A DNA stretch of 55,689 nucleotides. It comes from Lachnospiraceae bacterium. GTDB lineage: Bacteria; Bacillota; Clostridia; Lachnospirales; Lachnospiraceae. Shown here in pieces: positions 1 through 55,689 of the stretch. Below the pieces are notes generated by a model. That model was given only the letters and a program-made list of their open reading frames with translations, had not been told where the DNA came from and searched no databases. Each line of letters begins with the position of its first letter. Positions within the stretch are counted from its first letter, which is position 1. Position numbers and translations under genes: made by a program. The stretch lies in NCBI GenBank assembly GCA_017626325.1, contig JAGAIZ010000050.1, positions 1 through 55,689 of the forward strand, read 5' to 3'.

Positions 1-181
1 ATCGTTATTGAAATTGCACAAATTGTATAACCAACACAGCCGCGCTTTCGCTCCGTTCCAGACGCAGCGGATACTAGGCTCGAAAAAACCTCGCCAAGTA
101 CCGGCGTCTTCCAAGGGGCTTGCTTATGGTTATACAATTTGTACAATTAAAGTTATGTTATGAAGAGTTTCGCAAACGCTT
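1..181 (-). repeat. MITE-like repeat, copy 1 (cut by window edge)
   Basis: This is one of three copies in the window of a short element; the others are at 34347-34642 and 42618-42838. Here it lies in the opposite orientation and its outer ~20 bases fall before base 1. Shared blocks are the end AGTTTCGCAAACGCTT, a segment reading CAATTTGTACAATTAAAGTT, CCCCTTGGAA (as TTCCAAGGGG), the CTCGAAAAAACCTCGCC block and the GCGGCTGTGTTGG block. The two ends are imperfect inverted repeats of each other. It encodes no transposase, so it would have to be moved in trans if it is mobile. It sits just downstream of the RpiB-like gene. Confidence 0.85.
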
Positions 182-186
182 ATATC

Positions 187-238
187 TTTATGATTTATGC
201 TTTATGATTATGTGTTATGATTTATGCCTTATGATTTT
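187..238. repeat. AT-rich short tandem repeat
   Basis: Degenerate repeats of TTATGATTTATGC follow the end of the repeat element and run into the 3' end of the RpiB-like gene. The last codons and stop of that gene (222-238) are built from this sequence. It may have arisen by slippage next to the insertion. Confidence 0.6.
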
Positions 239-857
239 CAATCAGTCTGCGAATGCTTTCCTCCTGTCCATACCGCACAATATAATCGCAGACCTTCTTT
301 CTCCCCAGAACCTTCTCCAGCAATTCTACATCCATGCCCCCGTAAATATCCTGCCACGACTTCTTCGTCAGCCTGTTCAGTTCCTTTAACAGCGCCGTAT
401 CACGGCGCTTGCGCACCGCTTCCTGCGCAGGATACCCTGTCCCGAACGTGCCGTGAAACAATTCGTCTAAGGTGCATTGCAAATTAATCTCTCCCGCCCA
501 GCCAAAGTTCAGCCCAAGGGGCAGGGAAACCGCATTTCCTCCATTGATACGCCCAAACAAAAAGGCGTCCGGCGGCGTAGGTATATAGCCGCATAGAACC
601 CCCGGCAGGCTGTTACAGGCTAACATCATCCCCTGCCCGGAGGAACAGCCCGTAACGATGAAATCCAGCGACCCGCTTGCCAGAAGCAGGCTTATGCTGA
701 CCGCTGTTTCTACATACGAATATGGGATCGTTTCTTCCTTTTCGACGCCAAAGTTAATGACTTCATATCCTTTACCCTCTGCCGCTTTCCGGGTACAGGC
801 ATAAAGCAGTTCGTTTTTGTCCTTCTGGGAAAATGCCTGGATGACTCCAATTTTCAT
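222..857 (-). CDS. RpiB/LacA/LacB-family sugar-phosphate isomerase
   Basis: A cytoplasmic protein of 211 residues resembling ribose-5-phosphate isomerase B and the galactose-6-phosphate isomerase subunits, which interconvert aldose and ketose phosphates. The N-terminus (MKIGVIQAF) starts a Rossmann-like strand, and TGCSSGQGMMLACNS near residue 70 corresponds to the phosphate-binding Cys/Gly loop of the family. It is longer than classical RpiB (about 150 residues); the extra C-terminal part is typical of a longer Firmicute subgroup. The start is fixed by GGAGGAG four bases upstream. It is the last gene of a kinase-solute-binding protein-isomerase run, suggesting sugar metabolism, but the substrate cannot be named. 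Confidence 0.75.
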   Translation of the reverse strand: MKIGVIQAFSQKDKNELLYACTRKAAEGKGYEVINFGVEKEETIPYSYVETAVSISLLLASGSLDFIVTGCSSGQGMMLACNSLPGVLCGYIPTPPDAFLFGRINGGNAVSLPLGLNFGWAGEINLQCTLDELFHGTFGTGYPAQEAVRKRRDTALLKELNRLTKKSWQDIYGGMDVELLEKVLGRKKVCDYIVRYGQEESIRRLIENHKA

Positions 858-967
858 AGTACTCCTCCATAGTCCTCCTGCGATACGGCGTAGAGCCTGT
901 CGGTTTTCATGTTCCCTCTGCCTCCTCCCGTTCCAACGCAGTACAACGGTGCCTTCGGCGCATTCGG

Positions 968-2272
968 TTATTCATGCAGCACGCTGTTTTTCCTGCCTTC
1001 TTCCAGAATCGCGTTGCATTCCGTATCAATATCGGCGGCCACCTGCTCCGGCGTCCTTACGCCTGTCAGCAAATCATGAATATATGTATAGAACACTCCC
1101 CGGATTCCCGTCCAGTCAGGGTTATTTTCGGTAAAATCAACCACATTCTCCGCATTCTTCTGATACGCTTCCAGCATGTACACATCATCCATGTGTCTCT
1201 CCGTCACCTTAGCGCTCACAGGCAGGCCGCAGGCCGAGACGTCCATCAGATCGTCACGGGAATAGAAGAACCGCAGGAAATCCTTGGCCGCCTGAATCTT
1301 CTTCTCGTCTCCATTGTCAAAGATCTCAAAACCCGACAGGAAAGAAGTGGCATAGCCTCTGCCGTCCGCGCTGGGGAAATTCACGTAGCCCCAATCCGGA
1401 TTCCTGCGGGAATTGTTGATCTGAAATACGGCAAGCTGGTTATTGTCCCTCAGCAGGGAGTTCTCGCTGATTTCCATATTCTCCGCGCCTGCCGGAAAAT
1501 ATCCGGCGTCATAACAGTCCTTAAGCCACCGAAGAGCCTCTATGCCCTCTTCCGTATTCAGATTGAAATTATGCGCATCATCAAAAAATTCGCTGCCATG
1601 ACTGCGCAGAAGCACCATGATATGCGTGTCTCCCTGGTTATTCTTGGCATACATCATCATCGGATAGCTAAGCTCCGGAAGCTCCGCTTTCAGGGTGGCA
1701 AGAATTTCCTCCCATTCCTCCAGCGTCCAGCTCTGAATCGCCGCTTCCTCAGAGCAGTATGCGGAGAGTCCCGCGTCTTCAAACAGGATTTTGTTATATG
1801 CCAGCGTATTCTGTAAGGTATAGTAAGGCATCATATACGTTTTGCCGGCCACCTGGCTTTGTCTCCAGCTCATCTCGTCGATGTCGGCCCTCAGTTCCTC
1901 CGTGATGATGTCGTCCAGCGGAACCACCCGTCCCGTGTGAATGTAAGACGCCATATTGAAATACCCTTCAAAGAGAATATCCGGCGCATTCTCCGTATCA
2001 AAGGTATCCGTAATATATTCTTCCTCGTCCACATAGGCAAACTTCATCAAATCGTACGTAATCTCAGCGTCATCGTACTGCGCCGTGAATTCATCCAGCG
2101 CTTTCTTAAGCAAATCGTAGGATTCCTGAATCTCTTCACCGTATTCCATAGGGAGAATAGGCGTCTTCACAACCAGATGCACTTCCTCCTTCCGGCCGCC
2201 CGCACTGCACCCGGCAAGAACGCCGGCTGTCAGAAACGCAAACGCCGTCAAAGCGTAAATTTTATTCTTCAT
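968..2272 (-). CDS. Extracellular solute-binding lipoprotein (family 1, sugar type)
   Basis: Substrate-binding protein of the ABC sugar-uptake type, about 434 residues. The start MKNKIYALTAF is chosen over an upstream ATG at 2311 because it begins a signal peptide ending in the lipobox LAGC and has GGAGG four bases upstream. After lipid attachment at the Cys it would sit on the outer face of the membrane. The middle contains the GWxxFxxA-like trend seen in this family (WTLEEWEEILATL, DIDEMSWRQSQVAGKTYMMP). No permease or ATPase gene is nearby. It follows a hybrid histidine kinase with 66 bases between them, so it may feed a sensor rather than, or as well as, a remote transporter. Confidence 0.85.
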   Translation of the reverse strand: MKNKIYALTAFAFLTAGVLAGCSAGGRKEEVHLVVKTPILPMEYGEEIQESYDLLKKALDEFTAQYDDAEITYDLMKFAYVDEEEYITDTFDTENAPDILFEGYFNMASYIHTGRVVPLDDIITEELRADIDEMSWRQSQVAGKTYMMPYYTLQNTLAYNKILFEDAGLSAYCSEEAAIQSWTLEEWEEILATLKAELPELSYPMMMYAKNNQGDTHIMVLLRSHGSEFFDDAHNFNLNTEEGIEALRWLKDCYDAGYFPAGAENMEISENSLLRDNNQLAVFQINNSRRNPDWGYVNFPSADGRGYATSFLSGFEIFDNGDEKKIQAAKDFLRFFYSRDDLMDVSACGLPVSAKVTERHMDDVYMLEAYQKNAENVVDFTENNPDWTGIRGVFYTYIHDLLTGVRTPEQVAADIDTECNAILEEGRKNSVLHE

Positions 2273-2338
2273 ATGGCCTCCATTTTCTTTCTTCCTATGC
2301 CTTTGCAGCATACTGTATCTTTGCTGAGCGCTGTATCT

Positions 2339-4468
2339 TTACTGCGCATCCGCATTTAGCTTCTGCAGAAGCTCCCTGATATCAATCGGTTTCGTAATAA
2401 AATCGTCCATACCGCTCTGAAGCGCTCTGTCCCTGTCCTCCGCAAAGGTGTTGGCAGTACAGGCGAAAATTTTAACTTGCTCAGCGTCCGCCCTGTCAAG
2501 CGCCCGGATGGCAGCGGTAGCGGCGTACCCGTCCATGACAGGCATCTGTACGTCCATCAGAATTACGTCGTATTCGCCCGGTTCAGAAGCCATAAACAGC
2601 TCCACGGCCTCTCTGCCGTCCCTTGCCCGGTCTATCCTGTATCCTGCCTCCGTGAAGATCTCCATCAGAATCTCCGCGTTTAATTCATTGTCCTCCGCCG
2701 CCAGAATCCTTCTGATCTCCGTCTTATTACCATCGGCGGCCTGCACCGCCCGCCCGGGCGCATCTTCCGTATCCGGCTGTTCCGCCACAGCCGCCGGAAG
2801 TTCAAAGGTAAACGTGCTCCCTTTCCCTTTTTGGCTGACAACAGACAGCGTTCCTTCCATCAGTTCCGAAAGCTGTTTGCTGATAGCCATGCCAAGGCCG
2901 GTACCCCTGGTGCCGTCGGAGGTCTTGCTTCTCTCCTGAGAGAAGGATTCAAAAATATGCTTCTGGAATTCCTCGCTCATGCCGCATCCGGTGTCCGTAA
3001 TCTGAAAAACCGTGGTTACTCTGCCCTCTCCGCTCTCCCGCTGGCGAACCGTCATCACCACGCTTCCGCCTGCAGGCGTGAACTTGGCCGCATTGCCCAG
3101 AATATTCATCAAAATCTGCTCTATCCGCACCTTATCGCCCACAATCGCCGTCCGGGCAAGCTGACTGTCCACCCGGAACCGGATACCGTTGGTTTCCATC
3201 CGGTTGCTGATTAACGTCTCAATCGTGTCTATCAGATTCTGTAAAGAAAAGGCTTCCTTCTGTAATTTCATGCTCTGCTGGGACAGCTTCTGCATATCCA
3301 GAATGTCATTGACAAGCGCCAGCAGATATTGCGCCGTAGAAGCGGATTTGGCAAGATAATCCTCCAGCTTCTCCGGATTGTCCCGATTCTGCCGCATCAG
3401 ATGAAGCAAGCCCAACAGACCGTTAAGGGGCGTGCGGATTTCATGACTCATGCTGGACAGGAAGTCTCCCTTCGCCTTGGAATCCGCCTCCGCTCTGGAC
3501 GACGATATCCTGTTTCGCATGATAATAAACAGCATGACCATCAAAGCGCCCGTCACCACCACCAGAAGGATAACCGCCATCATAGTAAAGGCAAAGCTCT
3601 GCTCCTCAAACACCGCCATTTCCACCTGCATCAGGATAATCCACTCTGAATCAGGGATACGTACAGAGGCCAATATCTGCCTGATCCCGTTCTTATCCTC
3701 ATATTGTACAAGCTGGAAGTCCCCGGATGATATCCGCTCCTTCACCTCTTCTATGGAATCCCCGGCCCGAAGCTGCCCTTCCGCCAGCATATTGAAGATA
3801 TTGTCCTGAACGCCTAAGCTGTTGGTTCTGTCCACATTGACAATAAAATATCCTTCCTCGTCTATCAGCCCCGTAAAACCGCGCCCATCAAAGCTGTCCA
3901 CATTGAGCCTGTCTTCCATCATGGACACATCCGTCATGCCCACAATTCCCACGATATTAATATCGTCTACCCGCATAGGCTCAGAGGATATGCCGTATAC
4001 GATACGGTTTCTCTGCATAATGGTATAATCGTCCGTATTGCCGCAGTAATACATTACAAAACGTTCTTCCTGATTTAAAACACGCTGGATATAAGGTAGT
4101 GACGCGCTGTCAGAAATAAGATTGAAATTAGAGTATGTCGTTCCCCTATCATCTACCAGATATAATAATTCAAAGCTCGACACAGACTGCTCTTTGCCTA
4201 AGGCAAGAAGCATATCCGATACAGATTGTTCTTCTTCAAATTTTAGGCGGTTTAGGATAGCTTCCAGTTCCCGGTAACCGACGTCCATGTTAGACTCGAT
4301 ATTCTGCATGTCATGAATCATCAGCTCCTGCACCGAAGCCAGCGTAGACTGCGTCAATGTGGCGCTGAGCCTGTTCATGTACACCACGATAGCGGCAGTC
4401 ACCACAGCGATTGTCGCAAAAATTACAATAATAAACCGTTTGCTGCTGTTTTTCTTCTCTTTCCTCAT
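2339..4468 (-). CDS. Membrane hybrid histidine kinase with receiver domain
   Basis: Sensor kinase of about 709 residues. Order: short cytoplasmic start, membrane helix (~12-30), extracytoplasmic sensor of dCache/Cache appearance (~35-285), second helix (~292-318), dimerisation domain with phospho-acceptor His342 in SHEIRTPLNG, ATPase domain with GTGLGMAISKQL, and a C-terminal receiver with phospho-acceptor Asp639 in ILMDVQMPVMDG. The start at 4468 (preceded by GTGGGGG) is preferred to the much longer open frame to 4837, because a good promoter lies at 4547-4575 inside that extension. No DNA-binding response regulator is adjacent, so the output partner (phosphotransfer protein or distant regulator) is unknown. 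Probably an operon with the solute-binding protein and isomerase. Confidence 0.9.
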   Translation of the reverse strand: MRKEKKNSSKRFIIVIFATIAVVTAAIVVYMNRLSATLTQSTLASVQELMIHDMQNIESNMDVGYRELEAILNRLKFEEEQSVSDMLLALGKEQSVSSFELLYLVDDRGTTYSNFNLISDSASLPYIQRVLNQEERFVMYYCGNTDDYTIMQRNRIVYGISSEPMRVDDINIVGIVGMTDVSMMEDRLNVDSFDGRGFTGLIDEEGYFIVNVDRTNSLGVQDNIFNMLAEGQLRAGDSIEEVKERISSGDFQLVQYEDKNGIRQILASVRIPDSEWIILMQVEMAVFEEQSFAFTMMAVILLVVVTGALMVMLFIIMRNRISSSRAEADSKAKGDFLSSMSHEIRTPLNGLLGLLHLMRQNRDNPEKLEDYLAKSASTAQYLLALVNDILDMQKLSQQSMKLQKEAFSLQNLIDTIETLISNRMETNGIRFRVDSQLARTAIVGDKVRIEQILMNILGNAAKFTPAGGSVVMTVRQRESGEGRVTTVFQITDTGCGMSEEFQKHIFESFSQERSKTSDGTRGTGLGMAISKQLSELMEGTLSVVSQKGKGSTFTFELPAAVAEQPDTEDAPGRAVQAADGNKTEIRRILAAEDNELNAEILMEIFTEAGYRIDRARDGREAVELFMASEPGEYDVILMDVQMPVMDGYAATAAIRALDRADAEQVKIFACTANTFAEDRDRALQSGMDDFITKPIDIRELLQKLNADAQ

Positions 4469-4546
4469 CCCCCACCCATGCTTTCGGTCTGCACTACAGA
4501 CAGCCGCAGGCTGCCGCCGCAAATGATATTCCTTATTATTTAGACA

Positions 4547-4575
4547 ATTATAATATACGTTTATACGAAAAGCAA
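4547..4575 (-). promoter_or_regulatory. Promoter for kinase-SBP-isomerase operon
   Basis: Reading the minus strand, TTGCTT (4575-4570), 17 bases, TATAAT (4552-4547), a good SigA-type match. Transcription would start near 4540 and leave a ~70-base leader with a small GCAGCC/GGCTGT hairpin. The rest of the gap 4469-4895 shows no gene or other clear signal. Confidence 0.65.
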
Positions 4576-4895
4576 GGAAATATGATTTACACCTCTCATC
4601 AGCCTCCTTCGCCGTATTCTGCTCTTCTCTGCATAAATCCCTTCTTTTTTGCCAAACTATAATTACATCCTGCAGGGCGTATATGCCCAGCACAATTCGG
4701 ATATTTCTCAGCAAAAGGAGCAGCCCGCGATGGAAAGCATACTGTGCGTTGATATTCCGGTGCAGATGATTTCCTGCGCCGCCAATTTCCATGGCGCCAG
4801 CAGAACCTTCCGTCTCAGATACAGTTATTTTACCCATGAATGGAGACTGTCCCGGCTGCCGGTGTGAGCGGCATAAAAGCCAGAGCCTGCAGCGT

Positions 4896-5312
4896 TCAAA
4901 ACAATGCCCCTTCTATGGCGCACAAATAGTCCATCTCCAGCACACTGCCGTCCTCCAGCAGAATCCGGCGCTCATATTCGTCGATTTTCACCACGCTGCC
5001 TGTGACAGAGCGATATGCGCCGCCGCGCTTCTTCTCATCCGGCCGGAAGTAGGTAAACGTGGCCTCAGGTCTGTCCGCCAGCCTGTCCCGAATGCTCTGA
5101 AGCCTCTCATCCAGCACTCTCTTCTCATCCTCGCCCGGTTCTGCCCATTCTTCTGTTAATCTGGCGGTTTCCGCTATGGCCTCACTGTGGCCGGTGAGTG
5201 CAGCGAAGGGTGAGAACTGCGCCGCGCGGTCTGCCAGCGGCATCTGCGGGCGGACTGCGGATACATGATGCGGCAGACAGATGATATCGTCATATAAATG
5301 GCTGTCTTTCAT
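4896..5312 (-). CDS. YolD-like protein
   Basis: A 138-residue protein of the YolD-like family, small proteins usually encoded beside Y-family translesion polymerases in Firmicutes. Visible features are the PLADRAAQFSPFAALTGH segment near residue 25-42, typical of the family, followed by a helical stretch and a beta-rich end (VKIDEYERRILLEDGSVLEMDYLCAIEG). Its ATG overlaps the stop of the polymerase gene by four bases (5309-5312), so the two are translationally coupled. Its biochemical role is not established; a partner or regulator of the polymerase is the usual inference. Confidence 0.85.
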   Translation of the reverse strand: MKDSHLYDDIICLPHHVSAVRPQMPLADRAAQFSPFAALTGHSEAIAETARLTEEWAEPGEDEKRVLDERLQSIRDRLADRPEATFTYFRPDEKKRGGAYRSVTGSVVKIDEYERRILLEDGSVLEMDYLCAIEGALF

Positions 5313-6838
5313 GCCTTGTGCCCTCCTATCTGCCGGTTCCGCTCCATCGTCGTAGCCCCTTCCTGCAAATCCATGCCCTTTAGAATCGCGTTCTTCCCGT
5401 ATTTCTTCTTAACGGAAAGCATGGCCTCCTGAAGCTTACGTTCCTTTACCAGCATTTCATCCTGCTTTGCCCGTTCCTGTTCCAGCGCTCCGTAATCCGT
5501 AAACAAGTCCATCTGCTCATAGGAAACGGTTCCCGTCACGTCGCTTTCCTTCACTAGGCGGTTGGCTCCGACCGTCACTCTGCGCACCAGAAGCTTCGGA
5601 TCTGTAATCCGGTCGTATAAATCCAGAACCGCCTCCGTAATCAGCCTGGTAGAAGAGGTCTGCCGCTCCAGATTCACTGTGCCGTGAGCGTGCCTGGGAA
5701 TCTGTCTGCCGTAACGATCTGTGGTGATTTCTCCCTTGTAGCTTTTCCTGATTGCGGAATTGGTAAGGTTTTCGATATCATACCCGATGGTCAGCACCAT
5801 CTGATCCGTAACCAGCCCTTTTTCCACCAGTTCTAATACCAGCAGTTCCGTCATTTCCCGGACAATCAGCCTGCCCTTTGTGACGTCATAGGGGCACTGC
5901 AGCACCTGTCCTGAGCTGATGCTGTTGCTTTCCGGCTGATAGGCTTTGATCAAGTCCATGGTGACAGGCTCCCAGCCCCAGGCGTGGTCGATGAGCAGCT
6001 CCGCATTAACGCCGAACATCTTGTACAGAAGCTCCTCGTTATAATACTCCTCCGGGCCGCCCAGGGAACACCTGGCAATATCCCCCATGGTAAAGAGCCC
6101 CGCCTCTTCCAGCTTCCTGCGGTATCCGTTCCCCACCCGCCAGAAATCCGTCAGAGGCCTGTGATTCCACAGAAGCCGTCGATAGCTCATCTCATCCAAC
6201 TGGGCAATGCGGACACCGTCTGCGTCCGGCGTTACGTGCTTGGCCACGATATCCATCGCCACCTTGCAAAGATACAGATTGGTTCCCACCCCTGCCGTAG
6301 CGGTAATGCCGGTTTCCTCCAGTATGTCCCGTATCATCCGGGCGGCCAGTTCCCTGGCGGTCATACGATAGGTCTCCAGATACGCGGTCACGTCCATGAA
6401 CACCTCGTCGATGGAATAGACGTGGATATCCTCCGGCGCGATGTATTTCAGGTAAATCTTATATATGAGCGTGCTGTATTCCATATAAAAAGCCATCCTC
6501 GGCGGCGCAATAATATAGGACGCTTCCAGCTCCGGATGCGCCTGCAGCTCCTCCGCCAGAAAGGAAGTCCCCGTCAGGCGGCGGCCCGGCGCTTTGCTTC
6601 TGCGCTCTGCGTTTACCTCCTTCACCCGCTGTACCACCTCAAACAGCCTGGCTCTGCCCGGAATGCCATAAGCTTTCAGAGACGGGGATACTGCCAGGCA
6701 GATGGTTTTCTCTGTTCTGGATATATCCGCCACCACCAGATGGGTGGTAAGCGGGTCTAACTGCCTCTCCACGCATTCCACCGAAGCGTAGAAGGATTTT
6801 AAATCAATTGCAAGATAAGTGCGGTGCTTGTCGTTCAT
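5309..6838 (-). CDS. Y-family DNA polymerase (UvrX/ImuB-like)
   Basis: Translesion polymerase of 509 residues acting on damaged DNA. Motifs seen: AIDLKSFYASVE with catalytic Asp12, and YSIDEVFMD with the catalytic Asp144/Glu145 pair; both are intact, so it should be catalytically active rather than an ImuB-type inactive homologue. The helix-hairpin-helix/thumb region (~190-260) and little-finger region (~290-430) follow. The C-terminus is long and helical. It is closest in arrangement to the Bacillus YqjW/UvrX type, each followed by a YolD gene, as here. A palindrome overlaps its promoter (6872-6885). No beta-clamp motif was identified with certainty. Confidence 0.9.
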   Translation of the reverse strand: MNDKHRTYLAIDLKSFYASVECVERQLDPLTTHLVVADISRTEKTICLAVSPSLKAYGIPGRARLFEVVQRVKEVNAERRSKAPGRRLTGTSFLAEELQAHPELEASYIIAPPRMAFYMEYSTLIYKIYLKYIAPEDIHVYSIDEVFMDVTAYLETYRMTARELAARMIRDILEETGITATAGVGTNLYLCKVAMDIVAKHVTPDADGVRIAQLDEMSYRRLLWNHRPLTDFWRVGNGYRRKLEEAGLFTMGDIARCSLGGPEEYYNEELLYKMFGVNAELLIDHAWGWEPVTMDLIKAYQPESNSISSGQVLQCPYDVTKGRLIVREMTELLVLELVEKGLVTDQMVLTIGYDIENLTNSAIRKSYKGEITTDRYGRQIPRHAHGTVNLERQTSSTRLITEAVLDLYDRITDPKLLVRRVTVGANRLVKESDVTGTVSYEQMDLFTDYGALEQERAKQDEMLVKERKLQEAMLSVKKKYGKNAILKGMDLQEGATTMERNRQIGGHKA

Positions 6839-6871
6839 GGCTGTCCTCTCTCATCTATCATAACCTTCTCT

Positions 6872-6904
6872 GAATACTTCTATTCTACCGCAAGGGCATG
6901 TCAA
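6872..6904 (-). promoter_or_regulatory. Promoter with overlapping palindrome for the Y-polymerase operon
   Basis: On the minus strand a perfect TTGACA (6904-6899) is followed after 15 bases by TAGAAG (6883-6878). The inverted repeat GAATACTTCTATTC (6872-6885, arms GAATA and TATTC) covers the -10. It has the look of a repressor site, but its arms and spacing differ from the Bacillus LexA box GAAC-N4-GTTC, so LexA control is only a possibility. Confidence 0.4.
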
Positions 6905-6993
6905 AGTAAACTTCCGGGTGCTGTACAGTCTGAACCCTTCGGAGGACGCGGTGAGGTTCGTGCAGACGGCAGAAGCGCTTATATGCCAGGGCT

Positions 6994-8370
6994 TTACCTG
7001 CTCTCCTTCGCCCGCTGCACCCGGAAATAAATGATGGTTCCCAATGCATCCGCAAGCAGCCATCCAGCCGGAATCGAATACCAGATCATGCTCTCTCCGA
7101 ACAAGGGCGCGAACTGATAGGACAGCGCCACACGGGTTCCAAGGGAAATAACAGTAAGCACCACAGACATCACCGGCAGATCCACCGCCCGGTAATATCC
7201 ATAGAACAAGAACAGCAGTCCGATACCGAAATAGAACATCCCCTCTGTCCGCAGATAATGCGTTCCTGCCTGAATAATCTCTGTCTCAGCGCCTTCCACG
7301 AAAATCCGTATCAGGGAAGGCGCAAACAGATACACAATTCCCGATATGGTCAGACTAAACAATACCACCATGACCACCGATTTTTTCACGCCCTGCCGCA
7401 TCCGCTCTTCCTCTCCCGCACCGTAATTCTGCGCCACGAAGACAGAGAACGCGTTGCCAAACTCCTGCACAGGCATATAGGCGAAGGCGTCAATCTTCAC
7501 ACCCACGGTAAAAGCCGCCATCACCACCGTGCCGAAGCTGTTCACCAGACTTTGTATCATCAGAATGCCGAAATTCATAATCGACTGCTGTACGCTGGCC
7601 GCCAGAGAATGCACCGCCACCTCCCGAAACACCTCGGCGTTGGTCTGAGCGGATGCGTCAGATGTCTCCTGTTCCAAATCCGGCTTACTCTGCCGCCACA
7701 GCCTGATTCCGTGGAAAACAGGCTCCCTGCGCAGACTGTATACCAGAATCCCGATACCAGAGAACGCCTGCGCTGCCACGGTGGCTGCCGCCGCGCCTTT
7801 CACACCCATGTGCCATATTATCACGAAGAGGTAGTCCATCACGATATTACCGACAGTTCCAATACCCAAAAAGACCAGCGGCACTATCGAGTTGCCCACT
7901 GCCCGCAGCATACAGGCGAAATAATTATATAGGAAAATAAAAAGAATGCCGCACAAAATAATCCATACGTAATCGCACATCATCCCGTACAATGCTTCCG
8001 GTATCCGCATCAGATACAGAATTTCATCCAGAAGAAGCATCGAAGCCGCCTGCAGAATCACCGCTACAGCGCCGATGAACGCAAACGCCGTCTTCATCCG
8101 CCTCGCTACCCCGGCACTGTCCTGCCTGCCGAAATAAATCGCGCACAGCGCCCCCGCTCCCATGCACAATCCAATCAGGATAGAAGTCAGAAACGTCATC
8201 AACGTGAAGGCAGAACCCACTGCCGCCAGAGCCTCCGGTCCCAGCGCTCTGCCCACAATCCAGGTATCCGCCATATTATAACACTGCTGTAACAGGTTTC
8301 CCAATAACATAGGACCCGTGAAAAGCAAGACCGCCTTCATCACGGGTCCTTTCGTCAAATCTCTCGTCAT
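6994..8370 (-). CDS. MATE-family multidrug/cation antiporter
   Basis: Integral membrane exporter of about 458 residues with around 12 hydrophobic segments in two repeated halves. The N-terminal DLTKGPVMKAVLLFTGPML and the QQCYNMADTWIVGRALG region are characteristic of the MATE (MatE) family, which exchanges organic cations or drugs for Na+ or H+. The start at 8370 is chosen because it opens directly on this conserved N-terminus; the open frame extends upstream to 8487 but that part is charged and unlike the family. It is the gene after the amide-sensing kinase, with a 138-base gap; no functional tie is evident. Confidence 0.9.
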   Translation of the reverse strand: MTRDLTKGPVMKAVLLFTGPMLLGNLLQQCYNMADTWIVGRALGPEALAAVGSAFTLMTFLTSILIGLCMGAGALCAIYFGRQDSAGVARRMKTAFAFIGAVAVILQAASMLLLDEILYLMRIPEALYGMMCDYVWIILCGILFIFLYNYFACMLRAVGNSIVPLVFLGIGTVGNIVMDYLFVIIWHMGVKGAAAATVAAQAFSGIGILVYSLRREPVFHGIRLWRQSKPDLEQETSDASAQTNAEVFREVAVHSLAASVQQSIMNFGILMIQSLVNSFGTVVMAAFTVGVKIDAFAYMPVQEFGNAFSVFVAQNYGAGEEERMRQGVKKSVVMVVLFSLTISGIVYLFAPSLIRIFVEGAETEIIQAGTHYLRTEGMFYFGIGLLFLFYGYYRAVDLPVMSVVLTVISLGTRVALSYQFAPLFGESMIWYSIPAGWLLADALGTIIYFRVQRAKESR

Positions 8371-8508
8371 CTTCCGTTTGTTCCTTCCGTTTCCCGGCCT
8401 GTCCCCTGCAGAACCCCTGACATAATGCCGCCTTACACTCCTTTGATTCTGCACTGTCTTTTCATTTGTTCTTTCAGTATACCGCAATTCGCCGGTCCTG
8501 CCAAGGAC

Positions 8509-11500
8509 TTAACCCGGAACTCCAAACACAATCGTGCACCCGGCCCCCGGCTCGGACTCTGCCCGCACCCAGCCGCCATGGCGCTCAATAATATTCTTCA
8601 CGGTGGCAAGCCCCACGCCCGTGCCTTCGAATTCCGCGTCACTGTGCAGCCGCCCGAACATCTCGAAGACCTTCCCGGCCTGCTCCCCCGGAAAGCCGAT
8701 TCCGTTGTCCCGAAAATAAAACACCCATTCCTGCCCCGCCTGCCGCGATTCCACCTGCAGCAGAATCCTCTCCCGCATGGCGGAATATTTCAACGCATTG
8801 GCAATAATATTGCTGACGCAGCAGTTCATAAGCGCCTCATCTCCCGTAATGTTTGGCAGGAAGCCTATTTTATATTCAACATTATGTAAACCGCTCATGA
8901 AAATATGCTCTTCGATCTGCCGCTTCACCAGATGCTTCATATTAATCCGCGCATACGAAAGATCCGTCTCCTGGGATTTGGTATATTCCAGCAGCCCGTT
9001 GATCAATTCGATGGATTTGGCGCAGTAAGCGTCGATATGGGCCGCGCACGCTTCTTCCGACGCTTCTTCCAAAGCCTCCTGCGGCTGCCCGCGCAGTTCA
9101 TTATAAAGCCTGATCGCCCGAATCGGCGCTTTTAACTCATGAGCCACCATATAGCTGAACCGCCCCAGACTCTTATTGGCTTCCTCCAGACTTCTCGTCT
9201 TCTCCAGGATGCGGTTTTCCAGCTCGTCGTGCATGGACTGCAGCCGGTCGTTCAGTTCCGTTTCCTCCGTCACATCCTTGGCAAAGAACGCGATATCGTA
9301 CTCCTGCGCGTTCAGATCCACCCGATGTACGGTCAGGTTATAATAGCGCCTGGCCGCCGCATTGTAATAGTCCGTCCGGTATTCTCCCTTTTCCTGAGCC
9401 TTCTCGATGCAGTCCGTCCACTGGTCCAGCTCGCTTTTGTCCCAGATATCCAGGAAAAGCTCCTTTCCGTCAGCGCCCTTGGAGGCAAAAAAGGCGCGGG
9501 CCGCCTGATTGGTGGTGACAATACTGCCCCGCTGTCCGCTGATGCTCCAGATCATATCGCTGCTGGATTCGAAAATAGCGCGCTGGGTACGCGCCATTTC
9601 CAGCCTGTCGCTTTGCTGTGCGTAATAATAGTCCAGATAATGGGCCAGCAGACACCCGGCGCCCCAGACCAGCATCTCTTTTAACAGCAGAAGCTGCGTA
9701 TTGCCAAGACGACTCTGGTAAGCGTTGACTGACACGGAAATATACAGAAGCTGCCCTCCGTCCGCATCTGCCGACACCACCGCCGCAAGCACCGCGCATA
9801 CTGCCGTCAGCAGGAAAAGGACATACATATGCCTGCCATATCCCTGCTTCTTCTCTGCCCTGCGGAAAAGAGGCAGCGTGCAGAGCAGATCATACAGCAG
9901 GAAAAGCAGGCACAGCATCTCCACCAACACGATCAGATTGGCATTGATAATATTGTCAGGCAGCCAGGAGAAAGCGTAACGGTAATAGCTGTCGTGGAAC
10001 CTGGCCGCAAAATGGTACAGAGGCCTGCCCACGCAGATATAGAGCACCGCCAGAGAAATCATGAAAGCATATCCTGCGGCAACGCGCATAGCCGGCTGTT
10101 TCTTCCTGTCCGCTTCTCCCTGCCTGCTCCCCAGCGCGTATAATCCCAGCGCCCAGACTATGATAATGAAGCACGGTATCACATTGGCATATCCATGGTA
10201 CGGCGTCAGGAAAAAGGGCTGTGCTGCGGCCGCGGCCGCAGCGGCACTCTTCCCCCAGGCGCGCTTCTTTTCATCAGGCTTCTTTCCAATAAACTTCTTT
10301 CCATCAAACCGCTTTCCACCCAGCCTGATGGTTCCGCCGCCGTAAAACAGCGCGCACACCACCGGCAGCACCAGAAGCGGCATCCAATATACATCGTAGG
10401 TTTCATCGACAGCGATCCGGCTTCGCCATCTTTCGCCGCCGTCCACGCCGGGATCCGGCGCAATCGGGGCATCCGATTCGTAGAGAATCTCGAACGCGCC
10501 GTTATGAATCACCGCAAAACGGCTATAGAGCCATGTGCCGTGATTCCGCGCATCCACATGGATTTTACCCTGCGGCGCATCAAATTCCAGATTGGAGAAT
10601 GCGGCGGTCAATTCTTCATAGTCATAAGGATCTTCCACTTTGGCAAGCGCCCCGGCCAGCAGATAACAGCTATTATAAGCGGATTCCGCCAGTCCTGTGA
10701 TCACGGAGCTGTCCTCCACGCGCTTCTCATATTCCTCCACAAACGCCCTGCCTGCCGCGGAATCCACACTGGAGAAATAACTCATAGCGCTGTAATGGCC
10801 CTCTCCGCATTCCGCGCCAATCTGCTTTAGCACCATTTCGTCGGTGGTGACGGAGGCGATAGGATAATCTGAGGAATCGAAGCCCATTTTCTGAAAGGAA
10901 GTATAGAAAGCGGTCAGAGAGTCGCCGATCAGATCGCAGTAGATAAAATCAGGATTTTTCTCCGCAATGTCCCGCAGAATATCATCAAACGCAATCTCTC
11001 CCGTCTTCACATAGGCTTCTCCGACGATGGAACCTCCCTGCGCGTCGATGATTTCCTTGGCGATCTTATTATAGGTGACCGGATAGAGATAATCATTTCC
11101 CACCAGATAGACCTTTTTGCCCTCCTTCTGCAGAAGCCACCGGATATAACCCTCGCTCTGCTGGTTGGGCATGCTTCCCGTATAGATGACGTGAGGGTCG
11201 CATTCGTTACCCTCCGTATAGGCAGGGTAGACAAGCACCGAGCCGTATTCCTCCAGCACAGACAGCGTGGCCTTACGGCTGGCGGAGGAATAACAGCCCA
11301 CGGTGGCCGCCACCCGGTCTCCGGCAATCAGTTTCGTAATCTTCTCCTCTGCTAACGCCGGGTCGGAAGAATAATCTTCCAGAATATATTCGATACGTTT
11401 CCCGTTAATGCCGCCGGTCTCGTTTATCTCATCAAACGCCATCCGGGCGGCGTTAATCATAGAGCGCTCCACCCCGGAGGAAGAGCCTGTCTGCGAAAAA

Positions 11501-11649
11501 AGCAGCCCGATTCTGATACTGTCCTCACCGGCTGCTTCTTCTGTCTGCTGCACGACGCCCTGCGCACGGCTCTGCAAAGCCCCGCCTGTCATAAGCAGGC
11601 ACGCTGCAAGTATTATGTAAACTAATTTTTCCCAGTTTTTTCTACCCAT
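8509..11649 (-). CDS. AmiC-like amide receptor fused to histidine kinase
   Basis: A 1046-residue sensor. Order: signal/anchor segment (~9-29), a periplasmic-binding domain (~44-410), a membrane helix near 420, an unusual Lys/Ala-rich linker with a run of nine alanines, several further membrane helices (~480-690), a PAS-like domain (~690-800), coiled linker, dimerisation domain with His837 in AHELKAPIR, and ATPase domain with GTGVGLATVKN. The receptor domain closely follows remembered Pseudomonas AmiC: GLLFSQTG, VGCYSSASRKA, SMPNQQS, GNDYLYP, IASVTTDE, YFSSVD, DAPQGKIHV and PIAPDP all have AmiC counterparts. AmiC is a cytoplasmic amide sensor; here it should be outside the cell. The start overlaps the end of the regulator gene by 8 bases, with AGGA upstream. 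Inference: it senses short amides and drives the downstream amidase genes. Confidence 0.88.
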   Translation of the reverse strand: MGRKNWEKLVYIILAACLLMTGGALQSRAQGVVQQTEEAAGEDSIRIGLLFSQTGSSSGVERSMINAARMAFDEINETGGINGKRIEYILEDYSSDPALAEEKITKLIAGDRVAATVGCYSSASRKATLSVLEEYGSVLVYPAYTEGNECDPHVIYTGSMPNQQSEGYIRWLLQKEGKKVYLVGNDYLYPVTYNKIAKEIIDAQGGSIVGEAYVKTGEIAFDDILRDIAEKNPDFIYCDLIGDSLTAFYTSFQKMGFDSSDYPIASVTTDEMVLKQIGAECGEGHYSAMSYFSSVDSAAGRAFVEEYEKRVEDSSVITGLAESAYNSCYLLAGALAKVEDPYDYEELTAAFSNLEFDAPQGKIHVDARNHGTWLYSRFAVIHNGAFEILYESDAPIAPDPGVDGGERWRSRIAVDETYDVYWMPLLVLPVVCALFYGGGTIRLGGKRFDGKKFIGKKPDEKKRAWGKSAAAAAAAAQPFFLTPYHGYANVIPCFIIIVWALGLYALGSRQGEADRKKQPAMRVAAGYAFMISLAVLYICVGRPLYHFAARFHDSYYRYAFSWLPDNIINANLIVLVEMLCLLFLLYDLLCTLPLFRRAEKKQGYGRHMYVLFLLTAVCAVLAAVVSADADGGQLLYISVSVNAYQSRLGNTQLLLLKEMLVWGAGCLLAHYLDYYYAQQSDRLEMARTQRAIFESSSDMIWSISGQRGSIVTTNQAARAFFASKGADGKELFLDIWDKSELDQWTDCIEKAQEKGEYRTDYYNAAARRYYNLTVHRVDLNAQEYDIAFFAKDVTEETELNDRLQSMHDELENRILEKTRSLEEANKSLGRFSYMVAHELKAPIRAIRLYNELRGQPQEALEEASEEACAAHIDAYCAKSIELINGLLEYTKSQETDLSYARINMKHLVKRQIEEHIFMSGLHNVEYKIGFLPNITGDEALMNCCVSNIIANALKYSAMRERILLQVESRQAGQEWVFYFRDNGIGFPGEQAGKVFEMFGRLHSDAEFEGTGVGLATVKNIIERHGGWVRAESEPGAGCTIVFGVPG

Positions 11650-12697
11650 TGTTTTTCCTGTAATCCGACGGCGTAAAGCCGGTCTGGCTTTTAAACACCT
11701 TACTCATATATTTAAAATCGTCATAGCCCAGCCGAAACGCGATTTCGGAAACAGGCGTATCGGAATATGCCAGCAGCAGCTTCGCCATCTGCATTTTATA
11801 CCGCAGCACATAGTCCACGAAGGATTCGCCCATATCCGTCTTGAAGCTGTGGCTCAGATACGTATTGTTCACACAGCAGTATTCCGCCAGATCCGTCAGC
11901 GTAATCTTGTCGCCGGGATGGGACAGCACATAAGACACCGCTTTCTGAGACAATTCGCTCATGCCCGCCGGATAGAAGCGGCCTACCGTCGCGTACAGCT
12001 CCAGCAGATATTCCTTCGCCACCGCATACACAATCATCGCGTCGTCGGAACGCAGCAGCTTCTGCTTCAGAGCATCCGGACTGCACACCAGCGCTTCTAT
12101 CCAGGGATACGCCTCTGCCGTCCCCGCATGCACGCGGCTTAAGAACGCGTGCAGCCGAAGCGTTCTGTGAACCATGGCTCCCGGCTCCTTCAGGAAACGG
12201 CAAACCGCCTCGTCGCAGAGCGTTTCCATCTCTCTGCCCTGATGCAGAATACAGTACACAATGGCATCCGTTTCCAGCCTGCCCGATTCTTCATTCTCTC
12301 CGTTTTCCCGCTGTGTCTGCGTCTGGGCAAGGAACGCTTCGGCGCGCTCCCAGACCGCCCGCAGTTTATCCGGCTCGATAGGCTTGACCAGATAATCGAA
12401 GGCTCCCAGAATCAGTCCACGTCTGGCATAATCGAAATCCGCGTACTCGCTCAGGAGAATCACGCAGGGGCACAGCTCCTGCTCTTTGACCTGCTGCAGC
12501 AAGTCAATGCCGTTATTTTTAGGCATTTTGATATCTGTAAAAAGGATATCGGTTTTTTCTTTTTCGAGCTTAACCAGAGCGTCCGCACCGTTGTCTGCCT
12601 CGAACACGATCTGCACGTCCCGAAGTCCGAGCGACGCCAGTATTTTCTTAAACTGGATTCGAAAGATTTCATAATCGTCTACAATTCCAATCCTCAT
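11642..12697 (-). CDS. AraC-type response regulator of the amide system
   Basis: A 351-residue response regulator. The receiver occupies residues ~1-120: acidic pair Asp7/Asp8, phospho-acceptor Asp55 in ILFTDIKMPKNNG, and the conserved Lys in YLVKPIEPDKL. After a helical middle part, residues ~250-350 form two AraC helix-turn-helix motifs (ITLTDLAEYCCVNNTYLSHSF and SEIAFRLGYDDFKYMSKVFK). Its end overlaps the start of the fused AmiC-kinase gene, so the two form a two-component system. The likely target is the promoter at 14548-14602, where ATTCC motifs recur in helical phase; this is inference from position and from how AraC-type regulators bind direct repeats. Confidence 0.9.
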   Translation of the reverse strand: MRIGIVDDYEIFRIQFKKILASLGLRDVQIVFEADNGADALVKLEKEKTDILFTDIKMPKNNGIDLLQQVKEQELCPCVILLSEYADFDYARRGLILGAFDYLVKPIEPDKLRAVWERAEAFLAQTQTQRENGENEESGRLETDAIVYCILHQGREMETLCDEAVCRFLKEPGAMVHRTLRLHAFLSRVHAGTAEAYPWIEALVCSPDALKQKLLRSDDAMIVYAVAKEYLLELYATVGRFYPAGMSELSQKAVSYVLSHPGDKITLTDLAEYCCVNNTYLSHSFKTDMGESFVDYVLRYKMQMAKLLLAYSDTPVSEIAFRLGYDDFKYMSKVFKSQTGFTPSDYRKNNG

Positions 12698-12737
12698 GCA
12701 GTCATCCCTTTATCCATACCTTGCACAATAATTTATT

Positions 12738-13244
12738 CTACCACACTCCCAGAAGCAGGGCAATTGCCGGAAGCCATGCGGTCGTCACGCCTTCGAAGAT
12801 CTGCAGGCACGGCGTAAGCTTCCCTAAGCTCTTTTTTAAGACCACTTCGATAAAGGACGTGGCCCACAGAACCGCCCACAGATACCAGATGACGCCCCAC
12901 CTTGCGTCAGGACTGATTCCCTGCGCCGGGATTCCGACAAAGCCTTCCATCGTGCCGAACACCACCGCGTTCACAGCCACAAATGCTGAGAACCAGGCCA
13001 CCGGTACGGCTTCCAGCCGGAACACATTGTTGATGCCCACGAACAGATAAGTAAATCCGAACAACAGCCCGGTAGCGGCGGCATAATAATTGCCCTGCAC
13101 AAGATTGATCACATTGATTATAACGGACAGACCGCCCGTAAAAAAATTCATTACTGCCACCGCTTTCGGGTCACATTTGCACAACGTCCCGATTCCGTTT
13201 AAGATCAAGACAATTCCTACATATAATAAACATACGCTGATCAT
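12738..13244 (-). CDS. amiS: AmiS/UreI-family amide channel
   Basis: A 168-residue membrane protein with about six hydrophobic helices. Such proteins conduct urea or short aliphatic amides across the membrane; UreI is the proton-gated urea channel of Helicobacter and AmiS belongs to the Pseudomonas amidase operon. Visible features are the N-terminal MISVCLLYVGIVLILNGIG helix, FLVGINN-like FTYLFVGINNVF, and the C-terminal AWLPAIALLLGVW. GGAG lies five bases before the ATG. It sits between amiE and the response regulator, which supports an amide rather than urea role: no urease genes are in the window. It would admit the amide substrate for AmiE. Confidence 0.88.
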   Translation of the reverse strand: MISVCLLYVGIVLILNGIGTLCKCDPKAVAVMNFFTGGLSVIINVINLVQGNYYAAATGLLFGFTYLFVGINNVFRLEAVPVAWFSAFVAVNAVVFGTMEGFVGIPAQGISPDARWGVIWYLWAVLWATSFIEVVLKKSLGKLTPCLQIFEGVTTAWLPAIALLLGVW

Positions 13245-13340
13245 AGTTTCTCCTTTTCCTTCCTGCTGCCCAGGTTCCTCTTATTCTTACAGTTTCTTTC
13301 AGATTTCGCCGTCAGAACGCGCCCATGGCGCGCAAACGCA

Positions 13341-13371
13341 AAAGAGACTGACATCGTCTGCCAGCCCCTTT
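13341..13371 (-). terminator. Terminator between amiE and amiS
   Basis: Arms at 13341-13353 and 13359-13371. In minus-strand RNA all 13 pairs form if G-U pairs are counted, and TTTT follows. On the plus strand three pairs fail, so the signal is for amiE-direction transcription. It would give less amiS than amiE, or separate the two transcripts. Confidence 0.65.
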
Positions 13372-13380
13372 GCTTTATAC

Positions 13381-14406
13381 TTATTCTTCATAAGGAATGC
13401 CGTCGATAGGCGCCCACTTCACGCCGGGCATTTTTCTGGTGATTTCCTCCACCTTCTTCTGTGTACCCTCCGGGTCGTTGACCCAGTTTCTGTAGAATTC
13501 AAACTGACATTCGGGATTGCCGAAACGCTCTTCTTTGGAATTAATCGTTCCTGTATAGCCCCTGTGCAGCAGCTTGTACAGATGATTCTGTGACTGCCAG
13601 TTAGCCCTTGCGTCGCGGATAGCGCTGATGGAAAGCTGCGCGTACTGATAGCTGTAATCCTCAGTTCCCGTCATGCCAAGCACTCTTCCGTCGAAGCCGC
13701 AGATAGAGGAATGGCCGAAGTAGCTGTATACGCCGTCATAACCGCTGGCGTTGGCAACAGCCGCATAAATATTGTTGCACCACGCCATAACCGGCACTAC
13801 ATTGATTTCCTGCTGGTTCGCCGGATACATATAGCCCTGACACCTTACCACGAGTTCCGCGCCTCTCATAGCACAGTCTCTCCAGATTTCAGGATAATTG
13901 CCGTCGTCACAGATAATCATGCTGACCTTCAGACCCTTGGGGCCTTCCGTTACATAAGTTCTGTCTCCCGGATACCAGCCCTCAATCGGCGTCCAGGGTA
14001 TCATTTTCCTATATTTCTGTACGATCTCGCCCTTATCGTTAATGAGAATCAATGTATTGTAAGGCACCTTGGCAGGATGCTCCTCGTGACGCTCGCCTGT
14101 CAGGGAGAACACGCCCCACACCTTGTTCTCGATACATGCCTGCTTAAAAATCTGTACCTCTTCTCCGTCTATAGAAGCCGCCAGTTCCATCATTTCGTCG
14201 AAATCATACATGATACCGTGGGTACTGTATTCGGGGAACACAACCATATCAAGACCGGGAATACCTGCTTTTAAGCCCTTTATATAATCCGCAATCCTGT
14301 GGCAGTTGTCGATAATCTCGGCTTTCGTATGCATTCTCGGCATCTTCCAGTTTACGACTGCTAATCCTACGTTGTCTGCGCTTGATGAAATGTCTCCGTG
14401 TGTCAT
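13381..14406 (-). CDS. amiE: Aliphatic amidase
   Basis: Hydrolyses short aliphatic amides to carboxylic acid and ammonia (EC 3.5.1.4); nitrilase superfamily, cytoplasmic. At 341 residues it is about the length of Pseudomonas AmiE (346). From the chosen start [10 protein letters not shown] the catalytic triad falls exactly at the classical positions: Glu59 in VFPEYSTHG, Lys134 in KYRKMIPW, Cys166 in [14 protein letters not shown]. The sequence matches amidase rather than formamidase AmiF, which has a different N-terminus and Cys motif. GGAGGAG lies six bases before this ATG; the open frame extends further upstream but that part contains the ribosome binding site. First gene of the amide module and preceded by a leader with a terminator (14480-14513). 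Confidence 0.96.
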
Positions 14407-14479
14407 AATATTCTCCTCCATTCGTGCTGTCTGTGAATGCCGCCTGTACCGTATCAGCAGCCCAAAGCCTGCACCGTAC

Positions 14480-14513
14480 AAAAAGAGGCAGCAATGTCAT
14501 CCATTACTGCCTC
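14480..14513 (-). terminator. Rho-independent terminator in the amiE leader
   Basis: Arms 14485-14496 (GAGGCAGCAATG) and 14502-14513, loop of five, then TTTTT (14484-14480) on the minus strand. It stands ~75 bases before the amiE ATG and ~35 bases after the predicted -10 at 14553-14548. It either ends the upstream symporter transcript, or attenuates amiE itself, or both. Confidence 0.75.
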
Positions 14514-14547
14514 TTCGCATTCACGTTATGTACTTGTTACATGTTTC

Positions 14548-14602
14548 ATTATAGCGTTTCTAAGTGGAATGTACACGGAATATCTTTTGCAAAAAGTGGA
14601 AT
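14548..14602 (-). promoter_or_regulatory. Probable regulated promoter of amiE with phased repeats
   Basis: Minus strand: TATAAT at 14553-14548, with a poor -35 (GTGTAC, 14576-14571) at 17 bases. A weak -35 suggests need for an activator. ATTCC occurs three times in the same direction at 14570-14566, 14581-14577 and 14602-14598, i.e. steps of 11 and 21 bases, close to one and two helical turns. Two of them share the longer ATTCCACTT. This fits binding by the AraC-type regulator at 11642-12697. Confidence 0.6.
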
Positions 14603-14606
14603 ATTT

Positions 14607-15962
14607 TTACTTAAGTCCCTGCACCAGTATAATCAATATCAGCACCGGCAGCACGAACCGGAAATAAAATTTAAGCTTCCCGGGCAGCTTCAGCCCTTTG
14701 CCCGTATTGGCCTCCGCCAGATACTGATCGAAGCCCCAGCCCCACTTGGTCACGCTAAACAGCAGGAAAATAAGAGAGCCCGCGGGAAGCAGCAGATTGC
14801 TCACAAGGAAATCCTCGCTGTCCAGCACATCCCTGCCGCCGATCAGACGCAGATTGCTCCATACATTATATCCCAGCACGCAGGGCAGACTTGCAATCAA
14901 CACGAAGATACAATTTATCACAGCAGCCTTCTTCCTGCTCCAGCCGAAATTATCGATGCAGCCTGCCAGCAGATTCTCAAACACCGCAATCACGGTAGAG
15001 AAGCTTGCGAAGGTCATAAAGAGGAAGAACAGCGCGCCCCAGAGACGCCCGCCCGCCATATTCACGAACACATTGGGCAGCGTCACGAAGATCAGGGACG
15101 GACCGGCGTCAGGCTCCACGCCGAAGGAGAAGCAGGCCGGAAAGATGATCAGGCCGGACATCAGCGCCACAAAGGTATCCAGGCCGCAGATACGCACGGC
15201 TTCCCCCGCCAGCGTGCAGTCTCTGGACATATAGCTTCCGAAAATCTCCATCGCGCCGATACCAAGGCTTAAGGTAAAAAACGCCTGATTCATCGCCGCA
15301 GTAATCACATTGCCGATGCCCGCTTCCTTCGCCCGCTCCAGATCCGGCATCAGATAGAAGGAAACGCCCTCTCCCGCGCCGGGCAGCATTATGCTATGTA
15401 TCGCCAGTATCACGATCAGCCCCAGCAGCGCCAGCATCATCACCTTGGTAATCCGCTCCAGGCCTTTCTGCAGGCCGAAGCTGCAGACCAGAAAGCCCGC
15501 AAGCACCGTGACCGCCATCCACACGGTCATCTCCGCCGGATCCGCGCACAATGCGCCGAAAACGCCGCCTACTGCCTCCGCGTCCATACCCTTCTGAAAC
15601 GTTCCCGCGGCAAACTTAAAGAAATAACTAAGCATCCAGCCGGACACCGTAGTGTAATACATCATCAGCAGATAACAGCCAATCATACAGACCCATCCGT
15701 GAATATGCCACTTACTGCCCTTACGCTCAAGCGTCTTATAGCCCAGCACAGCGCTTCTGCCGCTGGCACGTCCCACGGCAAGCTCCATCGTCAGCACCGG
15801 CACACCCATACAGAGCAGAAACAGCAGATAAAACAGCACAAACACCGCGCCGCCGTTCTCTCCTACCACGTAAGGGAACCGCCACACATTCCCGATACCG
15901 ATGGCGCATCCCGCGCTCACCAGAATAAATCCCAGACGGGAGCCGAAATTTTCTCGTTCCAT
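14607..15962 (-). CDS. Sodium-dependent symporter, NSS/SNF family
   Basis: Membrane transporter of about 451 residues with around 11-12 helices. The N-terminal block SRLGFILVSAGCAIGIGNVWRFPYV is the family signature forming the Na+ and substrate sites in LeuT-type transporters of amino acids and related amines. YLLFLLCMGVPVLTMELAVGR follows as in the family. The ATG at 15962 has AGG eight bases upstream; a GTG at 15965 is also open. Promoter at 16034-16062. The substrate cannot be told from sequence. It lies upstream of the amide module but is separated from it by a promoter, so shared regulation is not implied. Confidence 0.92.
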   Translation of the reverse strand: MERENFGSRLGFILVSAGCAIGIGNVWRFPYVVGENGGAVFVLFYLLFLLCMGVPVLTMELAVGRASGRSAVLGYKTLERKGSKWHIHGWVCMIGCYLLMMYYTTVSGWMLSYFFKFAAGTFQKGMDAEAVGGVFGALCADPAEMTVWMAVTVLAGFLVCSFGLQKGLERITKVMMLALLGLIVILAIHSIMLPGAGEGVSFYLMPDLERAKEAGIGNVITAAMNQAFFTLSLGIGAMEIFGSYMSRDCTLAGEAVRICGLDTFVALMSGLIIFPACFSFGVEPDAGPSLIFVTLPNVFVNMAGGRLWGALFFLFMTFASFSTVIAVFENLLAGCIDNFGWSRKKAAVINCIFVLIASLPCVLGYNVWSNLRLIGGRDVLDSEDFLVSNLLLPAGSLIFLLFSVTKWGWGFDQYLAEANTGKGLKLPGKLKFYFRFVLPVLILIILVQGLK

Positions 15963-16033
15963 CACAATAACCTGACCTTTCTCTTAACCTGCGAATTTGA
16001 ACCAACGGCACAAATTTCACAAACTCTTTTGCT

Positions 16034-16062
16034 ATTCTACCGTATTTTACGAAACAGGACAA
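16034..16062 (-). promoter_or_regulatory. Promoter of the NSS symporter
   Basis: Minus strand TTGTCC (16062-16057), 17 bases, TAGAAT (16039-16034). Good spacing and -10; located 72 bases before the symporter start. Confidence 0.6.
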
Positions 16063-16080
16063 TAGTCTCCTGATAAGAAT

Positions 16081-16403
16081 TTACCCGCCCACCCATCCGC
16101 TCATGCACGCGTGGCGGCTGCCTGGGCGGCTTTCTGACTCCCTCAGGATGTATCAGCAGACTCAGGACACTCTGTGTCCTGAGTCTGCGTTGCTCGTCAT
16201 AAAGCCGCCCACCCATCCGCTCATGCTCGCGTGGCGGCTGCCTGGACGGCTTTCTGACTCTCTCAGTATGTATCAGCAGACTCAGGACACTCTGTGTCCT
16301 GAGTTCGCGTTGCTCGTCATAAAGCCGCCCACCCATCCGCTCATGCTCGCATGGCGGCTGCCTGGACGGCTTTCTGACTCTGCTGATACGCGCAAAATAT
16401 GCG
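16081..16403. repeat. 120-bp tandem repeat of paired hairpins
   Basis: Two and a half copies of a 120-bp unit at 16081-16200, 16201-16320 and 16321-16380, nearly identical. Each unit has half A, a GC-rich hairpin (GCCGCCCACCCATCC ... GCCTGGACGGC), and half B, a hairpin with CTCAGGACAC paired with GTGTCCTGAG plus TTGCTCGTCATAA. The array ends with TCTGCTGATACGCGCAAAA, the inverted complement of GTATCAGCAGA in half B. The same half B and same end enclose a different central hairpin at 42936-43064. It lies between the symporter promoter and the Cys-rich protein gene. The open frames across it are translated repeat, not a gene. Confidence 0.9.
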
Positions 16404-16448
16404 CCCGGGAACCGGTCGGTTCCACAGGCGCTTTGAACAAATCACCCT

Positions 16449-16772
16449 TTATTCGCAGTCGCAGGATTTTACTTCCTCCGCGTATCCGCAGTCCACAGAC
16501 GCTTCGCCGATTTCCGCTCTCGCGCCGAAGATAACGGGCACTTCCACGCGCAGCTTCTGGCTGATCATGAACTTGCACACGCCGCCTGGCTTGCCGGGAC
16601 AGTGGTCGCAGTCGGAAGAAACTACCGCCTTGCCGATGCACTGTGTCTTCGCATTGCCTACTTCGCCAAAAGGTTTAATCGTCACCGGAATACATACGTT
16701 GACATCCTGATAGCCTGCGGCAGAGCAGCCCCCGTTTTCCATGTCCATTCCTCTTTCCAATTCGTTCTCCAT
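16449..16772 (-). CDS. Cysteine-rich small protein, function unknown
   Basis: A 107-residue protein with AAGGAG seven bases before its ATG, so very likely expressed. It has about nine cysteines, including SSDCDHCPGKPGGVCKF in the middle and VKSCDCE at the end, with a beta-rich centre (ISQKLRVEVPVIFGARAEIGEA). No membrane segment or signal peptide is visible. The VCIPVTIKPFGEVG segment resembles repeats found in small Clostridial proteins of unknown role, but I cannot name the family with confidence. Metal binding or disulfide cross-linking is possible from the cysteine pattern only. Confidence 0.7.
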   Translation of the reverse strand: MENELERGMDMENGGCSAAGYQDVNVCIPVTIKPFGEVGNAKTQCIGKAVVSSDCDHCPGKPGGVCKFMISQKLRVEVPVIFGARAEIGEASVDCGYAEEVKSCDCE

Positions 16773-16868
16773 AAGAATCTCCTTCTTTAATATATCGCTC
16801 CTGTTTATCTTATGGTGAAATTGACAAAAGGTTCCTGCGGGATTATGAGATACCCCGACGGAAATAAC

Positions 16869-17372
16869 CTACAGTTCGAATACTCTTTTGATGCTTTCAT
16901 AATGCAGGAAAATTCCCTGATCCGCAAACTGCCTGATCTGCTCCGGCGTCGCCAGCATATACCCATCCGTTTCTTCTTCCTGGGGCCGTATATCCTGCTC
17001 ATCAAAATCCATTACAAAACGGTAGACGTCTACGAAGTAATTGTCCCCTTCGCCCGGATTTTCTCTTTGATAGGTAAACAGATACCCGCCTTCCGCCTCT
17101 GAAACATCAAGACCTGTCTCTTCTTTCACTTCCCGGACTACGGCATCCGCAGACGATTCGCCCGCCTGTACCGCCCCGCCGGACACTTCCCACCAGCCCG
17201 GCGCCCATGCTTTCGTCATGACGCGTTTCGTGATCAAGAATCTGCCGTCCTTTCTGACGACCACGCCAAGTACTGTCAGATGATATTCTCCATCCTGTAA
17301 ACACCAGTCGTTGCGCTTCATAGTACGCCCCGTCGGTTTCTTATTCCTGTCATAGATATCCCATAATTCCAT
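16869..17372 (-). CDS. Nudix hydrolase
   Basis: A 167-residue enzyme of the Nudix family, which cleaves nucleoside diphosphates linked to another group using Mg2+. The Nudix box is complete: GAVQAGESSADAVVREVKEE plus TGL at about residues 66-88, with the catalytic REVKEE helix. The N-terminus ELWDIYDRNKKPTGRTMKRND resembles isopentenyl-diphosphate isomerase-like Nudix proteins (the LxDxxGxxTG type), which are often of unknown substrate. The start at 17372 is followed directly by this conserved part. It lies 28 bases downstream of the fused spermidine-synthase-like gene and may be co-transcribed. Confidence 0.9.
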   Translation of the reverse strand: MELWDIYDRNKKPTGRTMKRNDWCLQDGEYHLTVLGVVVRKDGRFLITKRVMTKAWAPGWWEVSGGAVQAGESSADAVVREVKEETGLDVSEAEGGYLFTYQRENPGEGDNYFVDVYRFVMDFDEQDIRPQEEETDGYMLATPEQIRQFADQGIFLHYESIKRVFEL

Positions 17373-17400
17373 CTTAATTTCCCATACCTTTCACTTTTCC

Positions 17401-18990
17401 CTACAGCATTTCCAGCAGGCCCTGAATACCGTCCCGCTCAAAGATATTCTTATAATACGAAAGTTCTCTCTGGATCAGTTCATCAATAACACGCATTCCC
17501 AGCAGTTCCACCGGCGCTTTGTCATCTGTCAGAAGATAATCGCCTCCCTCATAAGGCGTCAGGCCTTCCGAAACCTTCTCCATCATCAACACAAGCTCGG
17601 TGTCCTCCAGACTGCTTCTGTTCTTCTCAAATACCGGCACCGCATCCGGATTCTGCGTAGCAAACAATTCTCTGTTGGTTGATCCCTTCACATCCACCGT
17701 ATACACTTCATCAAACACGCTGGCAATGGTATCTGACAGATATTGATTAATATTTCCCTCTGCATCGGAATGCATATTCATGTTCACCACCATCACGCCG
17801 TCCTCGGTCAGATGTTCCCTGACCATCGTAAAAAATTCCACGGAAGACATTTGAAAAGGTATGGTAATGTCCTGATACGCATCCACCATAATCACATCAT
17901 ATTTGCCGGAGTCTGCGGCAAGATACGCCCTGCCGTCATAAGCCGTAACCGGCACCGTATCCGGCAGTTCGAAATACTCCCCGGCGAGTTTTATAATCTT
18001 CTCGTCAATTTCCACACCCTCTACCATGGCGGGATCAAAGTATGTCTGGCATTGCTTCGCATACGTTCCGGTACCCATGCCAAGAATCAGCACCCTGGGA
18101 TTTTCTTTGCCTGCCATCACAGGCGCCGCCAATGCATAATCATAATACATGCCTGTCACGCCGCCGTCCTTCTTCATAATGGACTGAACGCCAAACAGCA
18201 CATTCGTAGAAAGGATAACGCTGTCCTCCGTCTCCTTCACCTGCAGATAATTGTATATGGATTCTCCCTCATACAACAGATTCGTTTCTCCGAACAGGAA
18301 GCTGCCGGAGGAGCCGAAAATGCTGCACAGCAGGAATAAAACTACGCTGACGGCGCACTGCGCCCTTTTCTTCCTGGTGGTGATAAAATAAAGCAGTCCA
18401 AGCAAAAGCAGAATCCCGGAGAAAATCAGAAACGTAATCGATGTCCCCACCGCCGGTATTGTCACAAAGGTCGGTACAAAGGTACCGATAATACTTCCGA
18501 TCGTATTAAAGGCATTCAGGGAGCCTACCGTCTTGCCGCTGTCATCCAGACTGTCTACCGTATATTTTACAAGAGACGGCGTAACTGTTCCCAGCAGAAA
18601 AAGCGGAAATACGAAAATAATCATACACGCCAGAAAGGCAGCCCATATCAGGAAATTACTGTTAATGGCAAAAACAAGCGCCCCTGATATCAGTAAGATC
18701 ACATACTTGCCAAAGACCGGAATCGCCGCGATCCAGATTGCCGCGATGATAATCCTCATATACAGCTTGTCAGGATTCGGATTCCTGTCCGCGCTCCTGC
18801 CGCCCCAGATATTGCCAAGCGCCATAGCAATCATAATGGTTCCGATAATAATCGTCCACACAATCTGAGAAGAACTGAAATAGGGAGCCAGAAGCCTGCT
18901 TGCCCCAAGTTCTACAGCCATCACAGACATTCCCGCGAAGAATTCCGTGAGATACAAATAATATTTATTTCGTAAGATACCCTGTTCCAT
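17401..18990 (-). CDS. Membrane protein fused to spermidine-synthase-like methyltransferase fold
   Basis: About 529 residues. The N-terminal ~240 residues hold six to eight membrane helices (VELGASRLLAPYFSSSQIVWT and SLNAFNTIGSIIGTFVPTF are typical of the fused MFS/spermidine synthase group). The C-terminal ~280 residues form a Rossmann domain with the nucleotide-binding loop VLILGMGTGTYAKQC, the acidic EGVEIDEKII and VIMVDAYQD in the spermidine-synthase pattern. The start at 18990 has GGAGG seven bases upstream; the longer frame to 19089 is a poor protein. True polyamine synthesis is not assured, since many members of this fused family have unknown activity, and no SpeD/SpeA gene is near. 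Confidence 0.85.
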   Translation of the reverse strand: MEQGILRNKYYLYLTEFFAGMSVMAVELGASRLLAPYFSSSQIVWTIIIGTIMIAMALGNIWGGRSADRNPNPDKLYMRIIIAAIWIAAIPVFGKYVILLISGALVFAINSNFLIWAAFLACMIIFVFPLFLLGTVTPSLVKYTVDSLDDSGKTVGSLNAFNTIGSIIGTFVPTFVTIPAVGTSITFLIFSGILLLLGLLYFITTRKKRAQCAVSVVLFLLCSIFGSSGSFLFGETNLLYEGESIYNYLQVKETEDSVILSTNVLFGVQSIMKKDGGVTGMYYDYALAAPVMAGKENPRVLILGMGTGTYAKQCQTYFDPAMVEGVEIDEKIIKLAGEYFELPDTVPVTAYDGRAYLAADSGKYDVIMVDAYQDITIPFQMSSVEFFTMVREHLTEDGVMVVNMNMHSDAEGNINQYLSDTIASVFDEVYTVDVKGSTNRELFATQNPDAVPVFEKNRSSLEDTELVLMMEKVSEGLTPYEGGDYLLTDDKAPVELLGMRVIDELIQRELSYYKNIFERDGIQGLLEML

Positions 18991-19234
18991 CGATATGCCT
19001 CCGTTCCTTCCGCTCCGAATGCGCGCCTCAGTTCTATCCGGCGCATTCGGCATTTTATACCTTGTATGCAACAGTTCAATCATGCCCATTCATAAGTTGT
19101 CGGGCATTCATCCTATAGAAACGATTGTACACTGTTTTCCATGGATAAGCAATTTCTAAATGACGGCGGCAGACCAACTACGCCGATTTAATAAATATTT
19201 TATAAATTTCAAACCTCTATCGGATGCCTATGTC

Positions 19235-19261
19235 ACCGGCAGCATGTTTCCATCATATAAT
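19235..19261 (+). promoter_or_regulatory. Possible sporulation-sigma promoter
   Basis: CATATAAT (19254-19261) resembles the CATAnnnT -10 of SigE/SigK promoters, and ACC (19235-19237) lies 16 bases upstream as in SigK sites. The product downstream has spore-type domains. This is a weak motif and remains tentative. Confidence 0.3.
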
Positions 19262-19303
19262 ATCAGGAAATCAATATGACCCTTACAGGAGAATTCTACA
19301 CTT

Positions 19304-21253
19304 ATGGCAATCGGTTACTTACTCATACAGGCGCGGACCGCCCACGACGCCATCCCTCTAAGCGGCGTACAAATCAGCGTACAGGACGATCAGGGCAACA
19401 GCGTCTACCTGCTGACGACAGATGAAAACGGTGAGACCAGAACTGTCACGCTAGAAACCGTAGACAAACGCTTCTCCCTTAATCCATCCTTTACGGGAAC
19501 GCCATACGTCACCTACAACGTACTTGCACGAATAGGCGGATTTCATCCTCTTTATATTACACAGATTCCCATTTTTGACAACGAGACAGCCATCCTGCCG
19601 CTTACTCTTGTCCCTCTGACAGAAGCAGGCAGAAGCCCCGTCCCAATGGAAATCACCGTCGGGAAACCCGCCGTTGCAATGCAGGAACCGCGTAACCAGA
19701 CCGGCACGACTGCCGCTCCGGATGAAATGCAGCGCGGCCAGACAGGCACATCCGCTGCCCCGGACGAAACTCAGCGCGGCCAGACAGGCACATCTGCCGC
19801 TCCGGACGAGACTCAGCGCAGACAGGCGGCTTCTGAGGTTACGCCCCTGGTGCTGCGGCAGGTAGTCATTCCCAACCCGATCACAGTTCATCTCGGCACG
19901 CCGGACTCTTCTGCCGCCAATGTGCAGGTATCCTTTCCCGACTATGTCAAAAATGTAGCCAGCAGCGAAATATATCCCACCTGGCCTGCCGCCTCTCTGA
20001 CCGCCAATATTTACGCCATCATTACTTTTGCGCTCAACCGGATTTATACCGAGTGGTACACAAGCCGCGGTTACTCCTTCGACATTACAGCCAGCCCCGC
20101 CTATGACCAATACTTCGTATACGGACGCCCGATCTATGAATCAGTCAGCAGAATCGTCGACCATATCTTCAATGAGTATGTCCGCAGGCAGGGACAGCTC
20201 GCGCCGTATTTCACTTCCTTCTGCAACGGTACTACCGCTACCTGCCAGGGAATGTCCCAGTGGGGAACCGTTACGCTGGCAGAGCAGGGACTGACTCCGC
20301 TGCAGATTCTGCGTTCCTACTATCCAGACGACATCGAAATCGCTTCCACAGACGTCATCACCAACGTCACATCCTCTTATCCCGGAACGCCGCTCAGATT
20401 AGGCAGTACAGGGCTCGACGTGCAGACGATTCAGACCTACCTGAACAGAATCCGGCGCAATTATCCCGCCATCCCGGCAATCTCGGACAGTGCGGGCGTA
20501 TTTCAGAGCGGCACGGACGCCGCCGTCAGGAAATTCCAGAATGTTTTCAATCTGACTGCCGACGGTATTGTAGGCAAATCCACATGGTACAAAATCTCCA
20601 GTCTTTATACCGCAGTCACCAGACTGGCAGAGCTGGACAGCGAAGGGACCACACTGGGTATCGGAACCGTCCCTCCCGGAACCGTATTAAGACAGGGTTC
20701 TGCCGGACCGGATGTCATCACCCTGCAATATCTTCTGGATGTGATCTCTGCCTTCTATCCCGGCATCCCGTCACCCACCCAGGACGGTATCTTCGGCAGC
20801 GGCACAAGGCAGGCAGTGACAGCCTTCCAACAGCTTATGGGGCTTACTCCTGACGGCATCGCGGGACCGCTCACATGGAAAGCCCTCTACGACACCTATC
20901 AGGGAATACAGCAGAATGTGCCGTCCCCCGGACCGGATACCTCTTCCGGAACAATCAATTATACGGTTCAGGCAGGGGACAGTCTCTGGCAGATTGCCAG
21001 ACAGTTCGGCACGACGGTGGATGCTCTCATGCGCGTAAATGGGTTATCATCCGATCTGCTGCGTATCGGGCAGGTTCTGAAAGTTCCCGTTTCCCAGAGC
21101 TCATCCTATTTCGAGCATACAGTCCACTCTGGAGATACCCTCTGGCTTCTGGCCCAGAGATATGGCACAACAGTAGATGCCATCAAACGCCTGAACAGTC
21201 TTTCATCCGATCTGCTGCGCATTGGGCAGATCTTACGAATTCCGCGTATGTAG
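19304..21253 (+). CDS. SpoIID-domain protein with PG-binding and LysM repeats
   Basis: A 649-residue protein probably acting on or binding peptidoglycan in the spore or cell wall. Order: N-terminal beta domain resembling carboxypeptidase-regulatory folds (~1-100), a linker with three TGTxAAPDExQRGQ-type repeats (~130-172), a SpoIID-like domain (~210-345; VKNVASSEIYPTW, CQGMSQWGTVTLAEQG), two peptidoglycan-binding domains (~362-425 and ~460-525, both with DG(I/V)xG and FGSGT/FQSGT), and two LysM modules (~548-592, ~602-647; GDSLWQIA, GDTLWLLA). No signal peptide or membrane helix is seen, which suits a protein made in the mother cell. SpoIID itself cleaves glycan strands during engulfment; whether this copy is catalytic is unknown. 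AGGAG stands a rather long 12 bases before the ATG. Confidence 0.85.
   Translation: MAIGYLLIQARTAHDAIPLSGVQISVQDDQGNSVYLLTTDENGETRTVTLETVDKRFSLNPSFTGTPYVTYNVLARIGGFHPLYITQIPIFDNETAILPLTLVPLTEAGRSPVPMEITVGKPAVAMQEPRNQTGTTAAPDEMQRGQTGTSAAPDETQRGQTGTSAAPDETQRRQAASEVTPLVLRQVVIPNPITVHLGTPDSSAANVQVSFPDYVKNVASSEIYPTWPAASLTANIYAIITFALNRIYTEWYTSRGYSFDITASPAYDQYFVYGRPIYESVSRIVDHIFNEYVRRQGQLAPYFTSFCNGTTATCQGMSQWGTVTLAEQGLTPLQILRSYYPDDIEIASTDVITNVTSSYPGTPLRLGSTGLDVQTIQTYLNRIRRNYPAIPAISDSAGVFQSGTDAAVRKFQNVFNLTADGIVGKSTWYKISSLYTAVTRLAELDSEGTTLGIGTVPPGTVLRQGSAGPDVITLQYLLDVISAFYPGIPSPTQDGIFGSGTRQAVTAFQQLMGLTPDGIAGPLTWKALYDTYQGIQQNVPSPGPDTSSGTINYTVQAGDSLWQIARQFGTTVDALMRVNGLSSDLLRIGQVLKVPVSQSSSYFEHTVHSGDTLWLLAQRYGTTVDAIKRLNSLSSDLLRIGQILRIPRM
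19698..19823 (+). repeat. 42-bp tandem repeat inside the SpoIID/LysM gene
   Basis: Three in-frame 42-bp copies starting at 19698, 19740 and 19782, each encoding a 14-residue QTGTxAAPDExQRG-type linker unit. A length-variable linker is likely. Confidence 0.85.
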
Positions 21254-21308
21254 AAGCTCCAGCACATGTATAAATCCACACAATTATCTTGTTTTTTCCG
21301 AAAAATAT

Positions 21309-21358
21309 TCGGCAAATTGTCGAAAAGCATTGAAATATTACAATATTTTCTATATAAT
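21309..21358 (+). promoter_or_regulatory. Promoter with paired 0A-like boxes for the FIST-MCP operon
   Basis: TTGAAA (21330-21335), 17 bases, TATAAT (21353-21358) make a strong SigA-type promoter. Just upstream, TTCGGCAAATTGTCGAA (21308-21324) holds a consensus Spo0A box TTGTCGAA and an inverted near copy (TTGCCGAA). The position suggests activation by Spo0A, but no binding data exist here. Confidence 0.6.
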
Positions 21359-21395
21359 TTAACTAATATTATATAAATAGAAAGGAACAAATGAT

Positions 21396-22499
21396 ATGGA
21401 ATATAAAATCGGTATCAGCAAAAGCAGAACTGCAGAAGCCTGCGTTTCGGAAGCGACCGCAGGCTTCAAACACCCGAAGCTGATTCTTTTCTTCTCTCCG
21501 GTAGAGCTTTTTGAACAGTGCGCCGTTCTGATTCATGAGAAATTCCCGGAAAGCATCAGCATGGGAGCCAGTGTCATTGCCTCTTTCGGAAAAGAAGGCG
21601 CATCCAAAGACTCTCTCAGAGTCATGGGAATCGAAAGCGGTATCTGCTGCAGCGCAGATATCATGGAAGACATCAATAAATATCCCATCAAATATGCACA
21701 GCGCGTACAGAAATGTGTGGACCAGGTTGGCAAAACCAAAAACACTATCTGCCTTGAGTTCACGACGGCATTCTACTGCGGAGAAGAATCCGTGCTTTCC
21801 GCGCTCAACTCTGTTCTGTTCTCCTACAATATTCCCGTATTCGGCGGAACAGCAGGCGACTGCGGAAATATGTCGGGTACAAGAGTAGGCTTAAACGGCT
21901 GCGTCAGAGATTGCTGCACCGTATTCGCGATCATACACAATGAAGGCGGCGCCATTCACTTTTTCCGGGAAAATATCTATACTCCCGCTTCCGGCAATCT
22001 TCTGACCGCTACCAGGACAGATACGCAGACCAGAACGGTATTGGAATACAATTCTAAACCGGCCGCTAAAATGTACGCGCAGGAGCTTGGCGTAAGTGAA
22101 GACCAGATCACCAAATATTTCGATACGCATCCAATGGGCAGATTAATCGGAGACGATATGTTCATCACCGCCAACTGCGCTCTTGCTAATAACCACGCAA
22201 TCACCTATCATGCCAGAATCATGGATAACGCAAAGGTTTGCGTATTAAAACCGGATAATTATAAAGAAATCATCCAGGAAACCATGAGAGAAATCAAGGC
22301 CAAATGTCCCAAGCCGTCTCTGTCAATCATGTGCCATTGTCTGGCAAGAACTCTTCTGTTTGAAGGCGACGGATATCTCAATGAATATGCGCGCAGTATG
22401 AGCAGCGTATTAGGAAACTATATCGGATTTTCCGGTTATGGAGAACAATTCGGCGAGCAGCATTTAAACCAGACAATGATTGTAATCGTATTTGAGTAA
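21396..22499 (+). CDS. FIST-domain sensory protein
   Basis: A 367-residue cytoplasmic protein with the FIST N-terminal domain (~1-200; [32 protein letters not shown]) and FIST C-terminal domain (~215-365; [34 protein letters not shown]). FIST domains are predicted to bind small ligands, perhaps amino acids, in signalling proteins. Here the protein has no kinase or other output domain. The next gene, 11 bases downstream, encodes a soluble chemoreceptor signalling domain, so the two may form a split receptor. GAAAGGAAC precedes the start. Ligand unknown. Confidence 0.9.
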
Positions 22500-22510
22500 G
22501 AGGTGACGAC

Positions 22511-23458
22511 ATGAGCATATTTAAGAAAAGAACAACCCTGATCGAAGAAGCCGCTGTCGATCATGCCGCGCAGGCACAAGACTACGGCTATATGAAATAC
22601 GGCATCGATTTTATGCTGAACCGTATGGGTTCCTATGCCGCCGAGGAGATTAACCTGTCCAAATGCATGGATGCGATCAAATCCCGTACACAGATCACAC
22701 AGCAAGAATTGGACGACATCGACAGGACCATGGAAGTGATCAGTCAGAGTTATCAGAGTTTCCTGAATTATGTAGGCGAGATTCATGAGGCAATGAGCGA
22801 ATCGGATCATAAAATAAATGCGTCCAACCAAAGCATGTGCCAACTGACGGAACACATCGGCAGTTCCAAAGATCAGTTGAACAGCATGAACACAGCTTTC
22901 GGGGAGTTGGAAACCAATTTCAGTAATATCACCAATATTACGCAGGACATTACAGGAATTTCGTCGAGAACGAACCTTCTTGCGCTGAATGCTTCCATCG
23001 AGGCAGCCAGAGCCGGAGAAGCCGGAAGGGGCTTCGCTGTCGTCGCAGAACAGATTCGGGAATTATCCGCATCTACCGCTTCACTTGTAAATGACATCGA
23101 CAAGTCCATCGCTTCTTTGCGGACAACCCTTCTGAATTTACAGAAAGAAATCGATAAGACCTCAGATATGATGCAGTCCAATATAGAGTCCGCCGGAGGA
23201 CTTCAGGAATCCCTGGATCAGGTAAAAGACTGCACAAACCAGGTAAGAACGGTCAGCGAACATATCGTCAACTCCATTACCGACATGAACGATCATGTAA
23301 ACAATGCTGCCGCAGGCGTTGGCAAAGTGCGTACCGCCGTTGGAAATATCGACACCGAAGTCGATAACCTGAATATGAACAGCAGCAAAAAGAATACCGC
23401 CCTGTGTGAGATGGACGATATTCTGCACCAGTTCCATGAGATTCTTCATGAGAAATAA
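22511..23458 (+). CDS. Soluble methyl-accepting chemotaxis-type signalling protein
   Basis: A 315-residue protein without membrane helices or extracytoplasmic domain. Residues ~120-300 are the long antiparallel coiled coil of MCP signalling domains; the tip [20 protein letters not shown] (~158-177), which contacts CheA and CheW, is canonical and complete. The first ~110 residues are helical and unlike a known sensor. Preceded by the FIST gene with an AGGTGAC spacer, so they are co-transcribed. Likely role: relays the FIST ligand state to the chemotaxis or another CheA-type system. No flagellar or che genes lie in the window. Confidence 0.9.
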
Positions 23459-23474
23459 AATCACCGGATCAGAG

Positions 23475-23520
23475 AAAAGGCAGCTATGCCGGGAAGTTCC
23501 CGTTTGCATAGCTGCCTTTT
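23475..23520. terminator. Bidirectional terminator
   Basis: Perfect 15-base arms AAAAGGCAGCTATGC (23475-23489) and its complement (23506-23520), with T runs on both strands. It ends the FIST-MCP operon from the left and rlmD from the right. Confidence 0.9.
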
Positions 23521-23544
23521 ACGCCTTTCTGCAATTTGTTTAGA

Positions 23545-24879
23545 TCAGTTGCTCTTCTGCAAAAGCGTCACACATTCAATACAGTCCGTAAAAGGGAACA
23601 TGTCGACCGGTGTAATCTCCATCACACGGTATCTGCTTAACCTGCCCTTTGCGCCTTCCGCTTTCCCGGCGTATCTTACCGCTTTTTCCTGCCCCTGCAC
23701 CTTCTCTCCGGGGCCCGTTTTTCCCTTGTCCCAGGCTCCGGTCAGGTATTTTAGGTCTCTTGCCAGCGTATCGGGATTACAGGAGATGTAGACGATCCTG
23801 TCGGGCGCAAGCTGTAACAGCGCGTCCATAAATTCCTCAGTGCTGCCGCTTCGCGGCGGATCCATGAATACGACGTCCACCTTGGTCTGTGCCTGCGCCA
23901 CCTGTACCATGAATCTGCCCGCGTCATTCTGGTAGAAATCCGCGTTTTTAATCTGATTGATCCTGGCATTGATCACTGCGTCCCGAACCGCGTCCTTATT
24001 CAGTTCCACACCGATAACTTCTCCGGCATCCGACGCTGCCGCCAGTCCTATCGTACCGATGCCGCAGTAAGCGTCTATCACAGTCTCTTCACCGGTCAGG
24101 TCCGCATACTCTATTGCTTTGCGGTACAGCTTCTCGGTCTGCACGGAATTCACCTGATAGAAAGACTTCGGAGAGATTCGGAACGTTCGTCCGCACAGAA
24201 CATCCTCGATATATCCCTTCCCGTAGATAACCTGTTCCTTCTCCCCCAATACCATGCTGGTCTTCTTATTATTCACATTCACAACTATCGTCGTAATTTC
24301 CGGGTGAAGTTTACATAAAGCTGATACAAAATTTTTCTTAGAAGGGAGAATGGGAGAACCCAGCACCAGGACTACCATAATCTGTCCCGTTATATGACCC
24401 ACACGGACAAGTACATGCCGAAGCAGTCCGTACCCTGTATCTTCATCATAAGTCTTGATTTTGAAGGACTTGGCCAATTCCCTGATAGACACGATAATAG
24501 CGTCCGCCTTCTGGTTCTCCAGCAGACAACTGTCCACCGCCACTACGTCATGACTGTTCTCCTGATAAATCCCGGATACAATCCCTTTTCCTTTCTGGAA
24601 ATCATAGACCGCATGCACTTTATTTCTGTAATGCTCAGGCTTATCCATTCCTATGATACGGTTGACTTTACCGAAGCCTTTGAGCAATTGTTCCACTTGC
24701 TTCTGTTTCTTTGCAAGCTGCTCCTGATACGGCACGCCCGAATACCGGCATCCGCCGCATTTCTTCGCCACCGGACATACGCCCTCCCTGAAAGAAGCCT
24801 CTCTTTTGAGAGAAGGCTGTTGTATCCGGCTTTTGAGGGATTTATTCCGCTTATCGCTTCTTTTCCTGCTTTCTTCCAT
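23545..24879 (-). CDS. rlmD: 23S rRNA (uracil-5-)-methyltransferase RlmD/RumA family
   Basis: SAM-dependent RNA methyltransferase of about 444 residues that makes 5-methyluridine in 23S rRNA (or, in some Firmicute homologues, related sites). It has the iron-sulfur Cys cluster CPVAKKCGGC with a later Cys in VDSCLL, the methyltransferase motifs IDAYCGIGTIGLAAA and FMDPPRSG, and the catalytic nucleophile Cys in YISCNPDTLARDL. Before the C-terminal motif a Lys/Gly-rich insertion of ~35 residues is present. The start at 24879 has GGAGG six bases upstream; the in-frame ATG at 24891 contains that site. The precise uridine target is not determinable here. Confidence 0.9.
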   Translation of the reverse strand: MEESRKRSDKRNKSLKSRIQQPSLKREASFREGVCPVAKKCGGCRYSGVPYQEQLAKKQKQVEQLLKGFGKVNRIIGMDKPEHYRNKVHAVYDFQKGKGIVSGIYQENSHDVVAVDSCLLENQKADAIIVSIRELAKSFKIKTYDEDTGYGLLRHVLVRVGHITGQIMVVLVLGSPILPSKKNFVSALCKLHPEITTIVVNVNNKKTSMVLGEKEQVIYGKGYIEDVLCGRTFRISPKSFYQVNSVQTEKLYRKAIEYADLTGEETVIDAYCGIGTIGLAAASDAGEVIGVELNKDAVRDAVINARINQIKNADFYQNDAGRFMVQVAQAQTKVDVVFMDPPRSGSTEEFMDALLQLAPDRIVYISCNPDTLARDLKYLTGAWDKGKTGPGEKVQGQEKAVRYAGKAEGAKGRLSRYRVMEITPVDMFPFTDCIECVTLLQKSN

Positions 24880-24962
24880 ATTGGCCTCCATTCTGAAGTA
24901 TTCTGCGCATGAGACAAGGACCGGATTTCTATTTCCGCACCGTTATCTCTTTACGCCATCAG

Positions 24963-24993
24963 AAAAGCCCCAAGCAAAACGCTCAGGGCTTTT
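24963..24993 (-). terminator. Terminator after the 89-residue protein gene
   Basis: AAAAGCCC (24963-24970) pairs with GGGCTTTT (24986-24993), with an inner AGC/GCT. The hairpin begins within the stop codon of the gene at 24992-25261. Confidence 0.7.
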
Positions 24994-25261
24994 ACGCAAT
25001 CTGTATGCTGTCTATACCTTCTATCAGATTCCTTGCAAGTACGCTGTCCGCTTCATTAATCCGAATCGTGAAGACATTCTTCTCGCTGCCGTCATTATGG
25101 AAAAACCGTTCCCATAATCCCTTTTCCTGCCATTCGATAAAAAACGATATTCTGTTGGACAGCAGAAGCTTCTCCAGCTTATCTTTACTTTCCATACTGT
25201 ATACCTTGCAGAATGGAATCTCATGATTAAAAAATAGTTCATTAAAATCAATCGCTGCCAT
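24992..25261 (-). CDS. Small protein of unknown function
   Basis: An 89-residue protein starting MAAIDFNELFF, with GGAGG upstream and a terminator at its end, so it is likely a real single-gene unit. It has no membrane helix or signal peptide. The sequence alternates charged and hydrophobic residues (SKDKLEKLLLSNRISFFIEW, FTIRINEADSVLARNLIEG) and looks like a compact alpha/beta fold of the kind seen in ferredoxin-like small proteins. I do not recognise the family. The gap upstream (25262-25427) is very AT rich and shows no other gene. Confidence 0.7.
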   Translation of the reverse strand: MAAIDFNELFFNHEIPFCKVYSMESKDKLEKLLLSNRISFFIEWQEKGLWERFFHNDGSEKNVFTIRINEADSVLARNLIEGIDSIQIA

Positions 25262-25427
25262 AACGCCACCTCCAAACAACTAACTCTCTCTCTTACACTC
25301 AGCTTTATGTCAACTTTCTTGTTTATTATATACTAAATATTATTGCAATTACAATATTTTTTTACATTTTCTACAATATAACTAAATATTTATGTAAATC
25401 TTGTGAACATTTTCCTGTTCCGATCAG

Positions 25428-26261
25428 TTACGACAGCAATTTCAAAATCTCCCGGACTCCGTAAGCTACGCCGTCCTCTGCATGATGCCTCGTGATATAA
25501 TCGGCCGCTGCCCTGCATCCTGCGGAAGCATTTGCCATAGCAATGCCGATACCTGCATACTGCAGCATATCTATATCATTATCCGCGTCGCCAAAAGCGG
25601 CAATCTCCTCTCTTCGCAGCCCCAGCCTGTCCGCCACGAAAGCCACACCCGCTTTTTTGCCCGCCTGTCCGTCGGCAATTTCCAGCAGTTGCTCTACAGA
25701 AGATGTTATGTAAACTCCTTTAACAGTTTCTTCCAGTCTGCGCCAGATTCTGCGCTTGGTCTCTTCGCCTCTCACAATAATGTCTATGCTGTCGAGGCGG
25801 TGCTTATTTTCCCTTAAAAAAGCGACGATATCATCCCGCATTCGTCTGGTGGACTGCACATAAGCTACCGCCTGCGGCGGCGCGTTGAATTTCACCGGAT
25901 TCTCCACATATTCCCTGTCCGCATAGGCAACTCCTTCTATAATGCCTTCGTAGCATACCATTTCTTTCTCCGTGGCAGCAAGCACCGCTTCTACCGCCTC
26001 CTCCGACAGCAGGCAGCGTCTGATGCAATTGCCGGAACGCAGGTCATATACTGCGGCGCCGTTGCCGCAGACCGCATACCGAATTCCCGGCAGCGCCGTC
26101 ACCTCCTCCGGCAGCGTGTCGTAAGCCCGCCCACTGGCAATCACTACCTCGACGCCTTTCTCAATCAGCGCTTCCAGCGCTTTTCTGTTTTCCGCAGACA
26201 GCTTCCCTTCACGATTCAGCGTTGTCCTGTCCAAATCCAGCGCTATACATTTTATGCTCAT
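25428..26261 (-). CDS. Cof-type HAD-superfamily sugar/nucleotide phosphatase
   Basis: A 277-residue hydrolase with all four HAD motifs. Motif I is ALDLDRTTLN (residues ~6-15); the second Asp is followed by Arg where Gly is usual, a small oddity. Motif II is ASGR, motif III the Lys in QAGKKAG and motif IV AFGDADNDIDML. The cap is of the C2 type, as in Cof/YidA enzymes that dephosphorylate sugar phosphates or flavin and pyridoxal phosphates. The start at 26261 has GAGG five bases upstream; an upstream ATG at 26315 overlaps the preceding gene. Substrate not identifiable. It begins 39 bases after the 102-residue protein gene and may be co-transcribed. Confidence 0.88.
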   Translation of the reverse strand: MSIKCIALDLDRTTLNREGKLSAENRKALEALIEKGVEVVIASGRAYDTLPEEVTALPGIRYAVCGNGAAVYDLRSGNCIRRCLLSEEAVEAVLAATEKEMVCYEGIIEGVAYADREYVENPVKFNAPPQAVAYVQSTRRMRDDIVAFLRENKHRLDSIDIIVRGEETKRRIWRRLEETVKGVYITSSVEQLLEIADGQAGKKAGVAFVADRLGLRREEIAAFGDADNDIDMLQYAGIGIAMANASAGCRAAADYITRHHAEDGVAYGVREILKLLS

Positions 26262-26299
26262 TTGTCCTCGATACTCCTTATTCGGGCAGCCTTTTCCGT

Positions 26300-26608
26300 C
26301 TACAAAGCCGTCCATGGACGGTTCTTCTGCTCCTGCCAGTAATCCAGCCGCGTCTCATACTGTTCATTAAGCCAGTCGGCCGCCTCATCGACGCCCTCCT
26401 TCGTCAAGGGAACCTCTATCGAAGTTTTCTGTTCTTCGGGCGTACGCAGAACGTTAAGCGGTTCCGGCCAGACAGTCACACGGATCACATCGCTGTCCGT
26501 CTCTTCACTATGTACTTTTTTCAGCAGATACCTCATACCGTCCATGCTGCCGGAATACTCTTCCTTCTTAATGTAATTCAAGGGATGGAAGCTCTCCTTG
26601 TCTATCAT
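26300..26608 (-). CDS. Conserved-looking small protein, function unknown
   Basis: A 102-residue cytoplasmic protein beginning MIDKESFHPLNYIKKEE. It has an acidic composition and a predicted beta segment DVIRVTVWPEPLNVL followed by two helices (VDEAADWLNEQYETRLDYWQEQ). No catalytic or metal motif is visible. AAGGA lies 12 bases upstream of the start. It precedes the HAD phosphatase gene on the same strand. I do not know its family; the fold and gene order suggest a small accessory protein only. Confidence 0.65.
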   Translation of the reverse strand: MIDKESFHPLNYIKKEEYSGSMDGMRYLLKKVHSEETDSDVIRVTVWPEPLNVLRTPEEQKTSIEVPLTKEGVDEAADWLNEQYETRLDYWQEQKNRPWTAL

Positions 26609-26649
26609 ACGCCGTCATGTCCTTCCTCAAAAATAAAATCCTCAAAAAC

Positions 26650-26663
26650 ACTGTATATACAGT
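26650..26663 (-). terminator. Terminator downstream of tRNA-Pro
   Basis: Perfect palindrome ACTGTATATACAGT followed on the minus strand by GTTTTT, 20 bases after the tRNA 3' end; an outer AATCCT/AGGATT pair may extend the stem. Confidence 0.6.
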
Positions 26664-26683
26664 ATTCTTAAGGATTCTCATAA

Positions 26684-26756
26684 TCGGAATGACAAGACTT
26701 GAACTTGCGACCTCTACTTCCCTAAAGTAGCGCTCTACCACCTGAGCCACATCCCG
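26684..26756 (-). tRNA. tRNA-Pro with AGG anticodon
   Basis: A 73-base cloverleaf is complete. Acceptor stem CGGGATG pairs with CATTCCG, D-stem GCTC/GAGC, anticodon stem CTACT/AGTAG, T-stem GCAAG/CTTGT with loop TTCAAGT. The anticodon loop TTAGGGA puts AGG at positions 34-36, reading CCU (Pro). Acceptor and anticodon context match bacterial tRNA-Pro. The AGG anticodon is unusual in bacteria, where Pro tRNAs usually carry UGG, GGG or CGG. The 3' CCA is not encoded and would be added. Confidence 0.9.
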
Positions 26757-26859
26757 ATTGACTTAAAGATATTGCTTTGCTAAATCAACGATATGATATT
26801 ATCATTGTTAATTCATTTTGTCAACCCCATTTTTTACAGTGCAATTCGAAATAAAACGA

Positions 26860-26900
26860 ATATAAGTGATGCTAACAGATAAAACCGGCATCACTTATAT
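26860..26900. repeat. Perfect 13-base inverted repeat
   Basis: ATATAAGTGATGC (26860-26872) and its exact complement (26888-26900) with a 15-base loop. It lies between the tRNA and the Spo0A-C-like gene. No clean T run follows on either strand, so it may be a terminator, a mobile-element relic or a binding site. Confidence 0.7.
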
Positions 26901-26964
26901 CTATTTAATTCCCCTTTTCGTGATTAATTATATCATACAATATAACTATAAAAGCAATTATTTA

Positions 26965-27004
26965 ATCGACATATATCGAATAAAAGTCGATTTATGTCGA
27001 TGTC
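26965..27004 (+). promoter_or_regulatory. Nested palindrome of 0A-like boxes
   Basis: ATCGACATA (26965-26973) and TATGTCGAT (26993-27001) are exact inverted repeats. Inside them ATCGA and TCGAT form a second pair. Four TCGA cores in 37 bases resemble the Spo0A box TGTCGAA (each one or two mismatches). It ends 63 bases before the ATG of the Spo0A-C-like gene. Confidence 0.65.
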
Positions 27005-27067
27005 AAATGATTGAATTTTATTTGTAGTTGTTTTACGATAGTTATGTTTTACAGGAGTGGTACAAAT

Positions 27068-27520
27068 ATGAATCATAATTTTGTTGAAGATCTTTTAATG
27101 AAGTTTGGTATCAGTAAAATATACAAGGGCTATGACTATATTGTATCCTGCATTCATTTTATATCTGACAACGAGTACAGTTTTACTCCTATTACTAAAA
27201 TTCTATATGTTGAAATCGCCAAACAATATAACACTTCCAGCCAGTGCGTAGAAAAAAGTATAAGAGATACCATAAAAACAATTTGGGATAAGAACTATGA
27301 TAACAAATTGCTGTATGAGGTATTCGGCATTCATACAATATCCAAAAGGCCAAGCAATACGGAATTCTTATTATCACTCTATCAGTATGTTAAGAATAAA
27401 AGGAGCAAAGAATCCTTTTTGATCAAAAACAATTTTAATTTTGTATGTCCGTTATCCGGAAAAGAATGTGAATTCTGTTATAATTTCATATCTGACGCCA
27501 TAAGCGGATTATCAGAATAA
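27068..27520 (+). CDS. Receiver-less Spo0A-type DNA-binding protein
   Basis: A 150-residue protein whose residues ~8-108 align with the C-terminal DNA-binding domain of Spo0A, the master regulator of sporulation. Shared landmarks: IYKGYDYI, PITKILYVEIAKQYNT, VEKSIRDTI, FGIH and RPSNTEFLL, in the Spo0A order. The N-terminal receiver domain is absent, so it cannot be phosphorylated like Spo0A. A C-terminal extension has CPLSGKECEFC (Cys127, 134, 137), which might bind metal. The start at 27068 has GGAG ten bases upstream; an in-frame ATG at 27011 lacks one. The gene is far more AT rich than its neighbours, suggesting transfer. Inference: it binds 0A-like boxes, perhaps its own at 26965-27004, and interferes with or replaces Spo0A. 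Confidence 0.85.
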   Translation: MNHNFVEDLLMKFGISKIYKGYDYIVSCIHFISDNEYSFTPITKILYVEIAKQYNTSSQCVEKSIRDTIKTIWDKNYDNKLLYEVFGIHTISKRPSNTEFLLSLYQYVKNKRSKESFLIKNNFNFVCPLSGKECEFCYNFISDAISGLSE

Positions 27521-27564
27521 ATATAATCTCTCATCCGCCATATACGCGTAAATGCGTAAAACAA

Positions 27565-27592
27565 AGGAGTAGTTAGTTCTCCAACTACTCCT
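27565..27592. terminator. Terminator between convergent genes
   Basis: AGGAGTAGTT (27565-27574) pairs with AACTACTCCT (27583-27592), with TTTGTTTT after it on the minus strand. It ends the EAL gene and probably the Spo0A-like gene. Confidence 0.75.
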
Positions 27593-27625
27593 CATTTCTA
27601 AACGACCTGCACCGAATAGGCGACG

Positions 27626-28921
27626 CTATGACTCATTCTCTCTCTCATCCATAAATTTCTCGAATACATCCTGCGGAATCGGTCTCGAGAAATAGTATCC
27701 CTGCTGAATCTGACAGCCGACTTCTTTCAGATAATCGCTCTGTTCCAGTGTCTCCACTCCTTCGCACAAGGATGTAATCTTCAATCTTTTCGCCATATCA
27801 ACCACACAGGATATGATAATCTTATCGCTTTCCTGCAGATCATCGTTCTTTAAGAATACCTTATCCAGCTTAATAATATCAATCGGAAGCCTGCTTAGGA
27901 GATTCAGGGAAGAATATCCCGAACCGAAGTCATCCATGGAAACCTTGGTTCCAATTTTATGTAAACCATCCACCAGCTCCAGCGCTTTCTCCGTATTTTC
28001 CAGATAAATGCTTTCTGTCAGTTCGAACTCTATCAGGGAGAACGGTATCCGGAATTCCTGGAACAAATCTTTCACATACTCCAGAATATGCATTTTACTC
28101 AGATGCACCCTAGATACGTTCAGGGAAATCGGCACTACCTTTTTCCCTTCCTGCAGGCGTCTGGCCAGAAACTGGAATACCTGACGATATACATAGTAAT
28201 CCACATCTACGATCTGTCCGCTGCGCTCTATAAAAGGAATAAACTCATCAGGATAGACAAAGCTGCCGTCCGGCTTCTGCCATCTGACCAGCGCCTCCGC
28301 ACCCATTAACCGTAAGGTATCAGTCTCCATTTTAGGCTGATAATATACCTTAAACTCCTTATTGGCAATCGCTTTGGGAATGCAGGATGTAATCTCTACC
28401 TCGCGTTTGATTCCGTCCATCATACTCTGCTGGAACAAAACGCAGCAGTCTTCTTCCAATTCTTTTGCGACTTTCCTGGCAAGATTGGCATTCGAGACCA
28501 CGGTTTCCGCATCCAGGCTCTGGCTGTTCTTATCAATAATACTGATACCTGTACAGAACTGCAGTCTGCTGTTCAGATACTTCTCCCTGAACTTCACTTC
28601 CCGCTCCTGATTGAGCCGCAGTATAATATTCCGGTATACGTCATTCGTATACTTACTGTTCACGCGGTTCGCCACAACGAAATTGTCCGAGTAAACCCTT
28701 GCCGCACACAGCATCGTCTTATTATTGGTTGTGATAGCGTCTACGAAATCCTTAAGCAGCGCGTCGCCCACCTGGTATCCGTATGTATCGTTTATGTATT
28801 TAAAGTGCTTGATATCCGTATAAGTTATGGCGATCCGGTCATCACCTATCTTCTCAATTTCCTGTTCCAGCTTGCCCAGAAACACTTCATATCGATCCAA
28901 ACCCGTTAATGAATCCTTCAT
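27626..28921 (-). CDS. Degenerate GGDEF plus EAL cyclic-di-GMP phosphodiesterase
   Basis: A 431-residue cytoplasmic protein. The GGDEF domain (residues ~1-165) starts at once with DSLTGLDRYEVF and has no N-terminal sensor. Its active-site loop reads VYSDNFVV where GGDEF is expected, so cyclase activity is very unlikely. The EAL domain (~175-425) is intact: GAEALVRW, NVSRVHL, FELTES, DDFGSGYSSL, KLDKVF, EGVET, QGYYFSRP. It should hydrolyse c-di-GMP, and the degenerate domain might bind GTP as a regulator. GAGGG lies just before the start. It is a single gene, with a terminator at its end (27565-27592). Confidence 0.92.
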   Translation of the reverse strand: MKDSLTGLDRYEVFLGKLEQEIEKIGDDRIAITYTDIKHFKYINDTYGYQVGDALLKDFVDAITTNNKTMLCAARVYSDNFVVANRVNSKYTNDVYRNIILRLNQEREVKFREKYLNSRLQFCTGISIIDKNSQSLDAETVVSNANLARKVAKELEEDCCVLFQQSMMDGIKREVEITSCIPKAIANKEFKVYYQPKMETDTLRLMGAEALVRWQKPDGSFVYPDEFIPFIERSGQIVDVDYYVYRQVFQFLARRLQEGKKVVPISLNVSRVHLSKMHILEYVKDLFQEFRIPFSLIEFELTESIYLENTEKALELVDGLHKIGTKVSMDDFGSGYSSLNLLSRLPIDIIKLDKVFLKNDDLQESDKIIISCVVDMAKRLKITSLCEGVETLEQSDYLKEVGCQIQQGYYFSRPIPQDVFEKFMDERENES

Positions 28922-29003
28922 ATGTCCCTCATTCTGCCGTCCCCTGCGGCTTCACACGTAAAATGCCTTTCTTCGTCTCATTACGGACACAAACCGTCCG
29001 CTT

Positions 29004-29429
29004 CTATCTTCTGTCACTCTCTGCCATTGCCGCCCTGAAAGCTGTGTCATATGCAGGATAACTTTTCTTAAGAGACAATGGCTTGCCGTCCCGTCCCAGG
29101 AAACAATGCCTGCTCTTCCCCAGAGTCCTTAGTTCCCGCGTCTCACGGTCTACAATCTGATACGACAGTTCCAATGTGACTCCGTTATATTTCTCAATCT
29201 TCGGTGTAATCTCTACCACGTCTCCGAAGCGCACCATAGACTTATAAGTGCAGGAGACCTCCAGCACCGGACTGACTACCCCTTGGCTCTCCATCTCCCG
29301 ATAATCCACGCCAACCTGCCCCATATACCAGATTCGCGCCGATTCAAACCATCGAATATAGTTAGAATGGTGGATAATTCCCATCTGATCTGTCTCGTAA
29401 TATTGCGCCTGATGTTCATATGCCTGCAT
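29004..29429 (-). CDS. Acyl-CoA thioesterase (YbgC/FadM-like hotdog fold)
   Basis: About 141 residues with a single hotdog domain. The N-terminal YETDQMGIIHHSNYIRWFESAR carries the Asp and the HHSNY pattern of the 4-hydroxybenzoyl-CoA thioesterase/YbgC family, which hydrolyses acyl-CoA. The start at 29429 has GGAGAG five bases upstream; an upstream ATG at 29468 has none. The gene stands alone between the EAL protein and PepD, so no pathway is indicated. Substrate chain length cannot be told. Tol-Pal genes, the neighbours of YbgC in Gram-negatives, are absent as expected. Confidence 0.88.
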   Translation of the reverse strand: MQAYEHQAQYYETDQMGIIHHSNYIRWFESARIWYMGQVGVDYREMESQGVVSPVLEVSCTYKSMVRFGDVVEITPKIEKYNGVTLELSYQIVDRETRELRTLGKSRHCFLGRDGKPLSLKKSYPAYDTAFRAAMAESDRR

Positions 29430-29590
29430 AAATACTCTCCATGCTTCCTTTACGCCGCCATGCTTCATGATATAGAAAATCCTGAATATAGTCCTAATTT
29501 CCTATATACATAATTCTATGTGTTTGTTGATCTTATGTCAATAATTTACAACAAAAACATTTCTTCCGCCATACACTTCTCCCGGCATAT

Positions 29591-31093
29591 TCATCGCTGC
29601 GATAACACCGCTACCAAATACTCCCATACTCTTCGAACGGACGCAATGTCCATACTTTCCTGCGCAGTATGCACGTCATGAAGATCCGGTCCGATAGAGA
29701 TACAGTCCAACCCTTCAATCTTATCTGCCAGAATTCCACACTCAAGCCCCGCATGGATGGCTTCCAGCTTAGGCGCTCTGCCATACATTTGCTCATAGAT
29801 TGCACACATTTTGTCCCGCAAAGGAGAATCTACGCGGTATGCCCAGCCCGGATAAGCATTCCTGACTGTCATTACAGCGCCATGCCCCCTGGCAATATCC
29901 AGCATATTACCGCATAACGCTTCTTTTTCCTGATTAACAGAACTTCTGACCGCATAGCTTAAGGTCAGAGCATCCTCTGTCAGCTTCATGATTCCAAGGT
30001 TTAAAGAAGTCTCCACCAGACCCGGCACATGCCTGCTCATCCCAGTTACACCATTGGGCAGCGCTGCCAGACAAGACAGGGCATTCCTGATGCTGTCACC
30101 TGTACAACATGCATACGGTGGTATACTTTCTTCCTTATCATCCCCTTCTCCTGCATCCTGCGGCATCTGTACCAGACGACACGTAATGCGCAGCACCGGA
30201 TCGCTCTTTGCAAACTGCTCCTTATAAGAATGCTCCTGTTCTTCCACCAATGCCTGTACCTGCGCGATGTGCTCCTCAGGTACAAGAAGCCGGGCGGATG
30301 CTTCCCGTGGAATGGCATTATCCGCCACGCCGCCTTCCATGGCCATCACCCCGGCTCCTGTCTGCCTGATCACTTCTCCGACAAGCTGTCCCAGCAGCAC
30401 GTTTGCGTTTCCGCCGTTCTTATAGATCTCCGTACCGGAATGACCGCCGGAGAGTCCCGTAATTTTCACTTCCATCTGACGGTTCTCTTCCATATCCTTT
30501 GCCCCTGATATACGGCAGACAGGAATCGTCACATCTACTCTGGCGCCTCCCGCACAGCTTGTAATAAAAATTCCTTCTTCCTCCTGGTCCATGTTGATCA
30601 TACGCTTTCCCTGAAGCATAGACAGATCAATATCCATGGCTCCGTGCATGCCTGTCTCTTCATTGACTGTCAGGATGATTTCCAGTCTTGGATGTCCTAT
30701 ATCCTCACTGTCTAAAAGCGCCAGACAATACGCCACCGCAATGCCGTCGTCTCCGCCGAGACTGGTGCCTTCCGCACAGATTCTGCCGTTTTCTACCTTG
30801 AGCCTGAGGGGCTCCTTCGTCATGTCCACCTCACAGCCCGGTTCCTTCACCGCCACCATATCCATATGCCCCTGCAAGATAAACGGCTCCTCCTGCTCAT
30901 AACCGGGCGCGGCTTCCTTGACGATAATAATATTTTTCATCTCATCCTGAATACAAAGTAAGCTCCGCTCTCTGGCAAATTGCAGCAGATAATCGCTGAT
31001 CTGATCCACATTGCCCGAGCCATGGGGTATTCTGCTGATCTGTTCGAAATAATAAAAAACCTTCTCCGGCTGTAATCCTTCTAATACGCTCAT
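29591..31093 (-). CDS. pepD: Beta-Ala-His (aminoacylhistidine) dipeptidase
   Basis: Zinc metallopeptidase of family M20, about 500 residues, cytoplasmic. It cleaves Xaa-His dipeptides such as carnosine and other short peptides. Metal-binding motifs are visible: GHMDMV with the first His and Asp, GGDDGIA, NEETGMHG with the catalytic Glu pair, and later a C-terminal IHAGLECGIL and HDVHTAQE. A dimerisation/lid domain interrupts the catalytic part at ~210-370. The start at 31093 (MSVLEGLQPEKVF) has GGGAG nine bases upstream; an alternative ATG is at 31108. It is a single gene, 161 bases after the thioesterase in sequence order. Confidence 0.92.
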   Translation of the reverse strand: MSVLEGLQPEKVFYYFEQISRIPHGSGNVDQISDYLLQFARERSLLCIQDEMKNIIIVKEAAPGYEQEEPFILQGHMDMVAVKEPGCEVDMTKEPLRLKVENGRICAEGTSLGGDDGIAVAYCLALLDSEDIGHPRLEIILTVNEETGMHGAMDIDLSMLQGKRMINMDQEEEGIFITSCAGGARVDVTIPVCRISGAKDMEENRQMEVKITGLSGGHSGTEIYKNGGNANVLLGQLVGEVIRQTGAGVMAMEGGVADNAIPREASARLLVPEEHIAQVQALVEEQEHSYKEQFAKSDPVLRITCRLVQMPQDAGEGDDKEESIPPYACCTGDSIRNALSCLAALPNGVTGMSRHVPGLVETSLNLGIMKLTEDALTLSYAVRSSVNQEKEALCGNMLDIARGHGAVMTVRNAYPGWAYRVDSPLRDKMCAIYEQMYGRAPKLEAIHAGLECGILADKIEGLDCISIGPDLHDVHTAQESMDIASVRRVWEYLVAVLSQR

Positions 31094-31270
31094 TTGATGT
31101 TCTCCCATTCTTTATCTTATCATGCGGCATTTTCTTATTTTTATTCTACGAATCTGCCGCCATGTACTCTGCCTGTATATCATACCATACTTTAAAGTGT
31201 ACCGCCATGTATCCGCAAAAATTTGCAAATTCGTGAAAATCAAAAACGCCTTCCTGCACACGTCAAATAC

Positions 31271-31295
31271 GGCTCCGGAATCAAATTCCGGAACC
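31271..31295 (-). terminator. Probable terminator after bioA
   Basis: GGCTCCGGAAT (31271-31281) pairs with ATTCCGGAACC (31285-31295) save one pair. It lies 35 bases beyond the bioA stop. The following minus-strand bases (GTATTTG) are only weakly T rich. Confidence 0.5.
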
Positions 31296-31328
31296 GCAAT
31301 ATTATCTGTCTGATATAGCAAACCAGCC

Positions 31329-32537
31329 CTACGCCGGATTCACGCGAAACCACTCCTTCATCGTACCTAACACCTTCACCAGTTCTTCTTCTGAAATGAT
31401 GTAGGGAACCATAGCGTACAGATATTTCAGGAAAGGTCTGCTGAACACGCCGCGCTCGTACGCAAACTGCTGGTAGCCCTTCAGCGTATCCGCATCATGA
31501 ACTTCCACACAGACACAGCCGCCCATAATGCGCACTTCCTTGATTCGCGGGTCGGCGAAGCCTTCCATCTCCCGTCTGGTAATGGCTTCTATCCGGCGGA
31601 TTCTGGACATATAATCCTCCTGCTCGAATACCTCGACAGACGCCAGCGCCACGCTGCACGCCAGCGCATTGCCCATAAAGGTAGGCCCGTGCATCAGCGC
31701 CTTATTCGGATCGTCCGCGTAGAAACCGTCGTAGACCTTATGATTCGCCACCGTAACCGCATGGCCGATATAACCGCCCGTCAGTGCTTTGCCCAGAACC
31801 AGGATGTCCGGCAGCACCAGATCCGCCACGAAACGGTTGCCGGTACGGCCAAAGCCCGTGGCCACCTCGTCGAAAATCAAAAGCACCCCATATGTATCAC
31901 AAAGCTCTCTGGCCCTTTTCAGGAAAGCGACGTCATACATGCGCATACCGCCTGCCCCCTGCAGCAAAGGCTCCACAATAAAGCAGTTCAGTTCCTTATG
32001 ATATCTCTCAAAAGCTTCCTCCAGCGCAGGAATTTGTGTGGGAATATGGATAACGTCTTTCTTCTCTCCATAGGCTTCCAGAATAAAATGATAATCCTCA
32101 TCATCGCCCACTTCCATGGTTTTAAAGGTATCGCCGTGGTACGCATGAGTCAGGGAAAGCACTTTTGTACGGGCAAGCTCTCCACGGTTTACATAATACT
32201 GCAACGCCATTTTCAGGGCGACCTCTACAGCCACGCTTCCAGAATCTGAGAAGAAACAATAATCCAGGTCACCCGGCAGAAATTCCCGCAGCTTAGCAGA
32301 CAGCTTCTGCACCGGCTCATGGGTCAGACCGCCCAGCATTACATGGGCGAAGCGGTCCACCTGGGACTTAATCGCCTCATTCAGCGCCGGATGTTTATAG
32401 CCATGTATCACACTCCACCAGGAAGACACGGAATCTATCATCGCTTTGTCCTCTGTCTTCAGCCACACACCCTCCGCGTCAATAATCTTGTAAGGCGCTT
32501 TCATTGTTTTCATCTGTTCATATGGATACCAAATCAT
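31329..32537 (-). CDS. bioA: Adenosylmethionine-8-amino-7-oxononanoate aminotransferase
   Basis: PLP enzyme of biotin synthesis, transferring an amino group from SAM to 8-amino-7-oxononanoate to form 7,8-diaminononanoate. At 402 residues it has the usual length. Seen: MIWYPYEQM at the start, SWWSVIHGYKHP, HAYHGDTF, DEVATGFGRTG and the PLP Lys in LGKALTGG. The start at 32537 has AGAGG eight bases upstream; ten extra residues in the open frame are non-family. It is the last gene of the bioY-bioB-bioD-bioA series, 121 bases beyond bioD. Confidence 0.95.
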   Translation of the reverse strand: MIWYPYEQMKTMKAPYKIIDAEGVWLKTEDKAMIDSVSSWWSVIHGYKHPALNEAIKSQVDRFAHVMLGGLTHEPVQKLSAKLREFLPGDLDYCFFSDSGSVAVEVALKMALQYYVNRGELARTKVLSLTHAYHGDTFKTMEVGDDEDYHFILEAYGEKKDVIHIPTQIPALEEAFERYHKELNCFIVEPLLQGAGGMRMYDVAFLKRARELCDTYGVLLIFDEVATGFGRTGNRFVADLVLPDILVLGKALTGGYIGHAVTVANHKVYDGFYADDPNKALMHGPTFMGNALACSVALASVEVFEQEDYMSRIRRIEAITRREMEGFADPRIKEVRIMGGCVCVEVHDADTLKGYQQFAYERGVFSRPFLKYLYAMVPYIISEEELVKVLGTMKEWFRVNPA

Positions 32538-32658
32538 GTCTCTGCCTCTCTTTTCCTCTTTTCTCAAACGCCCTGCGGCTTTCTCCTTTTCGATAACCTT
32601 CTCAAACGCTCTGCGCTTTCCTCTTTTCCAATATCGTTCTCAAACGGTACGCACGTCT

Positions 32659-33345
32659 CTATTCTTCATATAACGCCGCCAGCGCTTCCGCGTCCATGTT
32701 CAGATCGCCGCTGCCGTCGGCTATGCAGGCCAGCACCTTCAATCCGGTCATATGCTCACACATTCGGATATTATCCTCTTCCATCGCATTACCCGGATGG
32801 TAGTGATTAAAGAAAATGCCTTTGACCGGAAGCTGCCTGCTTCGCATATATTCCACCGTCAGCACCACACTGTTGATAGTGCCAAGCCCGGCGTCCGCTA
32901 TCAGCAGGCTGGAAAGCCCTAATTCTTTGATCACATCCTCCAGCCAGATTTCTTTTTCATCATAACAAATGGGACACAGGATACCGCCGCTGCCCTCCAT
33001 GGTAACGTAATCGTACCGACTGCACACTTCGTCAAAGCCCTTCCTGACCACGTCCATCCGAACCGGACCACCCTCTATTCTGGATGCCAGATGCGGGGAG
33101 ACAGCCGTCTCATAGATATAAGGACACATCTCGTCAAGCGGCTGGATAATCCCGGATACGTTCTTCACATGCAGCGCATCCCCCGGAATCAGCCTGCCGT
33201 CCGCGCCGCGCTCATTACCGCTCATCGCCGCCTTGTAATATGCGGCGTTTCTGCCGCTCTCCTGCAATTTCTTCACAATCAGCCCGGTCACATAAGTCTT
33301 ACCCACGTCCGTGCCTGTTCCGGTAATAAACAATTTCTTACTCAT
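32659..33345 (-). CDS. bioD: Dethiobiotin synthetase
   Basis: ATP-dependent carboxylase that closes the ureido ring of dethiobiotin from 7,8-diaminononanoate, CO2 and ATP. 228 residues. The P-loop GTGTDVGKT (residues ~8-16) is complete; the MEGSGGILCP segment and NHYHPGN nucleotide-base region are those of BioD. Its start overlaps the end of bioB by eight bases, giving coupled translation. It supplies the substrate for BioB. Confidence 0.95.
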   Translation of the reverse strand: MSKKLFITGTGTDVGKTYVTGLIVKKLQESGRNAAYYKAAMSGNERGADGRLIPGDALHVKNVSGIIQPLDEMCPYIYETAVSPHLASRIEGGPVRMDVVRKGFDEVCSRYDYVTMEGSGGILCPICYDEKEIWLEDVIKELGLSSLLIADAGLGTINSVVLTVEYMRSRQLPVKGIFFNHYHPGNAMEEDNIRMCEHMTGLKVLACIADGSGDLNMDAEALAALYEE

Positions 33346-34312
33346 GACAAAGCTTCACCTCGAATCCCAATCTCTGAATCAGTTCCATATCCGTCTCCAC
33401 AGTAATTCCCGCAGTAGTCAGCATATCGCCGGAAATAGCGGCATTTGCCCCGCTTAAGAAACACGCCTCGCCCTTGTCTCCCACAAGACCTCTTCCACCT
33501 GCCAGACGAATCGAAGCGTCCGGAATCAGGAAACGGAACAGGGCCACACAACGGCACGCCTCCTCATTGCTCAGGGGCGTATTGCCCTCATAGGGCGTAC
33601 CCGGAATGGGATTCAACAGATTCACGGGGATAGATTTCACGCCCAGCTCACGCGCCGTCAGCACCATATCGATGCGGTCTTCCATCGTCTCGCCCAATCC
33701 CAGGATGCCGCCGGAGCAGATAGAGAGTCCGGCACGTCTGGCCGCTTTCAGCGTCTCGATCTTGTCCTCATAGGTATGGGTGGTGCACACTTTGGGAAAA
33801 TACCGGGCGGAAGATTCCAGATTGCAATGGACTCTGGACGCACCCGCCTCTTTCAGCCTGCGAAACTGCTCCTCCGACAGCAGACCGAAGGAAACGCACA
33901 CCTGAATATCGGTCTCCCGCTTAATCTTACGGATACTCCCGCACACCTGCTCTACCTCTGCGTCGGACAGCCGTCTGCCGGAGGTAACGATGGAATATCG
34001 CAGCACGCCCCGGTCTGCATTATACTTCGCTCCCTCTAAAAGTTCTTCCGTCCCAAGCAGCGGATAGCTTTCCTCGCAGGCGGTGTGATAATGGGCGCTC
34101 TGGGCGCAGTACTTGCAGTCCTCCGAGCATCTGCCGCATTTCCCGTTGATAATCGTGCAGATATCGAAGCCGCTGCCGCACATGACACGGCGGATTTCAT
34201 CTGCCGCCTCCCGCAGCTCATCAAGCGGCTCCTCTGCAAGCGTCATCGCTTCTTCTCTTGTAATCTGCTCCCCCGCCAATACCTTCTGTTTCATTTCCGA
34301 TATAAAACTCAT
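33338..34312 (-). CDS. bioB: Biotin synthase
   Basis: Radical SAM enzyme inserting sulfur into dethiobiotin. 324 residues from the preferred start MSFISEMKQKVL. The radical SAM cluster CSEDCKYC (Cys-x3-Cys-x2-Cys) and the following AQSAHYHT are diagnostic; VTSGR, HCNLESS, SGGILGLGET and RLAGGRG follow in order. AGGA lies ten bases before this ATG. A repeat element (34347-34642) stands directly upstream and its own ATG at 34402 reads in frame into bioB, so a 30-residue longer product is possible but less likely. bioF and bioC/H are not in the window, so precursor supply is unclear. Confidence 0.95.
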   Translation of the reverse strand: MSFISEMKQKVLAGEQITREEAMTLAEEPLDELREAADEIRRVMCGSGFDICTIINGKCGRCSEDCKYCAQSAHYHTACEESYPLLGTEELLEGAKYNADRGVLRYSIVTSGRRLSDAEVEQVCGSIRKIKRETDIQVCVSFGLLSEEQFRRLKEAGASRVHCNLESSARYFPKVCTTHTYEDKIETLKAARRAGLSICSGGILGLGETMEDRIDMVLTARELGVKSIPVNLLNPIPGTPYEGNTPLSNEEACRCVALFRFLIPDASIRLAGGRGLVGDKGEACFLSGANAAISGDMLTTAGITVETDMELIQRLGFEVKLCHE

Positions 34313-34346
34313 TGTATGTATGTCCTTTCCTGAATGTATGTCCTTT

Positions 34347-34642
34347 AAGCGTTTGCGAAACTCATCACAACATAACTTTAATTGTGCAAATTGCATAACC
34401 ATGAGCAGCCCCTTGGAACAAAGTCAGGCTCCGCAGCCTGACTTGCAAGAATCGTCTTTGCCGATTCTTGTTGGCTTCGCACTACACATCTGCATTATTC
34501 TCTTACAAAACAACGCCGGTACTTGGCGAGGTTTTTTCGAGCCTAGTATCCGCTGCGTCTGGAACGGAGCGAAAGCGCGGCTGTGTTGGCTATACAATTT
34601 GTGCAATTTCAACAAGGATGAAGGCGTTTCGCAATTACCTAG
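34347..34642 (+). repeat. MITE-like repeat, copy 2, between bioY and bioB
   Basis: About 296 bases, ends AAGCGTTTGCGAAACT and GCGTTTCGCAATTACC. Flanking near-direct repeats TGTATGTCCTTT (34335-34346) and TGTATATCCTTT (34643-34654) look like a 12-base target duplication with one change. Compared with copies 1 and 3 it carries ~100 extra bases after CCCCTTGGAA, made of two hairpins: GTCAGGCT/AGCCTGAC and AAGAATCG/CGATTCTT. It has no transposase gene. It lies within the bio transcript. Confidence 0.88.
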
Positions 34643-34685
34643 TGTATATCCTTTCCTGATTACCTGCATCCTGTTCCTTACAGAT

Positions 34686-35243
34686 TCAACGGTTCATCTT
34701 CTCAAGCACAGGTTTCAGCCGTTTCGCCAGAAACGCCGCCACAAAACACAGCAAAATGTCGCCCGGCACAGCCAGCAGGAAACAGTACAAAAACAGCGGC
34801 CATACCGCGATCGGTGTACCGATAACGAAATTACAGATCACATAATAGTAAACCATCCCCATGCCGTATACGATGGCAAGCCCGATGAAGTTCGCCAGCA
34901 ATATTTTGCCAAAGGACCAGTTCTTACGTTCCTCCGTCAGCTTCCCTGTCACATAACTGCCCAACACGAAACCAATGATGTATCCGAAGCTTGGCTTAAG
35001 CAGATACCAGAAACCGCCTCCTTCCGCGAAAATCGGCAGCCCCACAAGTCCTAACAGGGCGTACGCGCCCACACTGACCGCCCCCAGCCTGCCGCCCAGC
35101 AAAAGCCCCGCCAGCATCGTAAACAGGAATTGTAATGTAAAAGGCACATAGGGGATCGGAATCTTAATAAAAGCTCCCACCGCCGTCAATGCCGTAAAAA
35201 TAGCACATAATGTCATCTCCTGAATCGTTATCTTCTGTCTCAT
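34686..35243 (-). CDS. bioY: Biotin transporter S-component
   Basis: Integral membrane protein of 185 residues with about six helices, the biotin-binding S-component of ECF-type uptake. Motifs: IPIPYVPFTLQFLFTMLAGLLLG, LGLVGLPIFAEGGG and CFLLAVPGDILLCF, all typical of BioY. It can work alone or with an ECF module; none is in the window. The start at 35243 is preceded by GAGAGGGAGAAG. It is first in the operon, behind a BirA-type operator at 35350-35382, so uptake and synthesis are under the same control. Confidence 0.95.
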   Translation of the reverse strand: MRQKITIQEMTLCAIFTALTAVGAFIKIPIPYVPFTLQFLFTMLAGLLLGGRLGAVSVGAYALLGLVGLPIFAEGGGFWYLLKPSFGYIIGFVLGSYVTGKLTEERKNWSFGKILLANFIGLAIVYGMGMVYYYVICNFVIGTPIAVWPLFLYCFLLAVPGDILLCFVAAFLAKRLKPVLEKMNR

Positions 35244-35328
35244 CTTCTCCCTCTCCGTTATCTGCATTTCAGTACCGGCAAAACGCCGCAGCTTTTTAAC
35301 CAGATCCTGACAATAATTTCCGTATTCA

Positions 35329-35382
35329 AGACTATCAAAAAGAAGCTATATTGTCAACCTTGTTTTTCTTAAAGTTGACAAT
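35329..35382 (-). promoter_or_regulatory. BirA-type operator and promoter of the bio operon
   Basis: ATTGTCAAC (35350-35358) and GTTGACAAT (35374-35382) are exact inverted repeats 15 bases apart, as in BirA boxes (TTGTnAAC-N15-GTTnACAA). On the minus strand the second arm provides TTGACA (35357-35352), and TAGTCT (35334-35329) follows at 17 bases. Holo-BirA bound here would block bioY-bioB-bioD-bioA transcription when biotin is plentiful. Confidence 0.8.
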
Positions 35383-35390
35383 CATGGTAA

Positions 35391-35425
35391 ATAAAAACGG
35401 TTCCAGAATCTGTCTTCTGAAACCG
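35391..35425 (-). terminator. Terminator of the infC-rpmI-rplT operon
   Basis: Arms 35398-35408 (CGGTTCCAGAA) and 35415-35425 with one mismatch, followed by TTTTTAT on the minus strand, 31 bases after the rplT stop. Confidence 0.88.
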
Positions 35426-35455
35426 CTTCCCAGTTACTTAAGCGTAAACTTATCC

Positions 35456-35812
35456 TTATTTCAGGTTCGCCTTAGCAAGCTCAGCCAGTGTCGTAAATCC
35501 GGCTGCATCGTTGACTGCCATCTCTGCCAGCATCTTTCTGTTCATGTCCACGCCTGCATTCTTAAGACCATACATGAATTTGCTGTAAGATAAACCGTTC
35601 ATTCTTGCCGCCGCATTGATACGCGCAATCCATAACTGTCTGAACTGACGCTTTCTCTCTTTTCTGCCTGCGTAAGAAGATGTCAATGCTCTCATTACGG
35701 ACTGTTTTGCTACTCTATACTGTTTTGATCTTGCTCCTCTGTAACCCTTTGCAAGCTTTAACACTCTGTTATGTTTCTTCTTAGCGTTTACGCCGCCTTT
35801 AATTCTTGCCAT
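35456..35812 (-). CDS. rplT: Large ribosomal subunit protein bL20
   Basis: 118 residues, full length for bL20, an early-assembly protein of the large subunit. [24 protein letters not shown] and the [23 protein letters not shown] segment are diagnostic. In Firmicutes L20 also represses its operon by binding the leader RNA upstream of infC. Last gene of infC-rpmI-rplT. Confidence 0.98.
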
Positions 35813-35898
35813 GTCTTTTTCCTCCTATATTTGACAATTCTCTGATCGCTCATCTGTTCCGCCGCGCCGATACCTCTGCAGGTCTCCCATGCCGCAGA

Positions 35899-36096
35899 TT
35901 AGATGTAAGGTAAAATCTTCTTCATATTCTTAACATTCGTTGCGTCTGTCATAGCAGGCTTTCTGAGGTTTCTCTTATTCTTGGTTGTCTTCTTGGTTAA
36001 GATATGGCGTTTATAAGCTTTGCTTCTCTTTAACTTACCTGTTCCGGTTACTTTAAAACGTTTTGCAGCTGCTCTGCTTGTCTTCATTTTTGGCAT
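35899..36096 (-). CDS. rpmI: Large ribosomal subunit protein bL35
   Basis: 65 residues, very basic, with [21 protein letters not shown] and the [12 protein letters not shown] segment of bL35. Full length. Lies between infC and rplT in the conserved order, with an AGGAGGAA-type site upstream. Confidence 0.98.
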
Positions 36097-36172
36097 TTCA
36101 AAATTCCTCCTGTATTTATTATTAATTTCATGGATATCAACTGTAAGATATCATATATTTCAACTGAGCCGC

Positions 36173-36679
36173 TTAACGCTTCTCAGCTAAAAACATCGTC
36201 ATGCTTCTGCCTTCCACCTTCGGCGCTTTATCCACTACCGCGATATCAGAAAGCGCCTGCGCGAAATCATCCAGAATATGCTTGCTGGTATTCATATGCG
36301 CCATCTCACGGCCGCGGAAACGAAGCGTAACCTTCACTCTGTCGCCTTTTCCTATAAACTTTCTGGCAGAGTTCACCTTCGTATTCAGATCGTTGGTATC
36401 AATGTTTGGAGAAAGACGAATCTCCTTAATCTCAACGGTCTTCTGTTTCTTCTTGGCTTCCTTCTCTTTTCTGGTCTGTTCGTACTTGAACTTACCATAA
36501 TCCACAATCTTACAAACAGGCGGTTTGGCAGTCGGCGCAATCTTTACAAGGTCTACTCCGGCTTCCTCCGCAAGCTTCATCGCGTCCCTGGCAGACATAA
36601 TTCCGAGCTGTTCCCCGTTCTCACCGATAACACGTACTTCTTTGTCTCTGATCTGTTCGTTAATAAATAAGTCGCTAAT
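36173..36679 (-). CDS. infC: Translation initiation factor IF-3, probable AUU start
   Basis: IF-3 binds the 30S subunit and checks initiator tRNA and start codon. The protein has the usual two halves: N-domain with INEQIRDKEVRVIGENGEQLGI and C-domain with IKEIRLSPNIDTNDL and VTLRFRGREMAH. An ATG at 36694 is in frame, but its first codons contain GGAGG, and the family N-terminus (ISKDFIINEQIR type) begins at ATT 36679, eight bases beyond that GGAGG. Many infC genes start with AUU or AUA, which lets IF-3 repress itself; I therefore take ATT as start (168 residues). If ATG is used, five residues are added. Confidence 0.92.
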   Translation of the reverse strand: MSDLFINEQIRDKEVRVIGENGEQLGIMSARDAMKLAEEAGVDLVKIAPTAKPPVCKIVDYGKFKYEQTRKEKEAKKKQKTVEIKEIRLSPNIDTNDLNTKVNSARKFIGKGDRVKVTLRFRGREMAHMNTSKHILDDFAQALSDIAVVDKAPKVEGRSMTMFLAEKR

Positions 36680-36699
36680 GGCTTTGCCCTCCATAAGAA

Positions 36700-36901
36700 A
36701 ATATAAAATAAAAAGTGGACAGCATAACTATCCACTTGTCATAATCGCTTGAAAACAACTCCCATACGCCCTCAGGACTGTGAAGTTTAAGCTATGAACG
36801 CTTGCGAACCCGATTGTTGCAAGGTGAGAGTGGATACTCTGCTTGGTTGTATGTGCTCTCGCACCTTAGATACTATAACACAGGGAGCTTTTCCCTGTCA
36901 A
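36700..36901 (-). promoter_or_regulatory. L20-type leader of the infC operon with promoter and attenuator
   Basis: Promoter: TTGACA (36901-36896), 18 bases, TATAGT (36877-36872). The leader of ~170 bases ends in a terminator: arms AAGTGGACAG (36713-36722) and CTATCCACTT (36728-36737), then TTTTTATTTTATAT, only ~6 bases before the infC ATG. The long complementary-looking upstream part could form an antiterminator. The position and structure match the L20 leader known in Bacillus. Confidence 0.75.
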
Positions 36902-36941
36902 CACCAAAAATATTTTTTACCTTTTTTACCTTTTTCCCGAT

Positions 36942-37706
36942 CTAGTACTCTAACCGGATAGTCTCGGCGCTCGCCTCGTACTCCTCCATACGGTCGTAAT
37001 CGCTGGTCTGGGAATAGGTGATCACATAACTCTTATCCGCATTGATAGCGTATTCTAACTGGGTAATCTCCACCTCTCCCACCTGATAATGGCACAGGAT
37101 GCGAAACGCCGGGTATCCCTCTATCTGGATTCTCTCGAAGCTGTCAATGATAACCTCGATATCCTCGTCATACGCCTGCCGGAAATTCGCCTCCGCCTGG
37201 GCTTTGAAGGTTTCCTCCGTCATAAGCTGCAAAGACACATCCTGATCAAGCGCCACATAATAAATGGTGGACGCGTCGATAGGATACCTTTTGGTCACGT
37301 ACATGCCGGGCACATCCTCCGATTCCTCGAAAGTATCCGGCAGGGTAAAGGTGCAGCCTCTGGTCGCACGGGTATTTTCCATAATGGACGTATCCATCTT
37401 CTGTTCCTTCAGAAGCTCTGCCGTCAGTTCATTCTTCGTGGCTTCATCGATTTCCATCTGCGCTACGGTGGCATTGGTGCGCTCTTCTGCTGCGCTGTCT
37501 GTCCCGTCATTCCCGTTTTCTATATCCTCCGCCGCTTCTTCTGTCTCCTCTTCCGCTCCTTCTTCTGTTTCCTCTTCTATGCTGTCTGCTGACTCTTCGC
37601 TCTCCGCGCTCTGCGCGCTTGTATGTACTGTCTCTTCACCGCCGCAGCCCGTCAGCATTCCCGCCATAACAAGTGCCAGCAGCAGGCCGATTGCCTTATT
37701 CTTCAT
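36942..37706 (-). CDS. Lipoprotein of unknown function
   Basis: A 254-residue lipoprotein: signal peptide MKNKAIGLLLALVMAGM ending in lipobox LTGC, so Cys21 would be lipidated. A very acidic linker rich in Glu/Ser/Ala (~25-75) leads to a folded domain (~85-254) with beta strands (GCTFTLPDTFEESEDVPGMYV, STIYYVALDQDVSLQ, YPAFRILCHYQVGEVEITQ). This domain shape, a late-protein fold that resembles secreted PsbP/MOG1-like domains of Clostridia, is not identified for certain. It may bind the cell surface or a small ligand. No neighbour gives its role. Confidence 0.8.
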   Translation of the reverse strand: MKNKAIGLLLALVMAGMLTGCGGEETVHTSAQSAESEESADSIEEETEEGAEEETEEAAEDIENGNDGTDSAAEERTNATVAQMEIDEATKNELTAELLKEQKMDTSIMENTRATRGCTFTLPDTFEESEDVPGMYVTKRYPIDASTIYYVALDQDVSLQLMTEETFKAQAEANFRQAYDEDIEVIIDSFERIQIEGYPAFRILCHYQVGEVEITQLEYAINADKSYVITYSQTSDYDRMEEYEASAETIRLEY

Positions 37707-37808
37707 ATAATATTATTTCCTCATTTCCGCGCCGCTGATATTGGAACCGAAGGCTTGTGCAGGCGGCGCACAATCACACCTCTTATAACAGTATAATCTA
37801 AAATGACA

Positions 37809-37849
37809 CGGCAGGCAATTAGTAATTCCTGTCTGCTAACTGCCTGCCG
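37809..37849. repeat. Long inverted repeat in an intergenic gap
   Basis: CGGCAGGCA (37809-37817) and TGCCTGCCG (37841-37849) are exact inverted repeats. The gap 37707-37947 has no gene and no clear promoter. No T run follows. Confidence 0.6.
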
Positions 37850-37947
37850 CCATTATTCGTTACTGTTCACTCCGTTCGCAGCAACATTTGTAACTCCACC
37901 TTATATCCGCTGCACGAGTGGAATTTGTTCACACATGAATCATGTTC

Positions 37948-38262
37948 TTACGCCTCACGGAAAGTTGCGCACTCTGTGCCCTGACAGTCGCAGGCGCCGC
38001 AGCCCTTGATATCTACATGCTCCGCATGGCACTTATAGTTAGAATTGTACATACATTTGGTTGCCTCACAATCGATGCTGATCGTCTTACACGCATGATC
38101 TAATGAACTCGTATAAGCGCCTTCCTGTCTCTGGGCAAAGCTCTCGCAGCATGTGCCGCACGAATTGTCCGCATGCTTGCCGCCGACCATAATATCGCCC
38201 TTACAGCAATATTTGTCCTGATTATAGGTACAATTTTCCACACCGCATTTTAATTCCGCCAT
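37948..38262 (-). CDS. DUF1540 double-domain protein
   Basis: A 104-residue Cys-rich protein with two DUF1540 units: C-x4-C-x6-CC around GVENCTYNQDKYCC, and SIDCEATKCMYNSNYKCHAEHVDIKG. Twelve or more cysteines suggest metal binding or disulfides. The family is common in spore-forming Firmicutes and of unknown role. The start at 38262 has GGAAAGG nine bases upstream; the frame extends to 38295 but without an RBS. The protein has no signal peptide. Confidence 0.9.
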   Translation of the reverse strand: MAELKCGVENCTYNQDKYCCKGDIMVGGKHADNSCGTCCESFAQRQEGAYTSSLDHACKTISIDCEATKCMYNSNYKCHAEHVDIKGCGACDCQGTECATFREA

Positions 38263-38486
38263 AATAATAACCTTTCCTTTCTTATCAGCTTCCATACTCC
38301 TGTGCCCGCCGCGTCTGCAAGCCGCTTAAGCCGCAGCGTCAAGTCTGCGCCCTGACGGCAATTTTGCGCCTGTCGCGTTCACTCCAGTATCATAAGTTAT
38401 TATTGACCGAAAAATTTTTTCTATGCGATTCTTTTACTTATATCCATTTTTATGCATCATATTTATTTATGCGTCCCGGGCGCTTC

Positions 38487-40244
38487 TCATTCAGAAGCTG
38501 TCAAAACCTTGCCGCTTACCGTATACAGATTAAACCAATACCGCTCCAGCAGGAAGCTGCCCTGCTCCTCTACCGTAAGTCCGGCTTCCCGCCACCCGGC
38601 CACGATTTCTTCCCGGCTGTTGAAGCTGCCAAGGAACCAGAGGTTTACCCCCTCCGCCCCGGCCTGCTGTGCCAACGCCAGAATATCTTCCGTCTCCTCC
38701 GCCGTATCATAAGGGCGGATAATCTCCTGAATCAATGTCTCCGGCGTGCCGCCCCACAGATAACTTTCCACCGTATCTTCTATATAATAGGAAGTAACTG
38801 CCTGCACCTGATCGAAATTACAGATCATGATATCGTCCGGCTGAATCAAAGCGAGCGCTTCTTTCGTATCCTGCATGAGCAGAATCTTATACTCTTCTTC
38901 TCCCATAAAGGCACGATAGTCTCTAAGCCCTATAACGGTTGTCAGGATAACAATGACTGCTCCGGCAAGCCCGGTAAAGCGCCGCCCTGTCAGCCGGGAA
39001 CCTGAGTCCTTAGATTGACCGGCAAATTGTAATCCCTCGTCCGGCTGCAGCATTCCGCCTGATTGCACTTTGCCATGCGACGGCAGCATTCCGTCCAGAC
39101 ATAGGGCAAACGCCAGCCAGAAGCCTCCCATAGCCGGAATCATATAGCGGTAGACGAAAATCGGCCGAAGAAGCATGGACGCCGCAAAACCAAACAGCAC
39201 CAGTCCGCCCAGAGAAGCGATACACGCAATGACAAAGCCCATCATATCCGACGCCAAGCGATCCATCCCCATATCATTTGTCTGCGCAGCTTCTGCCCCG
39301 GCAGACTGTCTTTCGGCAGGCTGCACTGTCCTGGCGCGCCTCCCGGCCGCATACCTCATAACATACGCCGCGAACACACCCACGTAAGCGCCAAAAAGCA
39401 CCACCGCCAGCACCGTATTCAATCTGTCATTCGCAAAAGCAGGCTTTAACAGGAACTTCACGCACCCGCCAAGAGAACGCCATGTCAGCGGCAGGATCCA
39501 GTAATTCTCATGAACCGCCGTCATCTGCCGTATCAAAGAAGGAATCCACGGCAGATAGCCTGCCGCAGACACCGCTGTCCACAGACACCATTCCCTGATC
39601 CTGCCTCGGTCACGACTAAGGAAAACAACCAGCACATACAGATAGATCATTACCACCGCCACGCACGCAAAATACTGGGTATATGCAGCCGCCAGCCCGT
39701 ACAGCACCAGTGCCGCGCCGTGAAGCCTGCGCGCCTTAACACGCTCCTGTCCAGCCGTAATCGTCCCATAAGCGTGCAGCAGCGATGCCGTCACGAACAG
39801 AAGCGCCCAGCTATACATGCGGATCTCTATCGTATAAGCCGGCAACTGGGGCATTGCTGTCACGCAGAAAGCGAACACCCCCGCCGGAAACCAGCCGAAT
39901 CTTCCTCTGATAAAAGTCAGGCTGTACAGAAGCAGTATAAAATACGGCAATACGGAGACTGCCTTGGCGGCGGCAACCGTACTGACCGCCGGGCTGATTA
40001 GTTTACATAAGTCTACTATAAATTTGGTCACGCAATAATACAGCGGCGGATGAACGTCTCTTGCCGTAAAAGCAATTAATTCACCGTAGGAATGCTCTAT
40101 CATTCCCACGGTGAATAATTCATCATACCAGATATCATTGCTTACGCACAGCGCCAGGCTTTTGCCAAGCATCAGTACGCTGATTCCCAGAAAGCCCCAG
40201 CCAAGCAGGTCCTTCCGGGCATATCTCTTTTTCGATGATATCAT
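38487..40244 (-). CDS. Glycosyltransferase-39-like membrane protein
   Basis: A 585-residue membrane protein with around 10-12 helices. The first extracytoplasmic loop holds NDIWYDELFTVGMIEHSYGE and RDVHPPLYYCVTKFI: an acidic DE motif and HPPLYY are features of the dolichyl-phosphate mannosyltransferase (GT39/PMT) group, which transfers sugars from polyprenyl phosphates. The C-terminal ~150 residues form an outside domain after the last helix. The acceptor is unknown. It starts 22 bases beyond thrS on the same strand. Codon choice appears normal. Confidence 0.8.
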   Translation of the reverse strand: MISSKKRYARKDLLGWGFLGISVLMLGKSLALCVSNDIWYDELFTVGMIEHSYGELIAFTARDVHPPLYYCVTKFIVDLCKLISPAVSTVAAAKAVSVLPYFILLLYSLTFIRGRFGWFPAGVFAFCVTAMPQLPAYTIEIRMYSWALLFVTASLLHAYGTITAGQERVKARRLHGAALVLYGLAAAYTQYFACVAVVMIYLYVLVVFLSRDRGRIREWCLWTAVSAAGYLPWIPSLIRQMTAVHENYWILPLTWRSLGGCVKFLLKPAFANDRLNTVLAVVLFGAYVGVFAAYVMRYAAGRRARTVQPAERQSAGAEAAQTNDMGMDRLASDMMGFVIACIASLGGLVLFGFAASMLLRPIFVYRYMIPAMGGFWLAFALCLDGMLPSHGKVQSGGMLQPDEGLQFAGQSKDSGSRLTGRRFTGLAGAVIVILTTVIGLRDYRAFMGEEEYKILLMQDTKEALALIQPDDIMICNFDQVQAVTSYYIEDTVESYLWGGTPETLIQEIIRPYDTAEETEDILALAQQAGAEGVNLWFLGSFNSREEIVAGWREAGLTVEEQGSFLLERYWFNLYTVSGKVLTASE

Positions 40245-40265
40245 CTTTATCCTCTCAGGCTGCGA

Positions 40266-42221
40266 TTACTGTGCCGCCTCCTCTTTTCTGATTTCCTTCG
40301 TCCTGATTTCCCTGCAGATCTGATCAATGAAATCCTGCAAAGGCTTCACGCCCTCATCGCCTGCGAAACGGCTTCTGACAGACACGGTCTTATCCTCTGC
40401 TTCCTGCGCGCCGACTACCAGCATGTACGGCACTTTGCTCAGTCTCGCCTCGCGAATCTTGAAGCCAATCTTCTCAGAGCGGTTGTCCACCGTCACATCC
40501 ACATCGTTTCTCGCCAGTTCTTTTCTGACCTCTTCCGCATAGGCCTCGTATTTCTCAGAAATCGGCAGCACGCGAACCTGCTCAGGACATAACCAGGTCG
40601 GGAACTTACCCGCGTATTTCTCTATCAGCCACGCCAGCGTTCTCTCATAGCAGCCAAGCGACGTTCTGTGGATAATATAAGGACGAACCTTATCACCGTT
40701 CTGGTCGATATAGTACATATCAAACTGCTCCGCCAGAAGTGCGTCCCACTGAATGGTAATCATCGTGTCTTCTTTGCCGTATACGTTCTTGGCATTGATA
40801 TCCACCTTCGGTCCGTAGAAAGCGGCTTCGCCTACATCCTCCACGAAGGGAAGCTCAAGTTCCTCTAAAATGTTGCGGATATGCGCTTCCGTCTCATTCC
40901 ATACCTCCGGCTCGCCAATATATTTCTCAGCATTTTCCGGATCCCACTTAGACAGATGCCAGGTGATATCATCCAGCAATCCCAGGGTTGACATAACATG
41001 CTTGGCCAGAGCGATACAGCCCTTGAACTCCTCCACCATCTGATCAGGTCTTACAATCAGATGTCCCTCGGAAATAGTAAACTGCCTTACACGGGTCAGG
41101 CCGTGCATTTCACCGGAATCCTCGTTACGGAACAAGGTTGAAGTCTCGCCGTAGCGAATCGGCAGGTCACGGTATGAATGCTGGCTGTTTTTATAGCAAT
41201 AATACTGGAACGGGCAGGTCATCGGACGCAGGGCGAATACCTCTTTGTCTTTTTCCTCATCTCCCAGCACGAACATACCTTCCTTATAATGATCCCAATG
41301 ACCGGAAATCTTATACAGGTCGCTCTTTGCCATCAAAGGCGTCTTGGTCCTCACGTAGCCCCACTCTTTATCCTCCAGATCCTCAATCCAGCGCTGCATC
41401 TTCATGACCATCTTAGTTCCCTTCGGAAGTAAAAGAGGCAGACCCTGACCGATGACATCCACGGTGGTAAAAAGCTCCATCTCCCGTCCCAGCTTATTGT
41501 GATCGCGTCTCTTGATATCCTCCAAATGCTCTAAGTAAGCCTCCAGCTCTTCCTTCTTCGCAAAAGCAGTACCGTAGATACGCTGTAACTGCGCCTTGTT
41601 GGAATCGCCTCTCCAGTACGCCATGGAAGAGGAGGTGAGTTTATATGCCTTAATATTTTTCGTGCTCATCAGGTGAGGACCTGCACACAAATCCACGAAG
41701 CCGCCCTGATCATAGAAGGAAATCTCAGCATCCTCCGGCAGATCCCGAATCAGTTCCACCTTATAAGGCTCGCCCTTTTCCTCCATGAATTGAATCGCTT
41801 CCTCTCTGGGCAGGGTGAAGCGCTCAATCTTATGGCCTTCCTTGATAATCTTCTTCATCTCTGCTTCCAGCTTATCCAAATCCTCTCTGGAAAAAGGTTC
41901 CGCGTCAAAATCGTAATAGAAGCCTTCCTCAATCGCCGGGCCAATGGTCACTTTGGCATTGGGAAACAGCCTTTTCACCGCCTCCGCAAGCACATGAGAC
42001 GCTGTATGTCTGATTACCTTCAATCCCGCAGGATCGTTTGCCGTCAGAATATTGAGCGTGCAGTCCCTGTCAATGACTGTCCTCAAATCCTCTACCTGGC
42101 CGTCCACTTCCCCGGCGCAGGCTGCTCTTGCGAGCCCTTCGGAGATATCAGACGCGATCTCGTAGATGCTCATTGCCTGTGCGTATTCCTTGCTGGAACC
42201 GTCTTTTAATGTGATTTTCAT
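40266..42221 (-). CDS. thrS: Threonyl-tRNA synthetase
   Basis: 651 residues from MKITLKDG, the usual size. TGS domain (~1-60), the editing domain (HTASHVLAEAVKRLFPNAK and the HxxxH plus Cys/His zinc sites), a class II catalytic core (RPMTCPFQYYCYKNSQHSYRDLP; Zn Cys; motif 2 and 3), and the anticodon-binding end (VRVLPISEKYEAYAEEVRK). GGAGG lies eight bases before the chosen ATG. A T-box leader for this gene stands ~850 bases upstream at 43061-43320, with repeats and a small membrane-protein gene in between. Confidence 0.97.
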   Translation of the reverse strand: MKITLKDGSSKEYAQAMSIYEIASDISEGLARAACAGEVDGQVEDLRTVIDRDCTLNILTANDPAGLKVIRHTASHVLAEAVKRLFPNAKVTIGPAIEEGFYYDFDAEPFSREDLDKLEAEMKKIIKEGHKIERFTLPREEAIQFMEEKGEPYKVELIRDLPEDAEISFYDQGGFVDLCAGPHLMSTKNIKAYKLTSSSMAYWRGDSNKAQLQRIYGTAFAKKEELEAYLEHLEDIKRRDHNKLGREMELFTTVDVIGQGLPLLLPKGTKMVMKMQRWIEDLEDKEWGYVRTKTPLMAKSDLYKISGHWDHYKEGMFVLGDEEKDKEVFALRPMTCPFQYYCYKNSQHSYRDLPIRYGETSTLFRNEDSGEMHGLTRVRQFTISEGHLIVRPDQMVEEFKGCIALAKHVMSTLGLLDDITWHLSKWDPENAEKYIGEPEVWNETEAHIRNILEELELPFVEDVGEAAFYGPKVDINAKNVYGKEDTMITIQWDALLAEQFDMYYIDQNGDKVRPYIIHRTSLGCYERTLAWLIEKYAGKFPTWLCPEQVRVLPISEKYEAYAEEVRKELARNDVDVTVDNRSEKIGFKIREARLSKVPYMLVVGAQEAEDKTVSVRSRFAGDEGVKPLQDFIDQICREIRTKEIRKEEAAQ

Positions 42222-42333
42222 GATATTTTCCTCCATTCTGTGATACCATTCCGCTTAATATTGCCTGTATTGTGTTTCATTGTTATTGTTCAGGCCGCAT
42301 CCAGCCTGCTGCATGATGCGGAAGCCGACGCTT

Positions 42334-42588
42334 CTAATCCTCTGCCCTGTCACTATGATAGGAACCTCCGTCATTGGCATTGCCACTGCCATTGCCGTTA
42401 TTATTGGCATTGTTGCAGCCGTTATGGCTTCCGATGGTAATGCCGTGGGTCACAGGCGCCGCCAGAAGTCCCAGACAGATGCCAGCCAGCAAAAGCACCG
42501 CTCCCAATAATACGATGTTTACTCTGCTAAGCGTTACCTCACCCTCCAGATTGCTGCAGGTTCGTTCCTTTAATTCTGTAAATGTCAT
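42334..42588 (-). CDS. Small single-pass membrane protein in the thrS operon
   Basis: 84 residues starting MTFTELKERTCSNLEGE, with AGGAG seven bases upstream. One membrane helix (~23-43, VNIVLLGAVLLLAGICLGLLA) is followed by a Gly/Asn-rich outside tail (CNNANNNGNGSGNANDGG). The frame extends upstream to an ATG at 42675 inside the repeat element, but the RBS favours 42588. Probably real: it lies 112 bases before thrS, transcribed in the same direction downstream of the T-box. I do not know its family or role. Confidence 0.6.
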   Translation of the reverse strand: MTFTELKERTCSNLEGEVTLSRVNIVLLGAVLLLAGICLGLLAAPVTHGITIGSHNGCNNANNNGNGSGNANDGGSYHSDRAED

Positions 42589-42617
42589 ATGTGTACTCCT
42601 TTCTTTCCTGCTATTTG

Positions 42618-42838
42618 ATAGGTAATCGCGAAACTTTTCACAACATAACTTTAATTGTGCAAATTGCATAACCATAAGCAGCCCCTTGGAAGACGCCTGT
42701 ACTTGGCGAGGTTTTTTCGAGCCGGTTTGGTCACAAACCTGTATCCCTGCTGCGTCTGGAACGGAGCGAAAGCGCGGCTGTGTTGGTTATACAATTTGTG
42801 CAATTTCAACAAGGATGAAGGAGTTTCGCAATTACCTA
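42618..42838 (+). repeat. MITE-like repeat, copy 3, with flanking duplication
   Basis: 221 bases bounded by ATAGGTAATCGCGAAACT on the left and AGTTTCGCAATTACCTA on the right, imperfect inverted repeats. A 10-base direct repeat CTGCTATTTG flanks it exactly, at 42608-42617 and 42839-42848, the expected mark of insertion. The inside differs from copy 1 by a small GGTTTGGTCACAAACC hairpin. It sits between the T-box region and the 84-residue protein gene. Confidence 0.92.
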
Positions 42839-42862
42839 CTGCTATTTGGAAATAATCTTTGC

Positions 42863-42904
42863 TGCCTTGCAAGGCATGCTTACATGCGAGCATGACGCAT
42901 ACCT
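42863..42904. repeat. Isolated copy of the hairpin core
   Basis: GCCTTGCAAGGCATGCTTAC... (42 bases) is repeated at 42990-43031 within the larger element. It contains nested inverted repeats around CATGC. Confidence 0.75.
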
Positions 42905-42935
42905 TACTATGCTTTGCTTCTCTCTGTTTCCTGCC

Positions 42936-43064
42936 TGTATCAGCAGACTCAGGACACTTCGTGTCCTGAGTTCGCGTTGCTCGTCATAAGCCTTGCAAGG
43001 CATGCTTACATGCGAGCATGACGCATACCTTGCAAGGCTTATGACTCTGCTGATACGCGCAAAA
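42936..43064. repeat. Hairpin-core repeat, thrS leader copy
   Basis: Ends GTATCAGCAGA (42937-42947) and TCTGCTGATAC (43046-43056) are exact inverted repeats. Inside are CTCAGGACAC/GTGTCCTGAG, TTGCTCGTCATAA and a core hairpin from GCCTTGCAAGGC to CTTGCAAGGC. The ends and the first hairpin match the array at 16081-16403, but the core is different. It abuts the T-box terminator at 43061-43100: its conserved GCGCAAAA tail merges with the terminator T run. Confidence 0.85.
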
Positions 43065-43320
43065 AGTCCCCTGCACCGCCATTATGGCAGTGCAGAGGAC
43101 GTATCATCTACGCGGTTCCACCTCGCTTGCTCTGTGCGCCTGTGACGACTTACCAGAACCTCTCATTAGCTGTAACGTAAGCCAACGGACCGGATTGGGG
43201 CCATTCGGAGTTAGTTTTCAAATGCTTCCGGCCAAGGCGCTTTCAGCCTGCGACGCCTCTCTCTGCTGCGTTCCACATTTTACTCTTCTCGTCAACATGT
43301 TGTCTTATTTTTAATTCTTC
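43061..43320 (-). ncRNA. T-box riboswitch leader (threonyl-tRNA type)
   Basis: The minus strand carries the T-box motif AGGTGGAACCGCG (43123-43111), followed by a terminator: GTCCTCTGCACTGCC (43100-43086) pairs with GGCGGTGCAGGGGAC (43080-43066), then TTTTT (43065-43061). Upstream lies a long Stem I region with an ACT (Thr) triplet in a GAAAACTAACTCC context near the expected specifier loop. Uncharged tRNA-Thr would favour readthrough. A plausible promoter is ATGACA (43364-43359), 16 bases, TAAAAT (43342-43337). The next genes are the 84-residue protein and thrS. Confidence 0.88.
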
Positions 43321-43539
43321 ATTTTACTTCTTTATTATTTTACTCTATTCGTATTTTATGTCATGGATGTTCAAAAGTAAAGTTTTTTCTCAATTTTTCT
43401 TTCTAAAAATTTCAGCAGCGGCCTGCTGAATAATTCTTTCTCTTCTTCCGCGAAACCGCGAAGCAGGACGGAATCCGCCTCTTCCACCCCTTCTGTTCCA
43501 GACAGGATATAAGACCCGCTGCCGCTGTCCGCACACAAA

Positions 43540-43579
43540 AATCCTCTGCTGAAAGGAAGCATCCCTTCCGCAGAGGATT
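43540..43579 (-). terminator. Terminator of the SEC-C protein gene
   Basis: AATCCTCTGC (43540-43549) pairs with GCAGAGGATT (43570-43579), with TTTTTGTG following on the minus strand, eight bases after the stop of the gene at 43588. The gap 43365-43539 shows no well supported gene. Confidence 0.8.
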
Positions 43580-43587
43580 CTGACGTC

Positions 43588-44094
43588 TTATGCGTTCTTA
43601 CCGCAGCATTTCTTATATTTCTTGCCGCTGCCGCAGGGACAGGGGTCATTAGGATATACCTTCTTGTCCTTGTGAATCGTAGTAGACTCTTTCTGCTCCT
43701 TGTACAGTCTCTTTCTCGTCTCTTCGTCGTAGATGTCGTTCCACTCCTCCAGATTGTACAGCCAGTCCGCGCCTGCCGCTACCATGTTCTTATACAGCAG
43801 TTCTTTATCGAAGCCGAGGTTTACCTGCGTATCCTCTTCCATTTCCTCAATCGGATTCTGTGTTTTCAGGCTGTCGTTGATACCATCCAGAAAGCCCGTC
43901 ATCGTCATGATGTCGATGTTGAATTTCTCAGCCAGTTCCTTAACAGTTCCCTCTACGACCTCGTCAGGGTTCTTAAGAAGCTCCGCATACATTTCCTTTT
44001 CCTTTAAAAAGTATGCAGACCAAAGTCTCTGTAAGTCTCCCTTGTTAGCTGTCTCGGAATATGCCATATCACGCCACTGTTTTAATAATGCCAT
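43588..44094 (-). CDS. SEC-C motif protein
   Basis: 168 residues, mainly helical and acidic, ending in the zinc-binding SEC-C motif [21 protein letters not shown] (as in the SecA C-terminus, C-x-C-x8-CC). The middle (~20-130) is helical with an unknown fold that recurs in Firmicute SEC-C proteins. The motif may dock to SecB-like or ribosomal partners, but function is not established. The start at 44094 has GGTGG nine bases upstream; the frame is open to 44142. A terminator follows (43540-43579). Confidence 0.85.
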
Positions 44095-44234
44095 TTCTAA
44101 ATACCACCTTTTATCCTGTAATCTTGCGATATTCTGTCTCACATCATACTATCGCAGTCGATACCTAAGTATATAACACTTTCCGTAAAAAGTAAATTTT
44201 TTTTGAAAAAAACTGCCTGTTGGCCATTGTAAAT

Positions 44235-45758
44235 CTACCTTTGGGACAGATTCTTAATTCCCACCAACGAGCCGATCATCAGCACTACGCCGATTGACAG
44301 CGGAAGCACCGGATTCTGCGCAAAACCCGCTATAATGTAGGTCACGAAGGAAACCGCCGCAACTACCACCACATAAGGAAGCTGGGTGGACACATGGTTC
44401 AAATGATGGCACTGGGCGCCTGCAGACGCCATAATCGTCGTGTCAGAAATCGGCGAACAATGATCACCGCAGACAGCGCCCGCCATGCAGGCGGAAATGG
44501 AGATAATCATCATCGTCTCATTAGTACCAGAAAACGTATGTACCACAATCGGAATCAGAATACCGAAGGTTCCCCAGGATGTACCCGTCGCAAAAGCAAG
44601 GAGACACGCCACCACGAAGATAATCGCAGGCAGCAGACTCAGCAGGCTGTCAGACGCGCCGCCGATTAAGACCGCTACATATTCCTTCGCGCCCAGACTG
44701 TCTGTCATCGCTTTCAGCGTCCACGCGAAGGTCAGAATCATAATCGCGGGAACCATCGCCTTGAAGCCTTCCGGTACACATTCCATGGACTCCTTGAATT
44801 TCAAAGCGCCGGTTACCATATAGTACACAATGATAATAATCAGCGCGCTGAAGCTGCCAAGCATCAGGCCAACCGAGGCGTCACAGCCGGAGAAAGCCTC
44901 CACAAAGCCCGTACCCGTAAAGAAGCCGCCGGTATAAATCATGCCTACTACACAGCAGACAATCAGAACGATAATCGGAAGAATCAGATACATAACTTTA
45001 CCCTTTTCATCCTGCGTCTCGTCACCGCCTGCGCCGTAGGGACGCTCCGGCGTGGTGAACAAATCGCCCTTTAACGCATTCTCCTCATGCACCTTCATAG
45101 AGCCGAAATCACATTTTAACAGAACAATCGTAACCATCGCCACGATCGTCAGCAGCGCATAATAATTGTAGGGAATCGCGCGAATAAATACGCTGAAGCC
45201 ATCCTCCCCTTCCACAAATCCGGTCACTGCCGCCGCCCAGGAGGAAATCGGCGCAATGATGCAGACCGGCGCCGCTGTTGCGTCAATCAGATATGCCAGT
45301 TTCGCGCGGGATACCTGATGCTTGTCCGTCACGGGACGCATCACGCTTCCCACCGTCAGACAATTGAAATAATCGTCAATAAAAATCAGCACACCCAACA
45401 GGATCGTGGCCAGTTGCGCACCTGCTCTCGACTTGATATACTTAGTCGCCCATCTTCCGAATGCCGCGGAGCCGCCCGCCTTGTTCATCATACAGACCAG
45501 AATGCCGAGCACCACCAGAAATATCAGGATTCCCATATTATAGGGATCCGTAAGCACACCAACCAGACCATCCTGAAAAACGTGATTCATCGTCATCTCA
45601 AACCGGAAATCCGAATAGAACAGACCGCCGATGACGATACCAATAAACAAAGAACTGTAAACCTCCTTCGTGATAAGCGCCAGCACGATAGCCACGACCG
45701 GCGGAATGAGCGCCCAGAACGTAGCATACATCTGGGGCAAATACTGTGTTGTTTCCAT
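44235..45758 (-). CDS. nhaC: Na+/H+ antiporter, NhaC family
   Basis: A 507-residue membrane protein with 12 or so helices. ALIPPVVAIVLALITKEVYSSLFIGI at the start, GVLIFIDDYFNCLTVGSVMRPVTDKHQVS and GDHCSPISDTTIMAS near the end are typical of the NhaC family, exchanging external H+ for Na+ or, in relatives, for organic substrates. The two acidic DD residues of IDDYFN are likely functional. A promoter and a structured leader of ~240 bases lie upstream (45830-46033). Specific substrate (sodium, malate/lactate, others) is open, so the symbol is by family. Confidence 0.88.
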   Translation of the reverse strand: METTQYLPQMYATFWALIPPVVAIVLALITKEVYSSLFIGIVIGGLFYSDFRFEMTMNHVFQDGLVGVLTDPYNMGILIFLVVLGILVCMMNKAGGSAAFGRWATKYIKSRAGAQLATILLGVLIFIDDYFNCLTVGSVMRPVTDKHQVSRAKLAYLIDATAAPVCIIAPISSWAAAVTGFVEGEDGFSVFIRAIPYNYYALLTIVAMVTIVLLKCDFGSMKVHEENALKGDLFTTPERPYGAGGDETQDEKGKVMYLILPIIVLIVCCVVGMIYTGGFFTGTGFVEAFSGCDASVGLMLGSFSALIIIIVYYMVTGALKFKESMECVPEGFKAMVPAIMILTFAWTLKAMTDSLGAKEYVAVLIGGASDSLLSLLPAIIFVVACLLAFATGTSWGTFGILIPIVVHTFSGTNETMMIISISACMAGAVCGDHCSPISDTTIMASAGAQCHHLNHVSTQLPYVVVVAAVSFVTYIIAGFAQNPVLPLSIGVVLMIGSLVGIKNLSQR

Positions 45759-45829
45759 AATTCCATCCTTTCTCTGATTGTGTTTTGCATTTCCAGAAAA
45801 ATTTTCTGAAAACTGAAAAAAATGTATAT

Positions 45830-46033
45830 CCTCTCAAAAGATGGCCATAATACTAATAGTCAATGGACCCCCTCCTTTGATGATTACCAAAGAGAAATTA
45901 ATACTTATCCTCCCCTAAGGAAGCCTCTGGGACTGCAAAGGCGCAGTTTCAGGGGCTTCCGCTATGTTGAGAGGTCTTTTCAGGACTTTTGGCACATTTT
46001 TTAAATTATATCACTCTTTATTAAATTTAACAA
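45830..46033 (-). promoter_or_regulatory. Structured leader and promoter of the NhaC-type gene
   Basis: Promoter: TTGTTA (46033-46028), 17 bases, TATAAT (46010-46005). In the leader RNA, CCTCTCAA (45974-45967) can pair with TTGAGAGG (45837-45830), enclosing a multi-branch structure: a long hairpin GGAAGCC...GGCTTCC (45960-45919), a CTTTG/CAAAG hairpin, and a GGTCCAT/ATGGCC hairpin. Such closure with several arms is riboswitch-like, with TTTTTTT shortly after the closing stem. I do not recognise the class. The gap 45759-45829 is AT rich without other signals. Confidence 0.5.
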
Positions 46034-46139
46034 TTCTTTGTTTGCTATGTCGATTTTAAGCCCAATGTAGATTTTAATGCCGATTGGTTTTAATGTTAAT
46101 TGATTCTAATGCATTGATCCGATTAGGGAATACAACAGA

Positions 46140-47873
46140 TTACGATATCCCCCAATTCTGACTGATCGTTTGCAGCTTTACCATGCGGGGATAAATCTTG
46201 CCGGTGTTCATCAATTCCTCCGGCAATCCCTGCTCGGCAACGGAACCATCCGAAAGAACAACTACTTTATCCGCGCCGCTTACGGTACGCATACGGTGTG
46301 CGATCACGAGTACCGTCTTATCCTTTATCAGTCTTGACAGAGCGGCCTGTATTAAGGTCTCGTTTTCCACATCAAGGCTCGCCGTCGCTTCGTCCAGCAG
46401 AATAACAGGAGCATTTTTCAGGAAAGCGCGGGCAATGGAAATCCGCTGCCTTTCACCGCCGGAAAGTTCGCAGCCATTTTCACCTATCATACTGTTATAC
46501 CCATCCGGGAGTTTCCTTGCAAATTCCTCACAATTTGCCAGCCTTGCTGCCGCGATCACTTCTTCGTCCGTAGCATCCTTTCTGCCTATCCTGATATTTT
46601 CCATGATCGTGTTGTTAAACAGCGTCACATCCTGAAATACAATCGAGTACAGCGACAATAACTTTTCCGGCTCTACTTTCGATATATCCATGCCGCCAAC
46701 AGTAATTTTGCCGCTATTGATATCCCAAAACCGCGCGGCAAGACGTGATACGGTTGTTTTGCCGCCGCCGGACGGACCGACCAAAGCGGTAACCTGCCCT
46801 TGTTTTGCCGTGAAAGACACATCCCTCAATACGGTTTCCCCGGTATTGTAAGCAAAAGCCACATGATCAAATACAATATCATAGCCTTTATTTGTCAATG
46901 TATCGCTTCCTGTCTGAATCGGATGGTCAAGGATCTCATTCATGCGGTTTATGTTCGTTCTGGTAGAAATGATCGCGGCAAGATTTTGCAGCGCTCCTTC
47001 AAGGGGAGCATACAGCCTGGACGCAACAAGCAGAAACATGAAAAACAATGGAATATCTATTTCACCGCGAATGAGCAGCGCAGAACCTGTCAGCGCAACC
47101 GTAGCAATCCCAAATTTCAAAATCAACGTTGAAGAAACAACGAAAAGAGCAGTCCCAAGTTCCGTAATAATATGCCTTTTTTCTACACGATCAATTTTCT
47201 GGTCAAGCCCCTTCAGATAATCCACTTCCGCGTTATTCGCTTTTAAGTCCTGTAAGCACTCGATACACTCCTGCACGCCGCTTTCAAGAGCAACCGTTGC
47301 TTCTACGGATTTTCGGTTGAAATATTCTTGTATGCGGGATGAAAAGAACGTGATCATAAACGCAATCGGTAAGACCCAGACAGCCGCAAGCGCCATACGC
47401 CAATCGTAAGCAAACAGGCAAAGCCCTATCAGCGTTGTGGAAATAAGGGAACCGGCCAGGGCAGGTACATAATGGGAAAAAGCGGTCTCCAATGTGGCGC
47501 AGTCGCCCATAATAGAATTGGTCAAATCGGCAAGGTCTTTCTTCCCGAAAAAGGACAGCGGAATTTTGCGAAGCTGTTCTGCTAAGGTGATACGTCTTAC
47601 TCCGCTTTCCACATAAGTCGCCAGATAGGTCGCGTTATATTGGAACCAGGTCGCAACAAATATGAAGCATAAACAAGCCAAAACTCCAATCACATAGAAA
47701 CCAATACGTTTCCCGGTTACGCCTCCGTTCATCATATCAAGAACAAGTGAATACAAAAGTCCGACAGGAAACATAAAGGATATATCCTGTACCACGCAGG
47801 CAATGCAGCCTTTGATCAAATCGACAGCGCCTTGTCTTGATAATGCAAATCGTCTTTGCAGTGTCTGAATCAT
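46140..47873 (-). CDS. ABC exporter subunit B (fused membrane/ATPase)
   Basis: 577 residues: six membrane helices (~1-320) and an ATPase domain (~335-570) with Walker A GPSGGGKTTVSRL, signature ELSGGERQRISIARAFL, and Walker B VILLDEATASLD with the catalytic Glu. This half-transporter arrangement is that of multidrug/lipid or peptide exporters (MsbA/BmrA type). Its ATG overlaps the preceding ABC gene stop by four bases (47870-47873), with GGAGGAAAG upstream, so they form a heterodimer. Substrate is unknown. Confidence 0.92.
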   Translation of the reverse strand: MIQTLQRRFALSRQGAVDLIKGCIACVVQDISFMFPVGLLYSLVLDMMNGGVTGKRIGFYVIGVLACLCFIFVATWFQYNATYLATYVESGVRRITLAEQLRKIPLSFFGKKDLADLTNSIMGDCATLETAFSHYVPALAGSLISTTLIGLCLFAYDWRMALAAVWVLPIAFMITFFSSRIQEYFNRKSVEATVALESGVQECIECLQDLKANNAEVDYLKGLDQKIDRVEKRHIITELGTALFVVSSTLILKFGIATVALTGSALLIRGEIDIPLFFMFLLVASRLYAPLEGALQNLAAIISTRTNINRMNEILDHPIQTGSDTLTNKGYDIVFDHVAFAYNTGETVLRDVSFTAKQGQVTALVGPSGGGKTTVSRLAARFWDINSGKITVGGMDISKVEPEKLLSLYSIVFQDVTLFNNTIMENIRIGRKDATDEEVIAAARLANCEEFARKLPDGYNSMIGENGCELSGGERQRISIARAFLKNAPVILLDEATASLDVENETLIQAALSRLIKDKTVLVIAHRMRTVSGADKVVVLSDGSVAEQGLPEELMNTGKIYPRMVKLQTISQNWGIS

Positions 47874-49660
47874 GCTCTTTCCTCCAATCCCTTATTTTCA
47901 TTCAGAATCTTCCATTCCGCCGCTTCTGAATAATTCTTCCACATACGTGTAAATATGCCGTTTTGCTTTATGAGCTCGCTATGTGTACCGCTTTCTGCGA
48001 TCTCGCCATCCTGCAGTACATAGATACAGTCTGCGTCTGTAATCGACGACAGCCTGTGTGCAATCATAATAACCGTTTTTCCCTTTGACAGAGCAGATAT
48101 AGCCTGCTGTACGCGCACCTCATTATCGGGATCCGCAAACGCGGTGGCTTCATCAAGGATCAAAACAGGCGCGTTCTTCAAAATCGCGCGGGCAATCGCT
48201 ATTCTCTGCTGTTCGCCGCCGGACAGGTACACGCCTTTTGTGCCGACCACCGTATCTATACCATTGGGTAATTTTTCGATAATATCCTGACACTGTGCGG
48301 CTTTCAGAGCATTGTTGATCTCTTCGCGCGCAGCATCAGGTTTTGCCATGCGCACATTTTCCAAAATGGACGCTTTGATCAAACGGCTATTCTGAAACAC
48401 AAAAGATACTTTGTTCATCAATATCTCTTTCGGAATGTCTCGTATGTCGATATTCCCTATCAGAATACGCCCCTTTTGCGGATCAAAAAATCTTGTGACA
48501 ATATTTGCAAGGGTCGTCTTGCCGCCGCCGGACGCCCCTACCAGCGCAATCGTCTGTCCCGGCTTAATCGACATAGATACATCATTCAGCGCGTTTTTCT
48601 CACCGTCATAGCTGTAACTAACATGCTCTAATATAATCGAATTATCAGAAGGTATATTATTTACTGCGCTTTCAGACAACGGTTTTTCATTCAGGACTTC
48701 ATCGATTCTGTTCATTGCATCGCCTACGATCATTGCGTCCTCGCTCATAAACATGATTTTGGTAAGCGTTGTGCCGATAACAGGCGTGATCACAATATAG
48801 AAAATAAGATTCAGCAGCAATTCCTTTGTTACGCCGCCTCTTGTAAAAAGAATACCTCCGGCAATCAGAAACGCGAATACGCCATTGATTGCCGTTGTAT
48901 AAAACATCATCGGCAGCCTTAATGCCTTGGTGTATGCAATGACCCATGTTTCATAATTGTCAATCGCGGCTTTGAAACGCTTGAATGAGAAAATTGTCTG
49001 TCCAAAGGTTTTTACTACGGGTACGCCCCTTACATATTCAACCGCTTCATTTGACATATCAGAAAGCGCATTCTGATATTCTTTCATTTTCCGTTCCATG
49101 TCCGCTCCCGTCATCTTCATCATGATCAGGAAGCCCAGGACAACAGGGACAAGACTTAATAATCCTAACCGCCAGTCAAAGGCAAGAAGCAAAAAGAGCA
49201 ATCCTACAGGCGTGGCGATCGCGCCTGCCTTATCCGGCAGCCTGTGTGCAAGATATGTTTCTGTGGCGGCGCTGGAAGTGTTTACGATTCTTCTCAGGTT
49301 CCCGCTTCCGTACTTCTCTGTTACGCCAAGCGGCAAGGCTGCAATATGACGCATAAGTTCCTTTCTGATATTGGCCGCAACCCGGAACGCGCTTATGTGC
49401 GAACACATCAGAGCAGCTATATAAACCACAATAGATATAACTGCAAACAATACGGCAGACCAGCCATAACGTGTGACATTACCCGCTTGTGCATAGTCCG
49501 GGGAAACTTCCAGTATGTCGTGAATGATACGCCATATATACCAAAAAGGCACAAGAGCTAACAGCGCGCTCATAACCGACAGTACCCACGAAAGACAGGT
49601 TAATATCCTATACCCTCCGGCATAACCCATCAATCTTGACAGATTAGACTGTTTTTTCAT
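47870..49660 (-). CDS. ABC exporter subunit A (fused membrane/ATPase)
   Basis: 596 residues: six membrane helices (~20-320) and ATPase domain with Walker A GASGGGKTTLANI, signature YLSGGEQQRIAIARAIL, and Walker B VLILDEATAFADPDNE. The start at 49660 has GGAGG nine bases upstream; the frame is open to 49726. First gene of the exporter pair. The TetR-family gene just upstream and two palindromes nearby suggest drug-responsive control. Both partners keep catalytic Glu, so both sites may hydrolyse ATP. Confidence 0.92.
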   Translation of the reverse strand: MKKQSNLSRLMGYAGGYRILTCLSWVLSVMSALLALVPFWYIWRIIHDILEVSPDYAQAGNVTRYGWSAVLFAVISIVVYIAALMCSHISAFRVAANIRKELMRHIAALPLGVTEKYGSGNLRRIVNTSSAATETYLAHRLPDKAGAIATPVGLLFLLLAFDWRLGLLSLVPVVLGFLIMMKMTGADMERKMKEYQNALSDMSNEAVEYVRGVPVVKTFGQTIFSFKRFKAAIDNYETWVIAYTKALRLPMMFYTTAINGVFAFLIAGGILFTRGGVTKELLLNLIFYIVITPVIGTTLTKIMFMSEDAMIVGDAMNRIDEVLNEKPLSESAVNNIPSDNSIILEHVSYSYDGEKNALNDVSMSIKPGQTIALVGASGGGKTTLANIVTRFFDPQKGRILIGNIDIRDIPKEILMNKVSFVFQNSRLIKASILENVRMAKPDAAREEINNALKAAQCQDIIEKLPNGIDTVVGTKGVYLSGGEQQRIAIARAILKNAPVLILDEATAFADPDNEVRVQQAISALSKGKTVIMIAHRLSSITDADCIYVLQDGEIAESGTHSELIKQNGIFTRMWKNYSEAAEWKILNENKGLEERA

Positions 49661-49745
49661 TGAATGAAACCTCCTTGAAATTTTTATGATATGAGGACCT
49701 GATATGCGCCCTCGAATATCCCTCATAGAATAAGTTCTTTTTATT

Positions 49746-49767
49746 TAAGTTAGTTATGGCTAACTTA
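49746..49767. promoter_or_regulatory. Palindrome before the ABC exporter genes
   Basis: TAAGTTAG (49746-49753) and CTAACTTA (49760-49767), six bases apart, lie between the TetR stop and the ABC start. The arms differ from the palindrome at 50416-50441, so it may bind the same TetR weakly or another regulator. Confidence 0.5.
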
Positions 49768-49785
49768 TGTGCAAAAATTATAAGG

Positions 49786-50403
49786 CTATTGCCCCATAAT
49801 TTTCATCCATCCGGCAGTGTAAAAGGCTCTCATTTCCTGCAGATAATATTCCGCTTCCTCAAGCGGCATTTCATGTATGATCAGTTCAAAAAAGGTATTA
49901 AACATTCCTGTAATCAGAATATGTTCCAGGCGTTCGTCAATAGGCGGCGACGGCCTGCCTAACTGTTCCAGAACCACTAAATAATCATGTGTGCCTTTCG
50001 TTTCAATTTCCACCATTTCATCAATCAGTTTTGAGAATCGCGTTCCCTCTGAATGGCAGAGAATGAGCTTAAATTCCTTCAAATACTCATAGGCATACAA
50101 AAGCATATCATACATACACTCGCCAGAGGTGGCAGCCATGTTATCCGGCTGTTCCTCCGGCGGCAATTCAGCAAAATCTTTCTGTGCCCTGCAGAAGCGG
50201 TTCAGAAAATAGTCATACTGTTCTCCAACCAATGCTTCAAATAAATCTTCTTTGCTGTCATAGTAGCCATAGAACGCACCTGTCGTCACGCCCGCTGTTT
50301 TGACAATGTTCCGCAAGGAAGCAGATTTGAACCCTTTTTCAAGAAATTCCTTCATGGCGGCCGAATGAATCAACTCCAAAGTTGTCTGTTCGTCTTTGCT
50401 CAT
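49786..50403 (-). CDS. TetR-family transcriptional repressor
   Basis: 205 residues. The N-terminal helix-turn-helix (~8-55) with EFLEKGFKSASLRNIVKTAG and FYGYYDSKEDLFEAL is typical of TetR. The rest is helical and would bind a ligand. The gene is followed by the two ABC exporter genes on the same strand (126 bases from its stop to subunit A). A 26-base perfect palindrome stands 12 bases upstream of its start, suggesting autoregulation. Ligand unknown, probably a toxic compound or bile/antimicrobial type substrate of the exporter. Confidence 0.93.
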   Translation of the reverse strand: MSKDEQTTLELIHSAAMKEFLEKGFKSASLRNIVKTAGVTTGAFYGYYDSKEDLFEALVGEQYDYFLNRFCRAQKDFAELPPEEQPDNMAATSGECMYDMLLYAYEYLKEFKLILCHSEGTRFSKLIDEMVEIETKGTHDYLVVLEQLGRPSPPIDERLEHILITGMFNTFFELIIHEMPLEEAEYYLQEMRAFYTAGWMKIMGQ

Positions 50404-50415
50404 CTTCCGTCTCCC

Positions 50416-50441
50416 ATAACAGTGTTATATAACACTGTTAT
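50416..50441. promoter_or_regulatory. 26-base perfect palindrome, TetR operator candidate
   Basis: ATAACAGTGTTAT (50416-50428) joined directly to its complement ATAACACTGTTAT (50429-50441). It is centred 25 bases before the TetR start, beside TATAAA on the minus strand, fitting autorepression. Confidence 0.85.
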
Positions 50442-50498
50442 ATTTTATAACTAAAATACCCTCTCTGTCAAGGGAAAATATAGCAGCAGTATCCGCCC

Positions 50499-51029
50499 TC
50501 ATTTAGCTTGTTTATGTCTGCTGCATTTATTCACAATGCGGTAGCCGATGTAACCCGATAGAACGCCTGCCGCAATGCCGCCAAGAATATCCGTCGGATA
50601 ATGTACATACAGATACAGCCTCGAAAAAGCCAGCACTGCCGCAAGCACAAACGCTGCCATACATAATTTCCTGCTGCCGGCGTAGTAAAGCGCCACTGCC
50701 GACGCAAAGGAAGCAGCCGTATGCCCTGACGGGAAGGAAAAATCCTTCTGCCTGTCAATCAAAAGCTGCACGGATGTATTGACGTCATATGGCCGTACGC
50801 GCGCAAACAGATTCTTGAGTATACCGTTGCACAGGACAACATCCACAAGCAGCGCCGCCGTCAGTATGATTCCGCTCCTCCTTGTTTTGGGTATGATTAA
50901 CAGAATCACCGCAAGTATAATCCAAACAATCCCCGCATCTCCCAGTCTGGTAATGTGGGACATGAACGCATCCCCTGCCGGAGTGCGGAGTGTCTGTATG
51001 AAATCCAACATTCTAATCTCAATTCCCAT
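50499..51029 (-). CDS. PAP2-family membrane phosphatase
   Basis: 176 residues with five or six helices. The three acid phosphatase motifs are complete: KNLFARVRP, FPSGHTAA with the catalytic His, and SRLYLYVHYPTDILGG with the second His. Such enzymes dephosphorylate lipid phosphates, among them undecaprenyl pyrophosphate (BcrC/PgpB-like), on the outer membrane face. Two ATG choices exist (51029 and seven codons on); AAGGGG lies upstream of the first. It is 64 bases beyond the beta-mannosidase gene, likely unrelated in function. Confidence 0.92.
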   Translation of the reverse strand: MGIEIRMLDFIQTLRTPAGDAFMSHITRLGDAGIVWIILAVILLIIPKTRRSGIILTAALLVDVVLCNGILKNLFARVRPYDVNTSVQLLIDRQKDFSFPSGHTAASFASAVALYYAGSRKLCMAAFVLAAVLAFSRLYLYVHYPTDILGGIAAGVLSGYIGYRIVNKCSRHKQAK

Positions 51030-51093
51030 TGTGTATCGTTCCCCTTGTTGTGTGCTGTTCTCCTGATTGTGTACGGTCCCCCCTCGTACGTGA

Positions 51094-53664
51094 TTATGCT
51101 ATATCGTAAACCGACCATACCCGAAACGCCTTCGCGTCGCCCTCTGCGATTTCGACGCGCCGCTCTCCGGCGTTTAGGTCAAATGCATTATCGGAAAGCT
51201 TCACATCTCCGTCAACGCCCTCAATCCAGACGCTTTTGGCATACGCCTCCGCAGATATATAAAGGCTGTCTCCCTCCCTGCGCAGGCGCAGCTTGGGATC
51301 CCGGAAGAGAAAATGCTTGGGCGCGGTAAGAAGCGCCGTGTGCTCTGACACAATCTCTCCGTTCTGTTCAAAGGAATAGCTTATGTAAACCTGTAATTCA
51401 TCATAACAGCACAGATCGATCTTGGGCAGCCAGACGCCGGACAAGGGCGCCACTGTCACCTCCTGCTCTCCCTCTTCCAGAATCGCAGCCGACGCATCCC
51501 GCACAGCCCACCGCACCGTACCGCAGACAGACTTCCTCGTCTCGTTGGCCACATGCAAAACCGCCGACTTCTCAATGGACGCAGGCTGGGCAATACAGTA
51601 AGGCCGCTCACTCAGCTCTCCCTTTTCCTCACAGGAAATCATCACCGGCGCAAAAGCCCTTTTCTCCGCATAGTGCAGGGCTTTCCATCGGCCATAATAA
51701 TCAATACTTGACCAGGACGCCACAGGCCAGATATCGTTAAGCTGCCACACCACCGTTCCCATACATCTGCCCCGATATCTCCTGAAATGCTCGATGCCAT
51801 ACCGGATGGCGTCCGCCTGCAGAAGCTGGGAGGCGTAGAGCAGCATCTCGAAATTCTTAGGGTAGAGATAAGTGGCCGACAGGTAATTCAGAATCTTCCC
51901 GTTGGCCGCTGTATTCCGCTGGTGCATCTCCATCACCCGGCTGAAAATATTCCGCTCCTTGGGCCGGGTGAAAGTCTCCACCGTCTTCAGGCACGGAAAA
52001 GACTGAAATCCGAATTCTGACAGGTAGCGGAAATAGAACTTCCGGTATTCCGTAAAAGGCTTATTGCCGTGCCATACGTCCCAATAATGGGTATCGCCCC
52101 TATTCTCATCCCACGGATTGTCATAGTTGCCGCCGGAAGAGGGGGAAGAAGGCCAGTAAAAGGCAGCCGGATCCTCCTCTTCCACGATCTTGGGCAGAAT
52201 GTATTCAAAAAGCTTAATATAATCATACTTCTGCTTGGCGGAAGGCTCCCACGCTCCGTCTAATGTCTGGGTCTCCATCTCATTATTTCCGCACCAGAGC
52301 CCCAGACAGGCATGATGGCGGATACGCCTGATATTGTCCCGAAATTCCGCCGTCACACTACGCTCAAAATCCTCGTCCAGCTCATAAGAGGCGCAGGCAA
52401 ACATCATATCCTGCCAGACCACCAGCCCAAGCTCGTCGCAGGCGTCATAGAACCAGTCGTCGGGATAATAGCCGCCGCCCCAGACACGGATACAATTGTG
52501 ATTAGCCGCCGCTGCGTCCCGAAGCAGCTTGTAAGTACGCTCCTTCGTCACTCTCGAGAGTATGTTGTCCTCCGGAATATAGTCTGCGCCCATGGCGAAA
52601 ATCTTCACGCCGTTGACCTCATGGGCGAAGCATTCTCCCCATTCGTCCTTCTGTGTATTCACCGTTATGGTGCGCAGACCGATTCTGCGGCTCCAGCGGT
52701 CCAAGAGCCCGCCCTCGTTGTCCAACAGCGAAACCTCCGCCCGGTACAATGGCTGCTCCCCATATCCACGGGGCCACCAACGCCTGGGATTCCGTATGGT
52801 AATGCGGTCCCACCCGTCGTCTTTAGAAGACTGCTTCATAAGAAGCCGCCCTTCCTCATCGTACAGAGCGACGCAGATTTCATAGGCATCCTGTGATTGG
52901 TTTACATAATCTTCTATCGTAACATCGAACCCCAGCGTAACAATGTCTTCCTGACAGCCTGCATCGTCCTCCTGCCCTGCGCAGCAGACCACTTCGCCGC
53001 CGCTCCTGTCCAGCGCCTCATCCGCTGCAGGCACGCTGTCGCTCTGGGTTGCCCAGTTTTGTGTTATGTAAACCTGCTCCAATCTTGCCTTTTCCCCGGA
53101 AAGAATAGAAACGTCTCTGAAAATTCCCATATCCGGCAGCCTGGGGCCCCAGTCCCAGCCGAACATGCAGTGCGCCTTCCGCAGATGGGGAAAGCCTTTC
53201 ATGCACTCATGGGAGCCGCCCGTATATACCTTGCGGTTCTCCTCTTCTATAAATTTCGTAGGTGAATGAAACTCCACCCGCAGCACGTTCCCGCCTGCCC
53301 GGACAATCTCTGCTATATCATATTCCCAGATGCGGTGCATATTATCCGCATGTCCCAGAAACACATCATTCAAATAAATATCAGCCAGCGTATCGATCCC
53401 CTCAAACCGCAGCAGAATGAAATCCTCCGCCATCCGCTCCGCCGGATAGTCAAAAGCAGTCCAGAACCTGAAATCATTCTCCATCAGCTTCAGCGCATCC
53501 AGTTCATTCATCCTGTCATAAGGGTCCGGCATCAGCCCCTGCTCCAGCAGATTGCCATAGACAGACCCCGGTATCCGGGCCAAAACAGGCTCCTGCGTAA
53601 TTCCATACACATTCTCCCCGATAATCTGCATCTGCCAGCTTCCGTTTAAACTCAGTCGATTCAT
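51094..53664 (-). CDS. Beta-mannosidase, glycoside hydrolase family 2
   Basis: 856 residues. Cleaves terminal beta-mannose from oligosaccharides. Jelly-roll domain first (SLNGSWQMQII, EENRKVYTGGSHECMKGFPHLRKAH), then beta sandwich, and a TIM barrel with acid/base Glu in WCGNNEMET and nucleophile Glu in YLSEFGFQSFP; HCMFGWDWGPRLPDMGIFRDV is a mannosidase-type mark. The start at 53664 is chosen for GGAGGG four bases upstream; the frame runs to 54339 but its extra part is low-complexity antisense sequence of the small membrane protein gene. No signal peptide, so substrate oligosaccharides must be imported. A promoter lies at 53771-53799. Confidence 0.93.
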   Translation of the reverse strand: MNRLSLNGSWQMQIIGENVYGITQEPVLARIPGSVYGNLLEQGLMPDPYDRMNELDALKLMENDFRFWTAFDYPAERMAEDFILLRFEGIDTLADIYLNDVFLGHADNMHRIWEYDIAEIVRAGGNVLRVEFHSPTKFIEEENRKVYTGGSHECMKGFPHLRKAHCMFGWDWGPRLPDMGIFRDVSILSGEKARLEQVYITQNWATQSDSVPAADEALDRSGGEVVCCAGQEDDAGCQEDIVTLGFDVTIEDYVNQSQDAYEICVALYDEEGRLLMKQSSKDDGWDRITIRNPRRWWPRGYGEQPLYRAEVSLLDNEGGLLDRWSRRIGLRTITVNTQKDEWGECFAHEVNGVKIFAMGADYIPEDNILSRVTKERTYKLLRDAAAANHNCIRVWGGGYYPDDWFYDACDELGLVVWQDMMFACASYELDEDFERSVTAEFRDNIRRIRHHACLGLWCGNNEMETQTLDGAWEPSAKQKYDYIKLFEYILPKIVEEEDPAAFYWPSSPSSGGNYDNPWDENRGDTHYWDVWHGNKPFTEYRKFYFRYLSEFGFQSFPCLKTVETFTRPKERNIFSRVMEMHQRNTAANGKILNYLSATYLYPKNFEMLLYASQLLQADAIRYGIEHFRRYRGRCMGTVVWQLNDIWPVASWSSIDYYGRWKALHYAEKRAFAPVMISCEEKGELSERPYCIAQPASIEKSAVLHVANETRKSVCGTVRWAVRDASAAILEEGEQEVTVAPLSGVWLPKIDLCCYDELQVYISYSFEQNGEIVSEHTALLTAPKHFLFRDPKLRLRREGDSLYISAEAYAKSVWIEGVDGDVKLSDNAFDLNAGERRVEIAEGDAKAFRVWSVYDIA

Positions 53665-53770
53665 GTAACCCTCCATGTATGAGCATTGGCTGCACCCCGA
53701 TTGTAAAACAATCAGCACATCCGTTTTATTTTCAACCCGGCGCTTCTCTATTCCGCGCAGTTCTATTTTT

Positions 53771-53799
53771 ATTCTAACATAATATCGACAACATGGAAA
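53771..53799 (-). promoter_or_regulatory. Possible promoter of beta-mannosidase gene
   Basis: Minus strand TTTCCA (53799-53794), 17 bases, TAGAAT (53776-53771), 107 bases upstream of the start. The -35 is weak. The rest of the gap 53665-53985 has no gene or clear signal. Confidence 0.4.
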
Positions 53800-53985
53800 T
53801 ACAGTTTCTTTTCTACGCATCAAAACGCCACATCGAATGCGTACGAAATCCACATAGAAATATGGTTCCTTTTCTGTGAAAAATATGATATGGTTAAAAA
53901 GCCATAGGAAACGCGAAAGCTGCCATTGGCGTAAATACAGAAAATCTATGATAGAAATGGAAGGGAAAAGGAAATAAGAACCGCA

Positions 53986-54426
53986 ATGAATCATAAAGAC
54001 AACATTGAAACAAAACAGAAAACAACCGCTGAAACAAGACGGAAAACAACCGCTGAAACAAGACGGAAAACAGCCGCTGCAACGAATCATAAAGCCATAG
54101 AGAAATCCAGGCCTGAAACAGAAACCAAAACCAGGCAAGCCCCAAGAACCCCCAGGCAGATCGCAGCGCTTATGTGCGTTATCCTGTTGGCAGCCATGTA
54201 TCTGGTAACTTTCCTGGTAGCCTGTCTGGACTTCCCGGGCTGGAATAAGTTCTTCGCCGGATGCCTGCTTATGACGATCGCCCTGCCGATTCTGCTGTGG
54301 CTCTACATCTGGCTCTATGGCATATATACCCGGAAACACACGATGGCGTCGTTAGATATGATGCACAGCGACGATAATACCGGCATCCGTGCAGACGGCC
54401 ATTCCGACACCCGATCTCAGAAATAA
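53986..54426 (+). CDS. Small two-helix membrane protein with N-terminal repeats
   Basis: 146 residues. The first ~50 are hydrophilic with repeated KTTAETRR-type units, then two membrane helices (~62-84, LMCVILLAAMYLVTFLVAC, and ~92-115, LLMTIALPILLWLYIWLYG), then a polar tail. RQIAALMCVILL...YIWLYG looks conserved in Lachnospiraceae and I think it is a real gene, but its function is unknown. The ribosome binding site is weak (AGGAAATAAGAACCGCA), so the exact start is uncertain. It is on the plus strand between divergent minus-strand genes. Confidence 0.65.
   Translation: MNHKDNIETKQKTTAETRRKTTAETRRKTAAATNHKAIEKSRPETETKTRQAPRTPRQIAALMCVILLAAMYLVTFLVACLDFPGWNKFFAGCLLMTIALPILLWLYIWLYGIYTRKHTMASLDMMHSDDNTGIRADGHSDTRSQK
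54007..54078 (+). repeat. 24-bp tandem repeat in the small membrane protein gene
   Basis: Three in-frame 24-base units at 54007, 54031 and 54055, ending in ACC GCT or GCC GCT, each encoding an 8-residue basic unit. Confidence 0.85.
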
Positions 54427-54473
54427 AGGGTGCTATATTTCACGGACACTTATTTCCGGGCGGCTTCCGCATT

Positions 54474-55067
54474 TCAGCCGCCGCACATCCGCAGGAACAT
54501 CTCATGTATCCTCATGTCCGCATCCAGCTCCGGATGAAAAGCTATGCCAAGCTGGTTTGCGCAGCGAACCGCCACAATACGGTCCTCTGCCCGTGCCAGC
54601 ACTTCCACTTCCTGCTCCCGTCCTTTTATTATGGCTTCTATATAAGGTGCGCGGATAAACGTCATCGGCACAACGCCGATCCCCTTTACCTCCTGCTCCG
54701 TATGGAAGCTGCCAAGCTGTCTGCCATAGGCGTTGCGCTGTACCCGTACGGGAAGCGTGCCGAGATACACATGAGCGTCATTGCTGATTTCCTGCGCCAG
54801 CAGAATCAGTCCCGCGCAGGTTCCAAAGACCGGCAGTCCGCCGCGAATCCGGTCCTGCAGGGAATCAAACATATCCAGTTCCCGCAGCAGCTTTCCCTGT
54901 ACAGTGCTCTCGCCGCCGGGCAGTATCAGCCCGTCGAACTCCTGCTCCAGATCAGACTTCTGGCGAAGCTCGACACATTCTGCCCCCAACTCCTCCATTC
55001 GGGTAATATGCTCCGCAAAAGCGCCCTGTACGGCAAGCACCGCTATTTTCTTCTTACACATACGCAA
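54474..55067 (-). CDS. pdxT: Pyridoxal 5'-phosphate synthase glutaminase subunit
   Basis: 197 residues. It hydrolyses glutamine and hands ammonia to PdxS for PLP synthesis without deoxyxylulose phosphate. Class I glutaminase motifs are complete: LPGGESTVQGKLL, the nucleophile Cys in FGTCAGLILLA, and the His/Glu pair in AFHPELDADMRIHEMF. The start at 55067 (MRMCKKK) or two residues on is plausible. It follows pdxS by 18 bases, in the usual order. Confidence 0.96.
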   Translation of the reverse strand: MRMCKKKIAVLAVQGAFAEHITRMEELGAECVELRQKSDLEQEFDGLILPGGESTVQGKLLRELDMFDSLQDRIRGGLPVFGTCAGLILLAQEISNDAHVYLGTLPVRVQRNAYGRQLGSFHTEQEVKGIGVVPMTFIRAPYIEAIIKGREQEVEVLARAEDRIVAVRCANQLGIAFHPELDADMRIHEMFLRMCGG

Positions 55068-55085
55068 TTCCCTTGCCTTCCTGCA

Positions 55086-55689
55086 TTACTTGCCGCGTTC
55101 CGCCATCAAAATCTCAATTTCCTGCTCGTTGATACCGACCATCGCCTCGCCTAAATCCTCGGAAAGCTCCGCGATCAGCCTGCTGTCCTGATAATTAGCG
55201 ACAGCCTTGACAATAGCCGCCGCGCGCTTCTTCGGGTCGCCGGACTTAAAGATACCGGAGCCTACGAACACGCCTTCCGCTCCAAGCTGCATCATCAGCG
55301 CTGCGTCTGCGGGCGTCGCCACGCCGCCTGCCGCAAAGTTCACCACTGGAAGCCTGCCTTTGTCATGCACATATTCCACCAATTCATAAGGAACCGCAAG
55401 CTGCTTGGCTTCTTCGAACAGTTCGTCTTTTCTCATGGATGTAATCCGGGCTATCTCACTGTTCATCCTGCGCATGTGGCGCACCGCCTGCACCACGTCT
55501 CCGGTGCCCGGCTCGCCCTTGGTACGAATCATGGACGCTCCCTCGTTGATACGGCGGAGCGCCTCGCCCAGATCCTTCGCCCCGCATACGAAGGGCACGC
55601 TGAAATCTCTCTTATTGATATGGTACACATCATCCGCCGGAGACAGCACTTCGCTCTCGTCAATATAGTCGATCTCAATCGCCTCCAGA
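55086..55689 (-). CDS. pdxS: Pyridoxal 5'-phosphate synthase subunit PdxS (N-terminus outside window)
   Basis: The visible ~200 residues are the C-terminal two thirds of PdxS, the synthase that builds PLP from ribose 5-phosphate, glyceraldehyde 3-phosphate and ammonia. Seen: [20 protein letters not shown] near the window edge, [17 protein letters not shown], the phosphate-binding [46 protein letters not shown] and [14 protein letters not shown]. The start codon and first ~90 residues lie beyond base 55689. It is complete at its C-terminus and upstream of pdxT in the operon. Confidence 0.96.

Follow-up and report, generated by a model that had tools for sequence, protein, structure and literature searches.

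We identified, in a 55,689-nucleotide window of Lachnospiraceae DNA (the whole stretch analyzed), a predicted surface amide-receptor kinase that probably acts through an adjoining response regulator to control the amidase gene amiE and its neighbor amiS. The amidase operon of Pseudomonas aeruginosa is a classic case in which a cytoplasmic receptor and an antiterminator make expression inducible; the locus described here, where the kinase and regulator genes lie behind amiE and amiS, is apparently a new wiring of this well-known sensing fold. The fusion of receptor and kinase was seen in this single genome, and the function given for it is a prediction from sequence. The genes, with the evidence for each, are:

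8509..11649, minus strand: sensor histidine kinase, 1046 residues (open reading frame list, Pfam domain search, hydropathy scan)
10447..11529, minus strand: receptor domain of the kinase, 361 residues, with an amide-type pocket (alignment, tree, AlphaFold model)
11642..12697, minus strand: response regulator with receiver (Asp55) and AraC-type helix-turn-helix (HTH_18), 351 residues, a recurring amiE neighbor (Pfam, residues)
12738..13244, minus strand: AmiS/UreI family channel, 168 residues (AmiS_UreI, E 4.3e-52)
13381..14406, minus strand: amiE, aliphatic amidase, 341 residues from ATG (NF009802, residues)

The coordinates and domain matches bear out the gene order of a preliminary description of this DNA, in which the kinase overlaps the AraC-type regulator beside amiS and amiE; the overlap is 8 nt at the kinase start. 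AmiE scores 630.5 bits against the aliphatic amidase model NF009802, above the cut-off of 427, and carries all three residues named in that description, Glu59, Lys134 and Cys166, which we take to be catalytic. Downstream of the kinase, on its strand, lies a MATE gene, and Na+ symporter gene(s) are also near.

The kinase reading frame comprises, in order, an anchor, a Peripla_BP_5 receptor (residues 45-400, E 2.4e-107), a multi-helix membrane segment, a weak PAS domain, HisKA and HATPase_c (residues 937-1045, E 3.5e-21). PAS_8 (residues 690-742, 19.4 bits) and HisKA (21.1 bits) fall below their Pfam cut-offs of 21.8 and 26.9; the HisKA alignment still spans residues 828-892, including His837 within HELKAP, and the HATPase domain has the motifs DNGIGFPG (981) and GTGVGLA (1009). 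With its HisKA histidine, HATPase motifs and partner regulator, the predicted protein fits the sensor kinase class. A hydropathy scan gave an N-terminal anchor at 9-27 and five above-threshold segments across 423-626; an additional hydrophobic segment near 650-670 was judged by eye. The claimed 1046-residue receptor-kinase with His837, membrane helices and a PAS-like domain thus holds by Pfam, hydropathy and motif residues, with PAS and HisKA both under their cut-offs. By hydropathy, a receptor domain outside the cell is the likely topology; prediction of the full-length structure (mean pLDDT 55) was confident for the receptor alone, unreliable elsewhere, and set aside.

Modeled by itself, the receptor domain reached a mean pLDDT of 95.5, and the AmiC fold covers its entire length. 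Its nearest relatives are two Bacillota binding proteins of 53-54% identity, from loci L070 (genome G389, of the same order) and L088 (a Peptococcaceae metagenome-assembled genome), which directly adjoin amiE within an ABC-transporter cluster; the amiE of these two loci is 88% and 75% identical to that of the window. In an 86-row tree the window receptor groups with these two proteins (support 100/100), apart from the urea-binding UrtA proteins, and the AmiC rows form a separate clade, both lying within one clade of 38 rows. We class the receptor as homologous to AmiC and not its ortholog, because its closest kin and tree partners are amiE-adjoining binding proteins of Bacillota, with whose amide-transport proteins it belongs. 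The preliminary identification as AmiC therefore stands for fold and pocket type and falls for orthology.

The amide pocket of AmiC, comprising Tyr83, Ser85, Tyr104, Tyr150 and Tyr152 (numbering by count), is present in the receptor. At the aligned AmiC/UrtA positions the window reads YSYAYENYYIT, AmiC YSYTPESYYVT and UrtA 7s6e WSYIQESYFNS. The residues that bind urea in UrtA, Trp120, Gln144 and Asn246 (PMC10392092), are replaced in the window receptor by Tyr, Tyr and Ile. By tree and pocket, the receptor clusters with neither urea nor branched-chain amino acid binding proteins; by identity and fold, AmiC is no nearer than the urea proteins. UrtA structures (7s6e, 8hic, 8tg1) share the fold at 37-40% identity (7s6e 40%, 8tg1 38%; AmiC 32%), and 8tg1 was the top match in the fold comparison. 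A urea sensor is rejected on the tree and on the pocket residues, although identity and fold slightly favor urea proteins. The ligand may be an amide other than that of AmiC, because the pocket departs from AmiC at positions 106 (Ala), 107 (Tyr) and 148 (Asn). For the proposal that the fusion senses amides outside the cell, the likely outside receptor (from hydropathy) and the amide-type pocket stand, and the ligand itself is a prediction.

The AraC-type regulator adjoins amiE in five loci, the window included, with identities to the window regulator of 40% (L181), 32% (L182), 36% (L088) and 37% over its second half (L070). No kinase was detected in these four other loci, and no receptor in L181 and L182, so the regulator is able to function in a different context. 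The window has these elements upstream of amiE:

14484..14514, minus strand: hairpin resembling an intrinsic terminator, in the leader of amiE, -21.4 kcal/mol, followed by a T-run; the ATG is about 77 nt downstream (folding energy)
14548..14575, minus strand: sigma-70-like promoter, TGTACA-16-TATAAT (consensus match only)
14577..14611, minus strand: tandem direct repeat AGTAAAAATATTCC / GCAAAAGATATTCC, start-to-start 21 nt, the predicted regulator site (matrix from four other loci)

The repeat lies one base before the -35 hexamer, and a similar repeat occurs upstream of amiE in the other four loci, weaker in two; in L088 the spacing is 22 nt and the promoter match weak. A matrix built from the four other loci, with half-sites chosen by eye in AT-rich upstream regions, placed the repeat first in the whole window on both strands (20.8; next separate place 15.1). 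Leave-one-out matrices recovered the expected place in 5/5 loci, the score being reached by 0 (window), 2 (L070), 8 (L181), 0 (L088) and 87 (L182) of 300 shuffles, so that L182 fails this test. The best 42-nt ungapped upstream match was reached by 3/300 shuffles for window-L070, 6/300 for window-L181 and 0/300 for L070-L181; window-L182 (157/300) and window-L088 (115/300) have no overall upstream similarity. A 12-mer scan upstream of amiE gave scattered matches only, the repeats being visible in its output. Because the repeat stands just before the -35 hexamer and recurs upstream of other amiE genes, it is likely the regulator site. We infer that the kinase activates amiE, a step helped by the recurrence of both regulator and upstream repeat at amiE.

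We propose that a short-chain amide would close the extracellular type I binding-protein domain, and that the membrane helices and the PAS-like region would relay this movement to the kinase. His837 would hand its phosphate to Asp55 of the AraC-type regulator encoded by the overlapping gene; the regulator would bind the tandem repeat beside the -35 hexamer of amiE and so control its own operon together with amiE and amiS. AmiS would let the amide in and AmiE would hydrolyze it to acid and ammonia. We infer the identity of the ligand, the sign of the response, the target, the topology and the repeat as the regulator's site.

The output differs from that of AmiC-AmiR-amiE in P. aeruginosa (PDB 1pea, 1qo0): AmiR is an ANTAR antiterminator, whereas the window has an AraC-type DNA-binding regulator and, unlike AmiC, a receptor that is anchored, part of a kinase, and in a different branch of the amide clade. 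No AmiR (ANTAR) partner lies next to the receptor, the genome's only ANTAR match being on another contig beside glnA. The strict ANTAR dual motif (two mini-hairpins with hexaloops of the A1, G4 pattern, the second overlapping a terminator) was found in 0/6 leaders; P2-like hairpins were seen, their upstream partner was not. In the window the amiE leader has no P2-like hairpin, and one occurs between amiE and amiS:

13341..13371, minus strand: terminator-like hairpin with ANTAR-P2-like mini-hairpin AGC[AAAGGG]GCT (hairpin scan)

This hairpin may be no more than a 3' terminator for amiE.

Other relatives share parts of the design. Bacillota amide binding proteins of ABC clusters are likewise amiE neighbors (53-54% identity in L070 and L088; 43% for the more distant stand-alone L089 protein), but they stand alone with ABC genes; the window carries a kinase in place of these, and none of the neighbors examined is an ABC gene of this kind. 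In Paenibacillus darwinianus (L089) a 990-residue frame fuses an amide-pocket Peripla_BP_5 receptor to a regulator beside an ABC and amiE cluster; its output is a sigma-54 AAA+ activator, versus a kinase in the window. The cyanobacteria Microcoleus (L143) and Oscillatoriales USR001 (L162) combine Peripla_BP_5, HisKA and HATPase in a single protein, but with HAMP, a pocket of UrtA (urea) type and another tree branch, and no AmiE match occurs in the fetched loci. A second kinase fusion of the receptor lineage was not found in about 1,400 sampled genomes. Across 50 genomes of the genus, apart from the window itself, the membrane/PAS segment gave a single weak match (E 1.7e-4), and of 649 plasmid records matching at E 1e-40 none covered over 80% of the query. 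One remote match (G043) has 22% identity in a 748-residue frame with a stop. L134, L137 and L161 also contain long receptor frames; Pfam shows binding-protein families alone in them, so we read them as over-long start choices rather than fusions. We found no description of an AmiC-type kinase in the literature searched, whose coverage is without most subscription journals.

It is unlikely, though the most credible of the alternatives, that the kinase responds to another kind of nitrogen compound (urea, a larger amide or a carbamate), with amiE one of several targets. The UrtA model TIGR03407 is the best NCBIfam match on the receptor (302.9 bits), urea-binding proteins are the solved structures closest to it in sequence and in fold, and pocket positions 106 and 148 are unlike AmiC; but the UrtA score is far under its cut-off of 492.75, the urea residues are missing, and the tree groups the receptor with amiE-linked proteins. 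That the regulator alone is specific to amiE, the kinase mainly serving the neighboring MATE or Na+ symporter genes or having no effect on amiE, would fit the position of the MATE gene and the loci where the regulator adjoins amiE with no kinase detected; the 8-nt overlap and the kinship of the kinase receptor to amiE-linked proteins make it quite improbable. We consider it highly improbable that the assembly wrongly joined a free-standing amide-binding protein to an unrelated kinase: there is a single genome, in 88 contigs, with no second copy in those sampled, but one unbroken frame runs through receptor, membrane segment and kinase, G+C along the gene varies from 0.48 to 0.60 with no step, and window positions 10000-11000 have no inverted repeat and a single short direct one that is imperfect (15 nt, 80%).

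We suggest, tentatively and with some doubt, that an amide receptor may have been captured independently by an ANTAR partner (AmiC-AmiR), a sigma-54 fusion (Paenibacillus) and a membrane kinase fusion (the window), all controlling amiE, the kinase fusion moving sensing from cytoplasm to surface. In this lineage the amiE leader terminator would, in addition, possibly be under the glnA-linked ANTAR protein, so that initiation would respond to amides and elongation to nitrogen status. If the surface receptor-kinase reading is true, the AmiC-type fold would work as a one-piece surface receptor kinase, one for which pocket and adjoining enzyme both suggest the natural ligand and for which an operator is predicted. 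Together with the Paenibacillus sigma-54 fusion, it would be a clear example of a single sensor domain placed on unrelated outputs around one target gene.

The window's amidase operon contains a kinase that joins a periplasmic-type receptor to a membrane histidine kinase, and reads in transcription order, with the tRNA gene added last:

14607..15965, minus strand: Na+ symporter-family gene (sodium:neurotransmitter symporter family), first, directly upstream of amiE
13381..14406, minus strand: amiE, second
12738..13244, minus strand: amiS, third
11642..12697, minus strand: AraC-type response regulator, fourth
8509..11649, minus strand: kinase, 1046-residue open reading frame, fifth
6994..8487, minus strand: MATE gene, last
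26684..26756, minus strand: tRNA gene, the window's sole Rfam match at gathering threshold

The kinase domain order and the amiS/amiE gene order claimed in the preliminary description are real: Pfam and NCBIfam profile matches back the named domains of the locus proteins (the kinase PAS and HisKA matches score below Pfam's curated cut-offs), and kinase His837 and ATP-site motifs, regulator Asp55, and AmiE Glu59, Lys134 and Cys166 were sited directly in the sequences, where we take them to play their functional roles. A hydropathy scan of the kinase gave an anchor (9-27) whose start is basic, followed by five further segments within 423-626, from which we infer that the receptor lies outside and the kinase part inside.

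The claim that the receptor is AmiC held as to type, with an amide-type pocket, but its kin are amide-transport binding proteins. A study of UrtA reports that urea binding is weakened or lost on changing Trp120, Ser122, Gln144, Tyr190 or Asn246 (PMC10392092). At these positions, alignment places Tyr, Ser, Tyr, Tyr and Ile in the window receptor and Tyr, Ser, Pro, Tyr and Val in AmiC. The window pocket differs from that of AmiC in having Ala at 106, Tyr at 107 and Asn at 148, and position 106 of AmiC governs acetamide/butyramide preference. From these residues we expect the ligand to be an amide, not necessarily acetamide. Overall, the preliminary interpretation is mostly correct.

The regulator adjoins amiE in the window and at L181 (divergent, 40% identity), L182 (upstream, 32%) and L088 (upstream, 36%; a Peptococcaceae genome). 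The amiE cluster of L070, from genome G389 of the window's order, has a homolog (3585-4559, minus strand; 37% over the second half) in which Pfam found no receiver, and which looks decayed. Receiver identity to the window regulator is 44-47% in L181, L182 and L088, 22% in L070, and 36-38% for three regulators adjoining urea-type transporters (L074, L080, L081). The window kinase domain as query (E 1e-8) detected no kinase in the 12-20 kb stretches of L070, L088, L181 and L182, of which L182 ends within a frame about 9 kb from amiE, possibly a kinase start; a stand-alone receptor is present in L070 and L088, and none in L181 and L182. Because the regulator occurs at five amiE loci, the other four without a detected kinase and two of them without a receptor, the recurring unit is regulator plus amiE, and the receptor kinase is the window's addition.

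An element upstream of amiE is common to the window, L070 and L181, with best 42-nt ungapped matches of 27 (window-L070), 26 (window-L181) and 31 (L070-L181), equalled in 3, 6 and 0 of 300 paired shuffles; by this match the window shares no element with L182 or L088 (157/300 and 115/300 shuffles as good). The element comprises two half-sites, spaced 21 nt apart in the window, L070, L181 and L182 and 22 nt apart in L088. Shuffles matched the 21-nt repeat alone in 40/300 (window), 41/300 (L070), 43/300 (L181), 0/300 (L182) and 143/300 (L088), so the repeat alone is striking only in L182. With half-sites chosen by eye, a matrix built for each locus from the remaining four located the expected place in all five, with shuffles as good in 0, 2, 8, 87 and 0 of 300 (same order); the matrix made without the window scored the amiE upstream site highest over both strands of the 55.7-kb window (20.8, against 15.1 for the next separate place). 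At four of the five loci a -35-like hexamer begins 1-2 nt downstream of the repeat's end and is followed after 16-17 nt by a -10-like hexamer; in L088 the promoter match is weaker and overlaps the repeat. A place before the -35 is that expected of an AraC-type activator site, and we read the repeat as a predicted site of the regulator. The stop codon of the symporter gene (14607-15965, minus strand) overlaps the first half-site.

A second control layer may exist. In the window (14484-14514), L181 and L182 a terminator-like hairpin precedes the amiE start by 75-82 nt; in L070 there are two, differently spaced, and the L088 upstream region folds as a long hairpin with a terminal T-run that the hairpin finder did not list. 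Across nine loci such a hairpin occurs at 17/35 co-directional genes, where it may merely terminate the upstream gene, and at 4/25 divergently placed genes, including L181 amiE and glnA of the window's genome. ANTAR targets carry a hexaloop mini-hairpin at the 5' arm of the terminator (PMC3369931). Mini-hairpins of this form accompany 17 of 356 terminator-like hairpins from 18 loci selected for nitrogen genes: three upstream of glnA, one of amt and three of amiE (two in L070, one in L181), one in the window's amiE-amiS gap (13341-13371), three in receptor/ABC clusters (L082, L083, L171), and six elsewhere, without a tie to nitrogen or receptor/ABC genes. In the window amiE leader, loop position 1 is G where A is expected, and a search for a partner hairpin upstream of it found none. 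Four genomes were searched for ANTAR genes; each carries a single one, immediately downstream of a glutamine-synthetase-like frame (Pfam-checked in the window's genome). Terminator-like hairpins precede amiE, amiS or glnA across the window, L181, L182, L070 and L187, several with an ANTAR-like hexaloop mini-hairpin. We keep as a lead that these hairpins may form a nitrogen-status attenuator.

The receptor query was run on overlapping samples totalling about 1,400 genomes (299 family, 392 order, 398 phylum, 391 class, 50 genus, 58 of G389's family and 57 relatives), all but that of G389's family including the window's own genome. Besides the window, the matches listed in the six samples other than the family one, at thresholds of E 1e-20 to 1e-60, were frames of 380-467 residues, read from their length as stand-alone proteins; among those listed in the 299 family genomes, at E 1e-3, frames were 304-486 residues with one exception of 748. 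Of the 299 family genomes, 4 have an AmiE relative with an E-value of 1e-60 or better, and 3, the window's included, have one above 75% identity.

Parallel fusions came from a contig scan (80 loci kept of at least 451). In Paenibacillus darwinianus (L089, 4744-7716, minus strand), a 990-residue frame joins a Peripla_BP_5 receptor with an amide pocket to a sigma-54 activator with its sigma-54 interaction domain; it is oriented divergently from a cluster of ABC transporter genes and amiE. In the cyanobacteria Microcoleus (L143, 7974-10901) and Oscillatoriales USR001 (L162, 8025-10586), a UrtA-type receptor with a urea pocket precedes HAMP, HisKA and HATPase, with an additional receiver in L143; no signal peptide was seen by eye at the first start codon of either. 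Four Bacillota loci (L074, L080, L081, L082) have urea-type ABC clusters with an AraC-type response regulator nearby, and the first three stretches also hold kinase genes. Large kinase frames of 1114-1159 residues, at L131 (4390-7761), L124, L132, L134, L146, L158 and L164, are divergent from amide/urea-type ABC clusters; that of L131, a hybrid by Pfam, has a hydrophobic N-terminal half without a Pfam match.

The window fusion is known from one genome. What is new is a combination of known parts: the arrangement joins an AmiC-type receptor to a membrane kinase inside an amidase operon for which an operator is predicted.
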